NCBI RefSeq assembly: GCF_002156875.1
Contig: NZ_NCSY01000004.1
Location: 248,001 to 312,000 of the forward strand
Reading direction: 5' to 3'
DNA length: 64,000 nucleotides
DNA from: Bacillus sp. EAC
GTDB taxonomy: Bacteria > Bacillota > Bacilli > Bacillales > Bacillaceae_G
The notes under the pieces are model-generated. The model saw only the letters and a program-made list of their open reading frames with translations, had not been told where the DNA came from and did no database searches. The first letter of the stretch is position 1, and each line of letters opens with the position of its first letter. Of the stretch, positions 1-64,000 are shown one piece after another. The translations under genes were made by a program, and so were the position numbers.

Positions 1-220
1 CGAATTGGAAGGGACAAAATCGCCAGAAGCGGAAGTTTGTATAGGTGCGTATCTGCACTCTAAAGAAAGAATTAATGAATTAATATGGGAATGTGGAAGT
101 GGAAAAGAATTAAGAATAAAGGGCTTTGAACAAGATGTACTACATTGTAGTCGATTAAATAGCTACAATGTAGTCCCTAAATTGGAAAATAATTGTTTTA
201 TTGATGCGCTAAACCATTAA
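1..220 (+). CDS. C-terminal end of an unidentified protein (truncated by window start)
   Basis: An open frame runs in from the left edge and stops at 218-220, directly before a terminator. The first codons have no visible ribosome binding site, so the gene almost certainly begins outside the window and only about 72 C-terminal residues are visible. The visible part has two Cys residues (in EVCIG and WECGSG), a mixed charged composition and no membrane segment. I do not recognise the family. The terminator just after the stop supports a real gene end. Confidence 0.45.
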   Translation, partial: ELEGTKSPEAEVCIGAYLHSKERINELIWECGSGKELRIKGFEQDVLHCSRLNSYNVVPKLENNCFIDALNH

Positions 221-251
221 AAAGGATGAAGTATAAGTTCATCCTTTTTAA
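217..251. terminator. Bidirectional intrinsic terminator
   Basis: The arms AAAAAGGATGA (219-229) and TCATCCTTTTT (239-249) form an 11-bp stem with a 9-base loop and A/T tracts on both sides. It sits between two convergent genes and can serve both. Confidence 0.8.
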
Positions 252-1507
252 TGGTTGTATATCGAGTATAAACCAACATTTTTTAGTAAGATTTTGGGCT
301 TACTTCCATCTAAGTTAGCTACCCATAGATTCCCAACAATACCAAATTCACTTTTTCGTAACCATGTTATTTTATTCGAAGAAGAAGCATAAATTGGGTC
401 ATAATCACCTGCCCCGCTAGGAGGGTTTGTAATTTTTTTTTGTTTATGATTATGAAGGTCGATCACATATAAAGCAGGCTTAGGTCGTTTCTTTTCATCA
501 TTCGACCACTCACTTTCTTTCACTCTTGATACAACAATCGATGAATCATTACACCAGGAAAATGCTAATTCTGCAAAGCTAGGCGGAGTTAGATTTGCCG
601 AAGTAAAGGCTGGCATTTCTGTAATTTTCATTTTTTTATTTTTATAACCGAATACTAATCTGCCACCACCAGCGATATATCCTAATATATTTTTAGTTTG
701 AGCCCATTTGGGATCATCTAAATGTAGAATAATTTCATCTTGAACTTCAAAAACTTTTCCATTAGAAGATATGATACATAACATATCACTGTCCATCGAC
801 CAAGAAGCTGTAGGATTAACAATGAATGAAATCCATTTTTGACTTGGAGAGAATTGAAAGGAACGTGCATTAATTGCTGGAATCGTTGTATTTCCCTTCG
901 TTAAACTCTTAGGAATGACAAAGAATTGTTTAACATGGTTAGTTAAACTAGCAAGATTTTTAAAATCTTTGGGCAACGAAATTTTATATAGGATAGGGTT
1001 TGTCCAGCCATTTGGAGTTAAGGAAGCGGCTGAAGAAGCAATAAAACCTTTTCCGTTTGGAAGCCAATTATAATCATCAACACCTAAAGCAATATTATAA
1101 AAGTTCGTGAAATCAGAAATATTTAGTACACCGTAATCCTGAAAAGCAACAATATTCTTTGTAGGAGACCATTTAGGGTTCTGCCCATCACTGAATATTT
1201 TTTCTTCATTCTTAGTTTTCATATTATATACCCATATCTCAGAACGAGACGGATACGAGGCAGAAGGACCAGTTGGTATTTCTTTTTGATACAGAAGATA
1301 ATTTCCATCATAAGACCACTCTGGAGTATATTGATAGACCCCCGGTACTTTTGTAATTTTTTCTTCTTTGTTACTGATTTTTACCCAAACAAAACCATCT
1401 CGAACAAATGCAATTTTTAATGGTTTATCAGTAGTTTCTGCCTTTGCAAAATTAGTGGCAGTTAAATTAAAGACTATTAACATAAAGATAAGAATTTTTC
1501 GTTTCAA
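248..1507 (-). CDS. Secreted TolB/WD40-like beta-propeller protein
   Basis: This is a 419-residue protein with an N-terminal signal peptide (basic MKRK, hydrophobic stretch, AxA-like cleavage near residue 23), so it is probably exported. The rest carries repeated propeller blades of the TolB type, recognisable by PEWSYDGNYLLY, PKWSPTKNIVAF, FQFSPSQKWISF and PKWAQTKNILGY spaced along the chain. Such proteins usually act as extracytoplasmic scaffolds or sensors; no catalytic motif is visible. The start is a TTG preceded by GAGGTGATTGA. It is convergent with the truncated gene upstream and shares its terminator. Substrate and partner are unknown. Confidence 0.8.
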   Translation of the reverse strand: MKRKILIFMLIVFNLTATNFAKAETTDKPLKIAFVRDGFVWVKISNKEEKITKVPGVYQYTPEWSYDGNYLLYQKEIPTGPSASYPSRSEIWVYNMKTKNEEKIFSDGQNPKWSPTKNIVAFQDYGVLNISDFTNFYNIALGVDDYNWLPNGKGFIASSAASLTPNGWTNPILYKISLPKDFKNLASLTNHVKQFFVIPKSLTKGNTTIPAINARSFQFSPSQKWISFIVNPTASWSMDSDMLCIISSNGKVFEVQDEIILHLDDPKWAQTKNILGYIAGGGRLVFGYKNKKMKITEMPAFTSANLTPPSFAELAFSWCNDSSIVVSRVKESEWSNDEKKRPKPALYVIDLHNHKQKKITNPPSGAGDYDPIYASSSNKITWLRKSEFGIVGNLWVANLDGSKPKILLKNVGLYSIYNH

Positions 1508-1830
1508 TCAATCACCTCGAGATCCAAATTAGGTTTATTATTCTCAAGGAAATCAATAAATATCAATATAGTTATTCTCGCAAAAGAGTAACAATTGCTT
1601 TATAGAAATAAGCATTGTATTTTTCAACAGGATAAATAAAAAAGTAAACGAATAGTATTATTAAATGGAAAAAAAATGAAATGGCTTAAAAGATTTCAAT
1701 TGAAAACGACCCTCAAACACTTTTCTAACTCTAGATGAAATTCCTAAAACATTAGAAAGCCATTTAAAAGAAAATGGAAGCTAAACATGTTACTTGATAA
1801 TTGATTTGATTCAAATTAGGAGGTTATCGA
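1508..1830. other. Intergenic stretch, nothing clear
   Basis: This is 323 bp of very AT-rich DNA. A short open stretch at 1704-1784 (ending KENGS and a stop) reads like a protein C-terminus, but it has no start, no ribosome binding site and a stop just upstream, so it is at most a decayed fragment. The promoter of the propeller gene should lie near 1510-1600, but I could not assign it. Confidence 0.3.
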
Positions 1831-1953
1831 ATGTGGTGGTGGATCCTTATATTGGGTTTATTTTATTTACCAATGTTTTATAAATTAAATAAGAGAATTA
1901 GTTTATTAGAAGATGAGATAAGAGAATTAAAAGGTATAAAAAGAATTTATTAA
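1831..1953 (+). CDS. Small single-span membrane protein (40 aa)
   Basis: A 40-codon frame starts at ATG 1831 after a near-perfect AGGAGG (1818-1823) with 7-base spacing. It begins MWWWILILGLFYLPMFYKL, a short hydrophobic membrane segment, followed by a charged amphipathic helix (RISLLEDEIRELKG) with a leucine spacing that could form a short coiled coil. Small proteins of this layout are common in Bacillaceae and often go unannotated. The ribosome binding site and the clean topology are the main support. Function is unknown. Confidence 0.6.
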   Translation: MWWWILILGLFYLPMFYKLNKRISLLEDEIRELKGIKRIY

Positions 1954-2062
1954 AAGTAATGTACTTCTAGAATTTATAAAAAAGGTGAGCCCCAACCATG
2001 TACAAATCTAAATAGAAATAAAAAGGATGAAAATGCGATTTATATTTATCATCATGGTTTAA

Positions 2063-2212
2063 TTATTTACCTCATGGTTTGCTAATACTTCCGCAAAGAA
2101 CTTTGATTTTTATAGGAGCTGTGGATTTGAGATAAAGGATTTATCCGAAAATGGTGTCTGTGTATATCAGGGGTTTATAAATGCAAGAAAGCATGGGAAT
2201 AGATTGTTTTAA
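2063..2212 (+). pseudogene. Remnant of a GNAT acetyltransferase C-terminus
   Basis: A stop-free stretch ending at TAA 2210-2212 reads ANTSAKNFDFYRSCGFEI and then a beta-strand and tail. The pattern N-x-x-A-x-x-FYxxCGF is the classic last helix and strand of GNAT N-acetyltransferases. No start or ribosome binding site exists in this frame: a stop lies at 2060-2062, and the short frame opened by an upstream ATG (near 2031) closes at once. This looks like the 3-prime end of a decayed acetyltransferase gene. A VOC-family fragment is a less likely alternative. Confidence 0.45.
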
Positions 2213-2245
2213 TCTTAATAGATTTAATTTAAGGGGATATCTAAA

Positions 2246-2677
2246 ATGAATAAATGGATTGGGGCAGCCGGAGTTTGCATAAATAACGAAAATCAACTAT
2301 TAATGGTACTTCAAGGGAAACCGGAAGAAAAGAAAGTTTGGACTGTTCCTTCAGGTGCTCTAGAGCTTAATGAAACGATAGAAAATTGTTGCATAAGAGA
2401 GATAAGAGAAGAAACTGGATATGAAACGCGTATTGTAAAACCATTATTTATTAAGGAAGGTATTTCATACGGAATAACAGTAGAAGTACATTATTTTGAA
2501 GTAGAAGTTATTGGTGGTAAAGCACAAATTCAAGACCCTGATCATTTAATATATGAAATTGCTTGGAAAACTTCTGATAATATAATGAACCTGAAGCTTG
2601 CCTTTTTAGAGGACCGTGAATTATTAATAGGCTTACTAAAAGAGAAAAGTGAGAAAAACAACATATTGAAAAAATAG
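2246..2677 (+). CDS. NUDIX hydrolase
   Basis: This 143-residue protein carries a complete Nudix box at residues 37-59: G-x5-E-x7-RE-I-REE-T-GY. The box binds the divalent metal and the diphosphate of nucleoside-diphosphate-X substrates. Length and fold match small MutT-like housecleaning enzymes. AAGGGG precedes ATG 2246 at a normal distance. It stands alone, followed by a terminator shared with the convergent hpt gene. The exact substrate (oxidised nucleotide, ADP-ribose or other) cannot be read from the sequence. Confidence 0.85.
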   Translation: MNKWIGAAGVCINNENQLLMVLQGKPEEKKVWTVPSGALELNETIENCCIREIREETGYETRIVKPLFIKEGISYGITVEVHYFEVEVIGGKAQIQDPDHLIYEIAWKTSDNIMNLKLAFLEDRELLIGLLKEKSEKNNILKK

Positions 2678-2693
2678 GTATGCAATCATTTAA

Positions 2694-2724
2694 AAAGCCG
2701 CACGGTTAGCTTCCGAACGGCTTA
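2694..2724. terminator. Shared terminator between Nudix gene and hpt
   Basis: AAAGCCG (2694-2700) pairs with CGGCTT (2718-2723). A-rich DNA lies on the left and T-rich DNA on the right, between two convergent genes. Confidence 0.6.
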
Positions 2725-2734
2725 TTTCTATAAT

Positions 2735-3262
2735 CTAATATTCTTCGACAGTTGCAATATAAGGTAGATTTCGATAGTTTTGTGCATAATCAATTCCGTA
2801 ACCCACAATGAATTCATCTGGAATTACAAATCCTACATAGTCTACAGGTAAATTAACTTTTCTTCTTTCTGGTTTATCTAAGAGTGTGCAAATTTTAATG
2901 TCTTTTGGCTTATGCATTTGTAGGTGGTCTCTTAAAAAATGTAAAGTCAAACCACTATCGATGATATCTTCAACTACAACTACATTTTTATTTGTAATAT
3001 TTGCATCTAGATCTTTAAGCAATTTTACTTTGCCAGTCGATTCGGTTTGGTTACTATAACTTGAAACTGAAATAAAATCGACTTTAATATCACCTTTCAT
3101 TGCACGTATTAGATCAGCGGCAAATACAAATGAACCTTTTAAAACGATAATTAATACAATTGGTTCATTGTTAAAGTCCTTCTCAATTTCTTCACCGATT
3201 TGATTTACCCTATTTTTAATTTCAGCTTCTGAGATTAACGTATCTTTAATTCTGTATGGCAT
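2735..3262 (-). CDS. hpt: Hypoxanthine(-guanine) phosphoribosyltransferase
   Basis: This cytoplasmic purine salvage enzyme transfers phosphoribose from PRPP to hypoxanthine or guanine. The PRPP-binding loop VVVVEDIIDSGLT lies at residues 94-106, with the acidic pair Glu98-Asp99. LKGSFVFAADL near residue 41 is the typical loop I, and YVGFVIPDEFIVGYGID is the purine-binding C-terminal segment. The length of 175 matches the family. In most Bacilli hpt sits between tilS and ftsH. Here it is monocistronic and flanked by unrelated genes, so it may be a second copy; the rest of the genome would decide. Confidence 0.9.
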   Translation of the reverse strand: MPYRIKDTLISEAEIKNRVNQIGEEIEKDFNNEPIVLIIVLKGSFVFAADLIRAMKGDIKVDFISVSSYSNQTESTGKVKLLKDLDANITNKNVVVVEDIIDSGLTLHFLRDHLQMHKPKDIKICTLLDKPERRKVNLPVDYVGFVIPDEFIVGYGIDYAQNYRNLPYIATVEEY

Positions 3263-3400
3263 GTAATTAACCCTCTTTTACTAAGATAATTAGTGCGTTT
3301 AAATCATTCTCATATATTATTAAAACATACATAAGTATATCCAGTTTTACAATTTTTACTAAACTTATAATAGAAATTAATATTTTTGAGGTGAAATGTA

Positions 3401-3976
3401 ATGGTTAAGGAAAATCAAGAATTAAATATCGTTATTGGTGCAGGTGAGAATAATAATAATCCTGGTTGGCTCCATACTCAAGAAGAAGAATTAAATTTAA
3501 TGATAGAGTCAGACTGGGAAAACAAATTTCAACCTGGAGCAATTAATAAGATACTAGCTGAACATGTATGGGAGCACTTAACATTTGAAGAAGGTGTTCT
3601 AGCTGCAAGAGTTTGCTACAAGTTTTTAAAAGCTGGAGGACATGTCCGTTGTGCTGTACCTGATGGATATTTTCCAAATGAAGAATATCAACGAACTGTA
3701 AAAATTGGTGGACCTGGACCACTCGACCATCCAGCTGCTAGTCATAAAATTGTTTTTAATTACCACACGATTACATCAATGTTTGAAAAAGCTGGTTTTA
3801 CTGTTCAATTACTCGAGTATTGTGACGAAAATGGTGAATTTCACTTTATAGAATGGAATCCAGGGGATGGTGTGATTTATCGTTCAAAACCTTATGATCA
3901 TCGTAATCAAAATGGAGAACTAGGATTTGTATCTTTAATTGTAGATGCAATAAAACCGAATTCTGATATGAAATAG
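3401..3976 (+). CDS. Predicted SAM-dependent methyltransferase-like protein (COG4627 type)
   Basis: This 191-residue protein resembles the small predicted methyltransferases of COG4627. The segment AEHVWEHLTFEEG followed by FLKAGGHVRCAVPDG corresponds to the middle and post-motif strands of a class I methyltransferase. The N-terminal glycine-rich SAM motif is short (VIGAGENNNNPGW). The protein therefore lacks a full Rossmann N-terminus and may be a reduced family member. GAGGTGA lies before ATG 3401. It stands alone between hpt (divergent) and the FAD-Rieske gene. Substrate is unknown. Confidence 0.7.
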   Translation: MVKENQELNIVIGAGENNNNPGWLHTQEEELNLMIESDWENKFQPGAINKILAEHVWEHLTFEEGVLAARVCYKFLKAGGHVRCAVPDGYFPNEEYQRTVKIGGPGPLDHPAASHKIVFNYHTITSMFEKAGFTVQLLEYCDENGEFHFIEWNPGDGVIYRSKPYDHRNQNGELGFVSLIVDAIKPNSDMK

Positions 3977-4078
3977 GAATCAAGATAAATTAAGCTAAGT
4001 TTATAGTGGTGAATGAATTTTAATGAAGTACCTTCAGTTTGGTAATAATAGCCATATACCAAATTTGGAGGTTTTTTT

Positions 4079-5620
4079 ATGAACGAAAAAATTGACTATA
4101 ATGGCTTACCAAAACATTCAAAGCCTTTATGGAGAAGTGGTTTAAACGTACCTACGTTCCCAACTTATAATGATGATCAGGAATTTGATGTTGTAATTGT
4201 CGGTGGAGGAATTACTGGAATCACAGCAGCATATTTTCTTACACAAGCTGGAATGAAAGTAGCACTGCTTGAAGCAAATAAAATACTAAATGGAGCGACA
4301 GGTCATACAACCGCAAAAGTAACAGCTCAACATGATTTAATCTATCATGAGATGATTGAACATTTTGGATTCGAAAAGACGAAAATATATTATGAATCAA
4401 CTAAACATGCGATGAGTTTTATTAAAAAATACTGCACTGATAATCAGCTAGATTGCAATTATGAGATTCAAGATGCGACTATTTATACAAATTCAGATGC
4501 ATACATAACTAAATTAAAACAAGAACTAAGGGCATATGAATTACTAGGAATAGATTCCTCACACTCAGAAACAATTCGATTGCCGTTACAAACTAAATTT
4601 TCTATTTCAATGAACAAGCAAGCGCAATTCCATCCTTTAAAATATTTAATCAATTTATTAAAAGAATCAATTGAAAATGGATTAAGTGTACATGAGGAAA
4701 CGGTAGCAATTGATGTTGAAACTGGGAAGATTCTAACCGTAATCACTCAAAGTGGTAGAAGAATTAAATGTAAACATGTAGTAAGTGCATCTCATTTTCC
4801 TTTCTATGATGGGAACCAAATGTTCTTCTCTAAAATGTACGCTGATCGTTCATATGTTTTGGCAGCGAAGCTTAAAACACAATTTCCAGGAGGGATGTAT
4901 TTAAGTGCAGAGGATCCAAAAAGATCATTAAGAACCATTAAATTCAATGATGAAGAATTAGTCCTTATTGGAGGGGAAAGTCATAAAACTGGCCAAGAAA
5001 CTCGTACAATGAGTTTTTATGAAAATTTACAACAATTCGGCGAAGAAACGTTTGGGATTGAAGAGGTAAAATTTAGATGGTCTACTCAAGATTTAATTAC
5101 GCTCGATAAAATGCCCTATATAGGACGTCTATCTAAGAAGAATAGTAATATTTATGTAGCTACAGGATTTCGTAAGTGGGGTATGACAAATGGCACCGTA
5201 TCTGCGAAGTTAATTAGTAATTTAATTTTAGAAAAAGAAGCAATAGATGCAGAATTATTTTCACCTTCTAGATTTCAAGCAGATCCAAGTATCAAACATT
5301 TCTTAATGCAAAATATTGATGTTGCAAAACACTTGATTGAAGGGAAGCTAGAGCCAGTTTCTCGTAAAGTAGAAGATTTATATACTGATGAAGGATCTGT
5401 CGTTAGCATAGAGGGTAAGAGAGTTGGAGCTTATAAGGATGTAAATGGAAAAGTACATTGTGTGGACACTACTTGTACTCATCTAGGTTGTGAAGTTGAG
5501 TGGAATAACGGTGAAAAATCATGGGACTGTCCATGTCATGGTTCTAGATTTTCCATTTATGGAGAAGTATTAGAAGGACCAGCAGATTCACCTTTAAAAC
5601 AAGTATTTTTCAATAATTAA
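4079..5620 (+). CDS. FAD-dependent oxidoreductase fused to a C-terminal Rieske [2Fe-2S] domain
   Basis: This 513-residue fusion protein begins with a DAO-type flavin domain, seen from the dinucleotide fold DVVIVGGGITGITAAYFL near residue 38 and the second FAD motif YVATGFRKWGMTNG near residue 360. The last 100 residues are a Rieske domain with CTHLGC and CPCHGSRF, giving the Cys-x-His and Cys-x2-His cluster ligands. Such proteins are predicted to pass electrons between the flavin and the iron-sulfur cluster. The substrate is unknown; the flavin half resembles glycine/sarcosine oxidase-like enzymes. GGAGG precedes ATG 4079. An SDR gene follows 48 bp downstream and may be cotranscribed. Confidence 0.85.
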   Translation: MNEKIDYNGLPKHSKPLWRSGLNVPTFPTYNDDQEFDVVIVGGGITGITAAYFLTQAGMKVALLEANKILNGATGHTTAKVTAQHDLIYHEMIEHFGFEKTKIYYESTKHAMSFIKKYCTDNQLDCNYEIQDATIYTNSDAYITKLKQELRAYELLGIDSSHSETIRLPLQTKFSISMNKQAQFHPLKYLINLLKESIENGLSVHEETVAIDVETGKILTVITQSGRRIKCKHVVSASHFPFYDGNQMFFSKMYADRSYVLAAKLKTQFPGGMYLSAEDPKRSLRTIKFNDEELVLIGGESHKTGQETRTMSFYENLQQFGEETFGIEEVKFRWSTQDLITLDKMPYIGRLSKKNSNIYVATGFRKWGMTNGTVSAKLISNLILEKEAIDAELFSPSRFQADPSIKHFLMQNIDVAKHLIEGKLEPVSRKVEDLYTDEGSVVSIEGKRVGAYKDVNGKVHCVDTTCTHLGCEVEWNNGEKSWDCPCHGSRFSIYGEVLEGPADSPLKQVFFNN

Positions 5621-5668
5621 CATTTCAACAATTTTAAGATAGAGAGAATTAAATTAGAGGAGAAAAAG

Positions 5669-6436
5669 ATGAACAAAAATAAAATAGCAGTCATTACTGG
5701 AGCAAGTCGCTTAAATGGGATTGGAGCTTCAATTTGTCACGCATTAGCTGACGATGGTTTTGATATATTTTTTACATATTGGACTAATTATGACTTAGAA
5801 ATGCCATGGGGTGTTGAAGCTAACGAGCCAATCAAATTGAAAGACGAATTAAAAAGCAAAGGGGTAAAAGTTGCATCTCTCGAAATTGATTTAACAAAAG
5901 AGGATGCACCATATGAACTCTTTCAAAGAGTCATAAGTGAACTTGGAAACCCGAGTGTATTAGTTAATAATGCTGCTTATTCTACAAATAATGATTTTAC
6001 AAATTTAACGCATCAAGAGCTTTATAAACATTATGCTGTAAACATTCAAGCTACAACTTTATTAAGTATCCTTTTTGCTCAAAATTTTAAATCTACGTAC
6101 GGTGGTAGAATTGTTAATATAACATCAGGTCAATTTAAAGGGCCGATGCCAGGTGAACTTGCATATGCGACAACCAAAGGCGCGATTGATGCATTAACGA
6201 TTACATTAGCTGCAGAGGTTGCAAAGTTAGGAATCACAGTAAATGCAGTAAATCCTGGTCCTACAAATACTGGATGGATGACGGATCAGATTGAAAAACA
6301 GTTATTACCTGCATTTCCATTTGGTCGAATAGGCGAACCTCGTGACGTGGCTAAACTAATTAAGTTTCTAGTAAGTGAAGATGGTGACTGGATTACCGGC
6401 CAAATTCTACATTCTGAAGGTGGATTTATGCGCTAA
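5669..6436 (+). CDS. Short-chain dehydrogenase/reductase (FabG-like SDR)
   Basis: This 255-residue classical SDR has an N-terminal cofactor motif TGASRLNGIGASI (a looser spacing than the usual TGxxxGxG), the strand motif LVNNAAYS, catalytic Ser in VNITSGQ, and Tyr/Lys in YATTKGA. The C-terminus NAVNPGPTNTGWM is typical of the family. It is likely an NAD(P)H-dependent carbonyl reductase. Its cofactor loop differs from textbook FabG, so a direct fatty-acid role is not assumed. It lies 48 bp after the FAD-Rieske gene, with its own AGAGGAG site, and is followed by a strong terminator. Confidence 0.85.
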   Translation: MNKNKIAVITGASRLNGIGASICHALADDGFDIFFTYWTNYDLEMPWGVEANEPIKLKDELKSKGVKVASLEIDLTKEDAPYELFQRVISELGNPSVLVNNAAYSTNNDFTNLTHQELYKHYAVNIQATTLLSILFAQNFKSTYGGRIVNITSGQFKGPMPGELAYATTKGAIDALTITLAAEVAKLGITVNAVNPGPTNTGWMTDQIEKQLLPAFPFGRIGEPRDVAKLIKFLVSEDGDWITGQILHSEGGFMR

Positions 6437-6470
6437 AAAAGCTGCATGATATTAAATAAAACATTTAAAT

Positions 6471-6512
6471 AAAAAAACTGTGTAAAGCGTGAATCTTTAC
6501 ACAGTTTTTTAT
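6471..6512. terminator. Strong bidirectional terminator
   Basis: ACTGTGTAAAG (6478-6488) pairs with CTTTACACAGT (6495-6505), with A7 before and T6 after. It lies between convergent SDR and GNAT genes. Confidence 0.9.
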
Positions 6513-7057
6513 TTAGAATGAATTGCATCATATTCCATTACATAGCAATCTCTATACTCTCCTTCATGCCACTCATGCTTAGGGAGTAGTTTAACGCGCT
6601 TAAAGCCGCATTTTTCATAACAAGAAATGGCTCTACTATTCCATGTTTGAGGATCCATTACTACCTTATCAGCTTTAAGATGATTTACTAAGTATTCAAC
6701 TGTTGAAGATACTAATTGCCTACCAATTCCTCGGTTCCAAAAATCTACTTCTCCTATAAATTGATCCATACCAAATAAAATATCGGTAGAATTTTCATAT
6801 CCATATTCATTTTTTGAATAATCATCTAGCTTGTAAAATTGAATATAACCAATTTCTTGTTCCTTAAAACTTACGATACACATTTGTACTGCTTCATCTT
6901 TATTCAAAAAAACACTTCGTACTTTTTCTTCATCAAATGAGTTATCTCGTCCTTCGTAATACTGTAGAACATTGGGGTCTGATAGCCACTTACTTAAAAA
7001 GGGAGTATCTGACTCATTTAATTGACGAATCGTTAAATTATCTTTTTCAAAAATCAT
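6509..7057 (-). CDS. GNAT N-acetyltransferase, AAC(6')-like
   Basis: The 182-residue protein opens with LTIRQLNESDTPFLSKWLSDPNVL and ends with KVVMDPQTWNSRAISCYEKCGFKRV, a layout shared with AAC(6')-type aminoglycoside and related acetyltransferases. The acetyl-CoA loop is WNRGIGRQL. An upstream ATG gives ten extra residues, but AGGAGG lies 7 bases before ATG 7057, which I take as the start. The resemblance suggests acetylation of an amino group on a small molecule; resistance activity cannot be claimed from sequence. Confidence 0.8.
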   Translation of the reverse strand: MIFEKDNLTIRQLNESDTPFLSKWLSDPNVLQYYEGRDNSFDEEKVRSVFLNKDEAVQMCIVSFKEQEIGYIQFYKLDDYSKNEYGYENSTDILFGMDQFIGEVDFWNRGIGRQLVSSTVEYLVNHLKADKVVMDPQTWNSRAISCYEKCGFKRVKLLPKHEWHEGEYRDCYVMEYDAIHSK

Positions 7058-7286
7058 TATTTTCCTCCTACTTTTAAACAAAAACATATGTGTATTAATT
7101 CCGTTTAATAAAAAGAAACCCTTCTCAGAAATTAATAAGTAGAAGGAAATCGTTTAAATCTGAAGAATTTATACACTTTAATTTTATTTTGATTGAAAAA
7201 TTCAGATTTATTTTTTGACATACAACAAAGAGATTAGTTGCATGTGTGAATGGAAATATTCTTATTAATAAGGGAGAAATATTTAT

Positions 7287-7733
7287 ATGCCTTTATCACG
7301 TGAAGTCTTATTGAAACATAGCAATGATATGATAAAATGGGTTCTTTCATTAAAGAAATTATCAGATTGTAAATGGAGAACCGAAATTGCTGAAGGAAAG
7401 TGGACGATTGCAGAAATTATTTCACATTTACATGCATGGGATTATTATATGATTGATTCGAGACTCTCGATTCATAATGGGGAATTTCCATCTCCTCCTG
7501 ATGTTGATGAGTATAATTCATTTGCGGCAGAATACGGAAGAAATGAAACAAAAGGAAGAGTAATAAACACATTTATAAACAAACGAAACAAATTAAATGA
7601 ATTACTTAAAGGATTTGAGGAAGATGATTTAATCATTCCATTTTATAGAAACTATTCCATTTTAGAGTACTTAGAAGGAACAGTTGAACACGATTTACAT
7701 CATAAAAAGCAAATTTTACGAATCATAGATTAA
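7287..7733 (+). CDS. DinB-family protein
   Basis: This 148-residue four-helix protein of the DinB/YfiT superfamily shows the first metal-ligand region in WTIAEIISHLHAWD and the last in VEHDLHHKKQI, which supply the His ligands of the family. Members include thiol-transferases and many proteins without known role. It stands alone: the intergenic region to the divergent GNAT is about 230 bp, and a terminator follows. No partner or substrate is indicated. Confidence 0.8.
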   Translation: MPLSREVLLKHSNDMIKWVLSLKKLSDCKWRTEIAEGKWTIAEIISHLHAWDYYMIDSRLSIHNGEFPSPPDVDEYNSFAAEYGRNETKGRVINTFINKRNKLNELLKGFEEDDLIIPFYRNYSILEYLEGTVEHDLHHKKQILRIID

Positions 7734-7736
7734 AGC

Positions 7737-7776
7737 AGAAGAGGATCTCATTGTTTGGTGAGTACCTCTTCTTTTG
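7737..7776. terminator. Intrinsic terminator
   Basis: AGAAGAGG (7737-7744) pairs with CCTCTTCT (7765-7772), extended by weaker inner pairing, and is followed by TTTT. It serves the DinB gene and the convergent oxidoreductase. Confidence 0.75.
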
Positions 7777-7785
7777 CTAATGTAA

Positions 7786-8724
7786 TTATTCGTGAATTTT
7801 TAAAATGATTCGCCCATTCCCATGACCGGTTTGACTTAATTTATGTGCCTCTGCTACTTCATTCAACCGAAAACTTTTTGATATATTAGCAGTTAATTCT
7901 TTTTGGGCGATTAATTTCGCTATTTTAGAAAATACTTCGTTAGTTGGTATCTGGGTTGGTTTAATGGCAGTAATATTTAATTGTTTCGCGATTTCAACAT
8001 TAGGAAAAGCAACAATCGAAACAATTGTCCCTCCTGCTTTCACAATAGACCAAGAACGATCTAACGTATCGCCGCCAATTGTATCAAGAACAATATCTAC
8101 CTTGTCTACAACTTTTTCAAATTGAGTTTGAGTGTAGTCAATCACAGAATTTGCTCCCAATGCTTTAACAAATTCCAAGTTTTTCGTTGAAGCAGTTCCG
8201 ATTACTTCGGCACCAACTAATTTGGCAAGTTGAACTGCAAATTGACCGACTCCACCCGCCGCACCGTGTATAAGAACCTTGTTCCCTTTTTTTAAACCAC
8301 TCTCAGTAATCAACGCATGCCAAGCTGTAGCTGCACCTCCAGATATCGTTACAGCTTCTTCAAATGTTAATCCTGTAGGCATTAATACAATATCACATTC
8401 TTTTATTGCTAAATATTCTGTATATGCCCCGTTTGGACTTCTCCCAAATACCATTTGTCCAACCTTTATCTCTTTAACAGATTTCCCGATTGCTACAACA
8501 ACTCCAGAAAAAGATGTACCTGGAGTATATGGGAAATTCATTGGATTAAATTTTTGGAGATATCCTTGTCTAATTTTCCAATCAATTGGAAGCACAGCTG
8601 CGACATGAACACGCACAAGTACTTCATTGTTTGAAGGCTGAGGGCATTCTATCTGCTCATATTTTAAAACATCGGTATTTCCATATTCATGTACTCTAAT
8701 TGTATTAATCATTGAAGGTAACAT
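7786..8724 (-). CDS. NADP-dependent quinone oxidoreductase (zinc-less MDR family)
   Basis: This 312-residue medium-chain dehydrogenase/reductase of the zeta-crystallin type has a GroES-like N-terminal half, then the nucleotide-binding motif HGAAGGVGQFAVQLAK near residue 150. The Cys/His zinc ligands of alcohol dehydrogenases are absent, which points to NADPH:quinone or enone reduction. The start follows AAAGGGGG closely. It is divergent from a MarR regulator across a 147-bp region with three copies of one motif, so it is the probable MarR target, as in redox- or electrophile-responsive MarR pairs. Confidence 0.85.
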   Translation of the reverse strand: MLPSMINTIRVHEYGNTDVLKYEQIECPQPSNNEVLVRVHVAAVLPIDWKIRQGYLQKFNPMNFPYTPGTSFSGVVVAIGKSVKEIKVGQMVFGRSPNGAYTEYLAIKECDIVLMPTGLTFEEAVTISGGAATAWHALITESGLKKGNKVLIHGAAGGVGQFAVQLAKLVGAEVIGTASTKNLEFVKALGANSVIDYTQTQFEKVVDKVDIVLDTIGGDTLDRSWSIVKAGGTIVSIVAFPNVEIAKQLNITAIKPTQIPTNEVFSKIAKLIAQKELTANISKSFRLNEVAEAHKLSQTGHGNGRIILKIHE

Positions 8725-8772
8725 ATTTCCCCCTTTGAACTTTATTTAAGAACTTTACAGTGTATAAACAAA

Positions 8773-8849
8773 TTGTGTAAACTCAGTAAATAGGTGTAAG
8801 TTAAATTGTTGAATATACTCAGTAATTAATGTTGAGTATACTCAGTAAA
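8773..8849. promoter_or_regulatory. Three-copy operator between oxidoreductase and MarR gene
   Basis: Three 18-bp copies of TTGWRTAWACTCAGTAAW lie at 8773-8790, 8809-8826 and 8832-8849. The last contains the perfect palindrome GAGTATACTC (8834-8843). They occupy most of the divergent intergenic region, as expected for a MarR dimer controlling both genes. Confidence 0.65.
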
Positions 8850-8871
8850 ATGAAAATCGTCAAGGAGTAAA

Positions 8872-9336
8872 ATGATGAATAATAAATCTAACTTTAAACA
8901 AAACCCAACAGCAGGTGCTCTTTTAGAAATGCTATTTAAAACTACACATCATCTTCATAGGCAATTTGAAAATACCTTAAATACGTTTGATACACCTTCT
9001 GCTTTAACAGGGCCAAGGCTTAGATTCTTAATTACAGTAGAGGAAGCCGGTCAAATAAGAATGAGTGATATCGCTGCTAAACTTGGAATTCAACCACGAA
9101 CAGTAACACAATTTGTTGATGCTTTAGAAAAAGAAGACTATCTTATTCGGTGTTCCGATCCTGAAGATCGACGAGCGACACTTTTAAAAGTAGCTCCTCA
9201 GGCGTTGAAGGATATCAAAAAAGCGAGAGCTTCTATGAGTTTGGCGGCAGAAAAAACGTTAGCATATTTACCTCAAGAGCAGCGTACCCAACTATATAAT
9301 TTATTATTTGAGTTAAAACAAGAAGAGAATGTCTAG
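8872..9336 (+). CDS. MarR-family transcriptional regulator
   Basis: This 154-residue winged-helix protein has a DNA-binding region running from RMSDIAAKLGIQPRTVTQFVDALEKEDYLIR to the wing SDPEDRRATLLKV, a MarR hallmark. The flanking helices form the dimer interface. AAGGAG lies before ATG 8872. It is divergent from a quinone oxidoreductase and shares a triple operator with it, so autoregulation and control of the oxidoreductase are likely. No Cys suited to redox sensing is evident except the one in IRCSDPEDR next to the wing; the ligand is unknown. Confidence 0.88.
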   Translation: MMNNKSNFKQNPTAGALLEMLFKTTHHLHRQFENTLNTFDTPSALTGPRLRFLITVEEAGQIRMSDIAAKLGIQPRTVTQFVDALEKEDYLIRCSDPEDRRATLLKVAPQALKDIKKARASMSLAAEKTLAYLPQEQRTQLYNLLFELKQEENV

Positions 9337-9353
9337 AAGGATATTCTTTTTTT
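9326..9353 (+). terminator. Probable terminator of the MarR gene
   Basis: AGAATGTC and GATATTCT form a 7-of-8 stem overlapping the last codons, followed by T9. Confidence 0.5.
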
Positions 9354-9444
9354 TTAGTTTCATTTTAAATTGAATAATTGTAAAAGGAGTTCGAGGAATA
9401 AAATGAAAGATAAGTCAATGTGCAAATAGTGAGGAGATGTTTGA

Positions 9445-10119
9445 ATGCTAATCAATAAAGTGGTTTTACTTACGACTAATTTAGTGGAAACGAGAGATTT
9501 CTATATTAATAAGCTTCAATTTGAAAGTACAGAGATAATGAGTGATAGCTTCACAGTTAAAGTTGGAAATAGTTTACTCAAGTTTATAGAAACACAATCA
9601 GAAAAGGATCCATTTTATCATTTTGCCTTTAATATACCAGCAAATAAATTTAGGGAAGCGAAGGAATGGGCTCAAACAAAAGTGAATCTAACAATTGAAG
9701 ATGGAAAAGATGAGATTTTTTTTGAATTTCTAAATGCACATTCATTTTACTTTGAAGACCCATCTGGAAATATAGTTGAATTTATTTCCAGACATTCTAT
9801 TTCGCCAAATACCTCAAAAGATTTTTCACCAAAGTCAATTATTGGTATTAGTGAAATAAATGTTACAACAAAAGATGTTCATCTAATTGGTAACCGACTA
9901 ATTTTAAATGGCATTCAAGTTCGTGAGGATAGGGAAATAAATGAAAGTTTAAACTTCATGGGATCAAAAGGTTGTTTTTTACTTCTAGGTCCTCCTAAGA
10001 GAAGATGGCTATTTTCTGAAAAAATTGCTGAAGTTTTTCCTGTATCAATTACAGTTGATAACAAATTAGAAATCAAGGTTACGGATATTGGTGAGGTTAG
10101 TATTATTGAATTGAAATGA
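9445..10119 (+). CDS. VOC-family (glyoxalase/dioxygenase fold) protein
   Basis: This 224-residue protein has two half-modules of the vicinal oxygen chelate fold. The first is clear: KVVLLTTNLVETRDFYINKLQF at the N-terminus and FYFEDPSGNIVEFISR near residue 112, the usual strand bearing a metal-binding Glu. The second (residues 130-224, from GISEINVTTKDVHLIGNRL) is more diverged. Family members bind metals and act on vicinal groups or detoxify small molecules. GGAGATG precedes ATG 9445. No neighbour suggests a pathway. Confidence 0.75.
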   Translation: MLINKVVLLTTNLVETRDFYINKLQFESTEIMSDSFTVKVGNSLLKFIETQSEKDPFYHFAFNIPANKFREAKEWAQTKVNLTIEDGKDEIFFEFLNAHSFYFEDPSGNIVEFISRHSISPNTSKDFSPKSIIGISEINVTTKDVHLIGNRLILNGIQVREDREINESLNFMGSKGCFLLLGPPKRRWLFSEKIAEVFPVSITVDNKLEIKVTDIGEVSIIELK

Positions 10120-10248
10120 AATAAAATCATCTTAAACTATTTATATTGTACCTGCGAGAAATCCTGCTGGCTCTACCTCGAAAGTGGAGCGGCTTTTAGC
10201 GAATTTGTACTATCTTTTTGATAGAGCTAAAAAAAATAAAAATTTCGC

Positions 10249-10273
10249 GAACCTTTTTGTCATTCGAAACGAC
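10249..10273 (+). promoter_or_regulatory. Candidate ECF-type promoter of the sigma operon
   Basis: GAACC (10249-10253) is followed after 16 bases by CGAC (10270-10273). The GAAC-N16-CGAC architecture is typical of ECF sigma promoters. It lies 34 bp upstream of the sigma factor start, consistent with autoregulation. Confidence 0.5.
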
Positions 10274-10306
10274 TTACTTTATGAAAGGGGGAGGTGACAA
10301 GAGCAT

Positions 10307-10885
10307 TTGATGATTAATAGAGAGTCTGAAAAAAAAGAAGCATATTTTAATAGATGGATGAATGAAATTAAATCTGGTAATCAACAAGCTTTCTCAGAAA
10401 TTTATAAAGAGTTTGCACCAAGAATCTACGGTTACTTTCGCATTCAATTAAAAAATGAAAGTGATATTCAGGATTTAATGCAACTCGTATTTTTGACGAT
10501 TTGGCGAAGTGCAAAAAGTTATCATGCTGAATCTAGTCTTTCCTCATGGATTTTCGGTATTGCTAGACACAAGCTGTTAGATTATTTAAGACAACAGTAC
10601 AAAGTGAAGACCTGGGATATTTCTGATATCGAATCGATGGAGATAGAATCAGAAGCATTAGAACAGGATTTTACCGAAGACTTAATAACTGAAATTACTA
10701 TTTCAAATGCACTTGATGCCCTGCCTCCTTCATATGCGGAATTACTCTATTTAGTATTAAAAGAGTCTATGAGTTACAAAGAGATTAGTTATCTACTAAA
10801 AATTCCAATTGGAACGGTTAAAAGCAGGATGTATCAAGCAAAAATCCACTTAAAGAAACAATTACAAATGGAAGGGGGAAGATGA
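10307..10885 (+). CDS. ECF-type RNA polymerase sigma factor
   Basis: This 192-residue sigma-70 family ECF factor has region 2 from FSEIYKEFAPRIYGYF to SSWIFGIARHKLLDYLR, which contacts the -10 element and core polymerase. Region 4 lies near the C-terminus (ALDALPPSYAELLYLV, then SYKEISYLLKIPIGTVKSRM). GGAGGTGA sits 9 bases before TTG 10307 and 12 before the next ATG, so the TTG start is preferred. The next gene overlaps its stop and encodes a zinc-finger anti-sigma factor. The stimulus is unknown. Confidence 0.9.
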   Translation: MMINRESEKKEAYFNRWMNEIKSGNQQAFSEIYKEFAPRIYGYFRIQLKNESDIQDLMQLVFLTIWRSAKSYHAESSLSSWIFGIARHKLLDYLRQQYKVKTWDISDIESMEIESEALEQDFTEDLITEITISNALDALPPSYAELLYLVLKESMSYKEISYLLKIPIGTVKSRMYQAKIHLKKQLQMEGGR

Positions 10886-11271
10886 TGAGCGCTCAGTGTG
10901 ATCAAGTAAAGGAACTTTTACCGTGGTTAATGAATGGAACTTTACGTAGTGAAGAAACGATTATTGCATTAGAACATGTCAAACAATGTAAGAATTGTAA
11001 AAAGGAATTAGTTTTTTTAGTCACTATTCAAAATCAGATTAAAGAGAAGCAAGAGCTGATACCTTCTGTTAGTTTTACGAATGAGCTATGGGAAAATATT
11101 CTTCTGGCTGAGCCGGAAATAAGAACGAATAGAAATAGTTCGTTTTCTGATATACGAAATGCATTTAACTTGGCGCTTTCCCCCTTTAAAATTCTAAAAC
11201 TTACATTTCATAAAATGTTTGGAACCGTAAAATGGGAAGCGAAACAGATTTATAAAGAACTAGAACATTAA
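10882..11271 (+). CDS. Anti-sigma factor with ZAS-type zinc finger
   Basis: This protein of about 129 residues carries the anti-sigma zinc motif H-x3-C-x2-C in EHVKQCKNCKKEL near residue 31, with an earlier Cys in AQCDQVKELLPW, the standard HCC zinc module that holds an ECF sigma factor inactive. The C-terminal half has only weak hydrophobicity (FNLALSPFKILKL), so a membrane anchor is doubtful and it may be a soluble sensor. Two start codons (10882 and 10885) overlap the sigma stop, showing translational coupling; spacing from GGGGGA favours the second. Confidence 0.85.
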   Translation: MMSAQCDQVKELLPWLMNGTLRSEETIIALEHVKQCKNCKKELVFLVTIQNQIKEKQELIPSVSFTNELWENILLAEPEIRTNRNSSFSDIRNAFNLALSPFKILKLTFHKMFGTVKWEAKQIYKELEH

Positions 11272-11294
11272 TTAGAATAGAGGAGTTGGATAGA

Positions 11295-11615
11295 ATGTCA
11301 AAAGAATTTTACGAAAATAACCATAACCATAACCAAGTGAATTGGGATGCAAAAGAAGTAGGGAATTTATTAGGAGTTGTTTCAGAAAAAGTACCCGATT
11401 TGTTTAGTAAATTATTTAAGATTTTATATTCAGAAGAATCTGCGCGTGAAATGGGTAAAGCAGTAGGAAGTCTATATAAAGAGTTAAAAGAAGCTGGCAT
11501 CCCACAAGATGTTGCCTTGAAAATGACGACTGATTATATGCTATCACTAAAGGACGTAACACGTGTTGTTAGCAATCAGAATAGCTATAACAATGAACCA
11601 AAGAATGAGATATAG
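11295..11615 (+). CDS. Unknown small protein in the ECF sigma operon
   Basis: The protein has 106 residues if started at ATG 11295, which AGGAG precedes by 9 bases; a TTG nine bases upstream is possible but worse placed. It opens with an Asn/His-rich segment (ENNHNHNQVNW) followed by predicted amphipathic helices (VSEKVPDLFSKLFKILYS, AREMGKAVGSLYKELKEAG). No membrane segment, Cys or known domain is seen. It sits 23 bp after the anti-sigma gene and 9 bp before another small gene, so it is very probably part of the sigma regulon. Function is unknown. Confidence 0.75.
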   Translation: MSKEFYENNHNHNQVNWDAKEVGNLLGVVSEKVPDLFSKLFKILYSEESAREMGKAVGSLYKELKEAGIPQDVALKMTTDYMLSLKDVTRVVSNQNSYNNEPKNEI

Positions 11616-11624
11616 GATTATCAA

Positions 11625-11843
11625 ATGAATATCTTATCTATCATCATAAGATCATTTTCAAGTGTAGGGAAACTAAGTGTACTATATGTTAAGAGTAATT
11701 TTATTAAAAAATCAGCGATTAAGAAATTCAAAAACGAATTAAACAAGATGGGCATTGCAGAGGCTGACGTTTTAATACTTACTCAAAACTATTCAGATAT
11801 GGTTAATTTAAATCCATTATTATATTTGAAGAAAAATAAGTGA
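11625..11843 (+). CDS. Unknown small basic protein, last gene of ECF operon
   Basis: This is a 72-residue protein starting MNILSIIIRSFSSVGKL, with a mildly hydrophobic, amphipathic N-terminus and several Lys clusters (KKSAIKKFKNELNK). It lacks a clear membrane span and any recognised domain. The gene starts 9 bp after the preceding stop, but no strong Shine-Dalgarno is visible, which suggests translational coupling. A terminator follows at 11868. The Lys-rich, amphipathic character would fit a membrane-surface or nucleic-acid contact, but that is only a guess. Confidence 0.6.
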   Translation: MNILSIIIRSFSSVGKLSVLYVKSNFIKKSAIKKFKNELNKMGIAEADVLILTQNYSDMVNLNPLLYLKKNK

Positions 11844-11867
11844 ACATAAAAATATGCATTGGAATTT

Positions 11868-11895
11868 AAGTCACCTTTTTTATGGTGACTTTTTG
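11868..11895 (+). terminator. Terminator of the ECF operon
   Basis: AAGTCACC (11868-11875) pairs with GGTGACTT (11884-11891), followed by TTT. Confidence 0.8.
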
Positions 11896-12044
11896 CATTT
11901 AAAGTAGGTTTTTACTAGATTTTTGTCGAATATTAAATGTGAAACTTAAATAAGCTGTATGTAATTTCATCGGTCTTTTTAACATGTTCTTAGCTTACAT
12001 TTCTAATAAGAGAGCATTTATCAGGCTAAGAATGAGGTGGAATT

Positions 12045-12389
12045 ATGCGGAAAATAAGAGTAAAACAAAGTAAAGGTCAGTCCATTATCGGAATGATCAT
12101 CGGAATTATTTTTGTCATCATTGGTTTTACAATGGTTATACCAAATGCTGGTTGGTTTGGATTACTATGGACCTCAATTGCTTTAATGCTTACGATTATA
12201 AACGGGTATAACGCATTTAATGCGCGAGGAATAGCTAACTATGAAATAAATGTTGATGATAATCGGTTGAAAAAGGAAGAAGATTTTGAAGTGAAACTAC
12301 GGAAGTTAAATAAATTAAAGGATGATGGAATTATTTCGGAAAGTGAATTTATCATTCAAAAGGAAAAAATTCTTGAACAAGATATTTAA
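12045..12389 (+). CDS. Two-span membrane protein with SHOCT domain
   Basis: This 114-residue protein has two adjacent hydrophobic spans (IIGMIIGIIFVIIGFTMVI and WFGLLWTSIALMLTIINGY). The C-terminus is a SHOCT-type helix pair, KLRKLNKLKDDGIISESEFIIQKEKIL, where LKDDGIISESEF is the family signature. SHOCT modules are thought to mediate oligomerisation of short membrane or cell-surface proteins. It is monocistronic with ATG 12045 preceded by GAGGTGG. Physiological role is unknown. Confidence 0.8.
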   Translation: MRKIRVKQSKGQSIIGMIIGIIFVIIGFTMVIPNAGWFGLLWTSIALMLTIINGYNAFNARGIANYEINVDDNRLKKEEDFEVKLRKLNKLKDDGIISESEFIIQKEKILEQDI

Positions 12390-12430
12390 TTTAAATTCTT
12401 AATCTTTTTTACTAGGAAGAAGGAAAGGAA

Positions 12431-13342
12431 ATGTTTATTAAGTTATTATTGGAAGTTATGTTGCCATTATTTTTTTATGTCATACTTGGCTATTTTTTTA
12501 AGCGGATTTTTAATCTTCATTTAGCAACTTTGACCAATCTTTTAGTCTATTTATCTCTTCCTGTAGCTGTATTTATGAAAATATATAATAGTCCATTATC
12601 TGGATCTGTCGCAGGTGGAGTATTAATTTATTTAATCGTACAGTTTGCAGTCATGTCCCTAGTTTCGTACGTAGTGTGTAGATGGAGACGAGTAGAGCCA
12701 TCAATGCGTGGAACATTTGCAAATAGTATCGCTTTAAATAATTCGGGGAATTTAGGATTACCGGTTAATGCATTAGTATTTAAAAATGATCCATTTGCTT
12801 TAAGTATTGGAGTTTTAATTGTACTCTTTCAAAATGTTATGACTTTTACAGTGGGGGTATACAACGCGGAGGCTGCAGTTAAAATGAAAGAAGCCATTGT
12901 TAAAATGCTTAAACTGCCTATTCTATATAGTGTTGCACTTGGATTTATTCTTCAACTATCACATGTGAAATTGCACTCAACTATTCTAACAGTTTTTGAT
13001 CCTGTTACGGATGCATTTGCACCATTTGCTCTTGTTACACTAGGTGCACAATTAGCTGAATCTGGCAAAGACATAAGTTGGAATAATCTAGCAATCAGTA
13101 ATTTGCTTCGTCTAATAGGTGGACCAATAATAGCATTCGGGCTTATTCAACTATTTGGTTTTGAAGGTGTAACAGCAAAAGCATTGTTTATTGGTAGTGC
13201 GTTTCCTAGTTCTAGAAATAGCGCACTTCTATCATTCAATGGCCCCCATGCGAGCTTTGCAGCACAAACAGTGATTACCTCAACAATAGTAAGTAGTATG
13301 ACGTTACCAATTGTCATCCAATTGGCAAGTGTACTTTTTTAA
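12431..13342 (+). CDS. AEC-family transporter (auxin efflux carrier-like permease)
   Basis: This 303-residue permease has about ten hydrophobic spans in two halves, beginning LLLEVMLPLFFYVILGYFF. The conserved region NSIALNNSGNLGLPV near residue 100 is the family motif where the first half breaks its helix with Asn/Pro/Gly. A matching break (GSAFPSSRNSALLS) occurs in the second half. Bacterial members export or import organic acids such as malate or malonate; the substrate cannot be inferred here. AAGGAAAGG precedes ATG 12431 and a strong terminator follows. Confidence 0.88.
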   Translation: MFIKLLLEVMLPLFFYVILGYFFKRIFNLHLATLTNLLVYLSLPVAVFMKIYNSPLSGSVAGGVLIYLIVQFAVMSLVSYVVCRWRRVEPSMRGTFANSIALNNSGNLGLPVNALVFKNDPFALSIGVLIVLFQNVMTFTVGVYNAEAAVKMKEAIVKMLKLPILYSVALGFILQLSHVKLHSTILTVFDPVTDAFAPFALVTLGAQLAESGKDISWNNLAISNLLRLIGGPIIAFGLIQLFGFEGVTAKALFIGSAFPSSRNSALLSFNGPHASFAAQTVITSTIVSSMTLPIVIQLASVLF

Positions 13343-13343
13343 A

Positions 13344-13381
13344 GAAAAAAGTGATTGTCATTATGACAATCACTTCAATTT
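13344..13381. terminator. Bidirectional terminator
   Basis: AGTGATTGTCA (13350-13360) pairs with TGACAATCACT (13364-13374) with a 3-base loop. An A-run on the left and a T-rich run on the right serve the AEC gene and the convergent small gene. Confidence 0.88.
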
Positions 13382-13383
13382 TT

Positions 13384-13644
13384 TTATTTATTGTTTTCTT
13401 TATAATATAATTCCAGTTTATATTTCAGGCTTTCAATCTGCGACTTTTGAGAAATTGGAAACCCATTTTTTCTAGTTTTTACACTACACATCCAACATGA
13501 ACAATGGACTTTTCCCTTCGCAAAATAGCCAGGATACTTTGCTGAATAGCCCAAAAAATTTACGAGTTTAAGTTTTCGCGAAATAACTCTTTGTCTTTGA
13601 TACCTAAAATAACTACGGTTTCTTTTTTGAAGATGATGATTCAT
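13384..13644 (-). CDS. Small basic Cys-rich conserved protein (CSCWMC motif), unknown function
   Basis: This 86-residue, very basic protein has an N-terminal Arg/Tyr/Gln-rich stretch (KRNRSYFRYQRQRVISRK), a central KGKVHCSCWMCSVKT with a CxC-x2-C cluster and adjacent His, and a Lys-rich C-terminal helix. The Cys cluster looks like a zinc knuckle. I recall similar small proteins of unknown function being scattered through several bacterial phyla, but I cannot name the family. Size, charge and the Cys cluster resemble ribosome-associated or RNA-binding proteins. AGGGAG lies 9 bases before ATG. The start is embedded in a large RNA structure (13646-13730), which suggests translational control. 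Confidence 0.75.
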   Translation of the reverse strand: MNHHLQKRNRSYFRYQRQRVISRKLKLVNFLGYSAKYPGYFAKGKVHCSCWMCSVKTRKNGFPISQKSQIESLKYKLELYYKENNK

Positions 13645-13645
13645 T

Positions 13646-13730
13646 GGTTAACACTCCCTAGAAAATGGCTCAACCTGTAAAAGTCCCTAGGGTAGTACTA
13701 GACGATTACAGGTTGAGTATTGTGTTAACC
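13646..13730 (-). promoter_or_regulatory. Structured 5-prime leader, candidate cis-regulatory RNA
   Basis: Read on the minus strand, GGTTAACAC (13730-13722) pairs perfectly with GTGTTAACC (13654-13646), ending one base before the ATG. Inside it, CTCAACCTGTAA (13717-13706) pairs perfectly with TTACAGGTTGAG (13680-13669). The 25-base apical loop contains CCCTAGGG (13685-13692), and its CCCTAG can pair with CTAGGG (13656-13661), which overlaps the Shine-Dalgarno sequence. This gives two nested stems plus a possible pseudoknot that would mask initiation. There is no T-run, so it is not a terminator. It matches no riboswitch I recognise. Confidence 0.6.
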
Positions 13731-13799
13731 CTATGTGAAAATAAATTCAATGACATCTACTCCTTAAAGGCTGTTTTTCTATTCTATTAAACATAATAC

Positions 13800-13827
13800 A
13801 GTATATTTTATTTTTTTATATAGTCAA
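13800..13827 (-). promoter_or_regulatory. Probable sigma-A promoter for the CSCWMC gene
   Basis: On the minus strand, TTGACT (13827-13822) and TATACT (13805-13800) are separated by 16 bases. Transcription would start near 13793, giving a leader of about 150 nt that contains the full structure at 13646-13730. Confidence 0.5.
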
Positions 13828-13856
13828 ATCGGACGATTGTAAGGGAGAAAATACGC

Positions 13857-14429
13857 ATGCTAAATTCAGAAAAAGATATTATAAACCTTGTAAAAAATGA
13901 CAAATGGATGATGGATATATTAAACACGGCAAAAGAATTACAATTACCTGATTGGTGGGTTTGCGCTGGATTTGTTCGCTCGAAAATTTGGGATACATTA
14001 CATGGATTTGATGAAAGGACCATCATAGACGATATTGATGTCATTTACTTTGATCCATTCAATGTAGATGAGATGGTAGAAAAGGAATATGAAGAGATGT
14101 TAAAAAGTAAACTTCCAAATCTTCCTTGGTCAGTAAAGAATGAAGCGAGAATGCATTTAATTAATAATTTACCACCTTATCACTCTTCTATTGATGCGAT
14201 GTCGAAGTTTCCTGAAACAGCTACTGCACTTGGCTTGAGCATAAATGAAATGAGCGAAGTAGTTTTAGCAGCACCATGTGGTGTTGAGGATATATTAAAT
14301 TGTGTCATAAAGCCAACCCCTACTTTTCTTCAAACTAAAGAACTGATTCCAATTTTTGATGAGAGAGTTTCGAAAAAGAATTGGAATAAAAGGTGGACAA
14401 AAGTAAAACTTGTAGTTGAAAGTTATTAA
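13857..14429 (+). CDS. Nucleotidyltransferase-family protein (COG3575 type)
   Basis: This 190-residue protein resembles the small nucleotidyltransferase-like family with the motif WWVCAGFVRSKIWDTLHGF near residue 32 followed by DDIDVIYFDP, which supplies the Asp-x-Asp metal site. The C-terminal part contains AAPCGVEDILNCVIKPTPTF, also typical of the group. It probably has the polymerase-beta nucleotidyltransferase fold; the substrate is unknown. The gene is divergent from the CSCWMC gene with about 210 bp between them. AAGGGAG precedes ATG 13857. Confidence 0.8.
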   Translation: MLNSEKDIINLVKNDKWMMDILNTAKELQLPDWWVCAGFVRSKIWDTLHGFDERTIIDDIDVIYFDPFNVDEMVEKEYEEMLKSKLPNLPWSVKNEARMHLINNLPPYHSSIDAMSKFPETATALGLSINEMSEVVLAAPCGVEDILNCVIKPTPTFLQTKELIPIFDERVSKKNWNKRWTKVKLVVESY

Positions 14430-14495
14430 AAATAGATAATAATACATAGAACAATATCTAATTTTAGTAATAGACTATTTAGGGGGGATTTTTGA

Positions 14496-14972
14496 ATGAA
14501 AAAGATAATGTTTATTAGTTTGGCTATCATAAGTGTATTGTGTTTAGCAAGTTGCCAAACGAAAGACTATGGGAATAAGGATGGAAAGACGACGATTGAG
14601 GATAAGGATAAAACACCAGTTGAAAATAAAGATAATGAACCTAAAAATGAACTTACTCTTTATGGAAATGATGTTTTTAAAGATATTTCAGTCGTTCGAG
14701 AAGAGACAGTTAATAATGTTTTTCAAGTAGAAGGAAAAGCGAGTGTATTTGAAGCAATGTTTTTATACCGTTTAGAAGATGGGCATAACGTATTAGCTGA
14801 AGGAAGTGTCATGGCGGATCAAGGCGCACCAGAGTGGGGAAACTTTAAATTCAAGATTAACCATAAGCAAGCATCCAGCCCAAATGGCGTTTTAACTATA
14901 TACGTTGCTAGCGCCAAAGACGGGTCTCCTGAACATGAGTTGAATATACCAGTACAATTTCCAAATTATTAA
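14496..14972 (+). CDS. Lipoprotein with Gmad2-like domain
   Basis: This 158-residue lipoprotein has a signal sequence of about 20 residues ending in the lipobox LASC, then a charged Asp/Lys/Glu linker (KDGKTTIEDKDKTPVENK). The C-terminal 100 residues form an immunoglobulin-like domain of the Gmad2 type: VVREETVNNVFQVEGKASVF, then LAEGSVMADQGAPEWGNF. The domain occurs in spore-germination (GerM-type) and other surface lipoproteins. GGGGGG-rich DNA precedes ATG 14496. It stands alone. A cell-surface or spore-envelope role is inferred from the domain only. Confidence 0.85.
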   Translation: MKKIMFISLAIISVLCLASCQTKDYGNKDGKTTIEDKDKTPVENKDNEPKNELTLYGNDVFKDISVVREETVNNVFQVEGKASVFEAMFLYRLEDGHNVLAEGSVMADQGAPEWGNFKFKINHKQASSPNGVLTIYVASAKDGSPEHELNIPVQFPNY

Positions 14973-15016
14973 TAATAAAAAAGACTTTAGAAAACTCTAA
15001 AGTCTTTTTTATTATT
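14971..15016 (+). terminator. Long perfect terminator hairpin
   Basis: A 21-bp arm (14971-14991) pairs perfectly with 14996-15016 around a 4-base loop. The core is AAGACTTTAGA/TCTAAAGTCTT with T6. Confidence 0.9.
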
Positions 15017-15249
15017 AATTTGTAGAATTTCTTAAATTAATTTAATGTTTATATTAATGAAAATTAATAATTGAGCAAAATAAATAGTATCTATTGCAGT
15101 ATTTGCGTAGATTATTAAAAATTTCTAATGTTTTATTAATTAAATTTTAAAAAATATATAAGTTCGTTTTCATTTTTTACATATATGCTTATCTAATACA
15201 ATTAAATATTTCATAAGTGTTATTATAAGGAAAATGAGGGATAAAATAA

Positions 15250-15918
15250 ATGAAAAAAATATTAATTATAGAAGACGAAAAAGAATTAGCAAATTTTATT
15301 AGGTTAGAACTTGAATATGAAGGAAATGAAGTTCATATTTCAAATGATGGACGAGATGGACTGAACCAAGCGATTGATAATGACTATGATTTAATTTTAC
15401 TTGATCTTATGCTACCGAACTTAAGTGGCATTGAAGTGTGTAGAAGAATTAGAGCACATAAAGATACACCAATTATTATGATAACTGCCAGAGATAGTGT
15501 CTTTGATCGTATTTCAGGTCTAGATAGTGGTGCAGATGACTATATTTCTAAGCCATTTGTAATCGAAGAGTTATTAGCACATATGCGAGCAATTTTTAGA
15601 CGTATCGATCGATCAACAAAAATTCACTGCTTAAAATTTAAGGATTTATCACTTGATTCTGCTGCGAGGGTTGTTAAAAAAGAAGAAACGGTTATTGATT
15701 TAACTAAAAAAGAATTCGATTTATTATATTTATTAATGAGCAATATCAATCGTGTTTTAACAAGAGAAATCTTATTAGAAACTGTATGGGGCTATGGCTC
15801 AACAATTGAAACGAATGTAGTAGATGTTTACATTAGTTATTTGAGAACAAAGCTAGATGATAAAAATAATACTTATATACACACTGTTCGAGGTACAGGG
15901 TATGTAATGAGAATGTAG
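15250..15918 (+). CDS. OmpR-family response regulator (ArlR-like)
   Basis: This 222-residue regulator has a receiver domain at residues 1-115 with phospho-acceptor Asp52 in LILLDLMLP, acidic pocket Glu8/Asp9, Thr in MITARD and Lys in ISKPF. The C-terminal winged helix (residues 125-222) ends in VVDVYISYLRTKLDDKNNTYIHTVRGTGYVMR, the OmpR signature. The sequence is close to ArlR-type regulators of Firmicutes. It overlaps in function with the histidine kinase gene 7 bp downstream. Targets cannot be read from the window. Confidence 0.92.
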   Translation: MKKILIIEDEKELANFIRLELEYEGNEVHISNDGRDGLNQAIDNDYDLILLDLMLPNLSGIEVCRRIRAHKDTPIIMITARDSVFDRISGLDSGADDYISKPFVIEELLAHMRAIFRRIDRSTKIHCLKFKDLSLDSAARVVKKEETVIDLTKKEFDLLYLLMSNINRVLTREILLETVWGYGSTIETNVVDVYISYLRTKLDDKNNTYIHTVRGTGYVMRM

Positions 15919-15925
15919 GTGGATT

Positions 15926-17326
15926 TTGAAAGTAATTAATAAACTATCGATAAGATGGAAAATAACAATCATGATTGTAGGTCTTATGTTTTTCATCTTT
16001 ACTTTATGTAATATTATTCAGCTTTCTTTAATTCAAATTTCTATTATTAATCAACAGCAACACAGAATTGAAAAGAGATTAAATGAAACGGTGGCCTATT
16101 TAGATGAAGAATATAAGCATAAGGAACCGGACAAAACTTCTTTAATAGAAAATAAATCTTATTTCGAAAAAATCATTCAAAATAATGAAATGATTCGTTT
16201 ATTAGATGACAACGGAAATGTAATTTTTACTGTTTCCAGGAAGATGCCTGAAATCCACTTTAATAAAAATAGTGTTGGAGAATTTCAAGAATATCGAAAG
16301 CATAATCAAGAAATTCTCATTAAAAGTAAAGCTCTTCGCTACGGAAAATTTCATGGTGTACTAGAAGTGGCAATGAATATAGAAATTTTCTCTAAGTTTG
16401 TTAAAGAAGCGTTTTTTATATTACTTTTTGGTACAAGTATTTCACTTTTATTTAGTATTTTTAGTGGTTACTTTTTTTCGAAAAATCTCTTAAAACCAAT
16501 TAAAGATCTGAGTCAAACAATGACGAAAATCAAAAATAATCAACTAAAAGAACGTGTAGTTGTCGGAGAAACAAATGATGAACTATCTGATTTAGGTTTG
16601 ATTTTTAATAGGATGATGGATGAATTAGAAACATCCATTACAAGACAAAAACGTTTTGTGGAAGATGCATCACATGAATTAAGAACTCCTTTAGCTATTA
16701 TTCATGGTCACTTATCGTTAGTTAATAGGTGGGGAAAAAAAGATGAGAAGGTTTTGGAGAACTCATTGAATACGTGTATTAATGAAACAAATCGTATGAT
16801 CATCTTAACTAACGAACTTTTACAGTTATCTAAATTAGAAAAATCGAATGAACAGATTGGTCAATATGCGCCTTCGAATATTATTGAAGTAATAAATGAG
16901 ATTATAAATAATTATCAGTTATTACATGAGGATTTAATCATTCAATTTAATGTAAATGCTGAAGTGATCAATGAAGCAAATATAGCACGTGAACATCTGA
17001 TGCAAATTCTCATTATCTTATTTGATAATGCTGTTAAATATAGTAATAAAAGTGAAACGAAAATAAATATTAACGTTACTCAATCTCATGATAGCCTATA
17101 TATAAAAGTTAAAGATAATGGAATGGGAATTAAAGCTGAGGATATAAACCATATTTTTGATCGTTTTTATCGAGCGGATAAGGCAAGAAGCAGAGCAAAT
17201 GGTGGGAATGGCTTAGGATTATCCATTGCAAAAAATTTAATAGAAAACTATGGTGGAGACTTGCAGATTACAAGTGAGTATGGGGAAGGTACAACTGCCA
17301 TTATTATTTTAAAAATAGCTGAGTAA
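15926..17326 (+). CDS. Sensor histidine kinase (ArlS-like)
   Basis: This 466-residue membrane kinase has TM1 near residues 12-34, an extracytoplasmic sensor of about 120 residues, TM2 near 160-185, then a HAMP linker (LKPIKDLSQTMTKIK). The phospho-acceptor His lies in FVEDASHELRTPLAI. ATP-binding boxes are N (ILIILFDNAVKYS), G1 (VKDNGMGI), F and G2 (GGNGLGLSIAKNLI). TTG 15926 is the likely start, with AGGTGG 4-5 bases upstream and 7 bp after the response regulator. The pair forms one operon ended by a terminator. The signal is unknown. Confidence 0.92.
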   Translation: MKVINKLSIRWKITIMIVGLMFFIFTLCNIIQLSLIQISIINQQQHRIEKRLNETVAYLDEEYKHKEPDKTSLIENKSYFEKIIQNNEMIRLLDDNGNVIFTVSRKMPEIHFNKNSVGEFQEYRKHNQEILIKSKALRYGKFHGVLEVAMNIEIFSKFVKEAFFILLFGTSISLLFSIFSGYFFSKNLLKPIKDLSQTMTKIKNNQLKERVVVGETNDELSDLGLIFNRMMDELETSITRQKRFVEDASHELRTPLAIIHGHLSLVNRWGKKDEKVLENSLNTCINETNRMIILTNELLQLSKLEKSNEQIGQYAPSNIIEVINEIINNYQLLHEDLIIQFNVNAEVINEANIAREHLMQILIILFDNAVKYSNKSETKININVTQSHDSLYIKVKDNGMGIKAEDINHIFDRFYRADKARSRANGGNGLGLSIAKNLIENYGGDLQITSEYGEGTTAIIILKIAE

Positions 17327-17333
17327 TTTGTGG

Positions 17334-17369
17334 AGTAGACTTGTTTTCTGAACAAGTCTACTTTTTTTC
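17334..17369 (+). terminator. Terminator of the two-component operon
   Basis: AGTAGACTTGTT (17334-17345) pairs with AACAAGTCTACT (17351-17362), followed by T7. Confidence 0.9.
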
Positions 17370-17493
17370 GGAAACTTAACTTATCATCAGAAATAAAATT
17401 GATCGAATCGAATACGATATTATTAGTTCGATAAGTATGTTTGTGGTAAAGTTGAATAAAATGAAAATTCTTTTAATTAGTAGGGGGAACAAT

Positions 17494-17955
17494 ATGAGCC
17501 GAGTAAGTATTTCGATTAACTATGCAATTATGATTGAAGAATTACGTAGTGCTGGTGTGGAAAATGGTCAATTAGTCGAAGTTCTCAAACAAGAAGATTA
17601 CGAATTTCTCAATCAATTTGGCAAGGGATTCCCAGATTGGGAGACTTTACTAAAACTATATAAACGAAATGAAGAAGAGTTTAATAAAATTATTTATGAA
17701 GGCTACCAAATTACATTTTTGACAAAAGGATCTTTAATGACCTTATTACGATTTAAATTTGGAATTGAAGTGGAAAAGGATTATGAGGATAAAGGTACAG
17801 CAATTGAGGGAATCCTTTTATCTGAAGAAGCTGCAAACAATTTAAAGGATACTCTTGCGATAAACTGGAAACTTAGTACATATGTTGACGAAAAAGACAA
17901 TTTATCAAAAATTCGTATTGAACTAGTAAAAGGTACAGAATTTGCGACTTTATAA
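17494..17955 (+). CDS. Conserved hypothetical protein
   Basis: The protein has 153 residues when started at ATG 17494, which AGGGGG precedes; the longer frame from 17437 adds 19 residues without a ribosome site. It contains a segment LIKQ-like to small regulatory proteins (FGKGFPDWETLLKLYKRNEEEF) and a basic patch (FLTKGSLMTLLRFKFGIEV), but no domain I can name. No membrane span or signal peptide is seen. It is monocistronic with a terminator. Function is unknown. Confidence 0.7.
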   Translation: MSRVSISINYAIMIEELRSAGVENGQLVEVLKQEDYEFLNQFGKGFPDWETLLKLYKRNEEEFNKIIYEGYQITFLTKGSLMTLLRFKFGIEVEKDYEDKGTAIEGILLSEEAANNLKDTLAINWKLSTYVDEKDNLSKIRIELVKGTEFATL

Positions 17956-17959
17956 AAAG

Positions 17960-18002
17960 AAAACTCTTTATCAAGTTATGACTTGGTGAGGAGTTTTTTT
18001 TA
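17960..18002 (+). terminator. Terminator abutting a repeat element
   Basis: AAAACTC (17960-17966) pairs with GAGTTTT, with a longer inner imperfect stem, followed by T8. The repeat element at 18005 begins only a few bases after the T-run. Confidence 0.8.
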
Positions 18003-18004
18003 TA

Positions 18005-18265
18005 GGATGTTTTCGTAAAGTTCGTTGCTTTTAAATATGGAGTTTCGTACATTTCTACTCCAGGTTGCTCGCTTTCCGTGGGGCGGGAGCAAAGCCACAT
18101 GGGCCCACACGATGTGGGTCATGCATGCGTTACGACAGGACGTCGTGGTATTAGCATGCCTACCTTTTTGATCATTTCGGGGTCTCACCTGTCCCGCATC
18201 TCCCGCAGGAGTCACGCACCTTCCGTTCCAATTTTTTTCATTATTGAGCGTTCGCTTTTAAAACC
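18005..18265 (+). mobile_element. MITE-like repeat element, subfamily II, degenerate copy
   Basis: A GC-rich palindromic element in AT-rich DNA. It shares with the element at 52411-52683 (opposite strand) the left end GTTTTCGTA, the core CCAGGTTGCTCGCTTTCC, and an inner hairpin with two GCATGC arms (about 18121-18126 and 18153-18158) enclosing GACAGGACGTC. The left end is GGATGTTTTCG; the right end is weak (AAAACC near 18265). No exact flanking duplication remains. It starts in the T-tract of the upstream terminator. There is no coding capacity; short frames crossing it are not genes. Confidence 0.6.
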
Positions 18266-18397
18266 ATTTTAAAAATTAAATTATATAATTAACGTTTTGA
18301 GTATATGATGTTTTTCTAATTTCGATAAAGGGAAAAAAGATTGATAAGTGGAATTCAAAATGTAAGAAATAAGTGATGATTAAAAAGGAGAATCAAA
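18266..18397. other. Intergenic, upstream of the AlaX-like gene
   Basis: AT-rich DNA that should hold the promoter of the downstream gene. No motif could be assigned with confidence. Confidence 0.3.
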
Positions 18398-19039
18398 ATG
18401 GCCGTAAAAAAACTTTTTTGGGAGGACCCATATTTAAAGAGTATTAGTGCAACGATCACAAATGTGACAGGGCAAAATATAACATTAAATCAAACTATCA
18501 TATATGCCTTTTCAGGTGGCCAACAATCTGATTCTGGTAGCATTGGAGATTTTGAAATAATAGAGGCTAAAAAAGAAAATTTAGAGATCATTTATACACT
18601 CCCAGAAAATCATACTCTTCAAAAAGGACAAGAAGTTGGCGTTTTAATCGATTGGGAGAAAAGATATCGAATTATGAAGCTACATTTTGCAGCAGAAATA
18701 ATACTTGAATTAATGTACCAAAACTTTAATCGACCTGAAAAAATAGGAGCAAATATTACAAGTGAAAAAGCAAGAATTGATTTTTATTGGAATGGAAATA
18801 TCACTGAAACTTTTCCAGTGATAGAATTAAAAGCTAAAGAGTTAATTGAAGCAAATCTGAGCATTCACAGTCATTTTAGTGATGAAGAAACACAACGAAG
18901 ATGTTGGGAGATTCATGGATTTGCAAAAGTACCTTGTGGAGGAACACATATTAAAACAACAGGTGAAATAGGTAATATTAAACTTAAACGCGTTAATATT
19001 GGTGGAGGGAAAGAGCGGATTGAAATTTATTTAGCATAA
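18398..19039 (+). CDS. Alanyl-tRNA editing protein (AlaX-like), variant metal site
   Basis: This 213-residue protein resembles the free-standing AlaX editing domains that hydrolyse mischarged Ser- or Gly-tRNA(Ala). The C-terminal motif PCGGTHIKTTGEIG with Cys-x3-His is intact. The first motif, normally His-x3-His, reads KLHFAAEIILELM, so the second His is Glu. Glu can coordinate zinc, but this is unusual. The N-terminal glycine-rich part (AFSGGQQSDSGSIGDF) fits the family. AAAGGAG precedes ATG 18398. It may be cotranscribed with the small membrane gene downstream. Confidence 0.8.
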   Translation: MAVKKLFWEDPYLKSISATITNVTGQNITLNQTIIYAFSGGQQSDSGSIGDFEIIEAKKENLEIIYTLPENHTLQKGQEVGVLIDWEKRYRIMKLHFAAEIILELMYQNFNRPEKIGANITSEKARIDFYWNGNITETFPVIELKAKELIEANLSIHSHFSDEETQRRCWEIHGFAKVPCGGTHIKTTGEIGNIKLKRVNIGGGKERIEIYLA

Positions 19040-19042
19040 AAT

Positions 19043-19113
19043 GGATGAGTGTAACTATATTAATGGTATCAAGAAGGATGAGTGTAACTATATTAATGGT
19101 ATCAAGAAGGATG
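19043..19113 (+). repeat. 33-bp tandem duplication
   Basis: A 33-bp unit starting GGATGAGTGTAACTATATTA is present twice, exactly, at 19043-19075 and 19076-19108, followed by the first 5 bases of a third. It lies between the AlaX-like stop and the next gene's ribosome binding site. Confidence 0.9.
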
Positions 19114-19125
19114 GGAGGAGATTAA

Positions 19126-19425
19126 TTGGAAATTGCCATTATTCTATTAGTCGTAGGTTTATACATAGCTTTTCAAACTAGTAGAGGTAAATCTGCTAAG
19201 AGAAAATATATAACTTGGGGAATAACAATAATGCTTATTATTTCTCCAATTATCTCAATGTTTGTCTCTATAATATATGGGCTTAATGCAAAGGATGGTT
19301 TTGCAGGGGTTGCTCTAATGATGATTTTACTTCCTCTCACGTTCCTTATAGGTCTTATCATTTTGATACTTGGAATTTTTAAAAAGAATCCATTAAAAGA
19401 GGGAATTACAAAGGATTTCAACTAA
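19126..19425 (+). CDS. Small three-span membrane protein
   Basis: This is a 99-residue protein with three hydrophobic segments (IAIILLVVGLYIAF, then TWGITIMLIISPIISMFVSI, then the C-terminal MMILLPLTFLIGLIILILGI) and short basic loops. It starts at TTG 19126 after GGGAGGAG. The gene lies just after the 33-bp tandem duplication and ends at a bidirectional terminator. No family is recognised. Its position suggests cotranscription with the AlaX-like gene, but the duplication may alter spacing. Confidence 0.65.
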   Translation: MEIAIILLVVGLYIAFQTSRGKSAKRKYITWGITIMLIISPIISMFVSIIYGLNAKDGFAGVALMMILLPLTFLIGLIILILGIFKKNPLKEGITKDFN

Positions 19426-19432
19426 ATTAACC

Positions 19433-19468
19433 AAAAAAAGCTACCTGTTTACGGAGATAGGTAGCTTT
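19433..19468. terminator. Bidirectional terminator
   Basis: AAAGCTACCT pairs with AGGTAGCTTT around a 13-base loop, between convergent genes. Confidence 0.85.
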
Positions 19469-19478
19469 TACTTTTACA

Positions 19479-20303
19479 TTAAAAATCAAAATTGTCAGGG
19501 TCTGGACCAACTCGTTTGTTTGAATCAAGTGTTGCAATTTCGTTCATATCATCCGCCGAAAGTTTGAAGTCAAATACTTCAAAGTTTTCTTTAATACGTG
19601 ATGGAGTAATGGATTTAGGAATTGCTATAACATTTCGTTGTAAGTGCCAACGAAGAATGATTTGAGCAGATGTTTTTCCATATTTTTGTGCAAGATCTGT
19701 AATAATCGAATTTGTTAACGCTTCGCCACCTTGCATTAATGGACTCCAAGCTTCTAGTGCAATACCATTCTTTTGACAATATTCATGCAATTGGTTTTGT
19801 GGGAACATTGGATGTAATTCCACTTGATCAACCATTGGTTTAATATTACGATGTGCTGCAATGTCTTCTAAATGATGGATATGAAAATTCGAAACACCAA
19901 TAGCCGGTACTTGTTTTTCATCATAAAGTGTTTCGAGTGCTTTATATGTATCTAAGTATTTTTCTTTAACTGGCCAGTGAACTAAGTAAAGATCAACATA
20001 GTCTAAACCTAATTTTTTAAGGCTTTCCTCATGTGCTCTTAAAGTTGTATCATACCCTTGATCAGCATTCCATACTTTTGTCGTAACAAAAAGTTCATTA
20101 CGTGCAACGCCTGATTGACGAATCGCTTCACCAACCTGTTCTTCATTTTTATAAACTGCAGCTGTGTCAATATGACGGTAACCAACCTCAATGGCTGTGC
20201 GAACTGCATCTACACCATCTTCAGGTGATACACGCCAAACACCTAAACCTAATTGAGGCATTTTTACACCATTATGTAGCTCTATCGAATGTTCAAATTT
20301 CAA
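19479..20303 (-). CDS. Aldo/keto reductase
   Basis: This 274-residue AKR of the YvgN/YtbE type (methylglyoxal- or 2,5-diketo-gluconate-reductase-like) shows catalytic residues in HIDTAAVYKNEEQVG (Asp and Tyr), VTTKVW (Lys) and YLVHWPVKE (His). The NADPH-binding tail is AIPKSITPSRIKENFEVF. It reduces aldehydes or ketones in the cytoplasm with NADPH, probably for detoxification of reactive carbonyls. GGAGGG precedes ATG 20303. It is monocistronic. Confidence 0.92.
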   Translation of the reverse strand: MKFEHSIELHNGVKMPQLGLGVWRVSPEDGVDAVRTAIEVGYRHIDTAAVYKNEEQVGEAIRQSGVARNELFVTTKVWNADQGYDTTLRAHEESLKKLGLDYVDLYLVHWPVKEKYLDTYKALETLYDEKQVPAIGVSNFHIHHLEDIAAHRNIKPMVDQVELHPMFPQNQLHEYCQKNGIALEAWSPLMQGGEALTNSIITDLAQKYGKTSAQIILRWHLQRNVIAIPKSITPSRIKENFEVFDFKLSADDMNEIATLDSNKRVGPDPDNFDF

Positions 20304-20506
20304 TTTAATTCCCTCCTTATAAAAGACTAAATCTAGTGTACAATATATTTCTAAAAATTTAAAAAAATAAGATGTGTATAATACAGTTTTTTATTGAAGA
20401 AATTAAATAATATAATAAAAAAGAGCGGATAAGTTGTAAATTTTTCATTTTTCCTTCAATATAGGTATAGGAAAAATTTACTTAATTTTTGCTTGGAGGG
20501 AAATGA

Positions 20507-21070
20507 ATGTTAAATAAAATTCTAGAATTCAATAAACATTTTGTTGAAAGTAAAGGATATGAGCCATACTTAGCTTCTAAGTTTCCCGATAAAGAAGTAG
20601 TAGTTGTAACATGTATGGATACTCGTTTAGTTGAGTTATTACCAAAAGCACTCGATTTACGTAATGGTGATGTGAAAATGATTAAAACGGCTGGAGCTGT
20701 AATTTCTCATCCTTTTGGATCAGTTATGAGAAGTATATTAGTATCGATTTATGAACTGGGTGCAAAAGAAGTGTTAGTTATTGGGCACCATGAGTGTGGG
20801 ATGGGGAATACTGATCCAACACGAATCAAGAAGAGAATGATTGAAGCTGGGATTAAAGAAGATAGTTTAGAAATCCTAGGTTCTTCAGGTATTAATTTGG
20901 ATAAGTGGTTATCTGGATTTACAGATGTATATGAAAGTGTAGAACACAGTGTATCAATTATTAAAAACCATCCTTTAATACCAAAGGACATTGAAGTGCA
21001 TGGATTAGTAATTGACCCACATACAGGTAAATTAGAAGTAGTTCATAGAGATGAGAAAACAACGGAATAA
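20507..21070 (+). CDS. Beta-class carbonic anhydrase-like protein (YtiB type)
   Basis: This 187-residue cytoplasmic protein carries the beta-carbonic anhydrase zinc motif: Cys36 and the dyad Asp38/Arg40 in VTCMDTRL, and His94 plus Cys97 in VIGHHECGMG. KMIKTAGAVISHPFG is typical of the YtiB-like short branch. It should interconvert CO2 and bicarbonate. GGAGGG precedes ATG 20507. An extracellular alpha-type enzyme lies directly downstream in convergent orientation, so this locus encodes both compartments' activities. Confidence 0.88.
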   Translation: MLNKILEFNKHFVESKGYEPYLASKFPDKEVVVVTCMDTRLVELLPKALDLRNGDVKMIKTAGAVISHPFGSVMRSILVSIYELGAKEVLVIGHHECGMGNTDPTRIKKRMIEAGIKEDSLEILGSSGINLDKWLSGFTDVYESVEHSVSIIKNHPLIPKDIEVHGLVIDPHTGKLEVVHRDEKTTE

Positions 21071-21077
21071 TTCTTAA

Positions 21078-21131
21078 TCAAAAAGAGTTACTGTTCTAGA
21101 TAACAATTCTAGAAAGTAACTCTTTTTCTTT
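21078..21131. terminator. Bidirectional terminator between two carbonic anhydrases
   Basis: AAAAAGAGTTACT pairs with AGTAACTCTTTTT, with an inner TTCTAGA/TCTAGAA arm. Confidence 0.85.
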
Positions 21132-21142
21132 TGTTATTTCTC

Positions 21143-21931
21143 TTACCATGATTCCAATAAAACACGATCGTTTATTGGTTGAGTCGATCGGTTAGTAGGA
21201 TAATAAAGATTTTGATAAAACATGATTTGTTTATCTGAAAACTGAATTGGTTTTTTATAAACAATCCAGGTCACTCCCTCAGTACATGGTGGCGTTGTTA
21301 TTGAACCTTTATATACTATTTTTTTACTAGTATTTGGAATAAAAGAATGTAAATTTAGTGTGACAATATTTCCGTTTTGTCTTTCTCCAGATAATATGTT
21401 TGAAGTGATTACTTTTTGAAACTCTTTATTAAACTCACCGATATTAACAAGAATACCAATTACTGCAATTGAACCATTTGCATCTTTATGTACGAAATGG
21501 ATTTCTAATGCTGATTGTTTCCCGTATAGTAAATGTTCACTCGGAGTATGAAAATGAAATTGTATTAACTCATAATTTTTACCCCTTAAATTTATTGAGT
21601 TTGAATGTTTAAGTGGAATCAATTTAGTTGTAAATTGTTCTTTTTCAATCTTAAACTCACCACTATGATAATTTATACCTAACGGGAGAGAGGATTTGTT
21701 TGTTTGTTCAATATTTATTGGCGATTGGTAACTACCTTTTGAGCAAAGCGCGTATTCATTTTTGATTGAACTCCAATAATTAGGACCGGTTTTACCAGTA
21801 TAAGACCAATCAACTTCATTGTTAGATTTAACCGACGGTTCCGTTAATTGAATAACGTGCTCATTTCGGATGTTTGAACACCCTGTTAATAGAAAGAGCA
21901 ATACGCTTACAAGACTAAAAAATTTTTTCAA
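21143..21931 (-). CDS. Alpha-class carbonic anhydrase, lipoprotein
   Basis: This 262-residue exported enzyme has a signal peptide with lipobox LLTGC and lipidated Cys18. The alpha-carbonic anhydrase core shows YQSPINIE, zinc ligands His126 and His128 in FHFHTPSEH and His145 in LEIHFVHK, and GSITTPPCTEGVTWIV. It acts at the outer face of the membrane, hydrating CO2. Its neighbour encodes the cytoplasmic beta-class enzyme. GAGGTGTA precedes the ATG. Confidence 0.92.
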   Translation of the reverse strand: MKKFFSLVSVLLFLLTGCSNIRNEHVIQLTEPSVKSNNEVDWSYTGKTGPNYWSSIKNEYALCSKGSYQSPINIEQTNKSSLPLGINYHSGEFKIEKEQFTTKLIPLKHSNSINLRGKNYELIQFHFHTPSEHLLYGKQSALEIHFVHKDANGSIAVIGILVNIGEFNKEFQKVITSNILSGERQNGNIVTLNLHSFIPNTSKKIVYKGSITTPPCTEGVTWIVYKKPIQFSDKQIMFYQNLYYPTNRSTQPINDRVLLESW

Positions 21932-22032
21932 TTAAGTACACCTCTTTTAATATAGGTATGATACGATACATTTTAGACAACGATGTTACGGTACAAACCT
22001 ATAAAAGCACTCAGTTTAAAGGAGGGTTAATT

Positions 22033-22740
22033 ATGAATTTTGAAGAAACTATGAAAGCTTTAGAAGAAATGGGAACAGAGCAAACAAAAAAAACATTTCT
22101 ACGTCACGGTGCAAAAGAGCCATTTTTTGGTGTTAAAATTGGTGATATGAAAAAGCTTGTAAAATATGTGAAAAAAGATCAAGACTTAGCATTGGCTCTA
22201 TTTGATTCAGGAAATTCAGACGCAATGTATTTGGCAGGTTTATCAATTAACCCGAAGTTAATGACAAAAGAGAAACTTCAAAACTGGGTAAGTAAAGTAC
22301 ACTGGTATATGATTTCAGAAAGTATTGTTGGAGCAGTGGCTGCAGAAAGTCCTTTTGCTATAGAATTAGCTCGAGAATGGTTAAAGTCGGATGAGGAGTT
22401 AATTGAAGTATGTGGTTGGAGTGTTTACACACATTATTTATCAATCACTGCCGATGAAGTAATTGATAAGAATGAAGTGATTGAACTCCTAAACTATGTA
22501 GAAAAGAATATTCATACGTCTAAAAATAGAGTTCGTTATGTGATGAATAGTTTTGTGATAGCCGTCGGTAGTTTTGTGCCTAGTCTTACTGTTGATGCAA
22601 TGATCGTTGCCAAAAAGATAGGTAAAGTAAGTGTAGATGTTGGAAATACAGCCTGTAAAGTACCTTTAGCAACTGATTATATTGAAAAAGTTGAATCAAA
22701 AGGGAAAATTGGAGTAAAGAAGAAAACTTGTATTTGTTAG
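22033..22740 (+). CDS. DNA alkylation repair protein (AlkD-like, HEAT repeats)
   Basis: The protein has 235 residues from ATG 22033, which GGAGGG precedes by 7 bases; the open frame extends 25 codons upstream without a start signal. It shows the AlkD/AlkC-type helical repeats: FLRHGAKEPFFGVKIGDMKKLVKYV at the N-terminus, SDAMYLAGLS and EVCGWSVYTHYLS in the middle, and RVRYVMNSFVIAVGSFVPSL. Family glycosylases remove cationic alkylpurines without base flipping. The Cys-rich tail KKKTCIC is also common. A terminator follows. Confidence 0.88.
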   Translation: MNFEETMKALEEMGTEQTKKTFLRHGAKEPFFGVKIGDMKKLVKYVKKDQDLALALFDSGNSDAMYLAGLSINPKLMTKEKLQNWVSKVHWYMISESIVGAVAAESPFAIELAREWLKSDEELIEVCGWSVYTHYLSITADEVIDKNEVIELLNYVEKNIHTSKNRVRYVMNSFVIAVGSFVPSLTVDAMIVAKKIGKVSVDVGNTACKVPLATDYIEKVESKGKIGVKKKTCIC

Positions 22741-22745
22741 CATGA

Positions 22746-22779
22746 AGAAATCACCTATGTTAAGTAGGTGGTTTTTTAT
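22746..22779 (+). terminator. Terminator of the AlkD-like gene
   Basis: AAATCACCTA pairs with TAGGTGGTTT around a short loop, followed by T-rich DNA. Confidence 0.75.
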
Positions 22780-22793
22780 TAGAAGGAGATATA

Positions 22794-23321
22794 GTGGAGA
22801 TGGTTTTAGAATCAGATAGACTTTTTATTAGAGAACTTACTATAAATGATTTAAGTGGTTTACATAAGCTGCAATCTAATCCGAATGTTATGAAGTATAT
22901 TACAGGACGACCAAAAACAAGTGATGAAACGAAAAAAGAATTAGAAAATATACTTCATAATTATGAAGTGAAAAATATAAACTTTTTAGTATTGGCAGTA
23001 TGTAAAATTGAAAATGATGAATTTATCGGAACATGTGCAGTCATTAAAAATGAAAAGAAAGAATACGAGATCGGTTATAGATTAATAGAAGAACATTGGG
23101 GGAAGGGTTACGGTTCAGAATTGATTAAATTAATCATTTCATATTGTTTTGATGAACGAAATTTAGACTATTTAGTTGCTTGTGTAGAATCAGGCAATGT
23201 TAACTCAATTAAAATTTTGGAGCAATTCGGTTTTCAATGTATTAATGAATTAGAAGATGAAGGAACCATCGCATCAGAAAGATATTATCGATTAGATAAT
23301 CAAAGACATTATGATGTTTAG
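22794..23321 (+). CDS. GNAT N-acetyltransferase (RimJ/RimL-like)
   Basis: This 175-residue GNAT starts LESDRLFIRELTINDLSGL and has the acetyl-CoA loop EHWGKGYGSELIKLII and the C-terminal VACVESGNVNSIKILEQFGFQ. The layout is that of RimJ/RimL-like acetyltransferases acting on protein N-termini or small amines; the substrate is unknown. AAGGAG lies 5 bases before GTG 22794 and 11 before ATG 22800. A mobile-element copy begins 14 bp after its stop. Confidence 0.85.
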   Translation: MEMVLESDRLFIRELTINDLSGLHKLQSNPNVMKYITGRPKTSDETKKELENILHNYEVKNINFLVLAVCKIENDEFIGTCAVIKNEKKEYEIGYRLIEEHWGKGYGSELIKLIISYCFDERNLDYLVACVESGNVNSIKILEQFGFQCINELEDEGTIASERYYRLDNQRHYDV

Positions 23322-23334
23322 TATCTTATATAAA

Positions 23335-23565
23335 AGCTCTCTTAAAAAATAATGTTGAATTCCGTTACAGGATGCTCCCTTTCCGTGGGGCGTGAGCTGA
23401 GTCTCCTCGGCAAGCCTGCGGGGTCTCACCCTTCTCGCTACTCCCACAGGAGTCTCGCACCATACACTCCAATCAAATCTCTATATACATTCTTTGCTTC
23501 AAATCATATTAAATCTTTCAGAACAATGCGTTTTGTTTAATATCAACAAAAACATTAACAGAGCG
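23335..23565 (+). mobile_element. MITE-like element, subfamily I, with 8-bp target duplication
   Basis: A 231-bp element is bounded by GCTCTCTTAA (23336-23345) and TTAACAGAGC (23555-23564), with TGTTGA-type inner ends completing about 25-bp imperfect inverted repeats. TATATAAA flanks it on both sides (23327-23334 and 23566-23573). The interior is GC-rich and palindromic (CCGTGGGGCGTGAGCTGAG, then ACTCCCACAGGAGTCTCGC). The copy at 34726-34955 is near-identical and inverted. No transposase is encoded. The right duplication directly precedes the ribosome site of the next gene, so the insertion probably reset its upstream region. Confidence 0.75.
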
Positions 23566-23584
23566 TATATAAAAGGAGAAAATA

Positions 23585-24334
23585 ATGACAATTCATGGTT
23601 TAGATTCACTAAAACACATACCTTCTATAATTGTCTCAATCTTAAACTTTATGCTCATAGGCTTCGTTTTTTATCGGGTGTATAAAGAAAAGGAAATTAA
23701 ACCAAAACTTTGGAAGGCATTAGGTGTTATGTATATTGGTGCCTTTGCCTTTACATTTAATTTCAATTTCTATCAAAATATTATTCAATTTCCGATTTTA
23801 CCGATAGGTGTTTGGATCATTTATTGGTTTAGTAGAAGGAGGAAATCTGAAAGATGGACGATCTACCGTGGTTTTGCGTGGAAAGGGTTTTTACTTAGAT
23901 TTGTTTTTATAATTACTAACTTCCTAATTCAACCGATCAATTCATTAATGTATCCGAAAGATGAGATCCAAACATTTATCGCTGACATTCATGAGCCAAG
24001 CGTTCTTACGACAAATATAAAATTTAGCGATGTGTCATTAATAAGTAATAAAATGCTCACATCAAAGAACTTATTTAAAGCTAATAATATAAACAGTGAA
24101 GCATGGTATTACGAATCATCACATTATGAGGAGAAAAAACCTACACCGCCTGAACGTTTTCCATATTTATTACTAGGTACGAAACCAAAGTTTGGTAGTG
24201 GTTTAGATTCTATGATTTATATAGAAAAAGATGGAAAAGGGATTTTTATTACAACTAACGGAAGGCATTACTACTTCAGAAGTGAAGCAAAGATTATTTC
24301 ACCGGTTAAAGGAGGAAATAGTCATGTTAACTAA
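23585..24334 (+). CDS. Unknown membrane protein, first of an overlapping pair
   Basis: This 249-residue protein has three or four N-terminal membrane segments (SIIVSILNFMLIGFVFYRV, LGVMYIGAFAFTFNFNF, IQFPILPIGVWIIYWF, LLRFVFIITNFLIQPI). A C-terminal domain of about 120 residues is probably exposed outside the membrane. AAGGAG precedes ATG 23585. Its last codons overlap the start of the next gene by 11 bases. I recognise no family. The paired gene has the reverse layout (one span plus a large external domain), which suggests the two form a complex. Confidence 0.7.
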   Translation: MTIHGLDSLKHIPSIIVSILNFMLIGFVFYRVYKEKEIKPKLWKALGVMYIGAFAFTFNFNFYQNIIQFPILPIGVWIIYWFSRRRKSERWTIYRGFAWKGFLLRFVFIITNFLIQPINSLMYPKDEIQTFIADIHEPSVLTTNIKFSDVSLISNKMLTSKNLFKANNINSEAWYYESSHYEEKKPTPPERFPYLLLGTKPKFGSGLDSMIYIEKDGKGIFITTNGRHYYFRSEAKIISPVKGGNSHVN

Positions 24335-25073
24335 TAAAAAAATAATCATTAGTTTACTATTTACAATATTATTAGCGCTTAGTTTAATCTATTGGTTTTA
24401 TCTTGCAAAGCCAAAACCGTTTTATTCGGAAAGAACTTTAAAACATATCATTAATGAATCCACTGAGATGGCTTTTGCAAAGGAAATTCAAGATATCATC
24501 TATATTGATCAAAAGCATGTTTACGTACCAATAATATCAAAACGAAATGAATATGGTGTTAGCTTTTGGAAATGGGAACACCATAAATGGAAAGTCGTAA
24601 GTATATCTAATAAAGGTGGAATGCCAACTCTTTGGAAAATAAACCCTCATGATCCTGCCTCATATGCTATGTTTTGGAATTATAGTCCGGACGATCATGT
24701 GTATGAGATAAAGATTAGATTTTTACGCTCTCGAGGATTTCAAGTTTCAGATAACATTAATTATTACACACCTAAAATTCAAATGGAAAAAAGAGTTAGT
24801 CTCAAAAATAAAACATACGGTTATTTTAAATATCCTCAAAATTGGGTTGAAATTCAAAAGTTGGAACAGAAGATAGAATCAAGTAATAAATCAATATTAG
24901 ATGACGATGCTTACCCAACTTCAATAAGTCTATCAATGACAACATACGACAAAGTAGGAAAAGAGATCTTTCCCGAAAATTCTATTAATGGGATTGGTTA
25001 TACCTTTGAAGATGATCTCTTTGACAATGTTATTGAAGAAGACGATCACCAAGTAGAAAATCGTAATTATTAA
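24324..25073 (+). CDS. Unknown membrane-anchored protein, second of the pair
   Basis: The protein has 249 residues from ATG 24324, which GGAGG precedes; the frame is open further upstream but overlaps the previous gene heavily. A single N-terminal span (KIIISLLFTILLALSLIYWF) is followed by an external domain with many aromatic residues (YGVSFWKWEHHKWKVVSIS). A conserved-looking acidic tail (DDDAYPTS ... EEDDHQVENRNY) ends it. No known domain is seen. It overlaps the preceding gene by 11 bases and must be cotranslated with it. Function is unknown. Confidence 0.75.
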   Translation: MLTNKKIIISLLFTILLALSLIYWFYLAKPKPFYSERTLKHIINESTEMAFAKEIQDIIYIDQKHVYVPIISKRNEYGVSFWKWEHHKWKVVSISNKGGMPTLWKINPHDPASYAMFWNYSPDDHVYEIKIRFLRSRGFQVSDNINYYTPKIQMEKRVSLKNKTYGYFKYPQNWVEIQKLEQKIESSNKSILDDDAYPTSISLSMTTYDKVGKEIFPENSINGIGYTFEDDLFDNVIEEDDHQVENRNY

Positions 25074-25159
25074 TCAAATAAATAACTATTGTCAATAATT
25101 TGTCTTTCATCCAAATAATGAATACAATCAGATTAGGTTAAAGTTAATGGAGGAAAGAA

Positions 25160-25675
25160 ATGAACAGTAAATTAATCATTAACGTTTTATCTGCATTATC
25201 CATTTCGATTTTATTAGCAGGTTGCAGTAGTGATAAAAAAGAAGTGAATCTTACTAGTGGGCATAAAAATCATGAAAATCATGATGAACATAACAATACG
25301 AGTGATATTCGTGAACAAACAAAAAACAAAGAAACTTTACCAACGTTCTTGGCTGTAAAAGAACCACAAATCCAACAAATATATTTAGTTGCTGCACAAA
25401 ATGCGGAACTATTGAAAAATATACCATGCTACTGTGGATGTGGTGAAAGCGTTGGACATAAAAGTAATTTAGATTGTTTTATTAATGAACAAAAACAAGA
25501 TGGATCAATCGTATGGGATAGTCATGCCACAACATGTGTAAATTGCATGGAAATCGCTCTAGAATCAGCTACTTTAAAACAAAAGGGAAAAACAAATTTA
25601 GAAATTAGAAATTATATAGATAACAAATATAAAGATGGATATGCAAAACCAACAAACACACCAATGCCAACCTGA
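25160..25675 (+). CDS. PCYCGC-motif lipoprotein
   Basis: This 171-residue lipoprotein has lipobox LLAGC (Cys near residue 22), then a His/Asn-rich linker (HKNHENHDEHNN). The family core is IPCYCGCGESVGHKSNLDCF, with further Cys residues in TCVNCMEIA. The PCYCGC motif defines a domain family of unknown function found in Bacillaceae surface lipoproteins; the Cys/His content suggests metal (perhaps copper) or redox chemistry. The first copy of the 127-bp tandem repeat begins within the final codons, so the repeat supplies the 3-prime end. Confidence 0.88.
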   Translation: MNSKLIINVLSALSISILLAGCSSDKKEVNLTSGHKNHENHDEHNNTSDIREQTKNKETLPTFLAVKEPQIQQIYLVAAQNAELLKNIPCYCGCGESVGHKSNLDCFINEQKQDGSIVWDSHATTCVNCMEIALESATLKQKGKTNLEIRNYIDNKYKDGYAKPTNTPMPT

Positions 25676-26222
25676 AAAGTGGAAAAAGCTTTTTCAGCTC
25701 TGAGAGGAAAATCTCCGACTACTTGAAGAAGTGGTGACATTTCCACTTCAAAAGTTGTTGGAATTTTACCGAAGAGCTAGCTTTTGGAACTAGACAACCT
25801 GAAAAGTGGAAAAAGCTTGTTCAGCTCTGAGAGGAAAATCTCCGACTACTTGAAGAAGTGGTGACATTTCCATTTCAAAAGTTGTTGGAATTTTACCGAA
25901 GAGCTAGCTTTTGGAACTAGACAACCTGAAAAGTGGAAAAAGCTTTTTCAGCTCTGAGAGGAAAATCTCCGACTACTTGAAGAAGTGGTGACATTTCCAT
26001 TTCAAAAGTTGTTGGAATTTTACCGAAGAGCTAGCTTTTGGAACTAGACAGCATGAAAAGTGGAGGCGCCTTGTTCAGACCCGACAAGCATAAGACGAAG
26101 AACAATGAAAGTTGGTTTATACTTTCAATGGGCTTTGGCTTATGACCTCGAGGGTCTAGGCGCAGGAACTAGACAACCTAAAAAGTGGAGGCGCCTTGTT
26201 CAGATCCTACATTCAAAAGTCT
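25668..26222 (+). repeat. Tandem array of 127-bp hairpin modules
   Basis: Units starting CAACCTGAAAAGTGGA (or variants) begin at 25668, 25795, 25922, 26049 and 26174, spaced 127, 127, 127 and 125 bp. Units 1-3 are nearly identical (type A), with arms CAGCTCT and AGAGCTAGCTTTT. Unit 4 is type B, with arms GGCGCC/TAGGCGC, AGACCC/GGGTCT and CATAAG/CTTATG. Unit 5 is a truncated type B. All share the joint ACTAGACA. The array overlaps the stop of the PCYCGC gene. It codes for nothing. Confidence 0.9.
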
Positions 26223-26228
26223 GTAGCG

Positions 26229-26278
26229 CACAATAAAAAGTGATTCTTACGCAAAAATGCATAAGAATCACTTTTTTA
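26229..26278. terminator. Bidirectional terminator
   Basis: AAAAAGTGATTCTTA pairs with TAAGAATCACTTTTT around a 12-base loop. It ends the small minus-strand gene and isolates the repeat array. Confidence 0.85.
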
Positions 26279-26279
26279 T

Positions 26280-26447
26280 TTATAATCTTGGTCGATCGTT
26301 ATTGTGCGAAATTCTCGTTAATTCTTCATGCAACACTTGATGTTCAGTTTTGTGAGGAGCAGTGGTTCCGAATTTCTTTTCCATAAAAAAGGCAAATATT
26401 ACGGCTACGAAACAAATTCCCCAGAATAGATATCCGATTATGGTCAT
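26280..26447 (-). CDS. Small single-span membrane protein (55 aa)
   Basis: A 55-codon frame starts at ATG 26447 after AAGGAG with 9-base spacing. It has one hydrophobic segment (IIGYLFWGICFVAVIFAFF) followed by a hydrophilic tail rich in His and Glu (HKTEHQVLHEELTR). Start signal, single span and the terminator at its stop support a real gene. It is divergent from the cad operon. Function is unknown. Confidence 0.65.
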   Translation of the reverse strand: MTIIGYLFWGICFVAVIFAFFMEKKFGTTAPHKTEHQVLHEELTRISHNNDRPRL

Positions 26448-26525
26448 TTAAGCTTCTCCTTGCACGAGTATTACTACTCTTTTCTTTATCTTATGAAATA
26501 TTCCTTTAAAATTTACAAATAATTT

Positions 26526-26555
26526 TTGACACATATGAACGAACGCTCATATAAT
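26526..26555 (+). promoter_or_regulatory. Sigma-A promoter of the cad operon
   Basis: TTGACA (26526-26531) and TATAAT (26550-26555) are both consensus, with an 18-bp spacer that is occupied by the first operator. Confidence 0.85.
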
Positions 26556-26589
26556 AGTATTAATAAAACATATGAATGATTGCTCATGT
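26533..26589 (+). promoter_or_regulatory. Twin ArsR/CadC-type operators
   Basis: Two 20-bp dyads of form ATATGA-N8-TCATRT lie at 26533-26552 and 26570-26589, 37 bp apart, with near-identical spacers ACGAACGC and ATGATTGC. The first lies between the -35 and -10 boxes; the second is just downstream of the expected transcription start. Confidence 0.8.
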
Positions 26590-26608
26590 ATTCATAGGAG
26601 GACTTAAT

Positions 26609-26992
26609 ATGATTGAGGAAAAGAAGAAGGTTGATGATGTTTGTGAAGAGTCTTGTCAGCAAACCATTATGCATGAGGATACAATACGTACAGTTAAAGA
26701 AAGTATGTTGAATATTGAAACACTTACAGGTGTAGCTGATTTATTCAAGGTGTTAGGTGATAAAACGAGAACAAGAATATTACATGCGCTTAGCCAATCT
26801 GAAATGTGTGTTTGTGATCTAGCACATTTATTAGAAATGACACAATCTTCAATTTCACATCAGCTACGTGTATTAAAACAAGCTCATTTAGTAAAAAATC
26901 GTAAAGAAGGTAAAGTAGTTTATTATTCTTTGGCGGATGATCATGTAACACAAATTTTCAATCAGGCACTCGAGCATATTTTAGAGGACTAA
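26609..26992 (+). CDS. ArsR/SmtB-family metal-sensing repressor (CadC type)
   Basis: The protein has 127 residues from ATG 26609, which AGGAGG precedes; an earlier in-frame ATG at 26576 lies inside the second operator. It is a winged-helix repressor with the CadC alpha-3 metal site SEMCVCDLAHLL and N-terminal Cys residues (VCEESC) that can complete a thiolate Cd/Pb/Zn site. The recognition helix is MTQSSISHQLRVLKQAHLV. It likely represses its own operon through the twin operators and releases on metal binding. The P-type ATPase gene follows about 30 bp downstream. Confidence 0.92.
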   Translation: MIEEKKKVDDVCEESCQQTIMHEDTIRTVKESMLNIETLTGVADLFKVLGDKTRTRILHALSQSEMCVCDLAHLLEMTQSSISHQLRVLKQAHLVKNRKEGKVVYYSLADDHVTQIFNQALEHILED

Positions 26993-27024
26993 AGTATTGG
27001 TGTTTTGGGGAGGAGTTGAGTGTT

Positions 27025-29151
27025 TTGGGTGCGGGACAAAGGCAAGTTCGTAAGGAATTAAAATTAGAAGGATTAGATTGTGCGAATTGTGCAATGAAAA
27101 TAGAAAAAGGTGTTTCTTCAATTAAAGATGTTGATTCATGTTCAGTCAATTTTGCAACAGTGACGATGACCATAACAACTAGCGAAGAGAAACAAGAGAA
27201 GGTAATAAAAGAGGCGAAAGATAAAATTAAAAATCTTGAGCCACATATTAACCCTTTATTAAAAGAAGAAGTTGAATCAAAGCAAGAAAAGCCCGGACTA
27301 AATAATGATACGAAAAAACTACTAATTAAGCTTAGTCTTGGTGGTGTAATTCTTCTATTAGCCATTTTTTTAAAAGTACCAAATGTCTTTTTATTGATTT
27401 TATATCTAACTGCTTATTTAATTGCTGGAGCAGATGTAGTCATGAAGGCGATTAAAAATATATTTAATGGGCAAATATTTGATGAAAACTTTTTAATGGG
27501 TGTTGCCACGATTGGAGCATTTATTATTGGTGAATATCCTGAAGCAGTTGCTGTAATGTTGTTTTATCAATTAGGTGAGTTGTTCCAAAGCATAGCTGTT
27601 AATCGTTCTCGTCATTCAATTTCAAAATTAATGGATATTAGACCTGATTTTGCGAATGTAAAGACTGAGAACAAAACGAAGAGAATGCATGCAGAGGAAA
27701 TAAAAATAGGTGACATTATTGTTGTTAAACCTGGTGAAAGAATCCCTCTAGACGGACTAATTACTTATGGTTCAACAAGCGTTGATACTTCAGCTTTAAC
27801 AGGGGAATCATTGCCGCGTGAAGTATTTGAGGGTGAGGAAGTGTTAAGTGGTTTCATTAATTTACAAGGTGTACTTGAAATTAAAGTAACAAAGGAATTT
27901 AATGAATCGACAGTTTCAAAGATTTTAGAATTGGTTCAAAATGCAACAAATAAAAAAGCGCCTACGGAGAATTTTATAACTAAATTCGCAAAAGTTTATA
28001 CGCCTATTGTAGTTATTACAGCAGCAATCATAGCTGTCATTCCTCCAATTGTTATGTCTGGTGAAACTTTATATGATTGGGTGTATCGAGCATTAATCTT
28101 TTTAGTTATATCATGTCCGTGTGCACTAGTAGTTTCAATTCCACTGGGGTTCTTTGGAGGAATTGGTGCTGCATCAAAATCTGGCGTTTTAGTTAAGGGT
28201 AGTAATTATTTAGAAGCTTTAAATGATGTGAAATATATTGTTTTTGATAAAACGGGTACGTTAACAAAAGGTCAATTTGAAGTAAGTTCAATTAATCCAA
28301 GAAATGGTTTTTCAGAAGAAGAACTATTGGAATTAGCTGCTTATGCGGAATATTTCTCAACACATCCTATAGCTCTTTCGATACGTCATAAATTTGGAAA
28401 AGAAATAATAGGAGACAAACTTTCAAATTATAAAGAAATTGCTGGACATGGAATTAGTGTGTTAGTTGAAAAAGATGAGGTTTTAGCGGGAAACGCGCGA
28501 CTAATGAATACTCATCATATTCTATTTGATGAATTACATGAAACTGGTACAATTGTGTATCTGGCAAAGAATAATGAGTATGTTGGATCGATTCTCATTT
28601 CAGATCAGTTAAAAGAAGATGCAACCAAAGCAATTTCAAATCTTAAACGGGTTGGAATCAAAAAAACAATTATGCTAACAGGGGATTTAAATATAGTTGC
28701 CCAAGAGATTGGTAGCAAGATAGGAATAGATGAGATTTATTCAGAGCTACTTCCACATCAAAAGGTTGAAAAACTAGAACTTATCGAAAAGATGAAGCTT
28801 AAAAAAGAAAAAATTGCATTTGTTGGAGACGGCATTAATGATGCGCCGGTATTAGCACGTGCAGATGTAGGAATTGCAATGGGTGGAATTGGATCCGATG
28901 CAGCAATTGAAGCAGCGGACGTTGTACTAATGTCTGATGAACCTTCGAAAATTGTTGATGCAATACGAATTGCAAAACGGACTAGACAAATTGTTTGGCA
29001 AAACATCTTCTTCGCATTAGCAGTAAAAACCTTTTTCTTATTACTCGGAGTTATCGGAATTGCAACTATGTGGGAAGCTGTCATTTCAGATGTAGGTGTA
29101 ACCGTGTTAGCAGTATTGAATTCGATGAGGATTTTAAGAATGAAACGATAA
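27025..29151 (+). CDS. cadA: Heavy-metal translocating P1B-type ATPase (CadA-like)
   Basis: This protein of about 708 residues exports Cd/Zn/Pb. It has an N-terminal HMA domain with metal motif LDCANC near residues 17-22, then membrane helices, the actuator TGES motif, and the transmembrane CPC motif (SCPCALV). The phosphorylation motif DKTGTLT, HP motif (THPIALS) and hinge GDGINDAPVL follow. The longest frame begins at TTG 27016, but AGGAG abuts it; TTG 27025, 9 bases from AGGAG, is a better start. It is cotranscribed with the CadC-type repressor, so export is induced by metal. Confidence 0.92.
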   Translation: MGAGQRQVRKELKLEGLDCANCAMKIEKGVSSIKDVDSCSVNFATVTMTITTSEEKQEKVIKEAKDKIKNLEPHINPLLKEEVESKQEKPGLNNDTKKLLIKLSLGGVILLLAIFLKVPNVFLLILYLTAYLIAGADVVMKAIKNIFNGQIFDENFLMGVATIGAFIIGEYPEAVAVMLFYQLGELFQSIAVNRSRHSISKLMDIRPDFANVKTENKTKRMHAEEIKIGDIIVVKPGERIPLDGLITYGSTSVDTSALTGESLPREVFEGEEVLSGFINLQGVLEIKVTKEFNESTVSKILELVQNATNKKAPTENFITKFAKVYTPIVVITAAIIAVIPPIVMSGETLYDWVYRALIFLVISCPCALVVSIPLGFFGGIGAASKSGVLVKGSNYLEALNDVKYIVFDKTGTLTKGQFEVSSINPRNGFSEEELLELAAYAEYFSTHPIALSIRHKFGKEIIGDKLSNYKEIAGHGISVLVEKDEVLAGNARLMNTHHILFDELHETGTIVYLAKNNEYVGSILISDQLKEDATKAISNLKRVGIKKTIMLTGDLNIVAQEIGSKIGIDEIYSELLPHQKVEKLELIEKMKLKKEKIAFVGDGINDAPVLARADVGIAMGGIGSDAAIEAADVVLMSDEPSKIVDAIRIAKRTRQIVWQNIFFALAVKTFFLLLGVIGIATMWEAVISDVGVTVLAVLNSMRILRMKR

Positions 29152-29182
29152 AAAACCTAACAATTTTGTTAGGTTTTTTAAC
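29150..29182. terminator. Terminator of the cad operon
   Basis: AAAACCTAACAA pairs with TGTTAGGTTTT around a short T loop, followed by T-rich DNA. The DedA gene ends inside its right arm. Confidence 0.85.
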
Positions 29183-29789
29183 TTGAATGGCGTCTTTTTT
29201 TGATAAAATAGAAAAGGAAGACACCTAGAATTATGGCTAGCACACCATAGATAATCGACGAATAAATATCCATATACTCAACAATTTTTTTCCATGATGC
29301 TCCAACTGATGCACCCACATAAACAAGAATTGTATTCCAAATTAGTGAACCAAGGAGAGTAAATAATAAAAAAGTCCAAAAGTTCATTCGAGACATTCCA
29401 GCAGGGATTGAGATTAAACTTCGTATTAAAGGTATTAATCGGCAGAAAAACACTGTCCAAACACCATATTTGGAAAACCAGTCATTTGCTTTATGTATAT
29501 CTTTTTTTGTAAGACGAAGGAAATGTCCCCATTTTGCTACAATTCTTTCAAGCTTTTTCACATCAAGTAATGTACCGATTCCATACAAGATGATTGCACC
29601 AACAATTGATCCTAAAGTTGAGTAGAATATCACGCCGATTTTTGTTAGGGAAGATTGGGTTGTCATGAACCCTCCGAAAGTTAAAATCACCTCAGATGGG
29701 ATTGGAGGGAAAATATTTTCGAGTGCTATTAATAAAAAAATCCCAAAATAACCGAATGAATTCATTGTTTCAATTATCCAATTTTGCAT
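29178..29789 (-). CDS. DedA-family membrane protein
   Basis: This 203-residue protein has the DedA/SNARE-associated fold. The family motif E-x3-PxPsEvil appears as LENIFFPIPSEVILTFGGFM near residue 24. FFCRLIPLIRSLISIPAGMSRM is the conserved re-entrant region. Members act as undecaprenyl-phosphate or phospholipid flippases at the membrane; no more precise role is visible. It is convergent with the cad operon and stands alone. Confidence 0.9.
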   Translation of the reverse strand: MQNWIIETMNSFGYFGIFLLIALENIFPPIPSEVILTFGGFMTTQSSLTKIGVIFYSTLGSIVGAIILYGIGTLLDVKKLERIVAKWGHFLRLTKKDIHKANDWFSKYGVWTVFFCRLIPLIRSLISIPAGMSRMNFWTFLLFTLLGSLIWNTILVYVGASVGASWKKIVEYMDIYSSIIYGVLAIILGVFLFYFIKKRRHSS

Positions 29790-29904
29790 GACCGTACCTC
29801 TATTTTAAGTTATTTAGTATATAAGAGTTAAATGAAACTACATATTCAACATTGTGCAAAATATACTATGCAAATAGACATGAATGCAAGTTTTATGTGG
29901 TTTT

Positions 29905-29982
29905 ATGATGAAGAAATTAATATTAGTAGTTAGTATGCTAGTTAGTATAATGGTAGTTATTAACCAGCTCAATTTAAACTAG
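29905..29982 (+). CDS. Possible 25-residue membrane peptide
   Basis: The frame reads MMKKLILVVSMLVSIMVV and then a short polar tail. The hydrophobic segment and a start near the next gene (12 bp before the HAD start) suggest a small peptide, but no ribosome site precedes it. It could be a leader peptide or nothing. Confidence 0.25.
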   Translation: MMKKLILVVSMLVSIMVVINQLNLN

Positions 29983-29994
29983 GGGTGATCTAAA

Positions 29995-30618
29995 TTGTAT
30001 AAAGCAATTATATTCGATGTAGATGGTACGATTTTAGATACTGAGTCTGCAATTTTAAAATCATTTCAAAAAACATTATTAGACCATACAGGTGTAGAAC
30101 ATAAACTTTCGAATTTAATATTTTGCTTAGGGATTCCAGGGAAAGAATCATTAAAAAGACTTAATATTGAAAATGTAGATGAAGTTCATAAAGAATGGTG
30201 TAAGAATGTCTTACTGTTTTCACATGAAGTAAGTGTATTTAATGGACTGAAAAAAATCATCGAAACAATTGCCTTAAATAAAATGACAGGCGTTGTTACT
30301 TCTAAAACCAGACAAGAAATGAGAAATGAATATGATTCCTTTGAGTTAAATACTCATCTTCCACTTGAAATTTGTGCGGATGATACAGTGCACCATAAGC
30401 CACATCCACAACCTCTGCAAACTTTTTTGGAAAAAGCGTCGGTTCAACCGAGTGAAGCAATTTACATTGGTGATTCTATTTATGATATGCAGTGTGCAAA
30501 AGCAGCTGGGGTTCATTTTGGTCTAGCCTTATGGGGAGCTAAATCTGCAGAAAATTTTATCGATGCAGAATATATTTTTGAAAAACCAAAGGATTTATTA
30601 CAATTAATAAAGAAATAA
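29995..30618 (+). CDS. HAD-superfamily hydrolase (subfamily IA phosphatase)
   Basis: This 207-residue HAD phosphatase has motif I DVDGTILDTE (residues 8-17, catalytic Asp pair), motif II in GVVTSKTR, motif III Lys in HHKPHPQPL, and motif IV in YIGDSIYDMQCA. The cap is C1-type. It resembles small-molecule phosphatases of the phosphoglycolate/PPi-releasing group, with no clear substrate. TTG 29995 is preceded by AGGGGTGA. GNAT genes follow on the same strand; the spacing is short enough for a loose operon. Confidence 0.88.
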   Translation: MYKAIIFDVDGTILDTESAILKSFQKTLLDHTGVEHKLSNLIFCLGIPGKESLKRLNIENVDEVHKEWCKNVLLFSHEVSVFNGLKKIIETIALNKMTGVVTSKTRQEMRNEYDSFELNTHLPLEICADDTVHHKPHPQPLQTFLEKASVQPSEAIYIGDSIYDMQCAKAAGVHFGLALWGAKSAENFIDAEYIFEKPKDLLQLIKK

Positions 30619-30653
30619 AGTTGAACTAGTGAAAAGATAAGGTAGGGATTAAT

Positions 30654-31067
30654 ATGTCATCAAATTTTGAAGCAATCTTTGAAGCGCCAAGTGCAAAAGA
30701 GTATGTTGATTTAAGAGTTGCAGCAGGTTTAAGTCCTAAAGAAATTGAAGCTTCTTCAATCGGATTAAGCAATTCAGTTCATGTTGTAACATTTAGAGAT
30801 CAGTCTAAGCTGATTGGAATGGGTAGAATTATTGGTGACGGTGGTTGTTTTTTTCAAATCGTTGATATAGCTGTTGATCCTGAATATCAAGGTAAAGGGA
30901 TTGGAAATCATATCATGAGTGAATTAACGAATTTTATCGAGAACAAGTTACCAAAAGGGGCCTATATTAGTTTAATAGCTGATTTACCTGCAGATGGATT
31001 ATATGAAAAATTTGGATTTGATTATACTGCACCCAAATCTGTCGGAATGTACCGAGCAATTAGATAA
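30654..31067 (+). CDS. GNAT N-acetyltransferase (small)
   Basis: This 137-residue acetyltransferase has the acetyl-CoA motif VDIAVDPEYQGKGIGNHIM and the C-terminal LYEKFGFDYTAPKSVGMYR. The start at ATG 30654 follows AGGTAGGGA. The group with MYRAIR-like ends occurs widely in Firmicutes with unknown substrates. It lies 35 bp after the HAD gene and 30 bp before another GNAT. Confidence 0.85.
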   Translation: MSSNFEAIFEAPSAKEYVDLRVAAGLSPKEIEASSIGLSNSVHVVTFRDQSKLIGMGRIIGDGGCFFQIVDIAVDPEYQGKGIGNHIMSELTNFIENKLPKGAYISLIADLPADGLYEKFGFDYTAPKSVGMYRAIR

Positions 31068-31096
31068 ACTGTTTTGGAATTATAGGAGGGAAACTT

Positions 31097-31651
31097 ATGT
31101 TTAAAATTCAATTAGATTCTGAGCTTTCTATTAACTTATTAACCCCAAAATATGCTGGTATCCTTGTTGAAGCACTAATTGAAAATCAAGAATGCTTGAA
31201 AGAATGGTTAATCTGGGCTGAAACTATACCTAGTGTTGAAGAGTATAAAAAAACAATTATTCCAATGTGGCTTCAAAAGTTTGCTGATAATAATGGTTTT
31301 GAAACAGCCATTTTTTATAAAGATGAACTTATTGGAATGGCAGGGTTACATTATATCGATTGGACCAATCAAGCGACAGAAATAGGCTATTGGTTAAGCA
31401 ATCGTTGGCAAGGAAAAGGAATTATGACACGTGTTGTTGAAGGGTTGACTACATATTGCTTTAAGGAACTTGAGCTTAATCGAGTTGTAATAAGAGCTGC
31501 AGTTGAAAATAGAAAGAGCAGAGCGATTCCAGAACGACTTGAATTTAAAGAAGAAGGTATACTTAGAGCAGCGCAACAAATAAGAGGTAGTTCAGTCGAT
31601 TTAGCAATCTATAGCATGCTGAAACAAGACTGGAAACAGAGAAATAAATAA
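31097..31651 (+). CDS. RimJ/RimL-like GNAT acetyltransferase
   Basis: This 184-residue acetyltransferase of the ribosomal-protein/serine N-acetyltransferase type (like YdaF) has ENQECLKEWLIWAE at the N-terminus, the acetyl-CoA loop NRWQGKGIMTRVVEGL and RVVIRAAVENRKSRAIPERLEF near the end. GGAGGG precedes ATG 31097. A terminator follows, so HAD, GNAT and GNAT may form one transcript. Confidence 0.86.
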   Translation: MFKIQLDSELSINLLTPKYAGILVEALIENQECLKEWLIWAETIPSVEEYKKTIIPMWLQKFADNNGFETAIFYKDELIGMAGLHYIDWTNQATEIGYWLSNRWQGKGIMTRVVEGLTTYCFKELELNRVVIRAAVENRKSRAIPERLEFKEEGILRAAQQIRGSSVDLAIYSMLKQDWKQRNK

Positions 31652-31666
31652 AGAGTAGAGAAGTAC

Positions 31667-31697
31667 GTTAGCTTATCTTGCTAACGTTTCTTTATGG
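31667..31697 (+). terminator. Terminator
   Basis: ACGTTAGC pairs with GCTAACGT around TTATCTT, followed by a short T-rich stretch. Confidence 0.75.
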
Positions 31698-31734
31698 TTT
31701 TTATAGATGAATGCTAGGTAATTAGGAGGGATTT

Positions 31735-32403
31735 ATGAAAAACTATGAGATTATTCTTTTCGATCTAGATGGTACATTAACTGATCCTAAAGTGGGAATT
31801 GTCAACTCAATTAAATATGCTCTTCATAAAATGAAAAAGCCTGGATTAATAGAATTAGATCTTTTAAAATTCATAGGTCCACCAATACAACATTCATTTG
31901 CGAATATATGTCACATGAATGAAGAAGAGGTACAACAAGCAGTTCATTATTATCGTGAGTACTTTTCAAAAAATGGTATGATGGAAAATAAGTTATATGA
32001 TGGCATAAGAGAACTTTTAAATGCATTACATAAAGAGGGTAAGAAATTACTCGTTGCAACTTCTAAACCAACAGTATTTGCAGTTCAGATTGTAAACTAT
32101 TTTCAACTAGAAAATTATTTTATTGAAGTTGTTGGGAGTGAATTAGATGGTACGAGAATTGACAAGAAGGATATCATTGAGTACATCTTTCAAAAATATG
32201 CGTTTTTCCCTAAACAGAATGCAGTTATGATAGGAGATCGCTCTCACGATATAATAGGTGCAAAAAAGATGAATGTGCATTCTATTGGAGTGGAGTATGG
32301 ATACGGTAGTAAAGAAGAATTAGTAAATGCAGGGGCCGATTATATTGCAAAAAGTGTGAGTCATTTAAACATGCTTTTACAAGATAATAAGGTTAATAGA
32401 TAG
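31735..32403 (+). CDS. HAD-superfamily hydrolase (phosphoglycolate phosphatase / 5'-nucleotidase type)
   Basis: This 222-residue HAD enzyme has motif I DLDGTLTDPKVGIVNSI, a C1 cap, motif II LLVATSKPT and motif IV VMIGDRSHDIIGAKK. DLDGTLTDP followed by an IVNS segment is typical of nucleotidase-like HADs rather than beta-phosphoglucomutase. GGAGGG precedes ATG 31735. An MFS gene starts about 17 bp downstream on the same strand, so both are likely cotranscribed. Confidence 0.88.
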   Translation: MKNYEIILFDLDGTLTDPKVGIVNSIKYALHKMKKPGLIELDLLKFIGPPIQHSFANICHMNEEEVQQAVHYYREYFSKNGMMENKLYDGIRELLNALHKEGKKLLVATSKPTVFAVQIVNYFQLENYFIEVVGSELDGTRIDKKDIIEYIFQKYAFFPKQNAVMIGDRSHDIIGAKKMNVHSIGVEYGYGSKEELVNAGADYIAKSVSHLNMLLQDNKVNR

Positions 32404-32420
32404 AGTGATTGGGAGGAACT

Positions 32421-33683
32421 ATGAAGACTAGTAAAGTACATTATGCATGGATCATTCTGATTGTAACTTTCTTATCCGTAATTATTGCAGCAGTAACAAA
32501 TACAATGTCAGGTGTGATGATGATACCGTTTGAAGATGAATTCGGATGGAGTAGGGCATCAATTTCTGGTGCGTTTGCTGTTTGTATTACACTTGTGGGA
32601 TTTTCAGGACCGTTTATAGCAGGACTTTACCAAAAGTTTAACGTCAGAAAAGTTTTATTGGTAGGAATGGGGACTTTATTAACAGCAATACTATTGACAA
32701 CAATAATGACACAATTATGGCAGCTTTATATCATTTGGGGAGTTATTATTGGATTAAGTGCCGGTGCATTTTTAACAGTATTAAATGCTTATATTGCTAC
32801 TACATGGTTTGAGAAAAAGCGTGGATTAGCGCTCGGTCTTTTAACTTCAAGTTCAGCTGCAGGGCAGCTTATTTTCTTACCTTTATTGGCATATGTAGTT
32901 GAACAGTATTCATGGAGAAATGCAGTTTTGATTATTTTCAGTTTTGGTATGCTCATCTATTTATTAATTTGGATTTTTATGAAGAATGATCCATCAGATG
33001 TGGGAGTTTATCCACTTGGGGCAGATAAAAGTAACCAAAAACAAACGAACAATGTTAATCCTGTGAACGCAGCTTTTGAAGGATTAAAGCTTGGAGTAAA
33101 ATCAAAAGTATTTTGGCTTTTAGCAGGTAGTTTTTTCATTTGTGGCTTTTCAACTAGTGGATTAATAGGAACTCATTTTATTTCACTTTGTATAGATTAT
33201 GGATATAGGGAAGTAACAGCAGCAAGCATATTAGCATTTATGGGAATCTTTAATATTATTGGAACAACTTTATCCGGATATATTTCAGATCGTTATGATA
33301 ATCGTTGGCTTTTATTTTGGTACTACGGTTTAAGAGGGTTATCTCTGTTAATTTTACCATTTGCGTTATCAACTAATTCTTTAGTTTATTTGGCAGCGTT
33401 TGCCATTTTTTATGGTATGGATTGGATCGCAACAGTTCCACCTACAATAAAATTAGCGACTGATCATTTCGGAAAAGAAAAAGTTGGCGTAATATATGGA
33501 TGGATTTACTCAGCACACCAACTTGGAGCCGGAGCTGCTGCATATGGCGGTGGATTAATTTATTCATGGTTAAATGCGTATCAATCAATTTTCATCGCTG
33601 CAGGAATTTTCTGTTTAGTAGCGACATTATTTGTCCTTAATATTAAAAGAAGAACAGTATTAGATCAAAATCTTTCTGCTTAA
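32421..33683 (+). CDS. MFS transporter
   Basis: The protein has 420 residues from ATG 32421, with GGAGG 7 bases upstream; the frame extends four codons further. It shows twelve hydrophobic spans in two halves, with loop motifs ISDRYDNRWLL and GLALGLLTSSSAAGQL. It resembles the oxalate/monocarboxylate-type MFS group (OFA-like), whose N-terminus HYAWIILIVTFLSVII is typical. An exporter or organic-acid carrier is plausible; the substrate is unknown. It is transcribed with the upstream HAD gene. Confidence 0.86.
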   Translation: MKTSKVHYAWIILIVTFLSVIIAAVTNTMSGVMMIPFEDEFGWSRASISGAFAVCITLVGFSGPFIAGLYQKFNVRKVLLVGMGTLLTAILLTTIMTQLWQLYIIWGVIIGLSAGAFLTVLNAYIATTWFEKKRGLALGLLTSSSAAGQLIFLPLLAYVVEQYSWRNAVLIIFSFGMLIYLLIWIFMKNDPSDVGVYPLGADKSNQKQTNNVNPVNAAFEGLKLGVKSKVFWLLAGSFFICGFSTSGLIGTHFISLCIDYGYREVTAASILAFMGIFNIIGTTLSGYISDRYDNRWLLFWYYGLRGLSLLILPFALSTNSLVYLAAFAIFYGMDWIATVPPTIKLATDHFGKEKVGVIYGWIYSAHQLGAGAAAYGGGLIYSWLNAYQSIFIAAGIFCLVATLFVLNIKRRTVLDQNLSA

Positions 33684-33710
33684 AAATTAAATCATTTTCG
33701 AGGTAAAATC

Positions 33711-34658
33711 ATGACGTACTTATATAAAATAACGAAAGAAAAATATCGAGTTATGCGTCAAAAAAATTGTTTCTGGGAAGGGAAAATTAGTAAAATAGCA
33801 ACTTTAGAAAACATAAAGTTCGAAAAGCTAACTCGATTTGCTTTTGGAGGAAATATCGTTTATAGCATTGATGGGAAGCTTGTCGTTAAACTATTTCCAT
33901 CTTACGTTAATGATGAATTTATTCAAGAGAAAAAGGTACTGGAGCATTTAAACGGACGAAAATTATCAGTTGATATTCCAAAGCTTATAGCGACGGGTCA
34001 ATTTGAGGGATGGAATTACATAATTATGAGTGAACTTAAAGGTAATCTTTTAATTGATCTATTCGATTCATTAACTAAAATTGAAAAAGAACAAATTGCA
34101 GCTGACCTCGGTAATTTAATTAAAGAAGTTCACAGATCAACAGAATCGATAAATAAAGAAGACCTAAAGTCATGGAATCATTTCTTAGCTGAACAATTTG
34201 AGAAATTGAAAGAACATCATAAAAATGCTGGTATTAGAGATGAACTGTATGAACAATTAACTGATTATGTAGATGCAAAATCGATTCAACAGACTGATAA
34301 ACTTGTATTATTAACAGGTGAATATACCCCATTTAATTTAATTATGAATAAAGAGAATGGGTTATGGAAAATTTCTGGTTTAATTGATTTTGCAGATTGT
34401 TTTGTAGGAAACCCAAAATATGACTTACTAGGTCCAATAGCTTTTATGTTCTTTCCAACTAAAGATTTAAATCGAATATTTTTAGAAAGTTATGGCTTTA
34501 AGAAGGAAGATTTAAATGAATTATTTCAAAAAGAATTAATGACCTATTTATTACTCCATCGTTTCAGTAATATAAGCTATTATCAAGAGAAATTGGAAGC
34601 GGCGAAGGAAGCAAAAAGCTTTAAGGAGCTCGAAGATATATTCTTTAATGTTAAATAG
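33711..34658 (+). CDS. APH-fold phosphotransferase-like protein with altered active site
   Basis: This 315-residue protein has an aminoglycoside-phosphotransferase/choline-kinase fold: N-lobe VVKLFPSYVNDEFIQEK, hinge YIIMSELKG, and the metal-binding loop SGLIDFADCFVGNPKYDL. The catalytic loop, usually HGDxxxxN, reads LLTGEYTPFNLIM: the His is Thr and the catalytic Asp is Glu, although Asn is kept. It may phosphorylate an unusual substrate, work slowly, or bind without catalysis. It stands 28 bp after the MFS gene and is followed by a strong terminator. Confidence 0.8.
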   Translation: MTYLYKITKEKYRVMRQKNCFWEGKISKIATLENIKFEKLTRFAFGGNIVYSIDGKLVVKLFPSYVNDEFIQEKKVLEHLNGRKLSVDIPKLIATGQFEGWNYIIMSELKGNLLIDLFDSLTKIEKEQIAADLGNLIKEVHRSTESINKEDLKSWNHFLAEQFEKLKEHHKNAGIRDELYEQLTDYVDAKSIQQTDKLVLLTGEYTPFNLIMNKENGLWKISGLIDFADCFVGNPKYDLLGPIAFMFFPTKDLNRIFLESYGFKKEDLNELFQKELMTYLLLHRFSNISYYQEKLEAAKEAKSFKELEDIFFNVK

Positions 34659-34670
34659 GTAAAAAAATAA

Positions 34671-34720
34671 AAAGTACGTAGAAAATGGCAAAATAACTTG
34701 TCATTTCTACGTACTTTTTT
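34671..34720 (+). terminator. Long terminator, T-tract targeted by a repeat element
   Basis: AAAAAGTACGTAGAAA pairs with TTTCTACGTACTTTTT. The mobile element at 34726 begins in the T-rich tail, and its target duplication starts at 34718. Confidence 0.88.
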
Positions 34721-34725
34721 ATGAA

Positions 34726-34955
34726 CGCTCTGTTAATGTTTATTGTTGATATTAAACAAAACGAATTGTTCGAAAAAGATTTAGGGTTAGAAATAAAGAA
34801 TGCTAAAAAAGATTTGATTAGAGCAGATATGCGAGACTCCTGTGGGAGTAGCGAGAAGGATGAGCCCCCTCATGCTTGCATAGGGGGCTCAGCTCACGCC
34901 ACACGAAAAAGGGTGCAACCTGTAACGTAAATCAACATTATCTTTTAACAGAGCC
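34726..34955 (-). mobile_element. MITE-like element, subfamily I, with 8-bp target duplication
   Basis: A 230-bp element is inverted relative to the copy at 23335. Ends are CGCTCTGTTAA (34726-34736) and TTAACAGAGCC (34945-34955), with TGTTGAT inner ends. TTTATGAA flanks it at 34718-34725 and 34956-34963. Its interior carries AGACTCCTGTGGGAGTAGCGA and a hairpin AGCCCCCT/AGGGGGCT. It lies between a terminator T-tract and the stop codon of a yciI gene, which falls in the right duplication. A short open frame here is not a gene. Confidence 0.75.
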
Positions 34956-34956
34956 T

Positions 34957-35241
34957 TTATGAAAGAGCTATTAAAAAAGGATATAACTCAGCGGTCATAA
35001 CATTTTTCATCACGGCAGGATCATTATTCATTATTTCTTCAGCTTTTTGACGCGTTTCTGTATTTAGAATGACGATGCCAAATTCAGCAGCTTCAGTTCT
35101 CCCAGCTAAAAATACTGTTTTTTCATTATTTAAGTTTTGAAGATAGTGAAAGTGCTCTGAAACAATAGCTCTTTCTTCTTCAGTTGAATCGTTTAAAAAA
35201 GTTGAACGAACGGGTTTTATTACATAAATAAAGTTTTCCAT
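34957..35241 (-). CDS. YciI-family protein
   Basis: This 94-residue ferredoxin-like alpha+beta protein of the YCII family shows FIYVIKPVRSTFL, EHFHYLQNLNNEKTVFLAGRTEAAEFGIVI and AEEIMNNDPAVMKNVMTAELYPF. The family is implicated in dehalogenase-like or regulatory reactions, mostly unproven. His31-type residues in EHFHYLQ may be functional. The stop codon lies inside the target duplication of the neighbouring MITE, so the insertion occurred exactly at the gene's end and left the protein intact. Confidence 0.85.
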   Translation of the reverse strand: MENFIYVIKPVRSTFLNDSTEEERAIVSEHFHYLQNLNNEKTVFLAGRTEAAEFGIVILNTETRQKAEEIMNNDPAVMKNVMTAELYPFLIALS

Positions 35242-35323
35242 GTATCACTCATCCAATCGTATAATGTTAATAATAATATAGCACGTCAAGTATAGAATAT
35301 GTGATGTTTCGGAGGCGGAATCC

Positions 35324-36094
35324 ATTAAAGAATTAATAGTAGCGAAACTTAAACAGCTTGAAGAAGAGCACGATGTGAAAATTTTATTTGCAGTCGAATC
35401 TGGAAGTAGAGCTTGGGGATTCCCTTCTAAGGATAGTGACTATGATGTACGGTTTGTTTATGTAAATCGTATTGACTGGTATTTAAGTATTGATCAAAAA
35501 CGTGATGTGATTGAGTATCCTATCAACGATATGCTTGATTTTAGTGGGTGGGATGTAAAAAAGGCATTAAATCTTTTTGCTAAATCAAATCCAGCTTTAT
35601 TAGAATGGCTAAGGTCACCGATCGTTTATGCAGATGAATTAACTGTTTCAGAAGAACTTAGGAAAACAGGTAATGAAATACTCTCCAAAAAAGCATGTAT
35701 TTATCATTATTTACATATGGCTAAAGGGAATTATAAGGATTATCTGCAGAGCCAAGAGGTAAAGATAAAGAAATATTTCTATGTGTTACGACCTATTTTA
35801 GCTTGTATGTGGATTGAAAAATTTCAAGAAATCCCACCCGTATTGTTTGATGCACTTCTTGAAATGGATGGACTAGATGAACAGTTTTTAGCTGAAGTAA
35901 ATAGTTTGCTCATACGAAAAAAACAAGGTGATGAGTTTGATTTAGAGCCAAGGAAAAAAATTCTAAATGATTTTATAGAAGAAAAAATACAATTTTTTGA
36001 AGAATATGTAAAGAACATCAATGAATCAAATGAGATGGACATTGAGGCATTAAACGCTTTATTTAGAAAGACAATAAACGAAACTTGGGAGTAA
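35324..36094 (+). CDS. Nucleotidyltransferase (YcgL/RlaP-like), probable ATT start
   Basis: The protein has an N-terminal helix (KELIVAKLKQLEEEH) and then the nucleotidyltransferase signature VESGSRAWGFPSKDSDYDVRFVYV, with Gly-Ser and Asp-x-Asp for metal and NTP. The C-terminal half is helical (VKKALNLFAKSNPALLEWLRS). The first conventional start, GTG 35375, would delete the N-terminal helix. GGAGG (35311-35315) lies 8 bases before an ATT at 35324, in frame. I therefore propose an ATT start giving 256 residues. The protein resembles predicted nucleotidyltransferases of COG3541. The substrate is unknown. Confidence 0.8.
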   Translation: MKELIVAKLKQLEEEHDVKILFAVESGSRAWGFPSKDSDYDVRFVYVNRIDWYLSIDQKRDVIEYPINDMLDFSGWDVKKALNLFAKSNPALLEWLRSPIVYADELTVSEELRKTGNEILSKKACIYHYLHMAKGNYKDYLQSQEVKIKKYFYVLRPILACMWIEKFQEIPPVLFDALLEMDGLDEQFLAEVNSLLIRKKQGDEFDLEPRKKILNDFIEEKIQFFEEYVKNINESNEMDIEALNALFRKTINETWE

Positions 36095-36115
36095 CAAGGA
36101 ATATTCCAAGCGGTT

Positions 36116-36159
36116 TTTGGGAAAAATTTCATTTGTATTTCTACAAAATGTTTCCCAAA
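36116..36159 (+). promoter_or_regulatory. Hairpin in the dps leader
   Basis: TTTGGGAAA (36116-36124) pairs perfectly with TTTCCCAAA (36151-36159), with an inner near-match CATTTGTA/TACAAAATG. It lies 22 bp before the dps start and has no T-run, so it may affect translation or mRNA stability, or be an operator. Confidence 0.5.
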
Positions 36160-36181
36160 TTGCATTGGAGTGTGAACGAAC

Positions 36182-36619
36182 GTGGCGAATTTAGAAAGTT
36201 TATTAAATCAACAGCTGGCTAATTGGAATGTACTTTATGTGAAATTACATAATTATCATTGGTATGTAAAAGGACAGAATTTTTTTACACTTCATGAAAA
36301 ATTTGAAGTTTATTATGACGACGCAAAAGTAATGGTAGATGAGTTGGGTGAACGTATTTTAACAATTGGGGCTAAACCAATCGCTACCCTTCGTGAATAT
36401 TTAGAAACAGCTACAATTAAAGAAGGAAACCATACGTTTAGCGCAGAAGAAATGGTATCTGATTTAATTAAGGATTATGAAAAAATCGTACAAGAATCAA
36501 GAGATGTTATTTCAGTAGCAGAAGAAAGTAATGATCAAGAAACTGCGGATTTATTTTTAGGGAAAATAGCAGAAATAGAAAAGATGCTTTGGATGTTGAA
36601 ATCTTTTCTTGGTAAATGA
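36182..36619 (+). CDS. dps: Dps-family DNA-binding/ferritin-like protein
   Basis: This 145-residue mini-ferritin has ferroxidase residues in NYHWYVKGQNFFTLHEKFEVYYDDAKVMVDELGERIL (His26, His38, Asp and Glu of the intersubunit site). It stores iron and protects DNA from peroxide. The start is GTG 36182; TTGGAG lies about 11 bases upstream, which is slightly long. A hairpin lies upstream and a terminator downstream. PerR-type regulation is common for this family but no box was assigned. Confidence 0.92.
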   Translation: MANLESLLNQQLANWNVLYVKLHNYHWYVKGQNFFTLHEKFEVYYDDAKVMVDELGERILTIGAKPIATLREYLETATIKEGNHTFSAEEMVSDLIKDYEKIVQESRDVISVAEESNDQETADLFLGKIAEIEKMLWMLKSFLGK

Positions 36620-36636
36620 ATAATTATTAATTTTAA

Positions 36637-36683
36637 TGGGTTAGTTGATTCACATGTTGTGATCAGCTAATCCATTTTTTTAT
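36637..36683 (+). terminator. Terminator of dps
   Basis: TGGGTTAGTTGATTCACA pairs imperfectly with TGTGATCAGCTAATCCA, followed by T7. Confidence 0.85.
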
Positions 36684-36795
36684 TTTGGGAAACGAGAAAC
36701 ATAATAGTTTTCCCTTTAAATTCACAGGTTTTTCATAAGCGTTGAAATAATTGTTAGAGAATTCCAGAAAAAAATATAAATTTATATAAAATAAA

Positions 36796-36833
36796 TTGTA
36801 TAATTATTTACAATTAAGTATAATTATTCATTA
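36796..36833 (+). promoter_or_regulatory. Tandem ARG boxes upstream of argF
   Basis: Two 18-bp sites (36796-36813 and 36816-36833) share the core GTATAATTATT and are offset by exactly 20 bp, about two helical turns. This is the arrangement bound by hexameric ArgR/AhrC. They lie 37-74 bp upstream of the argF start. Confidence 0.65.
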
Positions 36834-36869
36834 TATAAAGTATTGGATTTTGAAAAAGGGGATGGGTAA

Positions 36870-37907
36870 ATGAACAAGGTTCTTTCAGAAAGCAGTCTTA
36901 AAAAGAATGGCTATACACAAAAAACAAAATGGAGTGTTGCAAAAAACAATTTTAATCCTGTAAAATGGTCGGATTTTAAGGGGAAGAATTTTTTATCAAT
37001 TAGTCATTTTTCTTCGAGTGAATTATTGTTTTTACTTGAAAAAGCGCTTGAGTTTAAAAACATGCAAAAAGCCGGACAGTCACACCCTTACTTAAAAGAT
37101 AAGGTATTGGGAATGATTTTTGAAAAAAATTCAACTAGAACTAGATTGTCGTTTGAAATAGGCATGATGCAGTTAGGTGGTCATGCAATATTTATGAATA
37201 GTAAAGATTTACAGATTGGTAGAGGAGAAAGTGTTCATGACACTTCAAAAGTTTTTTCTCGCTATGTAGATGGAGTGATGATCCGTGCAAATTCGCATGA
37301 CATGGTTACAGAGTTCGCAGAACATTCAACAGTTCCAATTATTAATGGATTAACAGATTTACATCATCCGGCTCAAATTATGGCAGATTTTCTAACAATT
37401 CTAGAACACAAAGGTAGATTAAAAGGTTTGAAGATTAACTATATTGGTGATGGGAATAATAATGTATGCCATTCGTTTATCGAAGGATCGGCTAAGTTAG
37501 GAATTCACTTAACCATTTCTTGTCCAATTGGATATGAGCCGAATAAAGTTGTCCTGCAATCTATGAAACATGTGGCAAAAACAACTGGAAGTATCATTGA
37601 AGTTGTGAATGATCCCAAAGCTGGAGTAAGCGATGCCGATGTTGTTGTAACAGATGTTTGGACCAGTATGGGCCAAGAAAAAGAAACAGAAATTCGATTC
37701 AAACACTTTAGCTCATTTCAAGTAAATGATCACCTATTGGAAAATGCAAAAGAAGATTATTTGTTTTTACATTGTTTACCTGCCCATCGTGGAGAGGAAG
37801 TAACTGCTTCAGTAATTGATGGAAAACACTCAGTTGTTTTTGATGAAGCAGAGAATCGATTACATGCTCAGAAAGCGATTTTAGTAGCCTTAATGGGAGA
37901 CTTATAA
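36870..37907 (+). CDS. argF: Ornithine carbamoyltransferase with N-terminal extension
   Basis: This 345-residue enzyme transfers the carbamoyl group to ornithine, giving citrulline, in arginine synthesis. Carbamoyl-phosphate motif STRTRLSFE, HHPAQIMAD, and ornithine/active-site HCLPAHRGEEV are all present. The catalytic chain normally begins near KGKNFLSISHFSS, here at residue 39. About 36 extra residues (NKVLSESSLKKNGYTQK ...) precede it. AAAGGGG lies 8 bases before ATG 36870, so the extension is likely real. It heads the argF-argG-argH operon behind ARG boxes. Confidence 0.93.
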   Translation: MNKVLSESSLKKNGYTQKTKWSVAKNNFNPVKWSDFKGKNFLSISHFSSSELLFLLEKALEFKNMQKAGQSHPYLKDKVLGMIFEKNSTRTRLSFEIGMMQLGGHAIFMNSKDLQIGRGESVHDTSKVFSRYVDGVMIRANSHDMVTEFAEHSTVPIINGLTDLHHPAQIMADFLTILEHKGRLKGLKINYIGDGNNNVCHSFIEGSAKLGIHLTISCPIGYEPNKVVLQSMKHVAKTTGSIIEVVNDPKAGVSDADVVVTDVWTSMGQEKETEIRFKHFSSFQVNDHLLENAKEDYLFLHCLPAHRGEEVTASVIDGKHSVVFDEAENRLHAQKAILVALMGDL

Positions 37908-37937
37908 ATTCATAATTTAAATTTAGGGGGAAAAAAA

Positions 37938-39152
37938 ATGACAAAAGAAAAAATTGTTTTAGCATATTCAGGTGGTTTAGATACTTCGGTTTGTATTAAA
38001 TGGTTACAAGAAAAGTATGATTATGATGTTATCGCGCTCTGTCTTGACTTAGGTGAAGGGAAAGATGTTGAAACAGTTCGCCAAAAAGCATTAGATTTGG
38101 GTGCAATAAAGTCATATATGATCGATGCGAAGGAACTTTTTGCAGCGGATTATATTATTCCTGCTTTAAAAGCAAATGCATTATATGAAGGAAAGTATCC
38201 ACTGTCCTCAGCGTTATCAAGACCTTTAATTGCGAAGTTATTAGTCGATGTTGCTGAGCAAGAGGGAGCTATAGCTGTTGCTCATGGTTGTACAGGTAAA
38301 GGGAATGACCAAGTTCGTTTTGAAGTCTCAGTTATGGCCCTAAATCCTACACTTAAAGTAGTTGCTCCGGTTCGTGAATGGGGAATGACTCGTGATGAGG
38401 AAATAAACTATGCAAATGAAAACGGTGTACCAATTCCAGTTGACTTAGATAATCCGTTCTCTATTGATGCAAATATTTGGGGAAGAGCGTGTGAAGCAGG
38501 TGTCCTTGAAAATCCTTGGAACGAAGCACCTGAAGAGGCATTTGCATGGACGAATTCGATCGAGCAAACTCCTGACAAACCAGAATATATCGAAATTGAA
38601 TTTAGTGAAGGAGTTCCAGTAGCTCTAAATGGTCATTCAATAAACCTAGTTCAGTTAATAGAAGAACTAAATACTTTAGGTGGAAAACACGGTATTGGAA
38701 GAATTGATCATATTGAAAATAGATTAGTAGGAATTAAATCACGTGAAGTATATGAGAATCCTGCAGCACTAATATTAATTAATGCACATAAAGAATTAGA
38801 GTTTCTTACTTTACCCCGTGAAGTAACAAACTTCAAGGTTACAATTGAACAGCAATTTTCAAAATCACTTTATGATGGCTTATGGTATTCACCATTAATG
38901 AAAGCATTAGATGCCTTTATTAACACAACTCAAGAAACTGTATCAGGAATTATTCGTGTGAAATTATTTAAAGGCAGCCAAACAGTAGTTGGACGAAAAT
39001 CAAATTACAGTTTATATAACGAGGAGCTTGCTACGTATTCAAAAGGAGACTTATTTGACCATAATGCAGCAGTTGGCTTCATCAAGCTATGGGGTTTACC
39101 AACAAAAGTTTATAGTGAAGTGACAAATAAAAAGACGGTATTTAGTAAATAA
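37938..39152 (+). CDS. argG: Argininosuccinate synthase
   Basis: This 404-residue ATP-dependent enzyme joins citrulline and aspartate. The PP-loop [15 protein letters not shown] is at residues 9-23. [15 protein letters not shown] and [12 protein letters not shown] are class hallmarks. Length matches the family. AGGGGGA precedes ATG 37938. It is the second gene of the operon, 30 bp after argF, and feeds argH. Confidence 0.96.
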
Positions 39153-39182
39153 AGGAACTAATTAGTAGAAAAGGAGGAGCTT

Positions 39183-40562
39183 ATGTCAAAGCTATGGGGT
39201 GGACGTTTTACGAAGGAGACGAACAAATTGGTTGAAGAATTCACAGCTTCAATTCAATTTGATCAATTAATGGCAAAAGAAGATATTGCTGGCAGTATAG
39301 CACATGCAACGATGCTTGGTGAGTGCGGAATCATTGAAAAAAATGAAATCGAATTGATCATAAAAGGCTTAAATCAAATCTTGGAGAAAATAGAAAATAA
39401 TGAAGTCCAATTTAATATTGAAAATGAAGATATTCATATGAATATTGAGAGTATGTTAATTGAAGAAATTGGACCAATTGGAGGGAAATTACATACTGGA
39501 CGAAGTCGAAATGACCAAGTAGCTACAGATATGCATCTTTATTTAAAAAATAAAACCTCTTCAATTATTTCTTTAATTGAAGAGGTGCAAAACGTAATTA
39601 TTCAGCGAGCAAAGAATCATGTATTTACGATCATGCCTGGATACACTCATTTGCAACGCGCTCAACCAGTCTCATTTGCCCATCATTTATTAGCGTACTT
39701 TTGGATGTTAGAACGTGACAAAGGTCGTTTCAAAGATAGTTTGAAGCGAGTAAATATATCACCATTAGGTGCAGGAGCTTTGGCTGGTACAACATTTCCT
39801 ATTAATCGCAAATTTTCTGCTGAATTATTGGGTTTTGACGATATCTATCAAAATAGCTTAGATGCTGTTAGTGATCGAGATTTTATTGTAGAGTTTCTTT
39901 CTCATTCATCATTGTTAATGACTCACATATCTAGATTATCTGAAGAACTTGTTATTTGGTCTAGTCAAGAGTTTCAATTTATCGAGCTAGATGATGCTTT
40001 TTGCACGGGATCTAGTATTATGCCACAAAAGAAAAATCCAGATGTCCCTGAATTACTTCGTGGTAAAACAGGTAGAGTATATGGAAGTTTGTTTGGTTTG
40101 TTAACGGTATTGAAGGGATTACCTTTAGCGTACAACAAAGATATGCAGGAGGATAAAGAGGGAATGTTTGATACAGTATATACAGTACAAAGTTCACTTC
40201 AATTGCTCTCTGGTATTATTCAAACGATGAAAGTAAATGACAAACAAATGTATGAAGCAGTTCAAAAAGATTATTCCAACGCTACAGATCTTGCGGATTA
40301 TTTAGTGCGAAAAAATATTCCATTTAGACAAGCGCATGAAATTGTTGGGAAAACAGTGCTTTATGCAATCGAGCAAAATAAATTTCTTGGAGAAATAACG
40401 CTACAAGAATATAAGCAGATTAGCAATGTTTTTGATGAGGAAATATATTTTACGATACATCCTAAAACAGTCATGGAAGCAAGGGTTAGTGAAGGTGGAA
40501 CTTCTTCGAATGCAGTATGGAACCAAATTTATAAAGCGGAAGAATGTGTAAGCATGAATTAA
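39183..40562 (+). CDS. argH: Argininosuccinate lyase
   Basis: This 459-residue lyase converts argininosuccinate to arginine and fumarate. The fumarase-superfamily signature [15 protein letters not shown] lies near residue 280, and [17 protein letters not shown] and [17 protein letters not shown] are the other conserved blocks. GGAGGAG precedes ATG 39183, 30 bp after argG. A terminator ends the operon. Confidence 0.96.
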
Positions 40563-40585
40563 TTTTATGATATAATAATTTCCTA

Positions 40586-40622
40586 CTAAAAACGTCCAAT
40601 TTAATAAGGGACGTTTTTATTT
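40586..40622 (+). terminator. Terminator of the arg operon
   Basis: AAAAACGTCC pairs with GGACGTTTTT around an 11-base loop, followed by a T-rich run. Confidence 0.88.
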
Positions 40623-40726
40623 TTGAATTTTTATAGTTAAAAGACTGAATTTTGATTTAAAATTCATAAATTCAGTTAGTGTAAGTAAATACTATAAAAA
40701 AGTTTCTAATAAAAGGTAGGTATAAT

Positions 40727-41731
40727 ATGAATGGCCAAGTAAAAGGTAGTGTTTTTAAAGCATCAGAAGGTATTGCTCATGCAGTTTTTGTCATGATCGG
40801 TATAGGATCTTTAATAGAGAGTATTGGAAGGATTTTTCATTTTGATTCTCTACTAACGATAGGATTATCAGCGAAACTTTTGATGGCACCAGCCATTGGA
40901 GTAGGAATAGCAGTTCTTTTAGGAGCAAACACATTAATTATTTTCTCGGCGATGGCAGCATCCATTATTGGTTCAGGCGCGTTGCAAATGGTTGATACGA
41001 CAATGACGATTAAAATGGGTGAACCAGTAGGTGCCTTGATGGCAGCATTAATTGCAATTTTTATTGGGAAAAGTGTACAAGGTAAAACGAAATTAGATTT
41101 AATGATTGTCCCACTATTATCAGTGTTAATTGCAGGTTTAGTTGGATTGTCTTTATCGAAATGGATTTCTCCTATTTTAATATCAGTAGGAAATTTCATT
41201 AAAGGATCAACAGAAGGTTCTCCAATCATTTCTTCAATTGTATTAGCGGTTGTTTGGGGGATATTAATTGTTTCACCTGCATCTTCTGCAGCATTAGCAA
41301 TTGCTTTAAATTTAGATGGAATTGCTGGAGGTGCGGCATTAGCAGGGTGTGCAGCGCAATTTGTAGGATTAGCAGTCATTTCAGCAAGAGAAAATGAACC
41401 TGGAAGTATTTTAGCTTTATTAATAACAACACCAAAATTACAGCTCCCGAATGTAACTAAGAATCTAACTATTTTAATTCCAACTACTATAGCAAGCGCC
41501 GTCAGTGGACCAGTTTCTGCATTCTTATTTCATATTGAGGCGCCAAAAGAAATTGCCGGATTAGGATTATGTGCACTTGTTGCACCAATGAATTTATTAT
41601 CTACATATGGAAGTTCAATTGTCATTCCGATGATTGTGACATATATTTTAGTACCAGGAATTGTTTCATATATAGTATATATCTTACTGAAAAAAATTGG
41701 TTTGATCTCAGCTGGAGAACTAAAAATATAG
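40727..41731 (+). CDS. PTS EIIC-like multi-span protein (PTS_EIIC_2 family)
   Basis: This 334-residue integral membrane protein has 8-10 hydrophobic spans rich in Gly/Ala/Ile. Segments such as LLMAPAIGVGIAVLLGAN, GSALLQM-like GSGALQMVDT and AALAGCAAQFVGLAVISARENEPGS match the PTS_EIIC_2 group, which lacks the EIIA and EIIB domains. No other PTS gene lies near, so it may work as a stand-alone transporter or use a general EIIB. AAGGTAGG precedes ATG 40727. The substrate is unknown. Confidence 0.78.
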   Translation: MNGQVKGSVFKASEGIAHAVFVMIGIGSLIESIGRIFHFDSLLTIGLSAKLLMAPAIGVGIAVLLGANTLIIFSAMAASIIGSGALQMVDTTMTIKMGEPVGALMAALIAIFIGKSVQGKTKLDLMIVPLLSVLIAGLVGLSLSKWISPILISVGNFIKGSTEGSPIISSIVLAVVWGILIVSPASSAALAIALNLDGIAGGAALAGCAAQFVGLAVISARENEPGSILALLITTPKLQLPNVTKNLTILIPTTIASAVSGPVSAFLFHIEAPKEIAGLGLCALVAPMNLLSTYGSSIVIPMIVTYILVPGIVSYIVYILLKKIGLISAGELKI

Positions 41732-41741
41732 TCTATTAGCA

Positions 41742-41820
41742 AAAAAAAAGTATCTTATTGGACTGCACAATTGTTAGGTGATTCTAACTTATTGGGATTA
41801 GTTCGATGAGATACTCTTTT
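41742..41820. terminator. Complex bidirectional terminator-like structure
   Basis: AAAGTATCT (41748-41756) pairs with AGATACTCTTT (41810-41820), enclosing an inner GTTAG/CTAAC arm. It lies between convergent genes, with A and T tracts on its flanks. Confidence 0.65.
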
Positions 41821-41836
41821 GTTATTTTATATCAAG

Positions 41837-42463
41837 TCATTTATCCATGAAGAATAATTTTAGTCCAATTCCTGTGAAAATAGTACCTTGAGCTAGATTA
41901 ATAAATCGAGATGATTTTTCATTTTGTAAAAGTTTTTCTCCTAAACTCCCTGCAAAAACTGCAACAATTGAGAAGACAACTAATGTAAGTACCATAAATG
42001 TTAAGCCTAAAATAATCATTTGAAAGGGGACTGCCATCCCGTGATTTTTAGTAATGAATTGAGGTAAGAAAGCTAAGAAGAATAATGAAACTTTTGGATT
42101 AAGAACATTCATTAAAAATCCCCGACGATAAAGTGCTGGTAATGTTTGCTTTTTGGGTTTTGTAAACGAACCAACTTCATTACTTGAACGAAAAGCTTGA
42201 AATGCTAAGTAAAGTAAATAAAAGGCCCCTAAGTATTTTAAAATAGAGAAAGCAATATTAGATTGATATAACACTGCCGATAATCCGATTGAAGCAGCTA
42301 GAGTATGAATTGTAACACCAGAACAAAGTCCAAAAGCTGTTGCAATACCTTCCTTTTTACCATATGAAATACTTTGAGCCATTACAAATATGTTATCTGG
42401 TCCAGGAGCAACGATCAGTAATAATGAAACGCCAATAAATGAGAGATAAGTTGTTAAATCCAA
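41837..42463 (-). CDS. LysE-family amino-acid exporter (RhtB-like)
   Basis: This 208-residue exporter has six hydrophobic segments. The N-terminal signature SLLLIVAPGPDNIFVMAQSISYGKK contains the family PGP motif. LCSGVTIHTLAASIG and PALYRRGFLMNVLNPKVSLFFLAFLPQFI are the other conserved blocks. It likely exports amino acids or their derivatives, driven by proton exchange. It is adjacent to the arginine operon, but no direct link is shown. GGAGGTCT precedes the ATG. Confidence 0.9.
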   Translation of the reverse strand: MDLTTYLSFIGVSLLLIVAPGPDNIFVMAQSISYGKKEGIATAFGLCSGVTIHTLAASIGLSAVLYQSNIAFSILKYLGAFYLLYLAFQAFRSSNEVGSFTKPKKQTLPALYRRGFLMNVLNPKVSLFFLAFLPQFITKNHGMAVPFQMIILGLTFMVLTLVVFSIVAVFAGSLGEKLLQNEKSSRFINLAQGTIFTGIGLKLFFMDK

Positions 42464-42681
42464 ATAAAGACCTCCTCTAAAATGTAGATAGATTTTTTTT
42501 ATTCTACTTTAACATATAAGTTCATTCAATATAAATCGTAGTTGAAAGTGAAAAGGCGGAGATGAAGAAAATAGAAAAGTAAATTCTTTTCAATGCTCTT
42601 AGTTGTTATACAAGTTTGAAAAGTTATAAAATAAAGTCGAATTACATATGAAATAAATTTGTAGCGGGGGATGAGAAAGAG

Positions 42682-43236
42682 ATGACTGAAAAAGAAAAAA
42701 TGATTAATGGTGATTTATATCTTGCTAGTGATAGTGTACTTGTTAAAGATCGCGAAAATGCTAGACGCTTAACTCGTGAATTTAATCTAACTACTGAAAT
42801 TGAATTTAGTAATAGAGAAAATTTGTTAAAGCAATTGTTTGGTACGACTGGAGAAAGTCTTTATATTGAACCTACATTTCGTTGTGATTATGGATACAAT
42901 ATCCATGTTGGTCAAAATTTTTATGCGAATTTTGATTGTGTTATTCTTGATGTTTGTACTGTACACATCGGTGAAAACTGTTTTATGGCACCAGGTGTGC
43001 ATATTTACACCGCAACACATCCGTTAGACCCAATCGAGCGAGCAAGTGGTATTGAATTCGGAAAGCCTGTAACAATTGGAGATAATGTTTGGATAGGTGG
43101 TCGTGCAATCATTAATCCAGGAGTCAAAATCGGACATAATGTAGTCGTTGCGTCGGGAGCAGTTGTTACGAAAGATGTACCTGATAATGTAGTGGTCGGA
43201 GGGAATCCAGCCAGGATTATTAAAGAGATTAAATAA
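42682..43236 (+). CDS. maa: Sugar O-acetyltransferase (maltose acetyltransferase type)
   Basis: This 184-residue acetyl-CoA-dependent acetyltransferase has an N-terminal helical cap ([23 protein letters not shown]) and a left-handed beta-helix of hexapeptide repeats. The catalytic His lies in [11 protein letters not shown] and the end is [14 protein letters not shown]. It resembles LacA/maa-type enzymes acetylating maltose, glucose or galactosides. GAGATG precedes ATG 42682. It is followed about 100 bp later by an arylamine NAT gene. Confidence 0.92.
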
Positions 43237-43265
43237 GTTTAGATTCATTTAACTAACTTAATCTA

Positions 43266-43296
43266 ATGAATAGGGTTGCTATAGCAACTCTTTTCT
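43266..43296 (+). terminator. Probable small terminator
   Basis: GTTGCTATAGCAAC is a perfect 14-base palindrome followed by TCTTTTCT between the maa and NAT genes. Confidence 0.5.
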
Positions 43297-43331
43297 ACGA
43301 ACTAAAACCTATTGGAATCGGAGGCTAATGA

Positions 43332-44117
43332 ATGAGTGATCTAAATTTATTATTTCGTAAACGTATTGGCATTCCAGAAAATGAAAAAATTACATTTGAC
43401 TTATTAAGTAACATTCTTGTAAATACAGCTATGACCTTCCCGTTTGAAAATTTATGCATAATCAGTAATAAGACAAGGAGTATTACAAAAGAGAATTTAG
43501 TGACTAAAATGTTAGTAAACCAAGAAGGTGGACTTTGTTATGAGTTAAATTCTATTTTATATTTCTTTCTAATTGAAAATGGATTTAACGCAACACTTGC
43601 AAGTGGAGTTGTTTATGATCATGCTAAAAAGGGGTATCAAGCAATTGGCAGAACGCATGCGACTATTCTTTTAACCCATGAGGAACAAATTTATTTAGTC
43701 GATACTGGCTTTGGGGCTAACATTCCATTGAAACCAGTTCCGTTAACAGGTGGGACAGTTATCTCTACAAATGGCGAATATCGAATCAAAAAAGAGGATA
43801 CTAGTTTTGGAGATTATGTTCTTGAAATGAAATTAAAGCATAAGGATACAGATTGGAAAGTAGGATATGCATTTGATACGAAAGACACAACATCCGATGT
43901 ATCAAAACTAAATAACATCCAAACAATCATCGCTGAACATGAAGAATCTCCATTTAATAAAAACCCATTAATTACTCGTTTAACAGATCGGGGAAATTTA
44001 ACGTTAACAAATTCCTCATTTACAAAATGGGTTGATGGAATCGTTACAAAAGAAGAAATTGATAATGTGAGATTTAAAGAGTTAGCGAGTCAATATTTTG
44101 GGATGGATAATACTTAA
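43332..44117 (+). CDS. nat: Arylamine N-acetyltransferase
   Basis: This 261-residue cytoplasmic enzyme transfers acetyl from acetyl-CoA to arylamines or hydrazines. The catalytic triad is visible as Cys69 in GGLCYELN, His109 in GRTHATILL and Asp124 in LVDTGFG. NTAMTFPFENL at the N-terminus is characteristic. GGAGG precedes ATG 43332. It ends at a terminator shared with the convergent MFS gene. Confidence 0.93.
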   Translation: MSDLNLLFRKRIGIPENEKITFDLLSNILVNTAMTFPFENLCIISNKTRSITKENLVTKMLVNQEGGLCYELNSILYFFLIENGFNATLASGVVYDHAKKGYQAIGRTHATILLTHEEQIYLVDTGFGANIPLKPVPLTGGTVISTNGEYRIKKEDTSFGDYVLEMKLKHKDTDWKVGYAFDTKDTTSDVSKLNNIQTIIAEHEESPFNKNPLITRLTDRGNLTLTNSSFTKWVDGIVTKEEIDNVRFKELASQYFGMDNT

Positions 44118-44121
44118 TGTA

Positions 44122-44153
44122 AGGAAGGTACCATTAGATGGTACCTCTTTTTC
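44122..44153. terminator. Convergent terminator
   Basis: AGGTACCAT pairs with ATGGTACCT around TAG, followed by CTTTTT on the plus strand. Confidence 0.85.
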
Positions 44154-45345
44154 GGTAAAATTTCATAGAAATAGTTGAAAGTATTAATATGGCAATTATC
44201 ATATAAGCGATACCACCAATTAACCCTAAAGTACGTGGATCTAAGTATTTTAGAGCAAATCCTGCAATGAACATTGATATACCTAGAATCGTATTTGATA
44301 TAGTAGCCAGTAGTCCAAACATAGTTCCTTGATGTTGTTGATCGATTTCCTTCATAAGGATCGTATCAAAGCAAGCGTTACAAATTCCTGACATAAATGC
44401 AGCTCCACAGAACATTAGAAAAGCGAAGATTACTAAATGGGTTCTACTTAAAATTACATGAAATATCCCTTCGAGTAATAGACAAATTAAACCTGAAATA
44501 AGAAGATTTCTTCGTAGTTGATTTGCGACAGAAAAGCTTAACATCAAACCAATCCCTAACGCCCCATAAAAAAGCCCTACTCCTACATCTCCAAGATGGT
44601 ACACTCGAATGGCATAAATACTTATAAGAACATTATCTAATCCATTAATCGAAGCAATTAATATTTCACAGAATAGAAGAATTTGTACCGGAACAGATAT
44701 CAAAATTACTTTTTTAAAGACGGAAAATAGATTTTTCTTTTTAGTAGCATTGTTTACTTTAACTTCTATGTTCTCAGGAAAAACAATTGTAAAAATGATG
44801 GCAGCGGATCCTAAGAATGAAGCTGCATTTAACCAATATGTTACATATGGTCCAAAAATAAATGAAACGACTCCTCCTGATAGTGCTCCAATAATTAAAA
44901 CAATGCCAAGCATAACTTGTTCAAAGCTATTCACTTTTACTAAATAATCTCTGTCAACTAGTCTTGGTATTGCCGATTTTCTCGTTGGAGCATAAATAGC
45001 TTCACCAGCTGCTAACATAAATGAACTTAAATAAATAATCCAAATGTCCTGCTCACTTTTTACAAATAGAAAAGACAAAGCAAATGCAATCCTTATAAGA
45101 TCAGTAGAGATTAAGATTATTTTTCTTGGAAATCGATCTGCTAACCATCCGCCAATAGGTCCAAAGAATAAGGAAGGAATAACACGAATTGCTAAAGTGA
45201 TACCTATGGCCAAGCCTGATCCAGTTAATTGAAGTAGCATCGCTAATACAGCTACAGAACTAAAACGATCTCCAATTCCATTCACTATTCCAGCAAGAAA
45301 TAACTTACGATATTGTTTTTCAGACTTTATAAAAGAAATAGACAC
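44134..45345 (-). CDS. MFS exporter (MFS_3 / enterobactin-exporter type)
   Basis: This 403-residue transporter has about twelve spans and the loop motif GGWLADRFPRKIILISTDL between TM2 and TM3, a hallmark of the MFS drug/metabolite exporter group. KVNSFEQVMLGIVLIIG continues the pattern. It begins at GTG 45345. It lies downstream of the ArsR-DUF2087 regulator on the same strand. Its 94-bp promoter region carries a 16-bp-period direct repeat related to the regulator's operator, so it is the likely target. Confidence 0.88.
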   Translation of the reverse strand: MSISFIKSEKQYRKLFLAGIVNGIGDRFSSVAVLAMLLQLTGSGLAIGITLAIRVIPSLFFGPIGGWLADRFPRKIILISTDLIRIAFALSFLFVKSEQDIWIIYLSSFMLAAGEAIYAPTRKSAIPRLVDRDYLVKVNSFEQVMLGIVLIIGALSGGVVSFIFGPYVTYWLNAASFLGSAAIIFTIVFPENIEVKVNNATKKKNLFSVFKKVILISVPVQILLFCEILIASINGLDNVLISIYAIRVYHLGDVGVGLFYGALGIGLMLSFSVANQLRRNLLISGLICLLLEGIFHVILSRTHLVIFAFLMFCGAAFMSGICNACFDTILMKEIDQQHQGTMFGLLATISNTILGISMFIAGFALKYLDPRTLGLIGGIAYMIIAILILSTISMKFYRKRGTI

Positions 45346-45368
45346 CGTAGTTACCCCGATTTCTCTAG

Positions 45369-45404
45369 TTTTATAACTATCTAATTTTATAACTATCTAA
45401 TTAG
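45369..45404 (-). promoter_or_regulatory. Direct-repeat operator upstream of the MFS exporter
   Basis: An 18-bp unit (TTTTATAACTATCTAATT on the plus strand) occurs at 45369-45386 and 45385-45402, period 16. The distal copy extends to TATCTAATTAG (45394-45404), matching the dyads upstream of the ArsR-DUF2087 gene. Confidence 0.6.
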
Positions 45405-45410
45405 TTTTAT

Positions 45411-45440
45411 AAAAAAATATGGGTGTCGTATGAACACCCT
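45411..45440 (-). terminator. Terminator of the ArsR-DUF2087 gene
   Basis: On the minus strand GGGTGT pairs with ACACCC, followed by T-rich DNA ending TTTTTTT. Confidence 0.75.
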
Positions 45441-46018
45441 TAACTTAACCACCATAATTCTACCGGATTTAATTCATATTGATTATTTTCACGGTACATA
45501 TACTGGCACATAATCAGTTCACGTCTTAATGTTGCATAATCTTCATGGAATTGCTTTAAATATTCATTGATTTCTTTCTCAGGATAAACTCTCCCAAACT
45601 CTAAACCTTTAATCATATGCGCAAGTACAACAAGCTTTTTCTTTCGCTGTGCAGGATAAATTTTCAGTTTTCCATCTTTCGTAAAAAAGTTATTAATAAT
45701 TGCAGTACGTTCCTCATCTGTAACCGACATTTCCACGTTCGAACCACCTCCTGTTCCTACTGTAAAAATGGCTTTTGCATTCATTTCTAGAATTTTTGTG
45801 TTGAGCGAAAAAAAGATCGTATTTTTATCTCGACGTTCTTTTATAAGACCTACTTCTCGAAGTTTTCCAATGTGATGTGTGACTGTTGGTGGCTTAAGTC
45901 CTAATTTTTCAGCAAGCTCTAATCCACTCAGTTGTCCTTGTTGAAGCAAAGCGATAATACGAACTCGTGTAAGATCACCTAATGCTTTATGAAAATCAAC
46001 AATCTTATTTAGTTGCAT
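45440..46018 (-). CDS. ArsR-family regulator fused to DUF2087
   Basis: This 192-residue protein has an N-terminal winged helix: DFHKALGDLTRVRIIALLQQ and ELAEKLGLKPPTVTHHIGKLREVGLI. The C-terminal 90 residues (IINNFFTKDGKLKIYPAQRKKKLVVLAHMIK ... EYATLRREL-like) match DUF2087. The HTH has no Cys-based metal site, so the ligand is not metal. AGGTGG precedes the ATG. Palindromes upstream and repeats before the adjacent MFS gene suggest autoregulation plus control of the exporter. Confidence 0.87.
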   Translation of the reverse strand: MQLNKIVDFHKALGDLTRVRIIALLQQGQLSGLELAEKLGLKPPTVTHHIGKLREVGLIKERRDKNTIFFSLNTKILEMNAKAIFTVGTGGGSNVEMSVTDEERTAIINNFFTKDGKLKIYPAQRKKKLVVLAHMIKGLEFGRVYPEKEINEYLKQFHEDYATLRRELIMCQYMYRENNQYELNPVELWWLS

Positions 46019-46042
46019 TTTAAAACCACCTACTTTTATGTT

Positions 46043-46070
46043 TATCTAATTAGATAGTAATCTAATTAGA
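46043..46070 (-). promoter_or_regulatory. Operator dyads upstream of ArsR-DUF2087 gene
   Basis: TATCTAATTAGATA (46043-46056) is a perfect palindrome, followed by a second TCTAATTAGA (46061-46070). The same core recurs at 45394-45404. Confidence 0.65.
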
Positions 46071-46294
46071 ATTGAAATTCAATACTTTGATTATATAATT
46101 TTTAAAATTTTCTTTCTTCATTTATCGATTGTTATATAAAGTGGACTAATTAATAGTGGATAAAAGCCGATAAGTGTATTAATAAAAAAATATGTACATA
46201 CTTCATTGATAAAGAGTCTAGAGAAAAACTCGATTAAATGTGAAAGTGAGTTTAGTATATATCATTTGAATGCATCGGAAGGTGGAACAAATAA

Positions 46295-46924
46295 ATGTCA
46301 GTCATAAATAAAATAGCAAGTGCACTAAATCGTAATGATGAGGAGCCTAATGTTAAGCTTGCCATACAAATTGTAAATGAACACAATAAAGATTCTGTTA
46401 AAGTACTAGTAGACAATTTATTTAACAAGAACAAAGGGATTCAAAATGACTGTATAAAAGTTCTTTATGAAATTGGAGATCGTGATTCTTCATTACTTAT
46501 AGATTATTTGGATGAATTTCTTACACTACTAGATAGTAAAAACAATAGACTTCAATGGGGAGTGATGACAGCACTTAACAGCGTAACTCTTTCGATTCCA
46601 GCATTAATTAATTCTGCTTTGCCCAAAATTATATCAGCAGGTGATAAAGGCTCTGTCATAACAAAAGATCAGGTGGTTAATATACTAATTAAGCTTTGTT
46701 CAATTGAGGAATATGAAGAAAATGCGTATAACTTGTTAATCGAACAACTAATTAAAAGTCCAACAAATCAATTGCCAATGTACGCCGAGAGGGCAATGCC
46801 TATAATTAAAGAAGAAAATAAACAACTTTTCGTTGAGATTCTTACTTCGCGACTTGATGAGATTGAGAAAGAGTCGAAAAGAAAACGAGTTGAAAAGGTA
46901 ATAAAGAAAATTAGTGATAAATAA
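46295..46924 (+). CDS. HEAT-repeat-like protein, unknown function
   Basis: This 209-residue all-helical protein has repeats resembling HEAT/ARM modules: VKLAIQIVNEH, NKGIQNDCIKVLYEIGDRDSSLLIDYLDEFL and NRLQWGVMTALNSVTLSIP. No catalytic motif or membrane span occurs. The C-terminal basic helix is KRKRVEKVIKKISDK. It could bind protein or nucleic acid, as AlkD-type HEAT proteins do, but no evidence allows more. AAGGTGGA precedes ATG 46295. A terminator follows. Confidence 0.7.
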   Translation: MSVINKIASALNRNDEEPNVKLAIQIVNEHNKDSVKVLVDNLFNKNKGIQNDCIKVLYEIGDRDSSLLIDYLDEFLTLLDSKNNRLQWGVMTALNSVTLSIPALINSALPKIISAGDKGSVITKDQVVNILIKLCSIEEYEENAYNLLIEQLIKSPTNQLPMYAERAMPIIKEENKQLFVEILTSRLDEIEKESKRKRVEKVIKKISDK

Positions 46925-46955
46925 GAAGGACTGCTTCAGCAGTTCTTTTTGTGTT
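46925..46955 (+). terminator. Terminator
   Basis: AAGGACTGCTT and AGCAGTTCTT form an 8- to 9-bp stem around TC, then a T run. Confidence 0.8.
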
Positions 46956-47038
46956 TTTGAGATTAGAAAGTATTGAGATGGAAGGAATTAGTGATATTTA
47001 TATGGAATATTTTACAAAAAATAAGAGGTGGATTTAGT

Positions 47039-47338
47039 ATGGCTAAAATAATGAATATAGCATCTTTTATCCTTTCAATGGTGAGCTTAATATTATTTTC
47101 TATTTATATGTCAGCCGGATATAGCTTGAATTTCTTAAGGGAAATATTCGGTTTCCACCCTTTAACCATCATTTTAGCTATTTGTATTTTAGCGCTTATA
47201 CCAGGTTTATTAGGTTTAGCAGGTGCTCCTACATGGAAAGGAAAAGTAAGAAGTATCCTGACTTTAACAATAATAGTTCGTTTATCAACATTTCTTACAA
47301 TTGTCGTTATGTTCGAAAGAATTATACAGTCGACTTAA
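47039..47338 (+). CDS. Small three-span membrane protein
   Basis: The protein has 99 residues from ATG 47039, with AGAGGTGG upstream; the frame extends 22 codons upstream without a site. Three hydrophobic segments are seen (IASFILSMVSLILFSIYMS, PLTIILAICILALIPGLLGLAG, LTLTIIVRLSTFLTIVVMF). APTWKGKVRS forms a basic inner loop. No family is recognised. Confidence 0.65.
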   Translation: MAKIMNIASFILSMVSLILFSIYMSAGYSLNFLREIFGFHPLTIILAICILALIPGLLGLAGAPTWKGKVRSILTLTIIVRLSTFLTIVVMFERIIQST

Positions 47339-47447
47339 TTATTTTGGAAACTTTTATTACATAAGTTAAACCTTCAACAAAAAAGAGGTAATTTGTAGTT
47401 TTATGGAGAATTATAAATTACGTGTGATTTTCGATGGAGGAGTTAAT

Positions 47448-48332
47448 ATGAAAAAAGTTCTAGTACTTGGTGGCACAAGATTTTTTGGAAAAAGACTCGT
47501 TCAGAAATTAATCGATCGAGGGTTTGATGTTTCAATTGCAACTAGAGGTATTACGCAGGATAGTTTTGGAGATAAGTTAAATCGTTTAATTATCGATCGA
47601 AAAAATCCTGAATCCTTAAAACAATTAAGTAATCAGCATTGGGATATTGTTTATGATAATATTTGCTATACGCCAAATGAAGCGAGAGAAATCATCGAAG
47701 TTTTGACTCATCATGTAGAGAAATTTATTTTTACTTCAACGTTAGCGGTTTACGATGAAGGATTAAACCATATTGAAGAGGATTTCAATCCTTATGCATA
47801 TCCAATTAAGTATGATGAATTAAATGAATATACTTATGGGGAAGGAAAACGTCTTTCAGAGGCTGTCCTATTTCAAACGGCTAGTTTCCCGGTAATTGCT
47901 CCAAGATTCCCGGTTGTATTGGGGGATGACGATTACACGAAGAGACTTCTTTTTCATGTTGAAAAAGTTGCTAATAAAGAAGAAATTGTTATTTCAGACA
48001 TGGGTAGAGAGATGACATTCATCGATTCAGATGAAACAGCTGAATTCCTATATTGGTTAGGTGTGAGTAAAATAGATAGCGTAGGTCCTATTAATGCTTG
48101 TTCAAATGGAGTCATTACGTTTAATGAAATAGTAGAACTTTGTGAAGAGGCAACTGGAGAAAAAGCAAAAATTAGTATAGAAGGTCCGAAGGCTAGTCAT
48201 TCACCTTTTGATGCATATAGCGATCGAACGTTGAGTAATGAAAAAGCTAAAAAAGAGGGCTTCCAATTTTCAGATGCACATGATTGGATGAAAGAGCTAA
48301 TTTTTCATTTTAGTTTAGACCAGAGACAGTAA
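47448..48332 (+). CDS. NAD-dependent epimerase/dehydratase (extended SDR)
   Basis: The protein has 294 residues from ATG 47448, preceded by GGAGG. N-terminal dinucleotide motif VLVLGGTRFFGKRLVQKL, then DIVYDNICYTPNEA and FIFTSTLAVYDEG, with catalytic Tyr/Lys-type region YTYGEGKRLSEA. It resembles the GalE-like/mRNA-binding-type SDRs of Firmicutes. The substrate is unknown. It precedes the sigma-54 locus but reads the same way without sharing its promoter. Confidence 0.85.
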   Translation: MKKVLVLGGTRFFGKRLVQKLIDRGFDVSIATRGITQDSFGDKLNRLIIDRKNPESLKQLSNQHWDIVYDNICYTPNEAREIIEVLTHHVEKFIFTSTLAVYDEGLNHIEEDFNPYAYPIKYDELNEYTYGEGKRLSEAVLFQTASFPVIAPRFPVVLGDDDYTKRLLFHVEKVANKEEIVISDMGREMTFIDSDETAEFLYWLGVSKIDSVGPINACSNGVITFNEIVELCEEATGEKAKISIEGPKASHSPFDAYSDRTLSNEKAKKEGFQFSDAHDWMKELIFHFSLDQRQ

Positions 48333-48372
48333 AAAAATTCACAAAAAATTCAATAGTTCCTGTTCAATAGAA

Positions 48373-48437
48373 TTCCGAGATTCTGGAAATTCCGAAATCT
48401 CGGAAATAATAATAGAAGTTTTTCCAGAAATACGGAA
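48373..48437 (+). promoter_or_regulatory. Three candidate enhancer sites (TTCC-N8-GGAA)
   Basis: Three 16-bp sites lie at 48373-48388, 48390-48405 and 48422-48437. The first two together form a 33-bp palindrome (TTCCGAGATT ... AATCTCGGAA). They lie about 84 to 148 bp upstream of a -24/-12 promoter, the distance expected for binding of a sigma-54 activator. Confidence 0.65.
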
Positions 48438-48520
48438 TAAATTTAAAGTTAAAAGTTTGAAAATTATAAATAAATTAAATATTCGTTGGTTTATCAATAG
48501 ATAATCACCTATTAATAACT

Positions 48521-48536
48521 TGGCACACTATTTGCT
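48521..48536 (+). promoter_or_regulatory. Sigma-54 (-24/-12) promoter
   Basis: TGGCAC (48521-48526), five bases, then TTGCT (48532-48536) gives the -24 GG and -12 GC pair 12 bp apart, matching the SigL/RpoN consensus. It precedes the ketone-body operon. Confidence 0.8.
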
Positions 48537-48621
48537 AGTATGTATTTAAGAAGGATCTCAATTCGTAGAGGGGAGTAAATAAATACTAGAAATAGAATAA
48601 TAGTTTGTTTTTACACCAAAA

Positions 48622-48636
48622 ATGAAAGCGTTATCA
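48622..48636 (+). promoter_or_regulatory. Perfect match to cre (CcpA) consensus
   Basis: ATGAAAGCGTTATCA fits WTGNAANCGNWNNCW at every position. It lies about 85 bp downstream of the -12 element, inside the leader, where CcpA binding would block elongation. Confidence 0.7.
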
Positions 48637-48674
48637 GACGAGTGCCAAAATGTAAATTTAACAAGGAGGTTATT

Positions 48675-50111
48675 ATGGAGATATTAATCATTTTATTATC
48701 ATTAGGACTTTTAATGTTTGTTGCTTATCGTGGTTTTTCAGTTATTTTATTCGCTCCAATTTGTGCGTTATTTGCTGTACTTTTGACCGAGCCTAGTTGG
48801 GTATTTCCGTTTTTTAGTAATATATTTATGGAAAAGATGGTCGGCTTTATTAAACTGTATTTTCCAGTATTTTTACTTGGTGCTATTTTCGGTAAAATTG
48901 TTGAAATGTCAGGGATTGCTGAATCAATCGCAAAAACAATTATTCAATTAGTTGGAGCAAAACGTGCGATTTTAGCCATCGTATTAATGGGTGCAATTTT
49001 AACATATAGCGGAGTTAGTTTATTTGTAGTTGTTTTTGCCATTTATCCATTTGCTGCTAACTTATTCCGTGAAGGTAATATACCAAAACGATTAATTCCT
49101 GGAACGATTGCTTTAGGTGCATTCACTTTTACAATGGATGCTTTACCAGGTACACCACAGATTCAAAACGTAATACCTACTACATTCTTTAAAACAGACA
49201 TTTATGCTGCGCCGTTTTTAGGAATTCTAGCAGCGATTTTCGTTTTCTTAATAGGGCTTTGGTATTTAGAATCAAGACGTAAAAAAGCTGAAAAAGCCGG
49301 AGAAGGATATTTAGGGTTTAATGGAGAAATTGCTGCTTCAGAAGAAACAACAGTTACAACTACTGAAGTCACTTCTTTAACTACGAATACAAATACAGTT
49401 TTAAGACAAGTATTAGCATTTGTGCCTTTAGTTTTAGTTGGCGTTTCTAATAAGTTTTTTGTTAGCTACTTTCCAGAGTGGTATCCAAATGGATTTGATT
49501 TTAAATCAATTGGATTAGAAGCATTCGGAGTAATTCAATTACCTGCAGTTGTTGGGATTTGGTCAGTAGAGTGTGCATTAATAATAGGGATACTGTCTGC
49601 AATGATTTATGGCTTCAAACAAATGAGACATAATCTTCAATCTGGTATTAATGTAAGTATAGGCGGTGCATTATTGGCTGCTATGAACACAGGAGCTGAA
49701 TATGGATTTGGTGGCGTAATTTCTGCTTTACCAGGTTTTGGGTTAGTTTCTAAAGGGATTTCCACAACATTTTCGGATCCATTAGTAAATGGTGCAGTGA
49801 CAACAACAACTTTAGCAGGTATTACAGGATCTGCTTCAGGTGGTATGGGAATCGCATTAAGTGCAATGTCAGATAAATACATTGAAGCGATTAATAAATA
49901 CGATATTCCACCAGAAGTAATGCATCGAGTTATTTCAATGGCATCTGGAGGTATGGATACATTACCTCATAACGGTGCAGTTATAACATTATTAGCTGTA
50001 ACTGGTTTAACACATCGCCAGTCATATAAAGATATTTTTGCTATTACATTAATAAAAACAGTTGCAGTTTTCTTTGTCATCGCAGTATTCAAACTAACAG
50101 GACTAGTTTAA
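48675..50111 (+). CDS. GntP-family permease (yxjC-like)
   Basis: The protein has 478 residues from ATG 48675, after AAGGAGG; the frame extends 11 codons further. About 12 hydrophobic spans with the GntP layout include FGKIVEMSGIAESIAKTII and GSASGGMGIALSAM near the end. It opens an operon encoding CoA-transferase and hydroxybutyrate dehydrogenase, matching the order yxjC-scoA-scoB-yxjF of Bacillus subtilis. From this context it probably imports 3-hydroxybutyrate or acetoacetate rather than gluconate. Confidence 0.87.
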   Translation: MEILIILLSLGLLMFVAYRGFSVILFAPICALFAVLLTEPSWVFPFFSNIFMEKMVGFIKLYFPVFLLGAIFGKIVEMSGIAESIAKTIIQLVGAKRAILAIVLMGAILTYSGVSLFVVVFAIYPFAANLFREGNIPKRLIPGTIALGAFTFTMDALPGTPQIQNVIPTTFFKTDIYAAPFLGILAAIFVFLIGLWYLESRRKKAEKAGEGYLGFNGEIAASEETTVTTTEVTSLTTNTNTVLRQVLAFVPLVLVGVSNKFFVSYFPEWYPNGFDFKSIGLEAFGVIQLPAVVGIWSVECALIIGILSAMIYGFKQMRHNLQSGINVSIGGALLAAMNTGAEYGFGGVISALPGFGLVSKGISTTFSDPLVNGAVTTTTLAGITGSASGGMGIALSAMSDKYIEAINKYDIPPEVMHRVISMASGGMDTLPHNGAVITLLAVTGLTHRQSYKDIFAITLIKTVAVFFVIAVFKLTGLV

Positions 50112-50153
50112 ACATGTTAATCTACTAATCTTACTTTTGAAGGGAGCAGTAAT

Positions 50154-50855
50154 ATGAGCAAGAACAAGGTTATTACATCGGTAGAAGAGGTTGTAGCAAC
50201 TATTCAAGATGGAGCTACAATTATTGTTGGGGGATTTGGGCTTTGTGGAATTCCTGAAAAAATGATTTTAGCGTTAAGAGATAAAGGAACGAAAGACTTA
50301 ACAATTGTAAGTAATAATTGCGGTGTTGATGATTGGGGTCTTGGTCTATTACTTGCTAACAAACAGATTAAAAAAATGGTTTCTTCATATGTTGGTGAAA
50401 ATAAAATTTTTGAAAAACAGTTTTTAAGTGGTGAACTTGAAGTTGAACTTGTTCCACAGGGGACACTTGCTGAAAGAATTCGTGCAGGTGGAGCTGGGAT
50501 CCCAGGTTTTTATACGGCAACCGGTGTGGGTACACCTATTGCAGAAGGTAAGGAACACAAACAGTTTAATGGCAAAACATATTTATTAGAGGAAGGCATA
50601 ACAGGTGATTTTGCATTTGTTAAAGCATGGAAAGGTGATAAACAAGGTAACCTTGTTTTCAGAAAAACTGCTCGTAATTTTAATCCACTTGCAGCGATGG
50701 CTGGTAAAGTAACAATTGCTGAAGTTGAAGAATTAGTTGAAGTTGGAGAACTTGATTCTGATGAGATTCATACGCCAAGTATTTATGTGCAACATGTTTT
50801 CCAGGGACAAAATTACGAAAAACGAATTGAACGCAGAATGACAACGGGAGTATAG
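50154..50855 (+). CDS. scoA: 3-oxoacid CoA-transferase subunit A
   Basis: This 233-residue protein has the glycine-rich start of the family: [19 protein letters not shown], followed by [19 protein letters not shown] and [25 protein letters not shown]. With subunit B it moves CoA from succinyl-CoA (or another acyl-CoA) to acetoacetate. AGGGAGCAG precedes ATG 50154. It is 42 bp after the permease gene and 13 bp before subunit B. Confidence 0.94.
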
Positions 50856-50868
50856 GGGGCTAGTAAAA

Positions 50869-51525
50869 ATGAGAGATATTCGTCAATTAATTATTCAAAC
50901 TGCTGTTAAAGAAATTCAAGATGGCATGTATGTGAACCTTGGGATTGGACTTCCTACTTTATTAGCAAATTATATTCCAGCTGGAATTGATGTAATGCTT
51001 CAATCTGAAAATGGATTATTAGGAATTGGACCTTATCCTACCGAGTCTGAGATTGATGCTGATTTAATCAATGCAGGTAAAGAAACAGTCACTGCTACAA
51101 AAGGTGCATCTTATTTTGATAGTGCTGAATCATTTGCAATGATAAGAGGTGGCCATATTGATCTGGCAATTTTGGGCGGTATGGAAGTCTCTGAAACTGG
51201 TGATTTAGCAAACTGGATGATTCCTGGCAAAATGGTTAAGGGGATGGGCGGAGCTATGGACTTAGTAAATGGTGCTAAGAAAATAGTTGTCGTAATGGAA
51301 CATGTTAATAAATACGGTGAAAGCAAAGTTAAAAAATCATGTACTTTACCATTAACAGGTAAAAGTGTCGTTCATCGATTGATTACGGAATTAGCAGTTT
51401 TCAATTTTACAGACAAAGGAATGGTATTAGTAGAATGCGTAGGAGATGCTACGATTCAAGAAATACAAGAGAAAACAGAAGCTGCATTCATTATTAGTCC
51501 TGGATTGTTAAATAATGTGAACTAA
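50869..51525 (+). CDS. scoB: 3-oxoacid CoA-transferase subunit B
   Basis: This 218-residue subunit contains the catalytic Glu in [14 protein letters not shown] and the family start [39 protein letters not shown] is also conserved. It forms the heteromeric transferase with subunit A, activating acetoacetate to acetoacetyl-CoA for the thiolase encoded at the end of the locus. TAGGGGGCTAGT precedes ATG 50869. Confidence 0.94.
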
Positions 51526-51546
51526 AAGTGGAAGGAGAAATAAAAA

Positions 51547-52332
51547 ATGCAACAAATGCTTTCACACAAAGTAGCATTAATTACTGGAGCTGGTAGTGGA
51601 ATAGGCTATGAAATCGCTAAAACTTTCGCTGAGCAAGGTGCATCGGTTGTTTTAACTGATTTAAATGAAGAGAATGTTCAACAGTCAGCTGCTCTATTAA
51701 GGGAACAAGGATTTGAAGCAATTGGTTACGCGTGTGATGTGACGAATGAAATTCAAGTAAAGGAAGTTTTTCAACAAGTCATTGATCAATTTGGAGAACT
51801 GCATATTGTAATCAATAATGCAGGTTTACAATATGTTTCACCAATTGAAGATTTTCCAACTGAAAAGTTTGAACTTTTAATAAAGGTCATGTTAACTGCT
51901 CCATTTATTAGTATTAAACATGTATTTCCATTTATGAAAAAACAAAATTATGGCCGAATTATTAATATGGCTTCAATAAATGGATTAATTGGTTTTGCCG
52001 GAAAAGCAGCTTATAATTCTGCAAAGCATGGTGTCATCGGTTTAACGAAGGTTGCTGCATTAGAAGGATCACAATATGGGATTACTGTGAATGCAATTTG
52101 TCCAGGTTATGTGGATACACCGTTAGTTCAAAATCAATTAGCTGACTTAGCTAAGACAAGAAATGTACCGTTAGAAAATGTTTTAGAAGAAGTAATTTAT
52201 CCACTAGTGCCTCAAAAACGATTGCTATCAGTGAAAGAAATTGCAAATTATGCAGTGTTTCTTGCTAGTGAATATACTAGTGGAATTACTGGCCAGGCAA
52301 ATGTAATTGATGCGGGTTATACAGTACAGTAA
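51547..52332 (+). CDS. 3-hydroxybutyrate dehydrogenase (SDR)
   Basis: This 261-residue classical SDR has the NAD motif TGAGSGIGYEIAK, NNAGLQYVSPIEDFP, catalytic Ser in IINMASINGLIGF and YNSAKHGVI with Tyr/Lys. NAICPGYVDTPLVQNQL and the C-terminal GQANVIDAGYT are distinctive for D-3-hydroxybutyrate dehydrogenases. It oxidises 3-hydroxybutyrate to acetoacetate, which the CoA-transferase then activates. It is the last gene before the operon terminator. AAGGAG precedes ATG 51547. Confidence 0.93.
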   Translation: MQQMLSHKVALITGAGSGIGYEIAKTFAEQGASVVLTDLNEENVQQSAALLREQGFEAIGYACDVTNEIQVKEVFQQVIDQFGELHIVINNAGLQYVSPIEDFPTEKFELLIKVMLTAPFISIKHVFPFMKKQNYGRIINMASINGLIGFAGKAAYNSAKHGVIGLTKVAALEGSQYGITVNAICPGYVDTPLVQNQLADLAKTRNVPLENVLEEVIYPLVPQKRLLSVKEIANYAVFLASEYTSGITGQANVIDAGYTVQ

Positions 52333-52346
52333 ATTATTAAAGGTAG

Positions 52347-52402
52347 GATAAGGATGAGGAACATGATCGATAGATTTATGTTCTTCATCCTTGATCCTGT
52401 TT
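52347..52402 (+). terminator. Operon terminator
   Basis: AAGGATGAGGAACAT pairs with ATGTTCTTCATCCTT across a 13-base loop, followed after a few bases by TTTTTT. The mobile element's target duplication begins within this T-tract at 52403. Confidence 0.8.
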
Positions 52403-52410
52403 TTTCTTTA

Positions 52411-52683
52411 GGTTCTTTTCCAAAAGATTGTTGTCTTTAGGTTTGGTCATATAGACAGTTGTTGATTGGAACGGATATGCGAGAATCATGTGAAAGATGT
52501 GGAAGGCAGAGACCCCTTAGTGGTCAAAAAGGTAGGCATGCTAATATCAGTACTTCCTGTCGTATGGCATGCATGACTAACAACGTCCAGAAGGCTCAGT
52601 TCACGCCTTACAGAAAGGGAGTAACCTAAAGTTAAAATCAACTTGCACATTCTTGAATAGCAACAAAAGATACGAAAACAACC
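52411..52683 (-). mobile_element. MITE-like element, subfamily II, with exact 8-bp target duplication
   Basis: A 273-bp element has ends GGTTCTTTTCC (52411-) and GAAAACAACC (-52683), whose outer 20-odd bases match imperfectly as inverted repeats through TTGTTG. TTTCTTTA flanks it at 52403-52410 and 52684-52691. Its interior matches the copy at 18005 on the opposite strand, including the AGCATGCCTACCTTTTTGA block. It separates the operon terminator from the sigma-54 activator gene. No protein is encoded. Confidence 0.78.
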
Positions 52684-52819
52684 TTTCTTTATAACCTTAA
52701 AATCCCCCTATCTGCTCCTATCCAATAGATTTATTATGATAAAATAATCTGATAATTATTAATATTTAAGTTATAATATGAGTAAACTTTGTCTTTTTGA
52801 TTGAAGAGTGGGGGAAATG
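52684..52819 (+). promoter_or_regulatory. Upstream region of the sigma-54 activator
   Basis: AT-rich DNA directly after the mobile element. TATAAT at 52772-52777 is a good -10 candidate; no -35 box fits well. The activator is thus likely transcribed from a sigma-A-type promoter separate from the operon. Confidence 0.4.
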
Positions 52820-54244
52820 ATGAATAAGATGCTCCAAAACCTACCATTTAATTGGATTCAAGAAATTATTAATCTAGCTACGGAATGGATAGTTGTCGTT
52901 AATAGAGAAGGAAAAGTTTTATATATGAATGAATCATACTGTGAGTTTGTAGGTCGAACGTCAGATGAAGTGATTGGGATGGATGTACAAGACGTTATTG
53001 AAAATTCAAGAATGCATATAGTAGCCAAAACAGGTCAAGCTGAAGTTGCTGAAATCCATCCAATAAAAAATACTGAAATGGTAGCTAATCGATATCCTTT
53101 ATATATCGAAAATGAATTAGTTGGTGCAGTTGGAACTGTTATGTTCCGTAATCCACAAGAATGGATTGTGTATTCAAAGAAAGTAGAACCGTTAATTGAG
53201 GAATTAAACTACTATAAAAAGAAATTTGAAAATGAATTAAGTAGTAAATATAGCTTTAAACAATTAATTGGAAATACGTCCTCATTTAATGCTGCAAAGC
53301 ACTTAGCTGAAAAAGTTTCAGTAAGTACATCTGCTATTTTGCTTTTTGGAGAATCAGGAACAGGGAAGGAATTGTTTGCCCATGCTATTCATGACGCTAG
53401 TCCAAGAAGAAATTTTCCATTTGTTCGTGTAAATTGTGCTTCAATTCCGGAACATTTACTAGAATCAGAGCTATTCGGTTATGAAGAAGGAGCGTTTACA
53501 GGGGCAAAACGAGGTGGGAAAAAGGGAAAGTTTGAGTTGGCAAATAGAGGAACAATCTTTCTTGATGAAATAGGAGACATGTCTCTTCATATGCAAAGTA
53601 AGCTACTTAGAGTACTTCAAGAAAAAGAGATTGAACGTGTTGGAGGCAGTTCACCGATTTCGATTGATGTACGTGTAATCGCGGCAACACATCGCAACTT
53701 GGAAAATATGGTTGTTCTAAGAGAATTCCGACAGGATTTATATTACCGATTAAATGTTATTAAAATTGATATTCCTCCATTACGAGAACGAGTTAAAGAT
53801 ATTCCTTTGATCGCAAATTCTTTATTAGAAAAACTAGAGAGAAAATTCCATCGACATGGTATTACGATTTCCAATGAAGTCATTCAAATTTTAAAAGCTC
53901 ATCATTGGCCGGGAAATGTTCGAGAGCTTGAAAATGTTCTTGAGCGCTGTGTAAATGTATTAATTGGTAATGTCATTACACCAGAGCAACTGCCTTTATA
54001 TTTATATGAAACACCAATGAATCAAAGAAGTACACCTCAATTTGATCTTTCAATGAGTTTGCTAAATGGAGTAAAACCAATTAAACCGTTAAAAGAAGTA
54101 ATTGAAGATGCTGAGAGAAATGCAATAATTAAAGCACTAATCGAATCTAATGGAGATAAAATAGCAGCATCAAAATTGTTAAACATTAGCAAATCAACAT
54201 TCTATGAAAAATGCAAACTATATAATATTCGTAAATTGGAATAG
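52820..54244 (+). CDS. Sigma-54-dependent transcriptional activator (PAS-AAA-Fis)
   Basis: This activator has about 474 residues (several clustered starts; ATG 52820 best fits the GGGGG ribosome site). An N-terminal PAS domain (residues 15-100, VVVNREGKVLYMNESYC) presumably senses a metabolite. The AAA+ core has Walker A LLFGESGTGKELFA and the sigma-54 contact loop GAFTGAKRGG. The C-terminal Fis HTH is GDKIAASKLLNISKSTFYEK. It is the obvious activator of the upstream ketone-body operon via the three TTCC-N8-GGAA sites. Confidence 0.93.
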   Translation: MNKMLQNLPFNWIQEIINLATEWIVVVNREGKVLYMNESYCEFVGRTSDEVIGMDVQDVIENSRMHIVAKTGQAEVAEIHPIKNTEMVANRYPLYIENELVGAVGTVMFRNPQEWIVYSKKVEPLIEELNYYKKKFENELSSKYSFKQLIGNTSSFNAAKHLAEKVSVSTSAILLFGESGTGKELFAHAIHDASPRRNFPFVRVNCASIPEHLLESELFGYEEGAFTGAKRGGKKGKFELANRGTIFLDEIGDMSLHMQSKLLRVLQEKEIERVGGSSPISIDVRVIAATHRNLENMVVLREFRQDLYYRLNVIKIDIPPLRERVKDIPLIANSLLEKLERKFHRHGITISNEVIQILKAHHWPGNVRELENVLERCVNVLIGNVITPEQLPLYLYETPMNQRSTPQFDLSMSLLNGVKPIKPLKEVIEDAERNAIIKALIESNGDKIAASKLLNISKSTFYEKCKLYNIRKLE

Positions 54245-54279
54245 GATGTAAATTAAATATAAACTAGGGGGTAAAAGAT

Positions 54280-55470
54280 ATGGGAGAGAAAGTTGTAATT
54301 GTAAGCGCTGTCAGAACAGCAATCGGTAATTTTAATGGAGCTTTAAAAGATATATCAGCAGTTGAATTAGGAGCTAAAGTAATACAAGAGGCATTAAGTA
54401 GAGCTGGGATTGAAGGCAATCAAGTTGATGAAGTAATAATGGGCAATGTATTGCAAGCTGGATTGGGGCAAAATCCTGCAAGACAGGCTGCTGTAAAGGC
54501 AGGTATACCGCATTCGGTTTCTGCTATGACAATTAATAAAGTATGTGGATCAGGATTAAAGACTGTGCATTTAGCAACGCAAGCAATTTTAGCTGGAGAT
54601 GCTGAAATTATTGTAGCAGGCGGAATGGAAAATATGAGTCAAGCTCCGTATTTGTTAAAAGAAGCTAGAGATGGATTTAGAATGGGAGATAAAAAAGTAG
54701 TCGATAGCATGATTGCTGACGGTCTATGGTGTGCTTTTAATGATTATCATATGGGAATAACTGCAGAAAACCTAGCTGAAAAATATGAAATTACGAGAGA
54801 AATGCAAGATTTATTTGCAGTTCAAAGTCAACATAAGGCTGAGGTAGCGATAAAAAATGGAAAATTTGAGGATGAAATAGTATCGATCGAAATTCCTCAA
54901 CGTAAAAAAGATCCAATTATTTTTAAAGATGATGAGTATCCAAAATTTGGGGCATCAATTGAGAAGATTTCAACGCTTAGACCTGCATTTGATAAAAATG
55001 GATCCGTTACAGCAGCTAATGCATCTGGAATAAATGATGGTGCCGCAGCGGTAGTGATAATGAGCGAAAGAAAGGCTAGGGAATTAGGAATTGTACCATT
55101 AGTTAAAATTAATGCAAATAGTAGTGCAGGAGTGGATCCAAGTATTATGGGGATTGGAGCAGCATTTGCGGCTAAAAAAGCAATTGAAAAATCAAATATT
55201 GAACTAAATGATATTGGATTAATTGAAGCAAATGAAGCATTTTCTGCTCAATCGCTTTCTGTTATGAAGGAATGTGGTTTTGATGAAAATATCGTGAATG
55301 TAAATGGTGGAGCAATTGCACTAGGTCACCCGATCGGTGCGAGCGGAACGAGAATTTTGGTTTCACTAATTCATGAAATGAAGAAACGAGAAACTCAATA
55401 TGGACTTGCAACACTTTGTATCGGTGGTGGTCAAGGAGTTGCTACAATTATTGAAAATTGTTTTGAATAA
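54280..55470 (+). CDS. Acetyl-CoA C-acetyltransferase (thiolase)
   Basis: This 396-residue biosynthetic-type thiolase has acyl-binding Cys89 in NKVCGSGLK, His in [15 protein letters not shown] and the second catalytic Cys in TLCIGGGQG. It splits acetoacetyl-CoA into two acetyl-CoA, completing the pathway started by the CoA-transferase and dehydrogenase. AGGGGGT precedes ATG 54280, 35 bp after the activator gene, so it is probably cotranscribed with the activator. Confidence 0.95.
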
Positions 55471-55509
55471 CAATAATAAAAGTGCCTATTTTGGGACGTT
55501 GTCTACACA

Positions 55510-56292
55510 ATGAAAGAGCCTATTTGGGCTCTTTTTTCATTACTTTCAAATCTTTTGAGCATACTAATATTAAAAGGAAGTAAAGGTTGTGCAATTGTGT
55601 ATTCAAATGTAATTTTTATTTTTATGTATTCGATTGTTGGTATATTCACTTTTATGTTCTTATACAAACAACTAATATATTTTTTCCAAGCTAGCAAAAC
55701 CAAATTAAAACATGTAATGAAAATTACAATCTGTTATTTATTAATTTTATCCTTAACATGTTTATGTTCCCAAAAAGCTGCAAGCTCAGTATTTCCAATT
55801 TTAAATCACACAGGCATCCAATTTAAGTTGCTTGCTAGTATTATGATGTTTATGGTAATCATTTTAAATTCGATTTGGACGATCACAAATCTTTATATTA
55901 TTAATAAACTTCCCAATTATACAACTTACATAAAGTCCATTATTTTAGGACTATTTTTTATTTCTATTATCGTAGTCACATCTATTTTAATTTATGGAAA
56001 TATATATCAAGATTATAATAATTTTTATTTGGTGAAAGATCTTCACCATGAACACGGAATCTTTAAAAATTCGGAAAGAGTATTTGGAATAACGAATTTT
56101 CTTTATTTTAGTAGTGTCGTTATATTTAGGATTGGTATAGATGAGGTAAATATTGTTGGGGCGGATTTAAAATGGATCGTAATGAGTGAAATGTTTCTAT
56201 CGTATTTACTTATGAGTATTTTCGTTCCAAGCATAATTACGTTACTAGACCCAAAAGATAATCAGAAGAAAAAGAATAAAGTAAAAAAATGA
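55510..56292 (+). CDS. Unknown multi-span membrane protein
   Basis: This 260-residue protein has six or more hydrophobic segments (ALFSLLSNLLSILIL, VIFIFMYSIVGIFTFMFLY, ITICYLLILSLTCLC, MMFMVIILNSIWTI, IILGLFFISIIVVTSILIYG, FLYFSSVVIFRIGI). No family is recognised. ATG 55510 has no ribosome site and lies in the thiolase terminator, so translation from it is doubtful. GTG 55597, with AAAGG about 10 bases upstream, is an alternative giving 231 residues. It ends in a Lys-rich tail. Confidence 0.65.
   Translation: MKEPIWALFSLLSNLLSILILKGSKGCAIVYSNVIFIFMYSIVGIFTFMFLYKQLIYFFQASKTKLKHVMKITICYLLILSLTCLCSQKAASSVFPILNHTGIQFKLLASIMMFMVIILNSIWTITNLYIINKLPNYTTYIKSIILGLFFISIIVVTSILIYGNIYQDYNNFYLVKDLHHEHGIFKNSERVFGITNFLYFSSVVIFRIGIDEVNIVGADLKWIVMSEMFLSYLLMSIFVPSIITLLDPKDNQKKKNKVKK
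55511..55536 (+). terminator. Terminator overlapping the start of the next open frame
   Basis: AAAGAGCC (55513-) pairs with GGGCTCTTT around TATTT, followed by TTT. It ends the thiolase transcript and lies inside the first codons of the downstream frame. Confidence 0.7.
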
Positions 56293-56326
56293 AAAATTAC
56301 TGTGAAAATTGCGGTAATTTTTTTTT
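56288..56326 (+). terminator. Terminator
   Basis: AAAATTAC pairs with GTAATTTT, followed by T9. Confidence 0.8.
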
Positions 56327-56378
56327 ATAATGATATGATTAGTGTACAAGTTATTCTAGAGGAGAGAGGAGAATCTCA

Positions 56379-57455
56379 TTGGGGAATAAAAAAATAACAA
56401 AACTTTTGATTAGTAGTTTAACTACTATACTATTAACATCTTCTATGATGATGTTAAATAATATAAGTTTAGGAAATTTAAAGATTAATAATAAAGTAAA
56501 TGCTGCGCAAAACACTAATAAGCCAATCACGGTAACGCTCGCGGGTGATATGATGTTTGAAGGGAAAATTAACTATCAAATAAAAAAATATGGTGTTGAT
56601 TATCCATTCAAATATGTTAGTCCATACTTTAAAAAATCAGATTTAACCGTTGTTAATTTGGAAACAAGTATTTCAAATCGAGGAAAAGCTGAAGATAAGC
56701 AATTTAGATTTAGAGCAAATCCATCAGTCGTCAAGGGGATCAAGAATTCAGGTATTGATATTGTCTCTTTAGCAAACAATCATTCTCTTGATTATGGAAA
56801 AGATGCTCTTATGGATACGTTGAATTATGCGAAAAAAGAACAAATAGGTACAGTAGGTGCTGGTAAAAACAGTAAAGAAGCTTTTACAGCGCAATATCGT
56901 ACGATAAATGGAAAGAAGATTGCTATACTTGGTTTGAGCCATGTTTTACCAGAATCATCATGGTTTGCAGGTTCGAATAAAGCAGGGATTGCATCAGCAT
57001 ATACGACTAATCCGATGATGCAATATGTGAAATATGCTGTTAAAAAATCGGATTACACGATTATTATGATACATTGGAATAAAGAAAGAAAAGATTATCC
57101 AGAGGATTATGCTAGAAAACTAGGGAAACAGTTTATTGATGCAGGTGTTGATGCAGTAGTAGGGGGACATAGTCATACTTTAATGGGAACAGAAATTTAT
57201 AAAGGAGCACCGATCTATTATAGTTTAGGTAACTTTATATTTGATGGCTCAAATGATCCAAAAGGACAGGAAAGTATGATTGTTAGATTGACTCTACAAA
57301 ACAATAAAGTAAAAAGTTCTATTATACCTTTAAAAATTAATAACGGCATTCCACGTACAGTTAATGCTAATTACAATCAAACAATAATCAAAAAACTAAG
57401 CAAAATATCATATAATACAAAGTTCACAACGAACGGAACATTATTATATAAATAA
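56379..57455 (+). CDS. CapA-family secreted metallophosphatase-like protein
   Basis: This 358-residue exported protein begins at TTG 56379 with a signal peptide (KKITKLLISSLTTILLTSSMMML). The CapA/PgsA-like core shows VTLAGDMMFEG, TVVNLETSIS, SLANNHSLDYG and VGGHSHTLMG with YYSLGNFIFDG, which are metal-ligand blocks of the metallophosphatase fold. Relatives act in poly-gamma-glutamate synthesis or surface modification. No other capsule gene lies near, so a pgs role is not assumed. GAGAGGAGA precedes the start. Confidence 0.88.
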   Translation: MGNKKITKLLISSLTTILLTSSMMMLNNISLGNLKINNKVNAAQNTNKPITVTLAGDMMFEGKINYQIKKYGVDYPFKYVSPYFKKSDLTVVNLETSISNRGKAEDKQFRFRANPSVVKGIKNSGIDIVSLANNHSLDYGKDALMDTLNYAKKEQIGTVGAGKNSKEAFTAQYRTINGKKIAILGLSHVLPESSWFAGSNKAGIASAYTTNPMMQYVKYAVKKSDYTIIMIHWNKERKDYPEDYARKLGKQFIDAGVDAVVGGHSHTLMGTEIYKGAPIYYSLGNFIFDGSNDPKGQESMIVRLTLQNNKVKSSIIPLKINNGIPRTVNANYNQTIIKKLSKISYNTKFTTNGTLLYK

Positions 57456-57457
57456 TT

Positions 57458-57497
57458 AAAAGCGGTAGTTCATTTAAAAGGAACTACCGCTTTTTTT
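57458..57497 (+). terminator. Terminator of the CapA-like gene
   Basis: AAAGCGGTAGTTC pairs with GAACTACCGCTTT, followed by T6. Confidence 0.92.
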
Positions 57498-57502
57498 ATT
57501 TA

Positions 57503-57530
57503 GGCTCTGATAAAAAAGATTGTTGATTTA
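57503..57530. repeat. Solo end of the subfamily I element
   Basis: GGCTCTGATAAAAAAGATTG and the next eight bases match the left end of the element at 34726-34955 (its minus strand) at 24 of 28 positions. No core of the element follows; serA begins 7 bp away in the opposite direction. Confidence 0.5.
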
Positions 57531-57536
57531 TATTTA

Positions 57537-58697
57537 TTAAATTACTCTTACAGAGATGACCCCATCAATTTCGGTAAGTAACTGTTCTACTTGTTCATTA
57601 ATCGTTTCATCCAAGTCGATCATCGTATATGCATAAGAACCTTTACTACGGTTTAACATGTCAGCAATATTGACTGCGTATTTTGCTAGTAAGCCTGTAA
57701 TCTGTCCAACCATGTTTGGGATATTTTTATGTGAAATCGTAATACGCTTTTTACCCGTAAATGGTAATTCTACATTAGGGAAGTTAACAGAGTTTTTTAT
57801 GTTACCTGTTTCTAAGTAATTTTTTAATTGCTTTGCGGCCATTCTTGCACAGTTTTCTTCTGATTCAATAGTAGAAGCCCCTAAGTGAGGAATAGGGATG
57901 ACATTTTTCAGACCAATTACATTTTCGTTTGGAAAATCAGTCACATATACTCCAACTGTACCATTATTAAGTGCGTGTTCAAGCGCAAATTCATCAACTA
58001 ATTCTCCACGAGAGAAGTTAAATAATCTTGAGCCTTTTTTCATTAAAGATAATAACTTTTCGTTTACAAACTTATTTGTGTCTTTCGTTAGTGGTACATG
58101 AATCGTAATATAATCGCATGTAGAAAATATTTGTTCTAAATTATCAATTCGCTGTACATTCCTAGATAAACGCCAAGCTGTATCAACTGAAATATAAGGG
58201 TCATAACCATATACTTCCATATCAAGTGCCAAAGCATCATTTGCTACAAGTGCACCTATAGCGCCCAAACCAATAATACCTAATTTTTTTCCAGCGATCT
58301 CTACACCTGCAAATTCTTTTTTACCTGATTCCACAATATTTGAAATGTTTTTTTCTCCAAATAAAGAGCGGGTCCATTCTACTCCCTCAATAATACGACG
58401 TGAAGATAATAGTAAACTAGTTAAAACCAGCTCTTTAACAGCATTCGCATTAGCACCCGGCGTATTAAAGACAACAATTCCTCTTGAAGTGCATTCATCA
58501 ATTGGTATGTTATTTACGCCAGAACCTGCTCTTGCAATTGCTTTTACACTAGCTGGGATGACCATTTTATGCATACTATAACTTCTTAATAAAATTCCAT
58601 CCGGGTCATTAATGTTAGTTTGAATTGAATATTTTTTATCAGAAAACTCATTAATTCCATTTTTAGCGATATTATTTAAAGTTTGAATTTTAATCAT
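57537..58697 (-). CDS. serA: D-3-phosphoglycerate dehydrogenase (short form with ACT domain)
   Basis: This 386-residue dehydrogenase commits 3-phosphoglycerate to serine synthesis. N-terminal substrate region RAGSGVNNIP, NAD motif GIIGLGAIGALVAND, catalytic Arg in FSRGELVDE and His in IPIPHLGAST. The last 75 residues form an ACT domain (KRITISHKNIPNMVGQITGLLAKY) that usually binds serine. It lacks the extra ASB domain of the 525-residue Bacillus subtilis form. It overlaps serC by 4 bases (ATGA), so serC-serA is a translationally coupled operon. Confidence 0.93.
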   Translation of the reverse strand: MIKIQTLNNIAKNGINEFSDKKYSIQTNINDPDGILLRSYSMHKMVIPASVKAIARAGSGVNNIPIDECTSRGIVVFNTPGANANAVKELVLTSLLLSSRRIIEGVEWTRSLFGEKNISNIVESGKKEFAGVEIAGKKLGIIGLGAIGALVANDALALDMEVYGYDPYISVDTAWRLSRNVQRIDNLEQIFSTCDYITIHVPLTKDTNKFVNEKLLSLMKKGSRLFNFSRGELVDEFALEHALNNGTVGVYVTDFPNENVIGLKNVIPIPHLGASTIESEENCARMAAKQLKNYLETGNIKNSVNFPNVELPFTGKKRITISHKNIPNMVGQITGLLAKYAVNIADMLNRSKGSYAYTMIDLDETINEQVEQLLTEIDGVISVRVI

Positions 58698-59788
58698 TTT
58701 ACGAACTCCTTTAAATTTTTCGTCTCAAATTGATTCATAAATTGAACTAGTTTCCTCACGCCCTCAATCGGCATGGCATTATAAATGCTTGCTCTCATTC
58801 CACCGACAGATCGATGTCCTTCCAAGTTTACAAAACCATTCTCATTTGCTTCTGCCAGAAACAGTTTATTTAGGGCATCAGAAGTCGCAGTAAATGGAAT
58901 ATTCATGATAGATCTACTATCTTTTTCGACTGGAGAAGAAAACATTTCTGAGCGGTCGATAAAGTCATATAATAATTGTGCTTTTAAAAGGTTATTTTTG
59001 TAGATATTCGATAATCCACCTTGTTCTTTAATCCATTCTAGTACTAGCATTGAAACATAAATACTGAATGTAGGAGGTGTATTATACAGTGAAGAAGAAT
59101 CTGTATGTGTTTTATAATCTAGCATCGTCGGACAACTGGAATTAGCTAAACCAACTAGGTCTTCTCGTATAATAACAATGGTTAAACCAGCTGGACCAAT
59201 ATTTTTTTGGGCACCCGCATAAATGACGCCAAATTGTGAGATATCAATTGGTTCGGAAAGAATATTTGAAGAAAAATCAGCGACTAATGGAGCATTTGTT
59301 GTTGGGAACGAAGAAAATTTTGTACCTTCGATTGTGTTATTTGTTGTGATATGTAGAAAATCAATTTGTTGATCAATCTCTAACTCTTCGAAATTAGGAA
59401 TATAGGAGAAATTTTTATCTTCGGAGGAAGCGATTATTTGCACTTCACCATATTTTTTAGCCTCTGAAATAGCTTTCTTAGACCAACTTCCAGTATTAAT
59501 AAATGCGGCTTTTTTAAAACGATTTAATAAATTTAAAGGTACCATTGAAAATTGAGTAGAGGCTCCACCTTGTAAAAACAAAACCTTATAGTTTGAAGGG
59601 ATTTCTAAAAGTTCGCGAAGTAAACCCTCACATTTGCCAATAATTGTTTCAAATTCTTTTGAACGATGACTCATTTCCATTACTGACATTCCTGCATTTC
59701 CATAAGAAATCAGTTCCTTTTGAACCTTCTCTAATACTGGAACTGGTAAGACAGAAGGGCCAGCAGAGAAATTAAATACTCGCTCCAT
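58694..59788 (-). CDS. serC: Phosphoserine aminotransferase
   Basis: The protein has 364 residues from ATG 59788, with AAAGGATGA upstream; an ATG three codons earlier overlaps that site. It is a class V PLP aminotransferase: FNFSAGPSVLPVPVLE start, LFLQGGASTQFSMVPLNLL, PLP lysine in IYAGAQKNIGPAG, and SVGGMRASIYNAMP near the end. It converts phosphohydroxypyruvate and glutamate to phosphoserine. It is the first gene of the serC-serA operon. Confidence 0.95.
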   Translation of the reverse strand: MERVFNFSAGPSVLPVPVLEKVQKELISYGNAGMSVMEMSHRSKEFETIIGKCEGLLRELLEIPSNYKVLFLQGGASTQFSMVPLNLLNRFKKAAFINTGSWSKKAISEAKKYGEVQIIASSEDKNFSYIPNFEELEIDQQIDFLHITTNNTIEGTKFSSFPTTNAPLVADFSSNILSEPIDISQFGVIYAGAQKNIGPAGLTIVIIREDLVGLANSSCPTMLDYKTHTDSSSLYNTPPTFSIYVSMLVLEWIKEQGGLSNIYKNNLLKAQLLYDFIDRSEMFSSPVEKDSRSIMNIPFTATSDALNKLFLAEANENGFVNLEGHRSVGGMRASIYNAMPIEGVRKLVQFMNQFETKNLKEFVK

Positions 59789-59884
59789 ACTTATCATCCT
59801 TTTCTATAATTTTTTTAATATTCTTACTTTAAACTACGACTAATCTTTGGTCAATAAAAGAAGAGTTAAATTCAAATAAAATTA

Positions 59885-60041
59885 AGTTGTTTTCGTAATC
59901 TTTGTTCCTATTAAAAAAGTAATTCGTGAATTTCCACTCCAGGTTGCTCGCTTTAAAAACAACAATTTTTTTAGTAAAAAACCTAAAATTGATATAAAAT
60001 TCGTACTGCTAAATTTTAATGTTGATATTTAACAGAGGCGT
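59885..60041 (+). repeat. Truncated or scrambled copies of the repeat family
   Basis: GTTGTTTTCGTAATCTTTGTT at 59886 and CCACTCCAGGTTGCTCGC at 59935 match the left end and core start of the subfamily II copies, then break off after GCTTT (59955). A separate TTTAACAGAG at 60028-60037 resembles a right end of subfamily I. The rest of 59798-60142 is AT-rich and holds the divergent promoters of serC and the lipase-like gene. Confidence 0.5.
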
Positions 60042-60142
60042 AAAGTGAAATTTTTTTAAATAATGAAAGCAGGAAACATTTAGGAAATGCAGAAATATGA
60101 TTAAGTTAAGATCAAATAAAATGAGATATACAGGAGGAAGTT

Positions 60143-61369
60143 TTGAAAAAAATAATTGGTATCGTATTTAGTTTTATATTAGTGTTTCAAGTAATTCCAC
60201 TTGCAGAAGCAAGTGAGATTACAAATGATCAATTGTTAAATGAGAAATATAAAGAATTATATGCATCTGATTTAGCTTATGTAGATAATGTTTATAAAAG
60301 TAAAGGTAAAAAAGTTAAAGACATATCAGGAGTGAGCACACAAATAAAAGATGCAATAGGCGATTGGGCCATTGTAGAAGTTTCTAAAAATGGTGGCTCT
60401 GTAAATGTAGGCTTCGAAGCAATTATTCTAAAAAATACGAGTCAATTGAAAAACGAAGTAATCATTGCTTATAAAGGTTCAGGCGGTTCTATGACAGATA
60501 AAGATTGGGTAGACAATCAAGAAGCTTTAAGTAAAATTGGTACTGACCAAACTCAATTAACAGGATTAGTGTATCATCCACAAGATGAAGAAGCAGTAAC
60601 ATTTACAAAAAGTTATTTAGATAAAAACAAAGATAATAGTAATGTCGTTTTAACAGGACATTCACTAGGTGGACATTTAGCTCAACATGTAAAAATTGCC
60701 CTTAATTTACAAAGTAAGGAGGTTGTAACCTTTAATTCGTTAGGAGTCGTAACGAATGCAAAAAAATCAAACTACGAATCTTTTATAAGTGGCAATGAAA
60801 ACTTCTTTATCGATGGGGAAATAGTTGATCAATATGATAAGATTTATTCTATTACAAATTTAGGTTCCTCACCTCTTAGTATTAATGGGAATTATGATAG
60901 TACTGAAAAACATAGGCTTATTCGATTTTATTCATTCATTAAAAAAACTTATTCAGTTTACCAAAATAATAAACTACTAAATTCGTTTTACAATTTTAAT
61001 AGCGCTAAAGAATTGGCAAGTAAGAACGTTAAAACAGCCATAAAAGATAATAGTAAGCAAGCTAAAGTTATTTGGGAAAGTAAATATGCGGTTTATTTTC
61101 ATCAAAAATTTCTCTATTCATTCTTTGACCGAAAGAGTTCTGATGCTTATGCAAATGGTCAGGCTGGTAGAAGGGTAATCGACTTGAAAACAAATAAGAA
61201 TGTCTATTTTAAAACAAATACTTCCTTCAGATACAGTGTTTATTTTGGAAAAGATAAATTAGATATTTTCACTTCTACTAAAGAAGCAATTAAATTTGCA
61301 AAATTAAATAGCAAACGGATTGTGAAAGATGAAAAAACAAAGAAAATTATTTATTCAGTAAAAAATTGA
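60143..61369 (+). CDS. Secreted lipase-like alpha/beta-hydrolase
   Basis: This 408-residue exported protein starts at TTG 60143 after AGGAGGA. A signal peptide (KKIIGIVFSFILVFQVIPLAEA) is followed by a lipase-class-3/DUF2974-like domain: NEVIIAYKGSG, NQEALSKIGTDQ, the nucleophile elbow VVLTGHSLGGHLAQH and VVTFNSLG. The C-terminal 150 residues are Lys/Asn-rich and lack known motifs. It likely hydrolyses an ester outside the cell; the catalytic Asp/His could not be fixed. A terminator follows. Confidence 0.82.
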   Translation: MKKIIGIVFSFILVFQVIPLAEASEITNDQLLNEKYKELYASDLAYVDNVYKSKGKKVKDISGVSTQIKDAIGDWAIVEVSKNGGSVNVGFEAIILKNTSQLKNEVIIAYKGSGGSMTDKDWVDNQEALSKIGTDQTQLTGLVYHPQDEEAVTFTKSYLDKNKDNSNVVLTGHSLGGHLAQHVKIALNLQSKEVVTFNSLGVVTNAKKSNYESFISGNENFFIDGEIVDQYDKIYSITNLGSSPLSINGNYDSTEKHRLIRFYSFIKKTYSVYQNNKLLNSFYNFNSAKELASKNVKTAIKDNSKQAKVIWESKYAVYFHQKFLYSFFDRKSSDAYANGQAGRRVIDLKTNKNVYFKTNTSFRYSVYFGKDKLDIFTSTKEAIKFAKLNSKRIVKDEKTKKIIYSVKN

Positions 61370-61370
61370 G

Positions 61371-61410
61371 AGAGTAGCTTGTATTTTTACAAGCTACTCT
61401 TCTTTTTTAT
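61371..61410. terminator. Terminator
   Basis: AGAGTAGCTTGTA pairs with TACAAGCTACTCT around TTTT, with T6 after. It serves two convergent genes. Confidence 0.9.
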
Positions 61411-62314
61411 ACCACTTTGGTTTGATTTGCTTAAAATTATCATGGTCTACTAAAATGCTTTTTACTCGATGCCACATTGAATCAATTAAATGTGGTGTCG
61501 TTTTATATGACCAAATAATATCAGATGGTATGATCATCGCAGCATATAATGCATAATAGATCCAAAATTCCTCAGGTGGTTCATTTTTGAAATAACCATC
61601 TATTTGTCCGATCGCAAAGGGAATACTAATTTCCTTAGTAAATAGAGCCGTTTTGTGAAAATCATGATAAGGATCTCCCCATTCAAACCGGTCAAAATCG
61701 ATAACAGCAGTTAGTTTACATTCGTTAAACATTAAATTTGAAGGATGAAAATCATCATGGAGGAGTCTGATTGGTCGTCCTTTTAAAAGATATTTATACT
61801 CATCTACAAATTGGGTAATATAGTCAATTTCTTTAAATGAAATAGAAGATTCATTTAATAAATCTAAGTATTTATTGTATTTTGTAAGTCGATATTCTTC
61901 CCATGTTTGTTCCTCATTTGGATTAGATAAAGTATGTAGCTTCCATAATTCTTTTCCTGCTTGGTAGCCTAATGTGTACTGTTGTTCTTTAGGAATAGTA
62001 TGTAAGTATTCCTCACCATCTACGCCATTAACAGATTCAACAATTTGTATTGCAATTTTTTCTTCGGGTAACTCAATTAGTTGGATTGGTTTAGGGACAA
62101 TAGAGCCTATTTGATAAAAATGTTCAAGATATGTAAAAACTAATTTGGCATGATCAATACGATTAGAATCATAAATTTTCAGAAAAAATTCCTCATCAGT
62201 ATTAATTTTAACTTTCCATTTTTCTTCAAACGAAAATCCTTTTTTGATTTGTGTGAAAGAATTAGCTGAATTAAGTAAAGGGATTTTTTGAATCACTTGT
62301 TCATTTAATCTCAT
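61394..62314 (-). CDS. APH-family phosphotransferase
   Basis: The protein has 306 residues from ATG 62314, with GGAGG 8 bases upstream; the open frame extends 20 codons further without a site. Conserved APH/choline-kinase features are intact: N-lobe FFLKIYDSNRIDHAK, the catalytic loop RLLHDDFHPSNLMF (Asp and Asn) and AVIDFDRFEWGDPYHDF. It resembles small-molecule kinases of the Ser/Thr-kinase-like fold acting on aminoglycosides, macrolides, or sugars. The substrate is unknown. The intact active site contrasts with the altered one at 33711. Confidence 0.86.
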   Translation of the reverse strand: MRLNEQVIQKIPLLNSANSFTQIKKGFSFEEKWKVKINTDEEFFLKIYDSNRIDHAKLVFTYLEHFYQIGSIVPKPIQLIELPEEKIAIQIVESVNGVDGEEYLHTIPKEQQYTLGYQAGKELWKLHTLSNPNEEQTWEEYRLTKYNKYLDLLNESSISFKEIDYITQFVDEYKYLLKGRPIRLLHDDFHPSNLMFNECKLTAVIDFDRFEWGDPYHDFHKTALFTKEISIPFAIGQIDGYFKNEPPEEFWIYYALYAAMIIPSDIIWSYKTTPHLIDSMWHRVKSILVDHDNFKQIKPKWYKKEE

Positions 62315-62486
62315 CTGGAGTCCTCCTGTTTGGAATATAGTCATCTGATGATACATACTTTTTAAGTAATACAAAAATTCATAACGAAAATGAAATAGGG
62401 AAAATGCCCATTTTGTGACAAAAGTGGAACGTTTGACTGTATAGTTTCTAAATTATATAATAGTAGTATTATATTTTGAGAGGGGG

Positions 62487-62903
62487 TTGTCACTTGGGAT
62501 CGAGTATCGAATTGGCGAGTTAGCTGAAATAGCACAAGTTTCAAAAAGAACAATTGATTATTATACAAAATTAGGGTTATTGGAAGCGAAACGTTCGGAG
62601 TCAAACTATCGATATTATTCCTCAGAGGCAATTGCAACCCTACGGTTCATTGAACAATGTAAGAAAATGAGAATATCCTTAGATGAGATAAAAAATTTAT
62701 TACAAAATAATTATAATCAAAAAAGTTGTGTTTTTGAACAGATACAAGTTATTTCGAATCAAATTGTTGAGTTAGAAGCTAAATTAGCTCAATTAGTTCC
62801 TGTCATTGCAGATATGAGTGAATGTGAAAAAGATGCGTTAGTTCATACTTTATCACATCATACTTCTCCGCTTTATCAGACACTAAAATATTTTGTAAAA
62901 TAA
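62487..62903 (+). CDS. MerR-family transcriptional regulator
   Basis: This protein of about 138 residues has the MerR winged helix YRIGELAEIAQVSKRTIDYYTKLGLLEA, then a helical linker (RFIEQCKKMRISLDEIKNLL) and a coiled-coil dimer segment (NQIVELEAKLAQLVPVIADM). The C-terminal Cys residues (KSCVFEQ, SECEKDA) could bind an effector. TTG 62487 abuts AGGGGG too closely, so the real start is uncertain within a few codons. It is divergent from the APH gene. Ligand is unknown. Confidence 0.83.
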   Translation: MSLGIEYRIGELAEIAQVSKRTIDYYTKLGLLEAKRSESNYRYYSSEAIATLRFIEQCKKMRISLDEIKNLLQNNYNQKSCVFEQIQVISNQIVELEAKLAQLVPVIADMSECEKDALVHTLSHHTSPLYQTLKYFVK

Positions 62904-63089
62904 GTACTCTAAAATGCTAAACTTAGAATACTTCGTCGATCCATTCTTTAATTTTGTAAGTTTGGAAAAATGAATTTTTTACTAAAATATGGTAATCTAT
63001 TAATAGTTTTAAGTAAATAATAATTTTCTATTTTTGAAGATTGAAATTCTCAGGAGGTGAATACTCGAGTAATATACTCGGGTTCGTCA

Positions 63090-64000
63090 TTGGACATAGT
63101 TAACTTGTTTTTGATTGCAGTTTTAATCGCACTTACAGCATTTTTCGTTGCAGCAGAGTTTGCAATAGTGAAGATTCGATCAAGTAGAATTGATCAACTA
63201 GTATCAGAGAAAAAAAGAGGTGCGATTGCTGCTAAAAAGGTTACGGCGAGTTTGGATGAATATCTATCAGCTTGTCAATTAGGTATTACTGTTACTGCAT
63301 TAGGTTTAGGGGTTTTAGGGGAACCTACTTTTGAGCATATTATCCATCCAGTTGTGGATTATCTAGGATTGAGCGGGACAGTTGGAACATCAATTTCGTT
63401 TATTCTGTCATTTGCTCTAGTAACATTTATTCACGTTGTTATAGGTGAGTTAGCCCCAAAAACGGTTGCCATTCAAAAAGCTGAAACAATAACATTAATG
63501 CTTTCTGCTCCGTTAATCGTTTTCTATAAAATAGCATACCCATTTATTTGGGCTTTAAATAGTTCTGCAAGATTTTTTACAGGATTATTTGGAATTAAGC
63601 CGGCATCTGAGTCGGATGAAGTTCATACTGAAGAAGAATTGCGAATTATTTTATCAGAAAGCTTTGAAAGTGGAGAAATTAATCAGGCTGAATATAAATA
63701 TTTAAATAATATTTTTGAGTTCGATAACCGACTTGCTAAAGAAATTATGGTCCCACGTACTGAAATTATTGGATTATATGCCGAAGATCCAATCGAGGAT
63801 CAAATTGAAACAATAAAAAGTGAGAAATATACACGTTATCCAGTATTTGGTGAAGATAAAGATGAAATTATTGGTATGGTAAATGTTAAAGACTTTTTTA
63901 TTCGTTACTTAGATGGAAAAGTTGATAGCTCATACGAATTAACAAGTTATACAAGACCGGTTATTCAAGTAATTGAAACGATTGCTATCCATGATTTATT
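63090..64000 (+). CDS. CNNM/CorC-type membrane protein with CBS pair (truncated by window end)
   Basis: The N-terminal 303 residues of a hemolysin/CNNM-family protein are visible. MDIVNLFLIAVLIALTAFFVAAEF opens the DUF21 transmembrane domain, with GELAPKTVAIQKAETI. RIILSESFESGEINQAEY leads into the first CBS motif (IMVPRTEIIGLYAEDP). Homologues move Mg2+ or Co2+. The start is unclear: AGGAGGTGA lies at 63052-63060, but TTG 63090 best fits the family N-terminus and has no close ribosome site. The gene runs off the right edge. Confidence 0.85.
   Translation, partial: MDIVNLFLIAVLIALTAFFVAAEFAIVKIRSSRIDQLVSEKKRGAIAAKKVTASLDEYLSACQLGITVTALGLGVLGEPTFEHIIHPVVDYLGLSGTVGTSISFILSFALVTFIHVVIGELAPKTVAIQKAETITLMLSAPLIVFYKIAYPFIWALNSSARFFTGLFGIKPASESDEVHTEEELRIILSESFESGEINQAEYKYLNNIFEFDNRLAKEIMVPRTEIIGLYAEDPIEDQIETIKSEKYTRYPVFGEDKDEIIGMVNVKDFFIRYLDGKVDSSYELTSYTRPVIQVIETIAIHDL

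Follow-up and report, generated by a model that had tools for sequence, protein, structure and literature searches.

The most familiar leader-peptide attenuators belong to antibiotic resistance genes and amino acid operons. In attenuators of the trp/his type, the position of the ribosome on a leader ORF sets competing RNA states, with completion of the ORF turning expression off and an earlier pause turning it on. In the translational attenuation of erm genes, a stem that hides the Shine-Dalgarno sequence (SD) is considered to open when a ribosome stalls on the leader, according to PMC5118997. Two further papers describe the RtcR-controlled rsr-yrlBA-rtcBA RNA repair operon of Salmonella, which is induced by damaged tRNA (PMC7790460), and the tRNA-rich regions of T5-like phages, which counter tRNA-cleaving defences (PMC11555353).

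In the window, i.e., the whole 64,000-nucleotide stretch of Bacillus sp. EAC DNA that was analysed, an 86-aa Cys-rich ORF is preceded by a leader that is probably a translational attenuator run by a leader peptide. It would share with the trp/his type the competing states set by ribosome position, finishing being off and earlier pausing on; however, it would act on translation start, not on transcription termination, and no single-codon run was seen. Like the erm type (ermC, ermB), as presented in PMC5118997, it combines a short upstream ORF with a downstream SD hidden in a stem, but its product is no known resistance gene, no conserved stalling peptide was found, the stop codon lies inside the inner stem, and there is a third pairing, that of the apical loop with the SD. 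In the RtcR operon, a transcription activator senses tRNA fragments (PMC7790460), whereas the proposed sensor here is the ribosome on the leader ORF, and the window's genome gave no match to RtcB. Our literature search, which included the motif HCSCWMC, T5.055, and leader-peptide attenuation with RtcB, returned no description of the leader or of the protein family. The parts follow one another on the minus strand as a promoter-like pair, a short ORF with its SD, two nested stems, the Cys-rich ORF, and a terminator-like hairpin:

13800..13827, minus strand: promoter-like -35/-10 pair (TTGACT, 16 nt, TATACT), from a consensus scan only
13760..13765, minus strand: SD (AAGGAG) of the upstream ORF, from the sequence
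13706..13750, minus strand: upstream ORF (leader peptide), start TTG at 13750, 14 codons MNLFSHRVNTILNL, stop TAA at 13708-13706
13722..13730, minus strand: outer stem, 5' strand GGTTAACAC, built from upstream-ORF codons (fold and covariation)
13706..13717, minus strand: inner stem, 5' strand CTCAACCTGTAA, holding the stop codon of the upstream ORF (fold and covariation)
13685..13692, minus strand: apical anti-SD CCCTAGGG (complementarity; own-versus-swapped test of loop and SD)
13669..13680, minus strand: inner stem, 3' strand TTACAGGTTGAG (fold and covariation)
13654..13661, minus strand: SD region CTAGGGAG of the Cys-rich gene, able to pair with the apical loop or, alternatively, with the 5' strand
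13646..13654, minus strand: outer stem, 3' strand GTGTTAACC, one base (13645) short of the ATG at 13644 (fold and covariation)
13384..13644, minus strand: 86-aa basic protein with an H-C-x-C-x2-C cluster, phrog_4499-like (ORF, profile match)
13348..13376, minus strand: intrinsic-terminator-like hairpin 3' of the gene, from a scan in which the plus strand also scores one

The preliminary description of this sequence had drawn two perfect nested stems, of 9 bp and 12 bp, and both are exact on the minus strand, the outer one having 9 bp and the inner one 12 bp, with base 13645 as the single base that it had placed between the outer stem and the ATG. The complementarity that it saw between the apical loop and the SD is also exact (13692-13685 against 13661-13654, overlapping the SD), and its impression of order beyond chance is borne out by folding: the predicted fold of 13745-13630 has -35.3 kcal/mol, compared with -19.6 (sd 3.2) for 200 dinucleotide shuffles, none of which is as stable (z = -5.0). 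As it had noticed, no T-run follows the two stems, the terminator-like hairpin being found only 3' of the gene, and the small, basic, Cys-rich ORF is present at 13644-13384 on the minus strand. It knew of no riboswitch of this form, and in Rfam no riboswitch, T-box, or other family gave a gathering-score match on the leader; the search of related leaders was equally without a match, the 10 weak matches (E up to 5), in five loci, all lying off the leader. What had been overlooked is a conserved upstream ORF, from TTG 13750 to TAA 13706, with AAGGAG at 13765-13760.

The promoter-like pair lies 5' of all the parts described, so a transcript of the whole leader is plausible, with the pair as a candidate promoter, but the consensus scan gave 4 such sites against 2.9 expected by chance, a number not above chance. 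The divergent neighbour (13857-14429, plus strand) is an NTP_transf_6 nucleotidyltransferase by Pfam, which tblastn over the collected related loci found only in the window's own genome and which has DNA matches in three congeners (G004, G006, and G010). The sole Rfam match at gathering score in the window is a Bacillaceae-1 sRNA (18104-18170, minus strand, 71 bits).

By eye, the outer stem, the inner stem, and the SD-complementary apical loop recur in related leaders with other sequences. The preliminary description had proposed that homologous leaders be compared for covariation, and this is found in both stems and in the loop-SD pair. In an alignment of 32 hand-chosen leaders (A7, the training set of model R1), 93.7% of the pair cells in the stems are standard, compared with 88.0% after shuffling of the 3' letters, and both-side changes occur in 11 of the 18 pairs (shuffled mean 5.9; slid controls 1-6, with 27-40% paired), counts that ignore shared ancestry and include near-duplicate leaders. 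The same leaders allow another pairing, which lengthens the 5' strand of the outer stem onto the SD; 91.5% of its cells are paired (84.9 when shuffled), and 7 of its 10 pairs have both-side changes. Alignment columns 15-17 are able to pair either with the 3' strand of the inner stem or with the SD, and at column 16 a U-A pair becomes C-G in six leaders, in both alternative pairings. The SD of the downstream gene is paired with leader-ORF sequence both by covariation (32 leaders) and by position in the window. When strands were exchanged between species in 53 hand-chosen leaders (20,000 permutations), own strands formed stronger duplexes than swapped ones in the outer stem (-11.8 vs. -8.3 kcal/mol), the inner stem (-28.2 vs. 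-17.7 kcal/mol), and the loop-SD pair (-12.4 vs. -9.1 kcal/mol), each beyond all 20,000 permutations, again irrespective of shared ancestry and with near-duplicates in the set. This swap test is conservative, since close relatives make swapped strands pair well. A stable fold would also suit a passive structure, i.e., a hairpin that dampens translation or makes the mRNA more stable with no ribosome control, but we consider this very improbable in view of the conserved upstream ORF and the mutually exclusive pairings.

The inner-stem sequence CCUGUAR:UACAGG is common, by eye, to Bacilli, Clostridia, and a Rhizobium phage, a conservation that exceeds the needs of pairing and hints at a bound factor. 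Ribosomal proteins are known to block their own translation by leader binding, and the preliminary description had taken such autoregulation as its model. In the form considered here, the basic Cys-cluster protein would bind its own leader, probably at the CCUGUAR:UACAGG helix, and block its own translation. The small, basic product and the shared helix fit this model, and the RNA is rarely found without the gene (15 of the 17 R1-positive genomes of the window's order have the protein). Yet autoregulation does not account for an upstream ORF that is conserved along with its SD and the position of its stop, and an E. coli copy (L137) differs in the helix sequence although an upstream ORF and an SD hairpin are present by eye, so that we regard this explanation as unlikely. 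The cis-acting leader RNA of the preliminary description is supported, whereas an autoregulated, ribosomal-protein-like leader as the main mechanism is not, given the conserved upstream ORF and a product for which neither Pfam nor NCBIfam gave a significant match, to a ribosomal protein or otherwise. The reading should shift from protein autoregulation to ribosome-controlled attenuation.

The frame of the upstream ORF was examined in 99 leaders, 89 of which have the stop motif; the 10 with no motif site (L082, L085, L096, L100, L101, L104, L107, L108, L021, and L029) include L029, which carries an upstream ORF despite the pattern miss, and several that are truncated or decayed. In 68 of the 89 leaders, the frame has a start codon preceded by an SD of 5 nt or more, whereas the other two frames have one in 0 and 5 leaders; for an SD of at least 4 nt, the numbers are 76 in frame against 3 and 6. 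The ORFs so defined (SD of at least 5 nt) have 12-20 codons, mostly 13-16, with a mode of 14, and under a looser site pattern 86 of 91 leaders keep the frame open over at least 12 codons, compared with 49 and 47 for the other frames. The stops among the 89 leaders are TAA (45), TAG (38), and TGA (4), while in two leaders (L019 and L023) the pattern picked the wrong frame. The predominance of UAA and UAG stops raised the idea of RF1-specific sensing, which was dropped because four leaders use UGA.

The leader peptides vary among clades (e.g., MDLLTTFLAIRLCL, MFVQVNSFITPGL, and MPYTITAVIPITLCP). Within clades, differences at the three codon positions number 297:242:312 (104 pairs), all positions changing about equally, and no conserved stalling peptide emerged from this comparison; nor was a shared codon or residue seen by eye in the leader ORFs. 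With no clear conservation of the peptide inside clades, neither a stalling motif nor a sensed amino acid can be pointed to, and the feature that is kept seems to be translation up to a fixed stop, rather than a peptide motif. Ribosome-controlled attenuation is suggested by the conservation of the upstream ORF and by the fact that the 5' strands of the stems consist of its codons and stop. At the position of the leader ORF, phage G has, by eye, MKIFSIDIIPSS followed by a stop, and Rhizobium phage RHph_TM61, which has no R1 match, has MGDDSSIIL with a stop between its stems. Two homologues (L031 and L032) keep the leader and upstream ORF and have lost the Cys cluster (KAHRKGAYRYEKK), and an orphan or decayed copy in genome G490 (L117) has the upstream ORF and both stems with no Cys-rich gene behind them.

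The SD of the Cys-rich gene can be covered in two ways, by an outer stem lengthened onto it and by the apical loop. With no ribosome on the leader, folding suggests that the SD would be mostly covered and the gene off. A ribosome paused in the middle of the ORF would break the outer stem while the inner hairpin keeps the anti-SD loop, so that the SD would open and the gene would be on, and a ribosome near the end of the ORF would leave the SD mostly covered again and the gene off. We modelled this by masking, at each codon, an assumed footprint of -13 to +14 of the P-site codon and refolding the remainder with RNAfold, free of pseudoknots, in 81 leaders (identical ones removed; L076, L086, L093, L094, and L095 left out for having no SD match by the pattern). 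Mean SD exposure starts at 0.24 in the ribosome-free leader, reaches 0.41 when the P site is 8 codons short of the stop, drops to 0.21-0.23 over the last three sense codons, and stands at 0.27 when the P site is on the stop. Single leaders differ: with the P site 8 codons short of the stop, 57% of them gain more than 0.1 in exposure and 14% lose exposure, whereas with the P site on the last sense codon 36% lose and 33% gain. For the window's leader, exposure is 0.49 when free, a value that the pseudoknot ignored by RNAfold would lower, and reaches a maximum of 0.55-0.58; it is close to 0 when the ribosome is three to five codons short of the stop and 0.17-0.39 once the stop is reached. In this model, therefore, the closing near the end of the ORF is clear in the window's leader and the opening is weak.

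The protein itself has no match in Pfam, NCBIfam, or PADLOC. Searches of 18 members against Pfam gave single weak matches only (best E 0.015), and their profile found nothing in the PDB at E up to 10, while 17 of the 18 members match phrog_4499, a phage family of unknown function in its library, whose entry is silent on any leader; the copy of phage DT57C matches it at E = 5e-41. The preliminary description had seen a zinc-like cluster, but zinc binding through H-C-C-C is rejected, only C48, C50, and C53 of the cluster being invariant over 72 sequences. A defence-system protein was also considered and rejected, with no PADLOC match among the three proteins scanned, as was a known fold, with an AlphaFold model of mean pLDDT 75.4 and pTM 0.44 and no Foldseek match at E <= 0.001 in the PDB or BFVD, so that the predicted structure settles nothing.

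A pattern-and-tblastn search of species genomes gave 73 related loci, which by their titles belong mostly to Bacillaceae and Paenibacillaceae and also to Clostridia, two Dehalococcoidia bins, and one Treponema bin. In the window's order the protein occurs in 27 of 397 genomes and 21 of 135 genera, and in the window's genus the gene is confined to 1 of 13 genomes, the window's own. Congener G006 has both flanking genes, with 493 bases (about 13375-13869 of the window) replaced by 82; leader and gene therefore look like one compact unit that was gained or lost. The R1 element stands directly before the gene in 57 of the 73 loci, which were fetched by protein (29 of these 57 are in training set A7), and 16 of the 73 have no R1 match. 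Outside the training set, R1 also stands before the gene of phage G (E = 1.9e-10); its weak minus-strand echoes are the mirror of the same hairpins. The phage G gene (gp99; L112 4953) is annotated as starting within the leader hairpin, but the conserved start is probably the ATG after GGAGGTATGATATC.

Across the window's order, R1 is found in 17 of 397 genomes, and the two that lack the protein are G490, an orphan leader, and G740, which looks like a plain terminator hairpin. Under the stricter filters of this R1 search, 12 of the 27 protein-positive genomes have no R1 match; 10 of the 12 show nested stems of other sequence by eye, and the remaining two, G476 and G582, look decayed. T5-type relatives of the protein occur in 502 of 50,697 phage records and 151 of 72,556 plasmid records. 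No nested stems of this kind were seen by eye at the gene of T5-like DT57C.

Enterobacterial copies appear to retain a less elaborate arrangement. The upstream ORF of the E. coli copy L137 (MPYRKHQHSELL, then a stop) holds GAACTCC, complementary by eye to the GGAGT of the gene, and the leader-plus-gene stretch of this copy is present to at least 80% in 1,259 of 5,426 complete E. coli genomes, with some match in 3,319. Among five records examined, four (L146-L149) retain the leader and then diverge or end shortly past the gene start, and L150 has the gene out of frame. In L136 and L138, the ORFs before the gene copies overrun the gene start (by eye). His-Ser-Glu is common, by eye, to the upstream ORFs of the Gram-negative and Gram-negative-phage copies L137, L142, L143, and L144 (MPYRKHQHSELL-stop, ...YRHSEFPRCP-stop, ...YRHSELL..., and ...HRHSEKLCKG-stop), and could be a stalling motif or a consequence of the pairing with the SD. 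On E. coli plasmid pEQ011 (L136), the copy is flanked by avs4 and a gene for an AbiGi-type antitoxin.

At most of the 73 loci, there is no RNA repair neighbour and no phage tRNA cluster. RtcB is encoded within 4 kb in 7 of the 73 bacterial loci, i.e., six of Paenibacillus (L056 a fragment) and one of an Oscillospiraceae MAG (a 28% tblastn match), and also on the Subdoligranulum (Clostridia) plasmid L006 (25% match). RlaP is found in L057 (fragment), L075, L077, L080, L105, and L006, and Band_7 in L057, L075, L080, and L006. The Paenibacillus clusters L057, L065, L075, L077, and L080 hold, in varying parts, Band_7, RlaP, a 521-aa protein with no Pfam match, and RtcB, followed by leader and gene. 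We consider it most improbable that the hairpin is a stable independent RNA merely adjoining the gene (e.g., a Y-RNA-like partner of the protein or of RtcB): the strong conserved structure and the RtcB neighbours at some loci would suit such an RNA, but the structure takes in the SD and stops at the start codon, its pairing partners covary with the SD region, the leaders tested have no Rfam match, and the upstream ORF is conserved.

In four of the seven phages examined (phage G, the T5-like DT57C and PRF-SP13, and RHph_TM61), the gene lies in or beside a tRNA cluster, and SP15, viewed beyond those seven, also has it near one. In the T5-like DT57C, PRF-SP13, and SP15, the family gene stands at the edge of the tRNA cluster. 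The SP15 copy (L159 5490-5801), 86.5% identical to that of DT57C, is not annotated as a family member in its record. The anti-retron ORF75 of SP15, as described in PMC11555353, was tried as a family member and rejected (190 aa, no CxCxxC, no significant similarity). Erwinia phage Bosolaphorus has a putative RNA 2'-phosphotransferase (gp83) three genes before the family gene (gp86), and Klebsiella phage FBKp24 and Pseudomonas phage OBP have no such neighbour annotated within 1.5 kb.

By guilt by association, the natural reading is that the protein serves RNA repair, tRNA binding, or ribosome rescue. Slowed ribosomes, e.g., after tRNA damage, would then be a sensible inducer, since the gene neighbours suggest a role in RNA or tRNA repair or in translation rescue; our confidence in both the inducer and the role of the protein is low. 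The same switch might instead be induced by a ribosome-targeting drug, with the protein shielding the ribosome as for erm, cat, and msrD. We think this doubtful, since no conserved drug-sensing peptide was found, neither Pfam nor NCBIfam gave a significant match to any resistance family, and those neighbours that are informative belong to RNA repair or to phage tRNA clusters, even though the architecture resembles the erm leaders in PMC5118997 and the spread is patchy (27 of 397 genomes of the order).

Overall, the leader would form a defined three-way RNA switch before an uncharacterised protein family in Bacilli, Clostridia, and phage G, and a Rhizobium phage and E. coli have likely relatives of it, judged by eye. 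The family is associated, over part of its distribution, with RNA repair genes or phage tRNA clusters. Such a leader makes it testable whether tRNA damage triggers it and what the protein does to tRNA or ribosomes. It is possible, as a tentative reading, that promoter, leader ORF, switch RNA, and Cys-cluster protein form a mobile cassette that senses slowed translation through the ribosome, e.g., upon tRNA loss to an anticodon nuclease, and makes a tRNA/RNA-repair or rescue factor. If so, phages would keep this factor beside their spare tRNAs, and some bacteria would keep it beside RtcB and RlaP.
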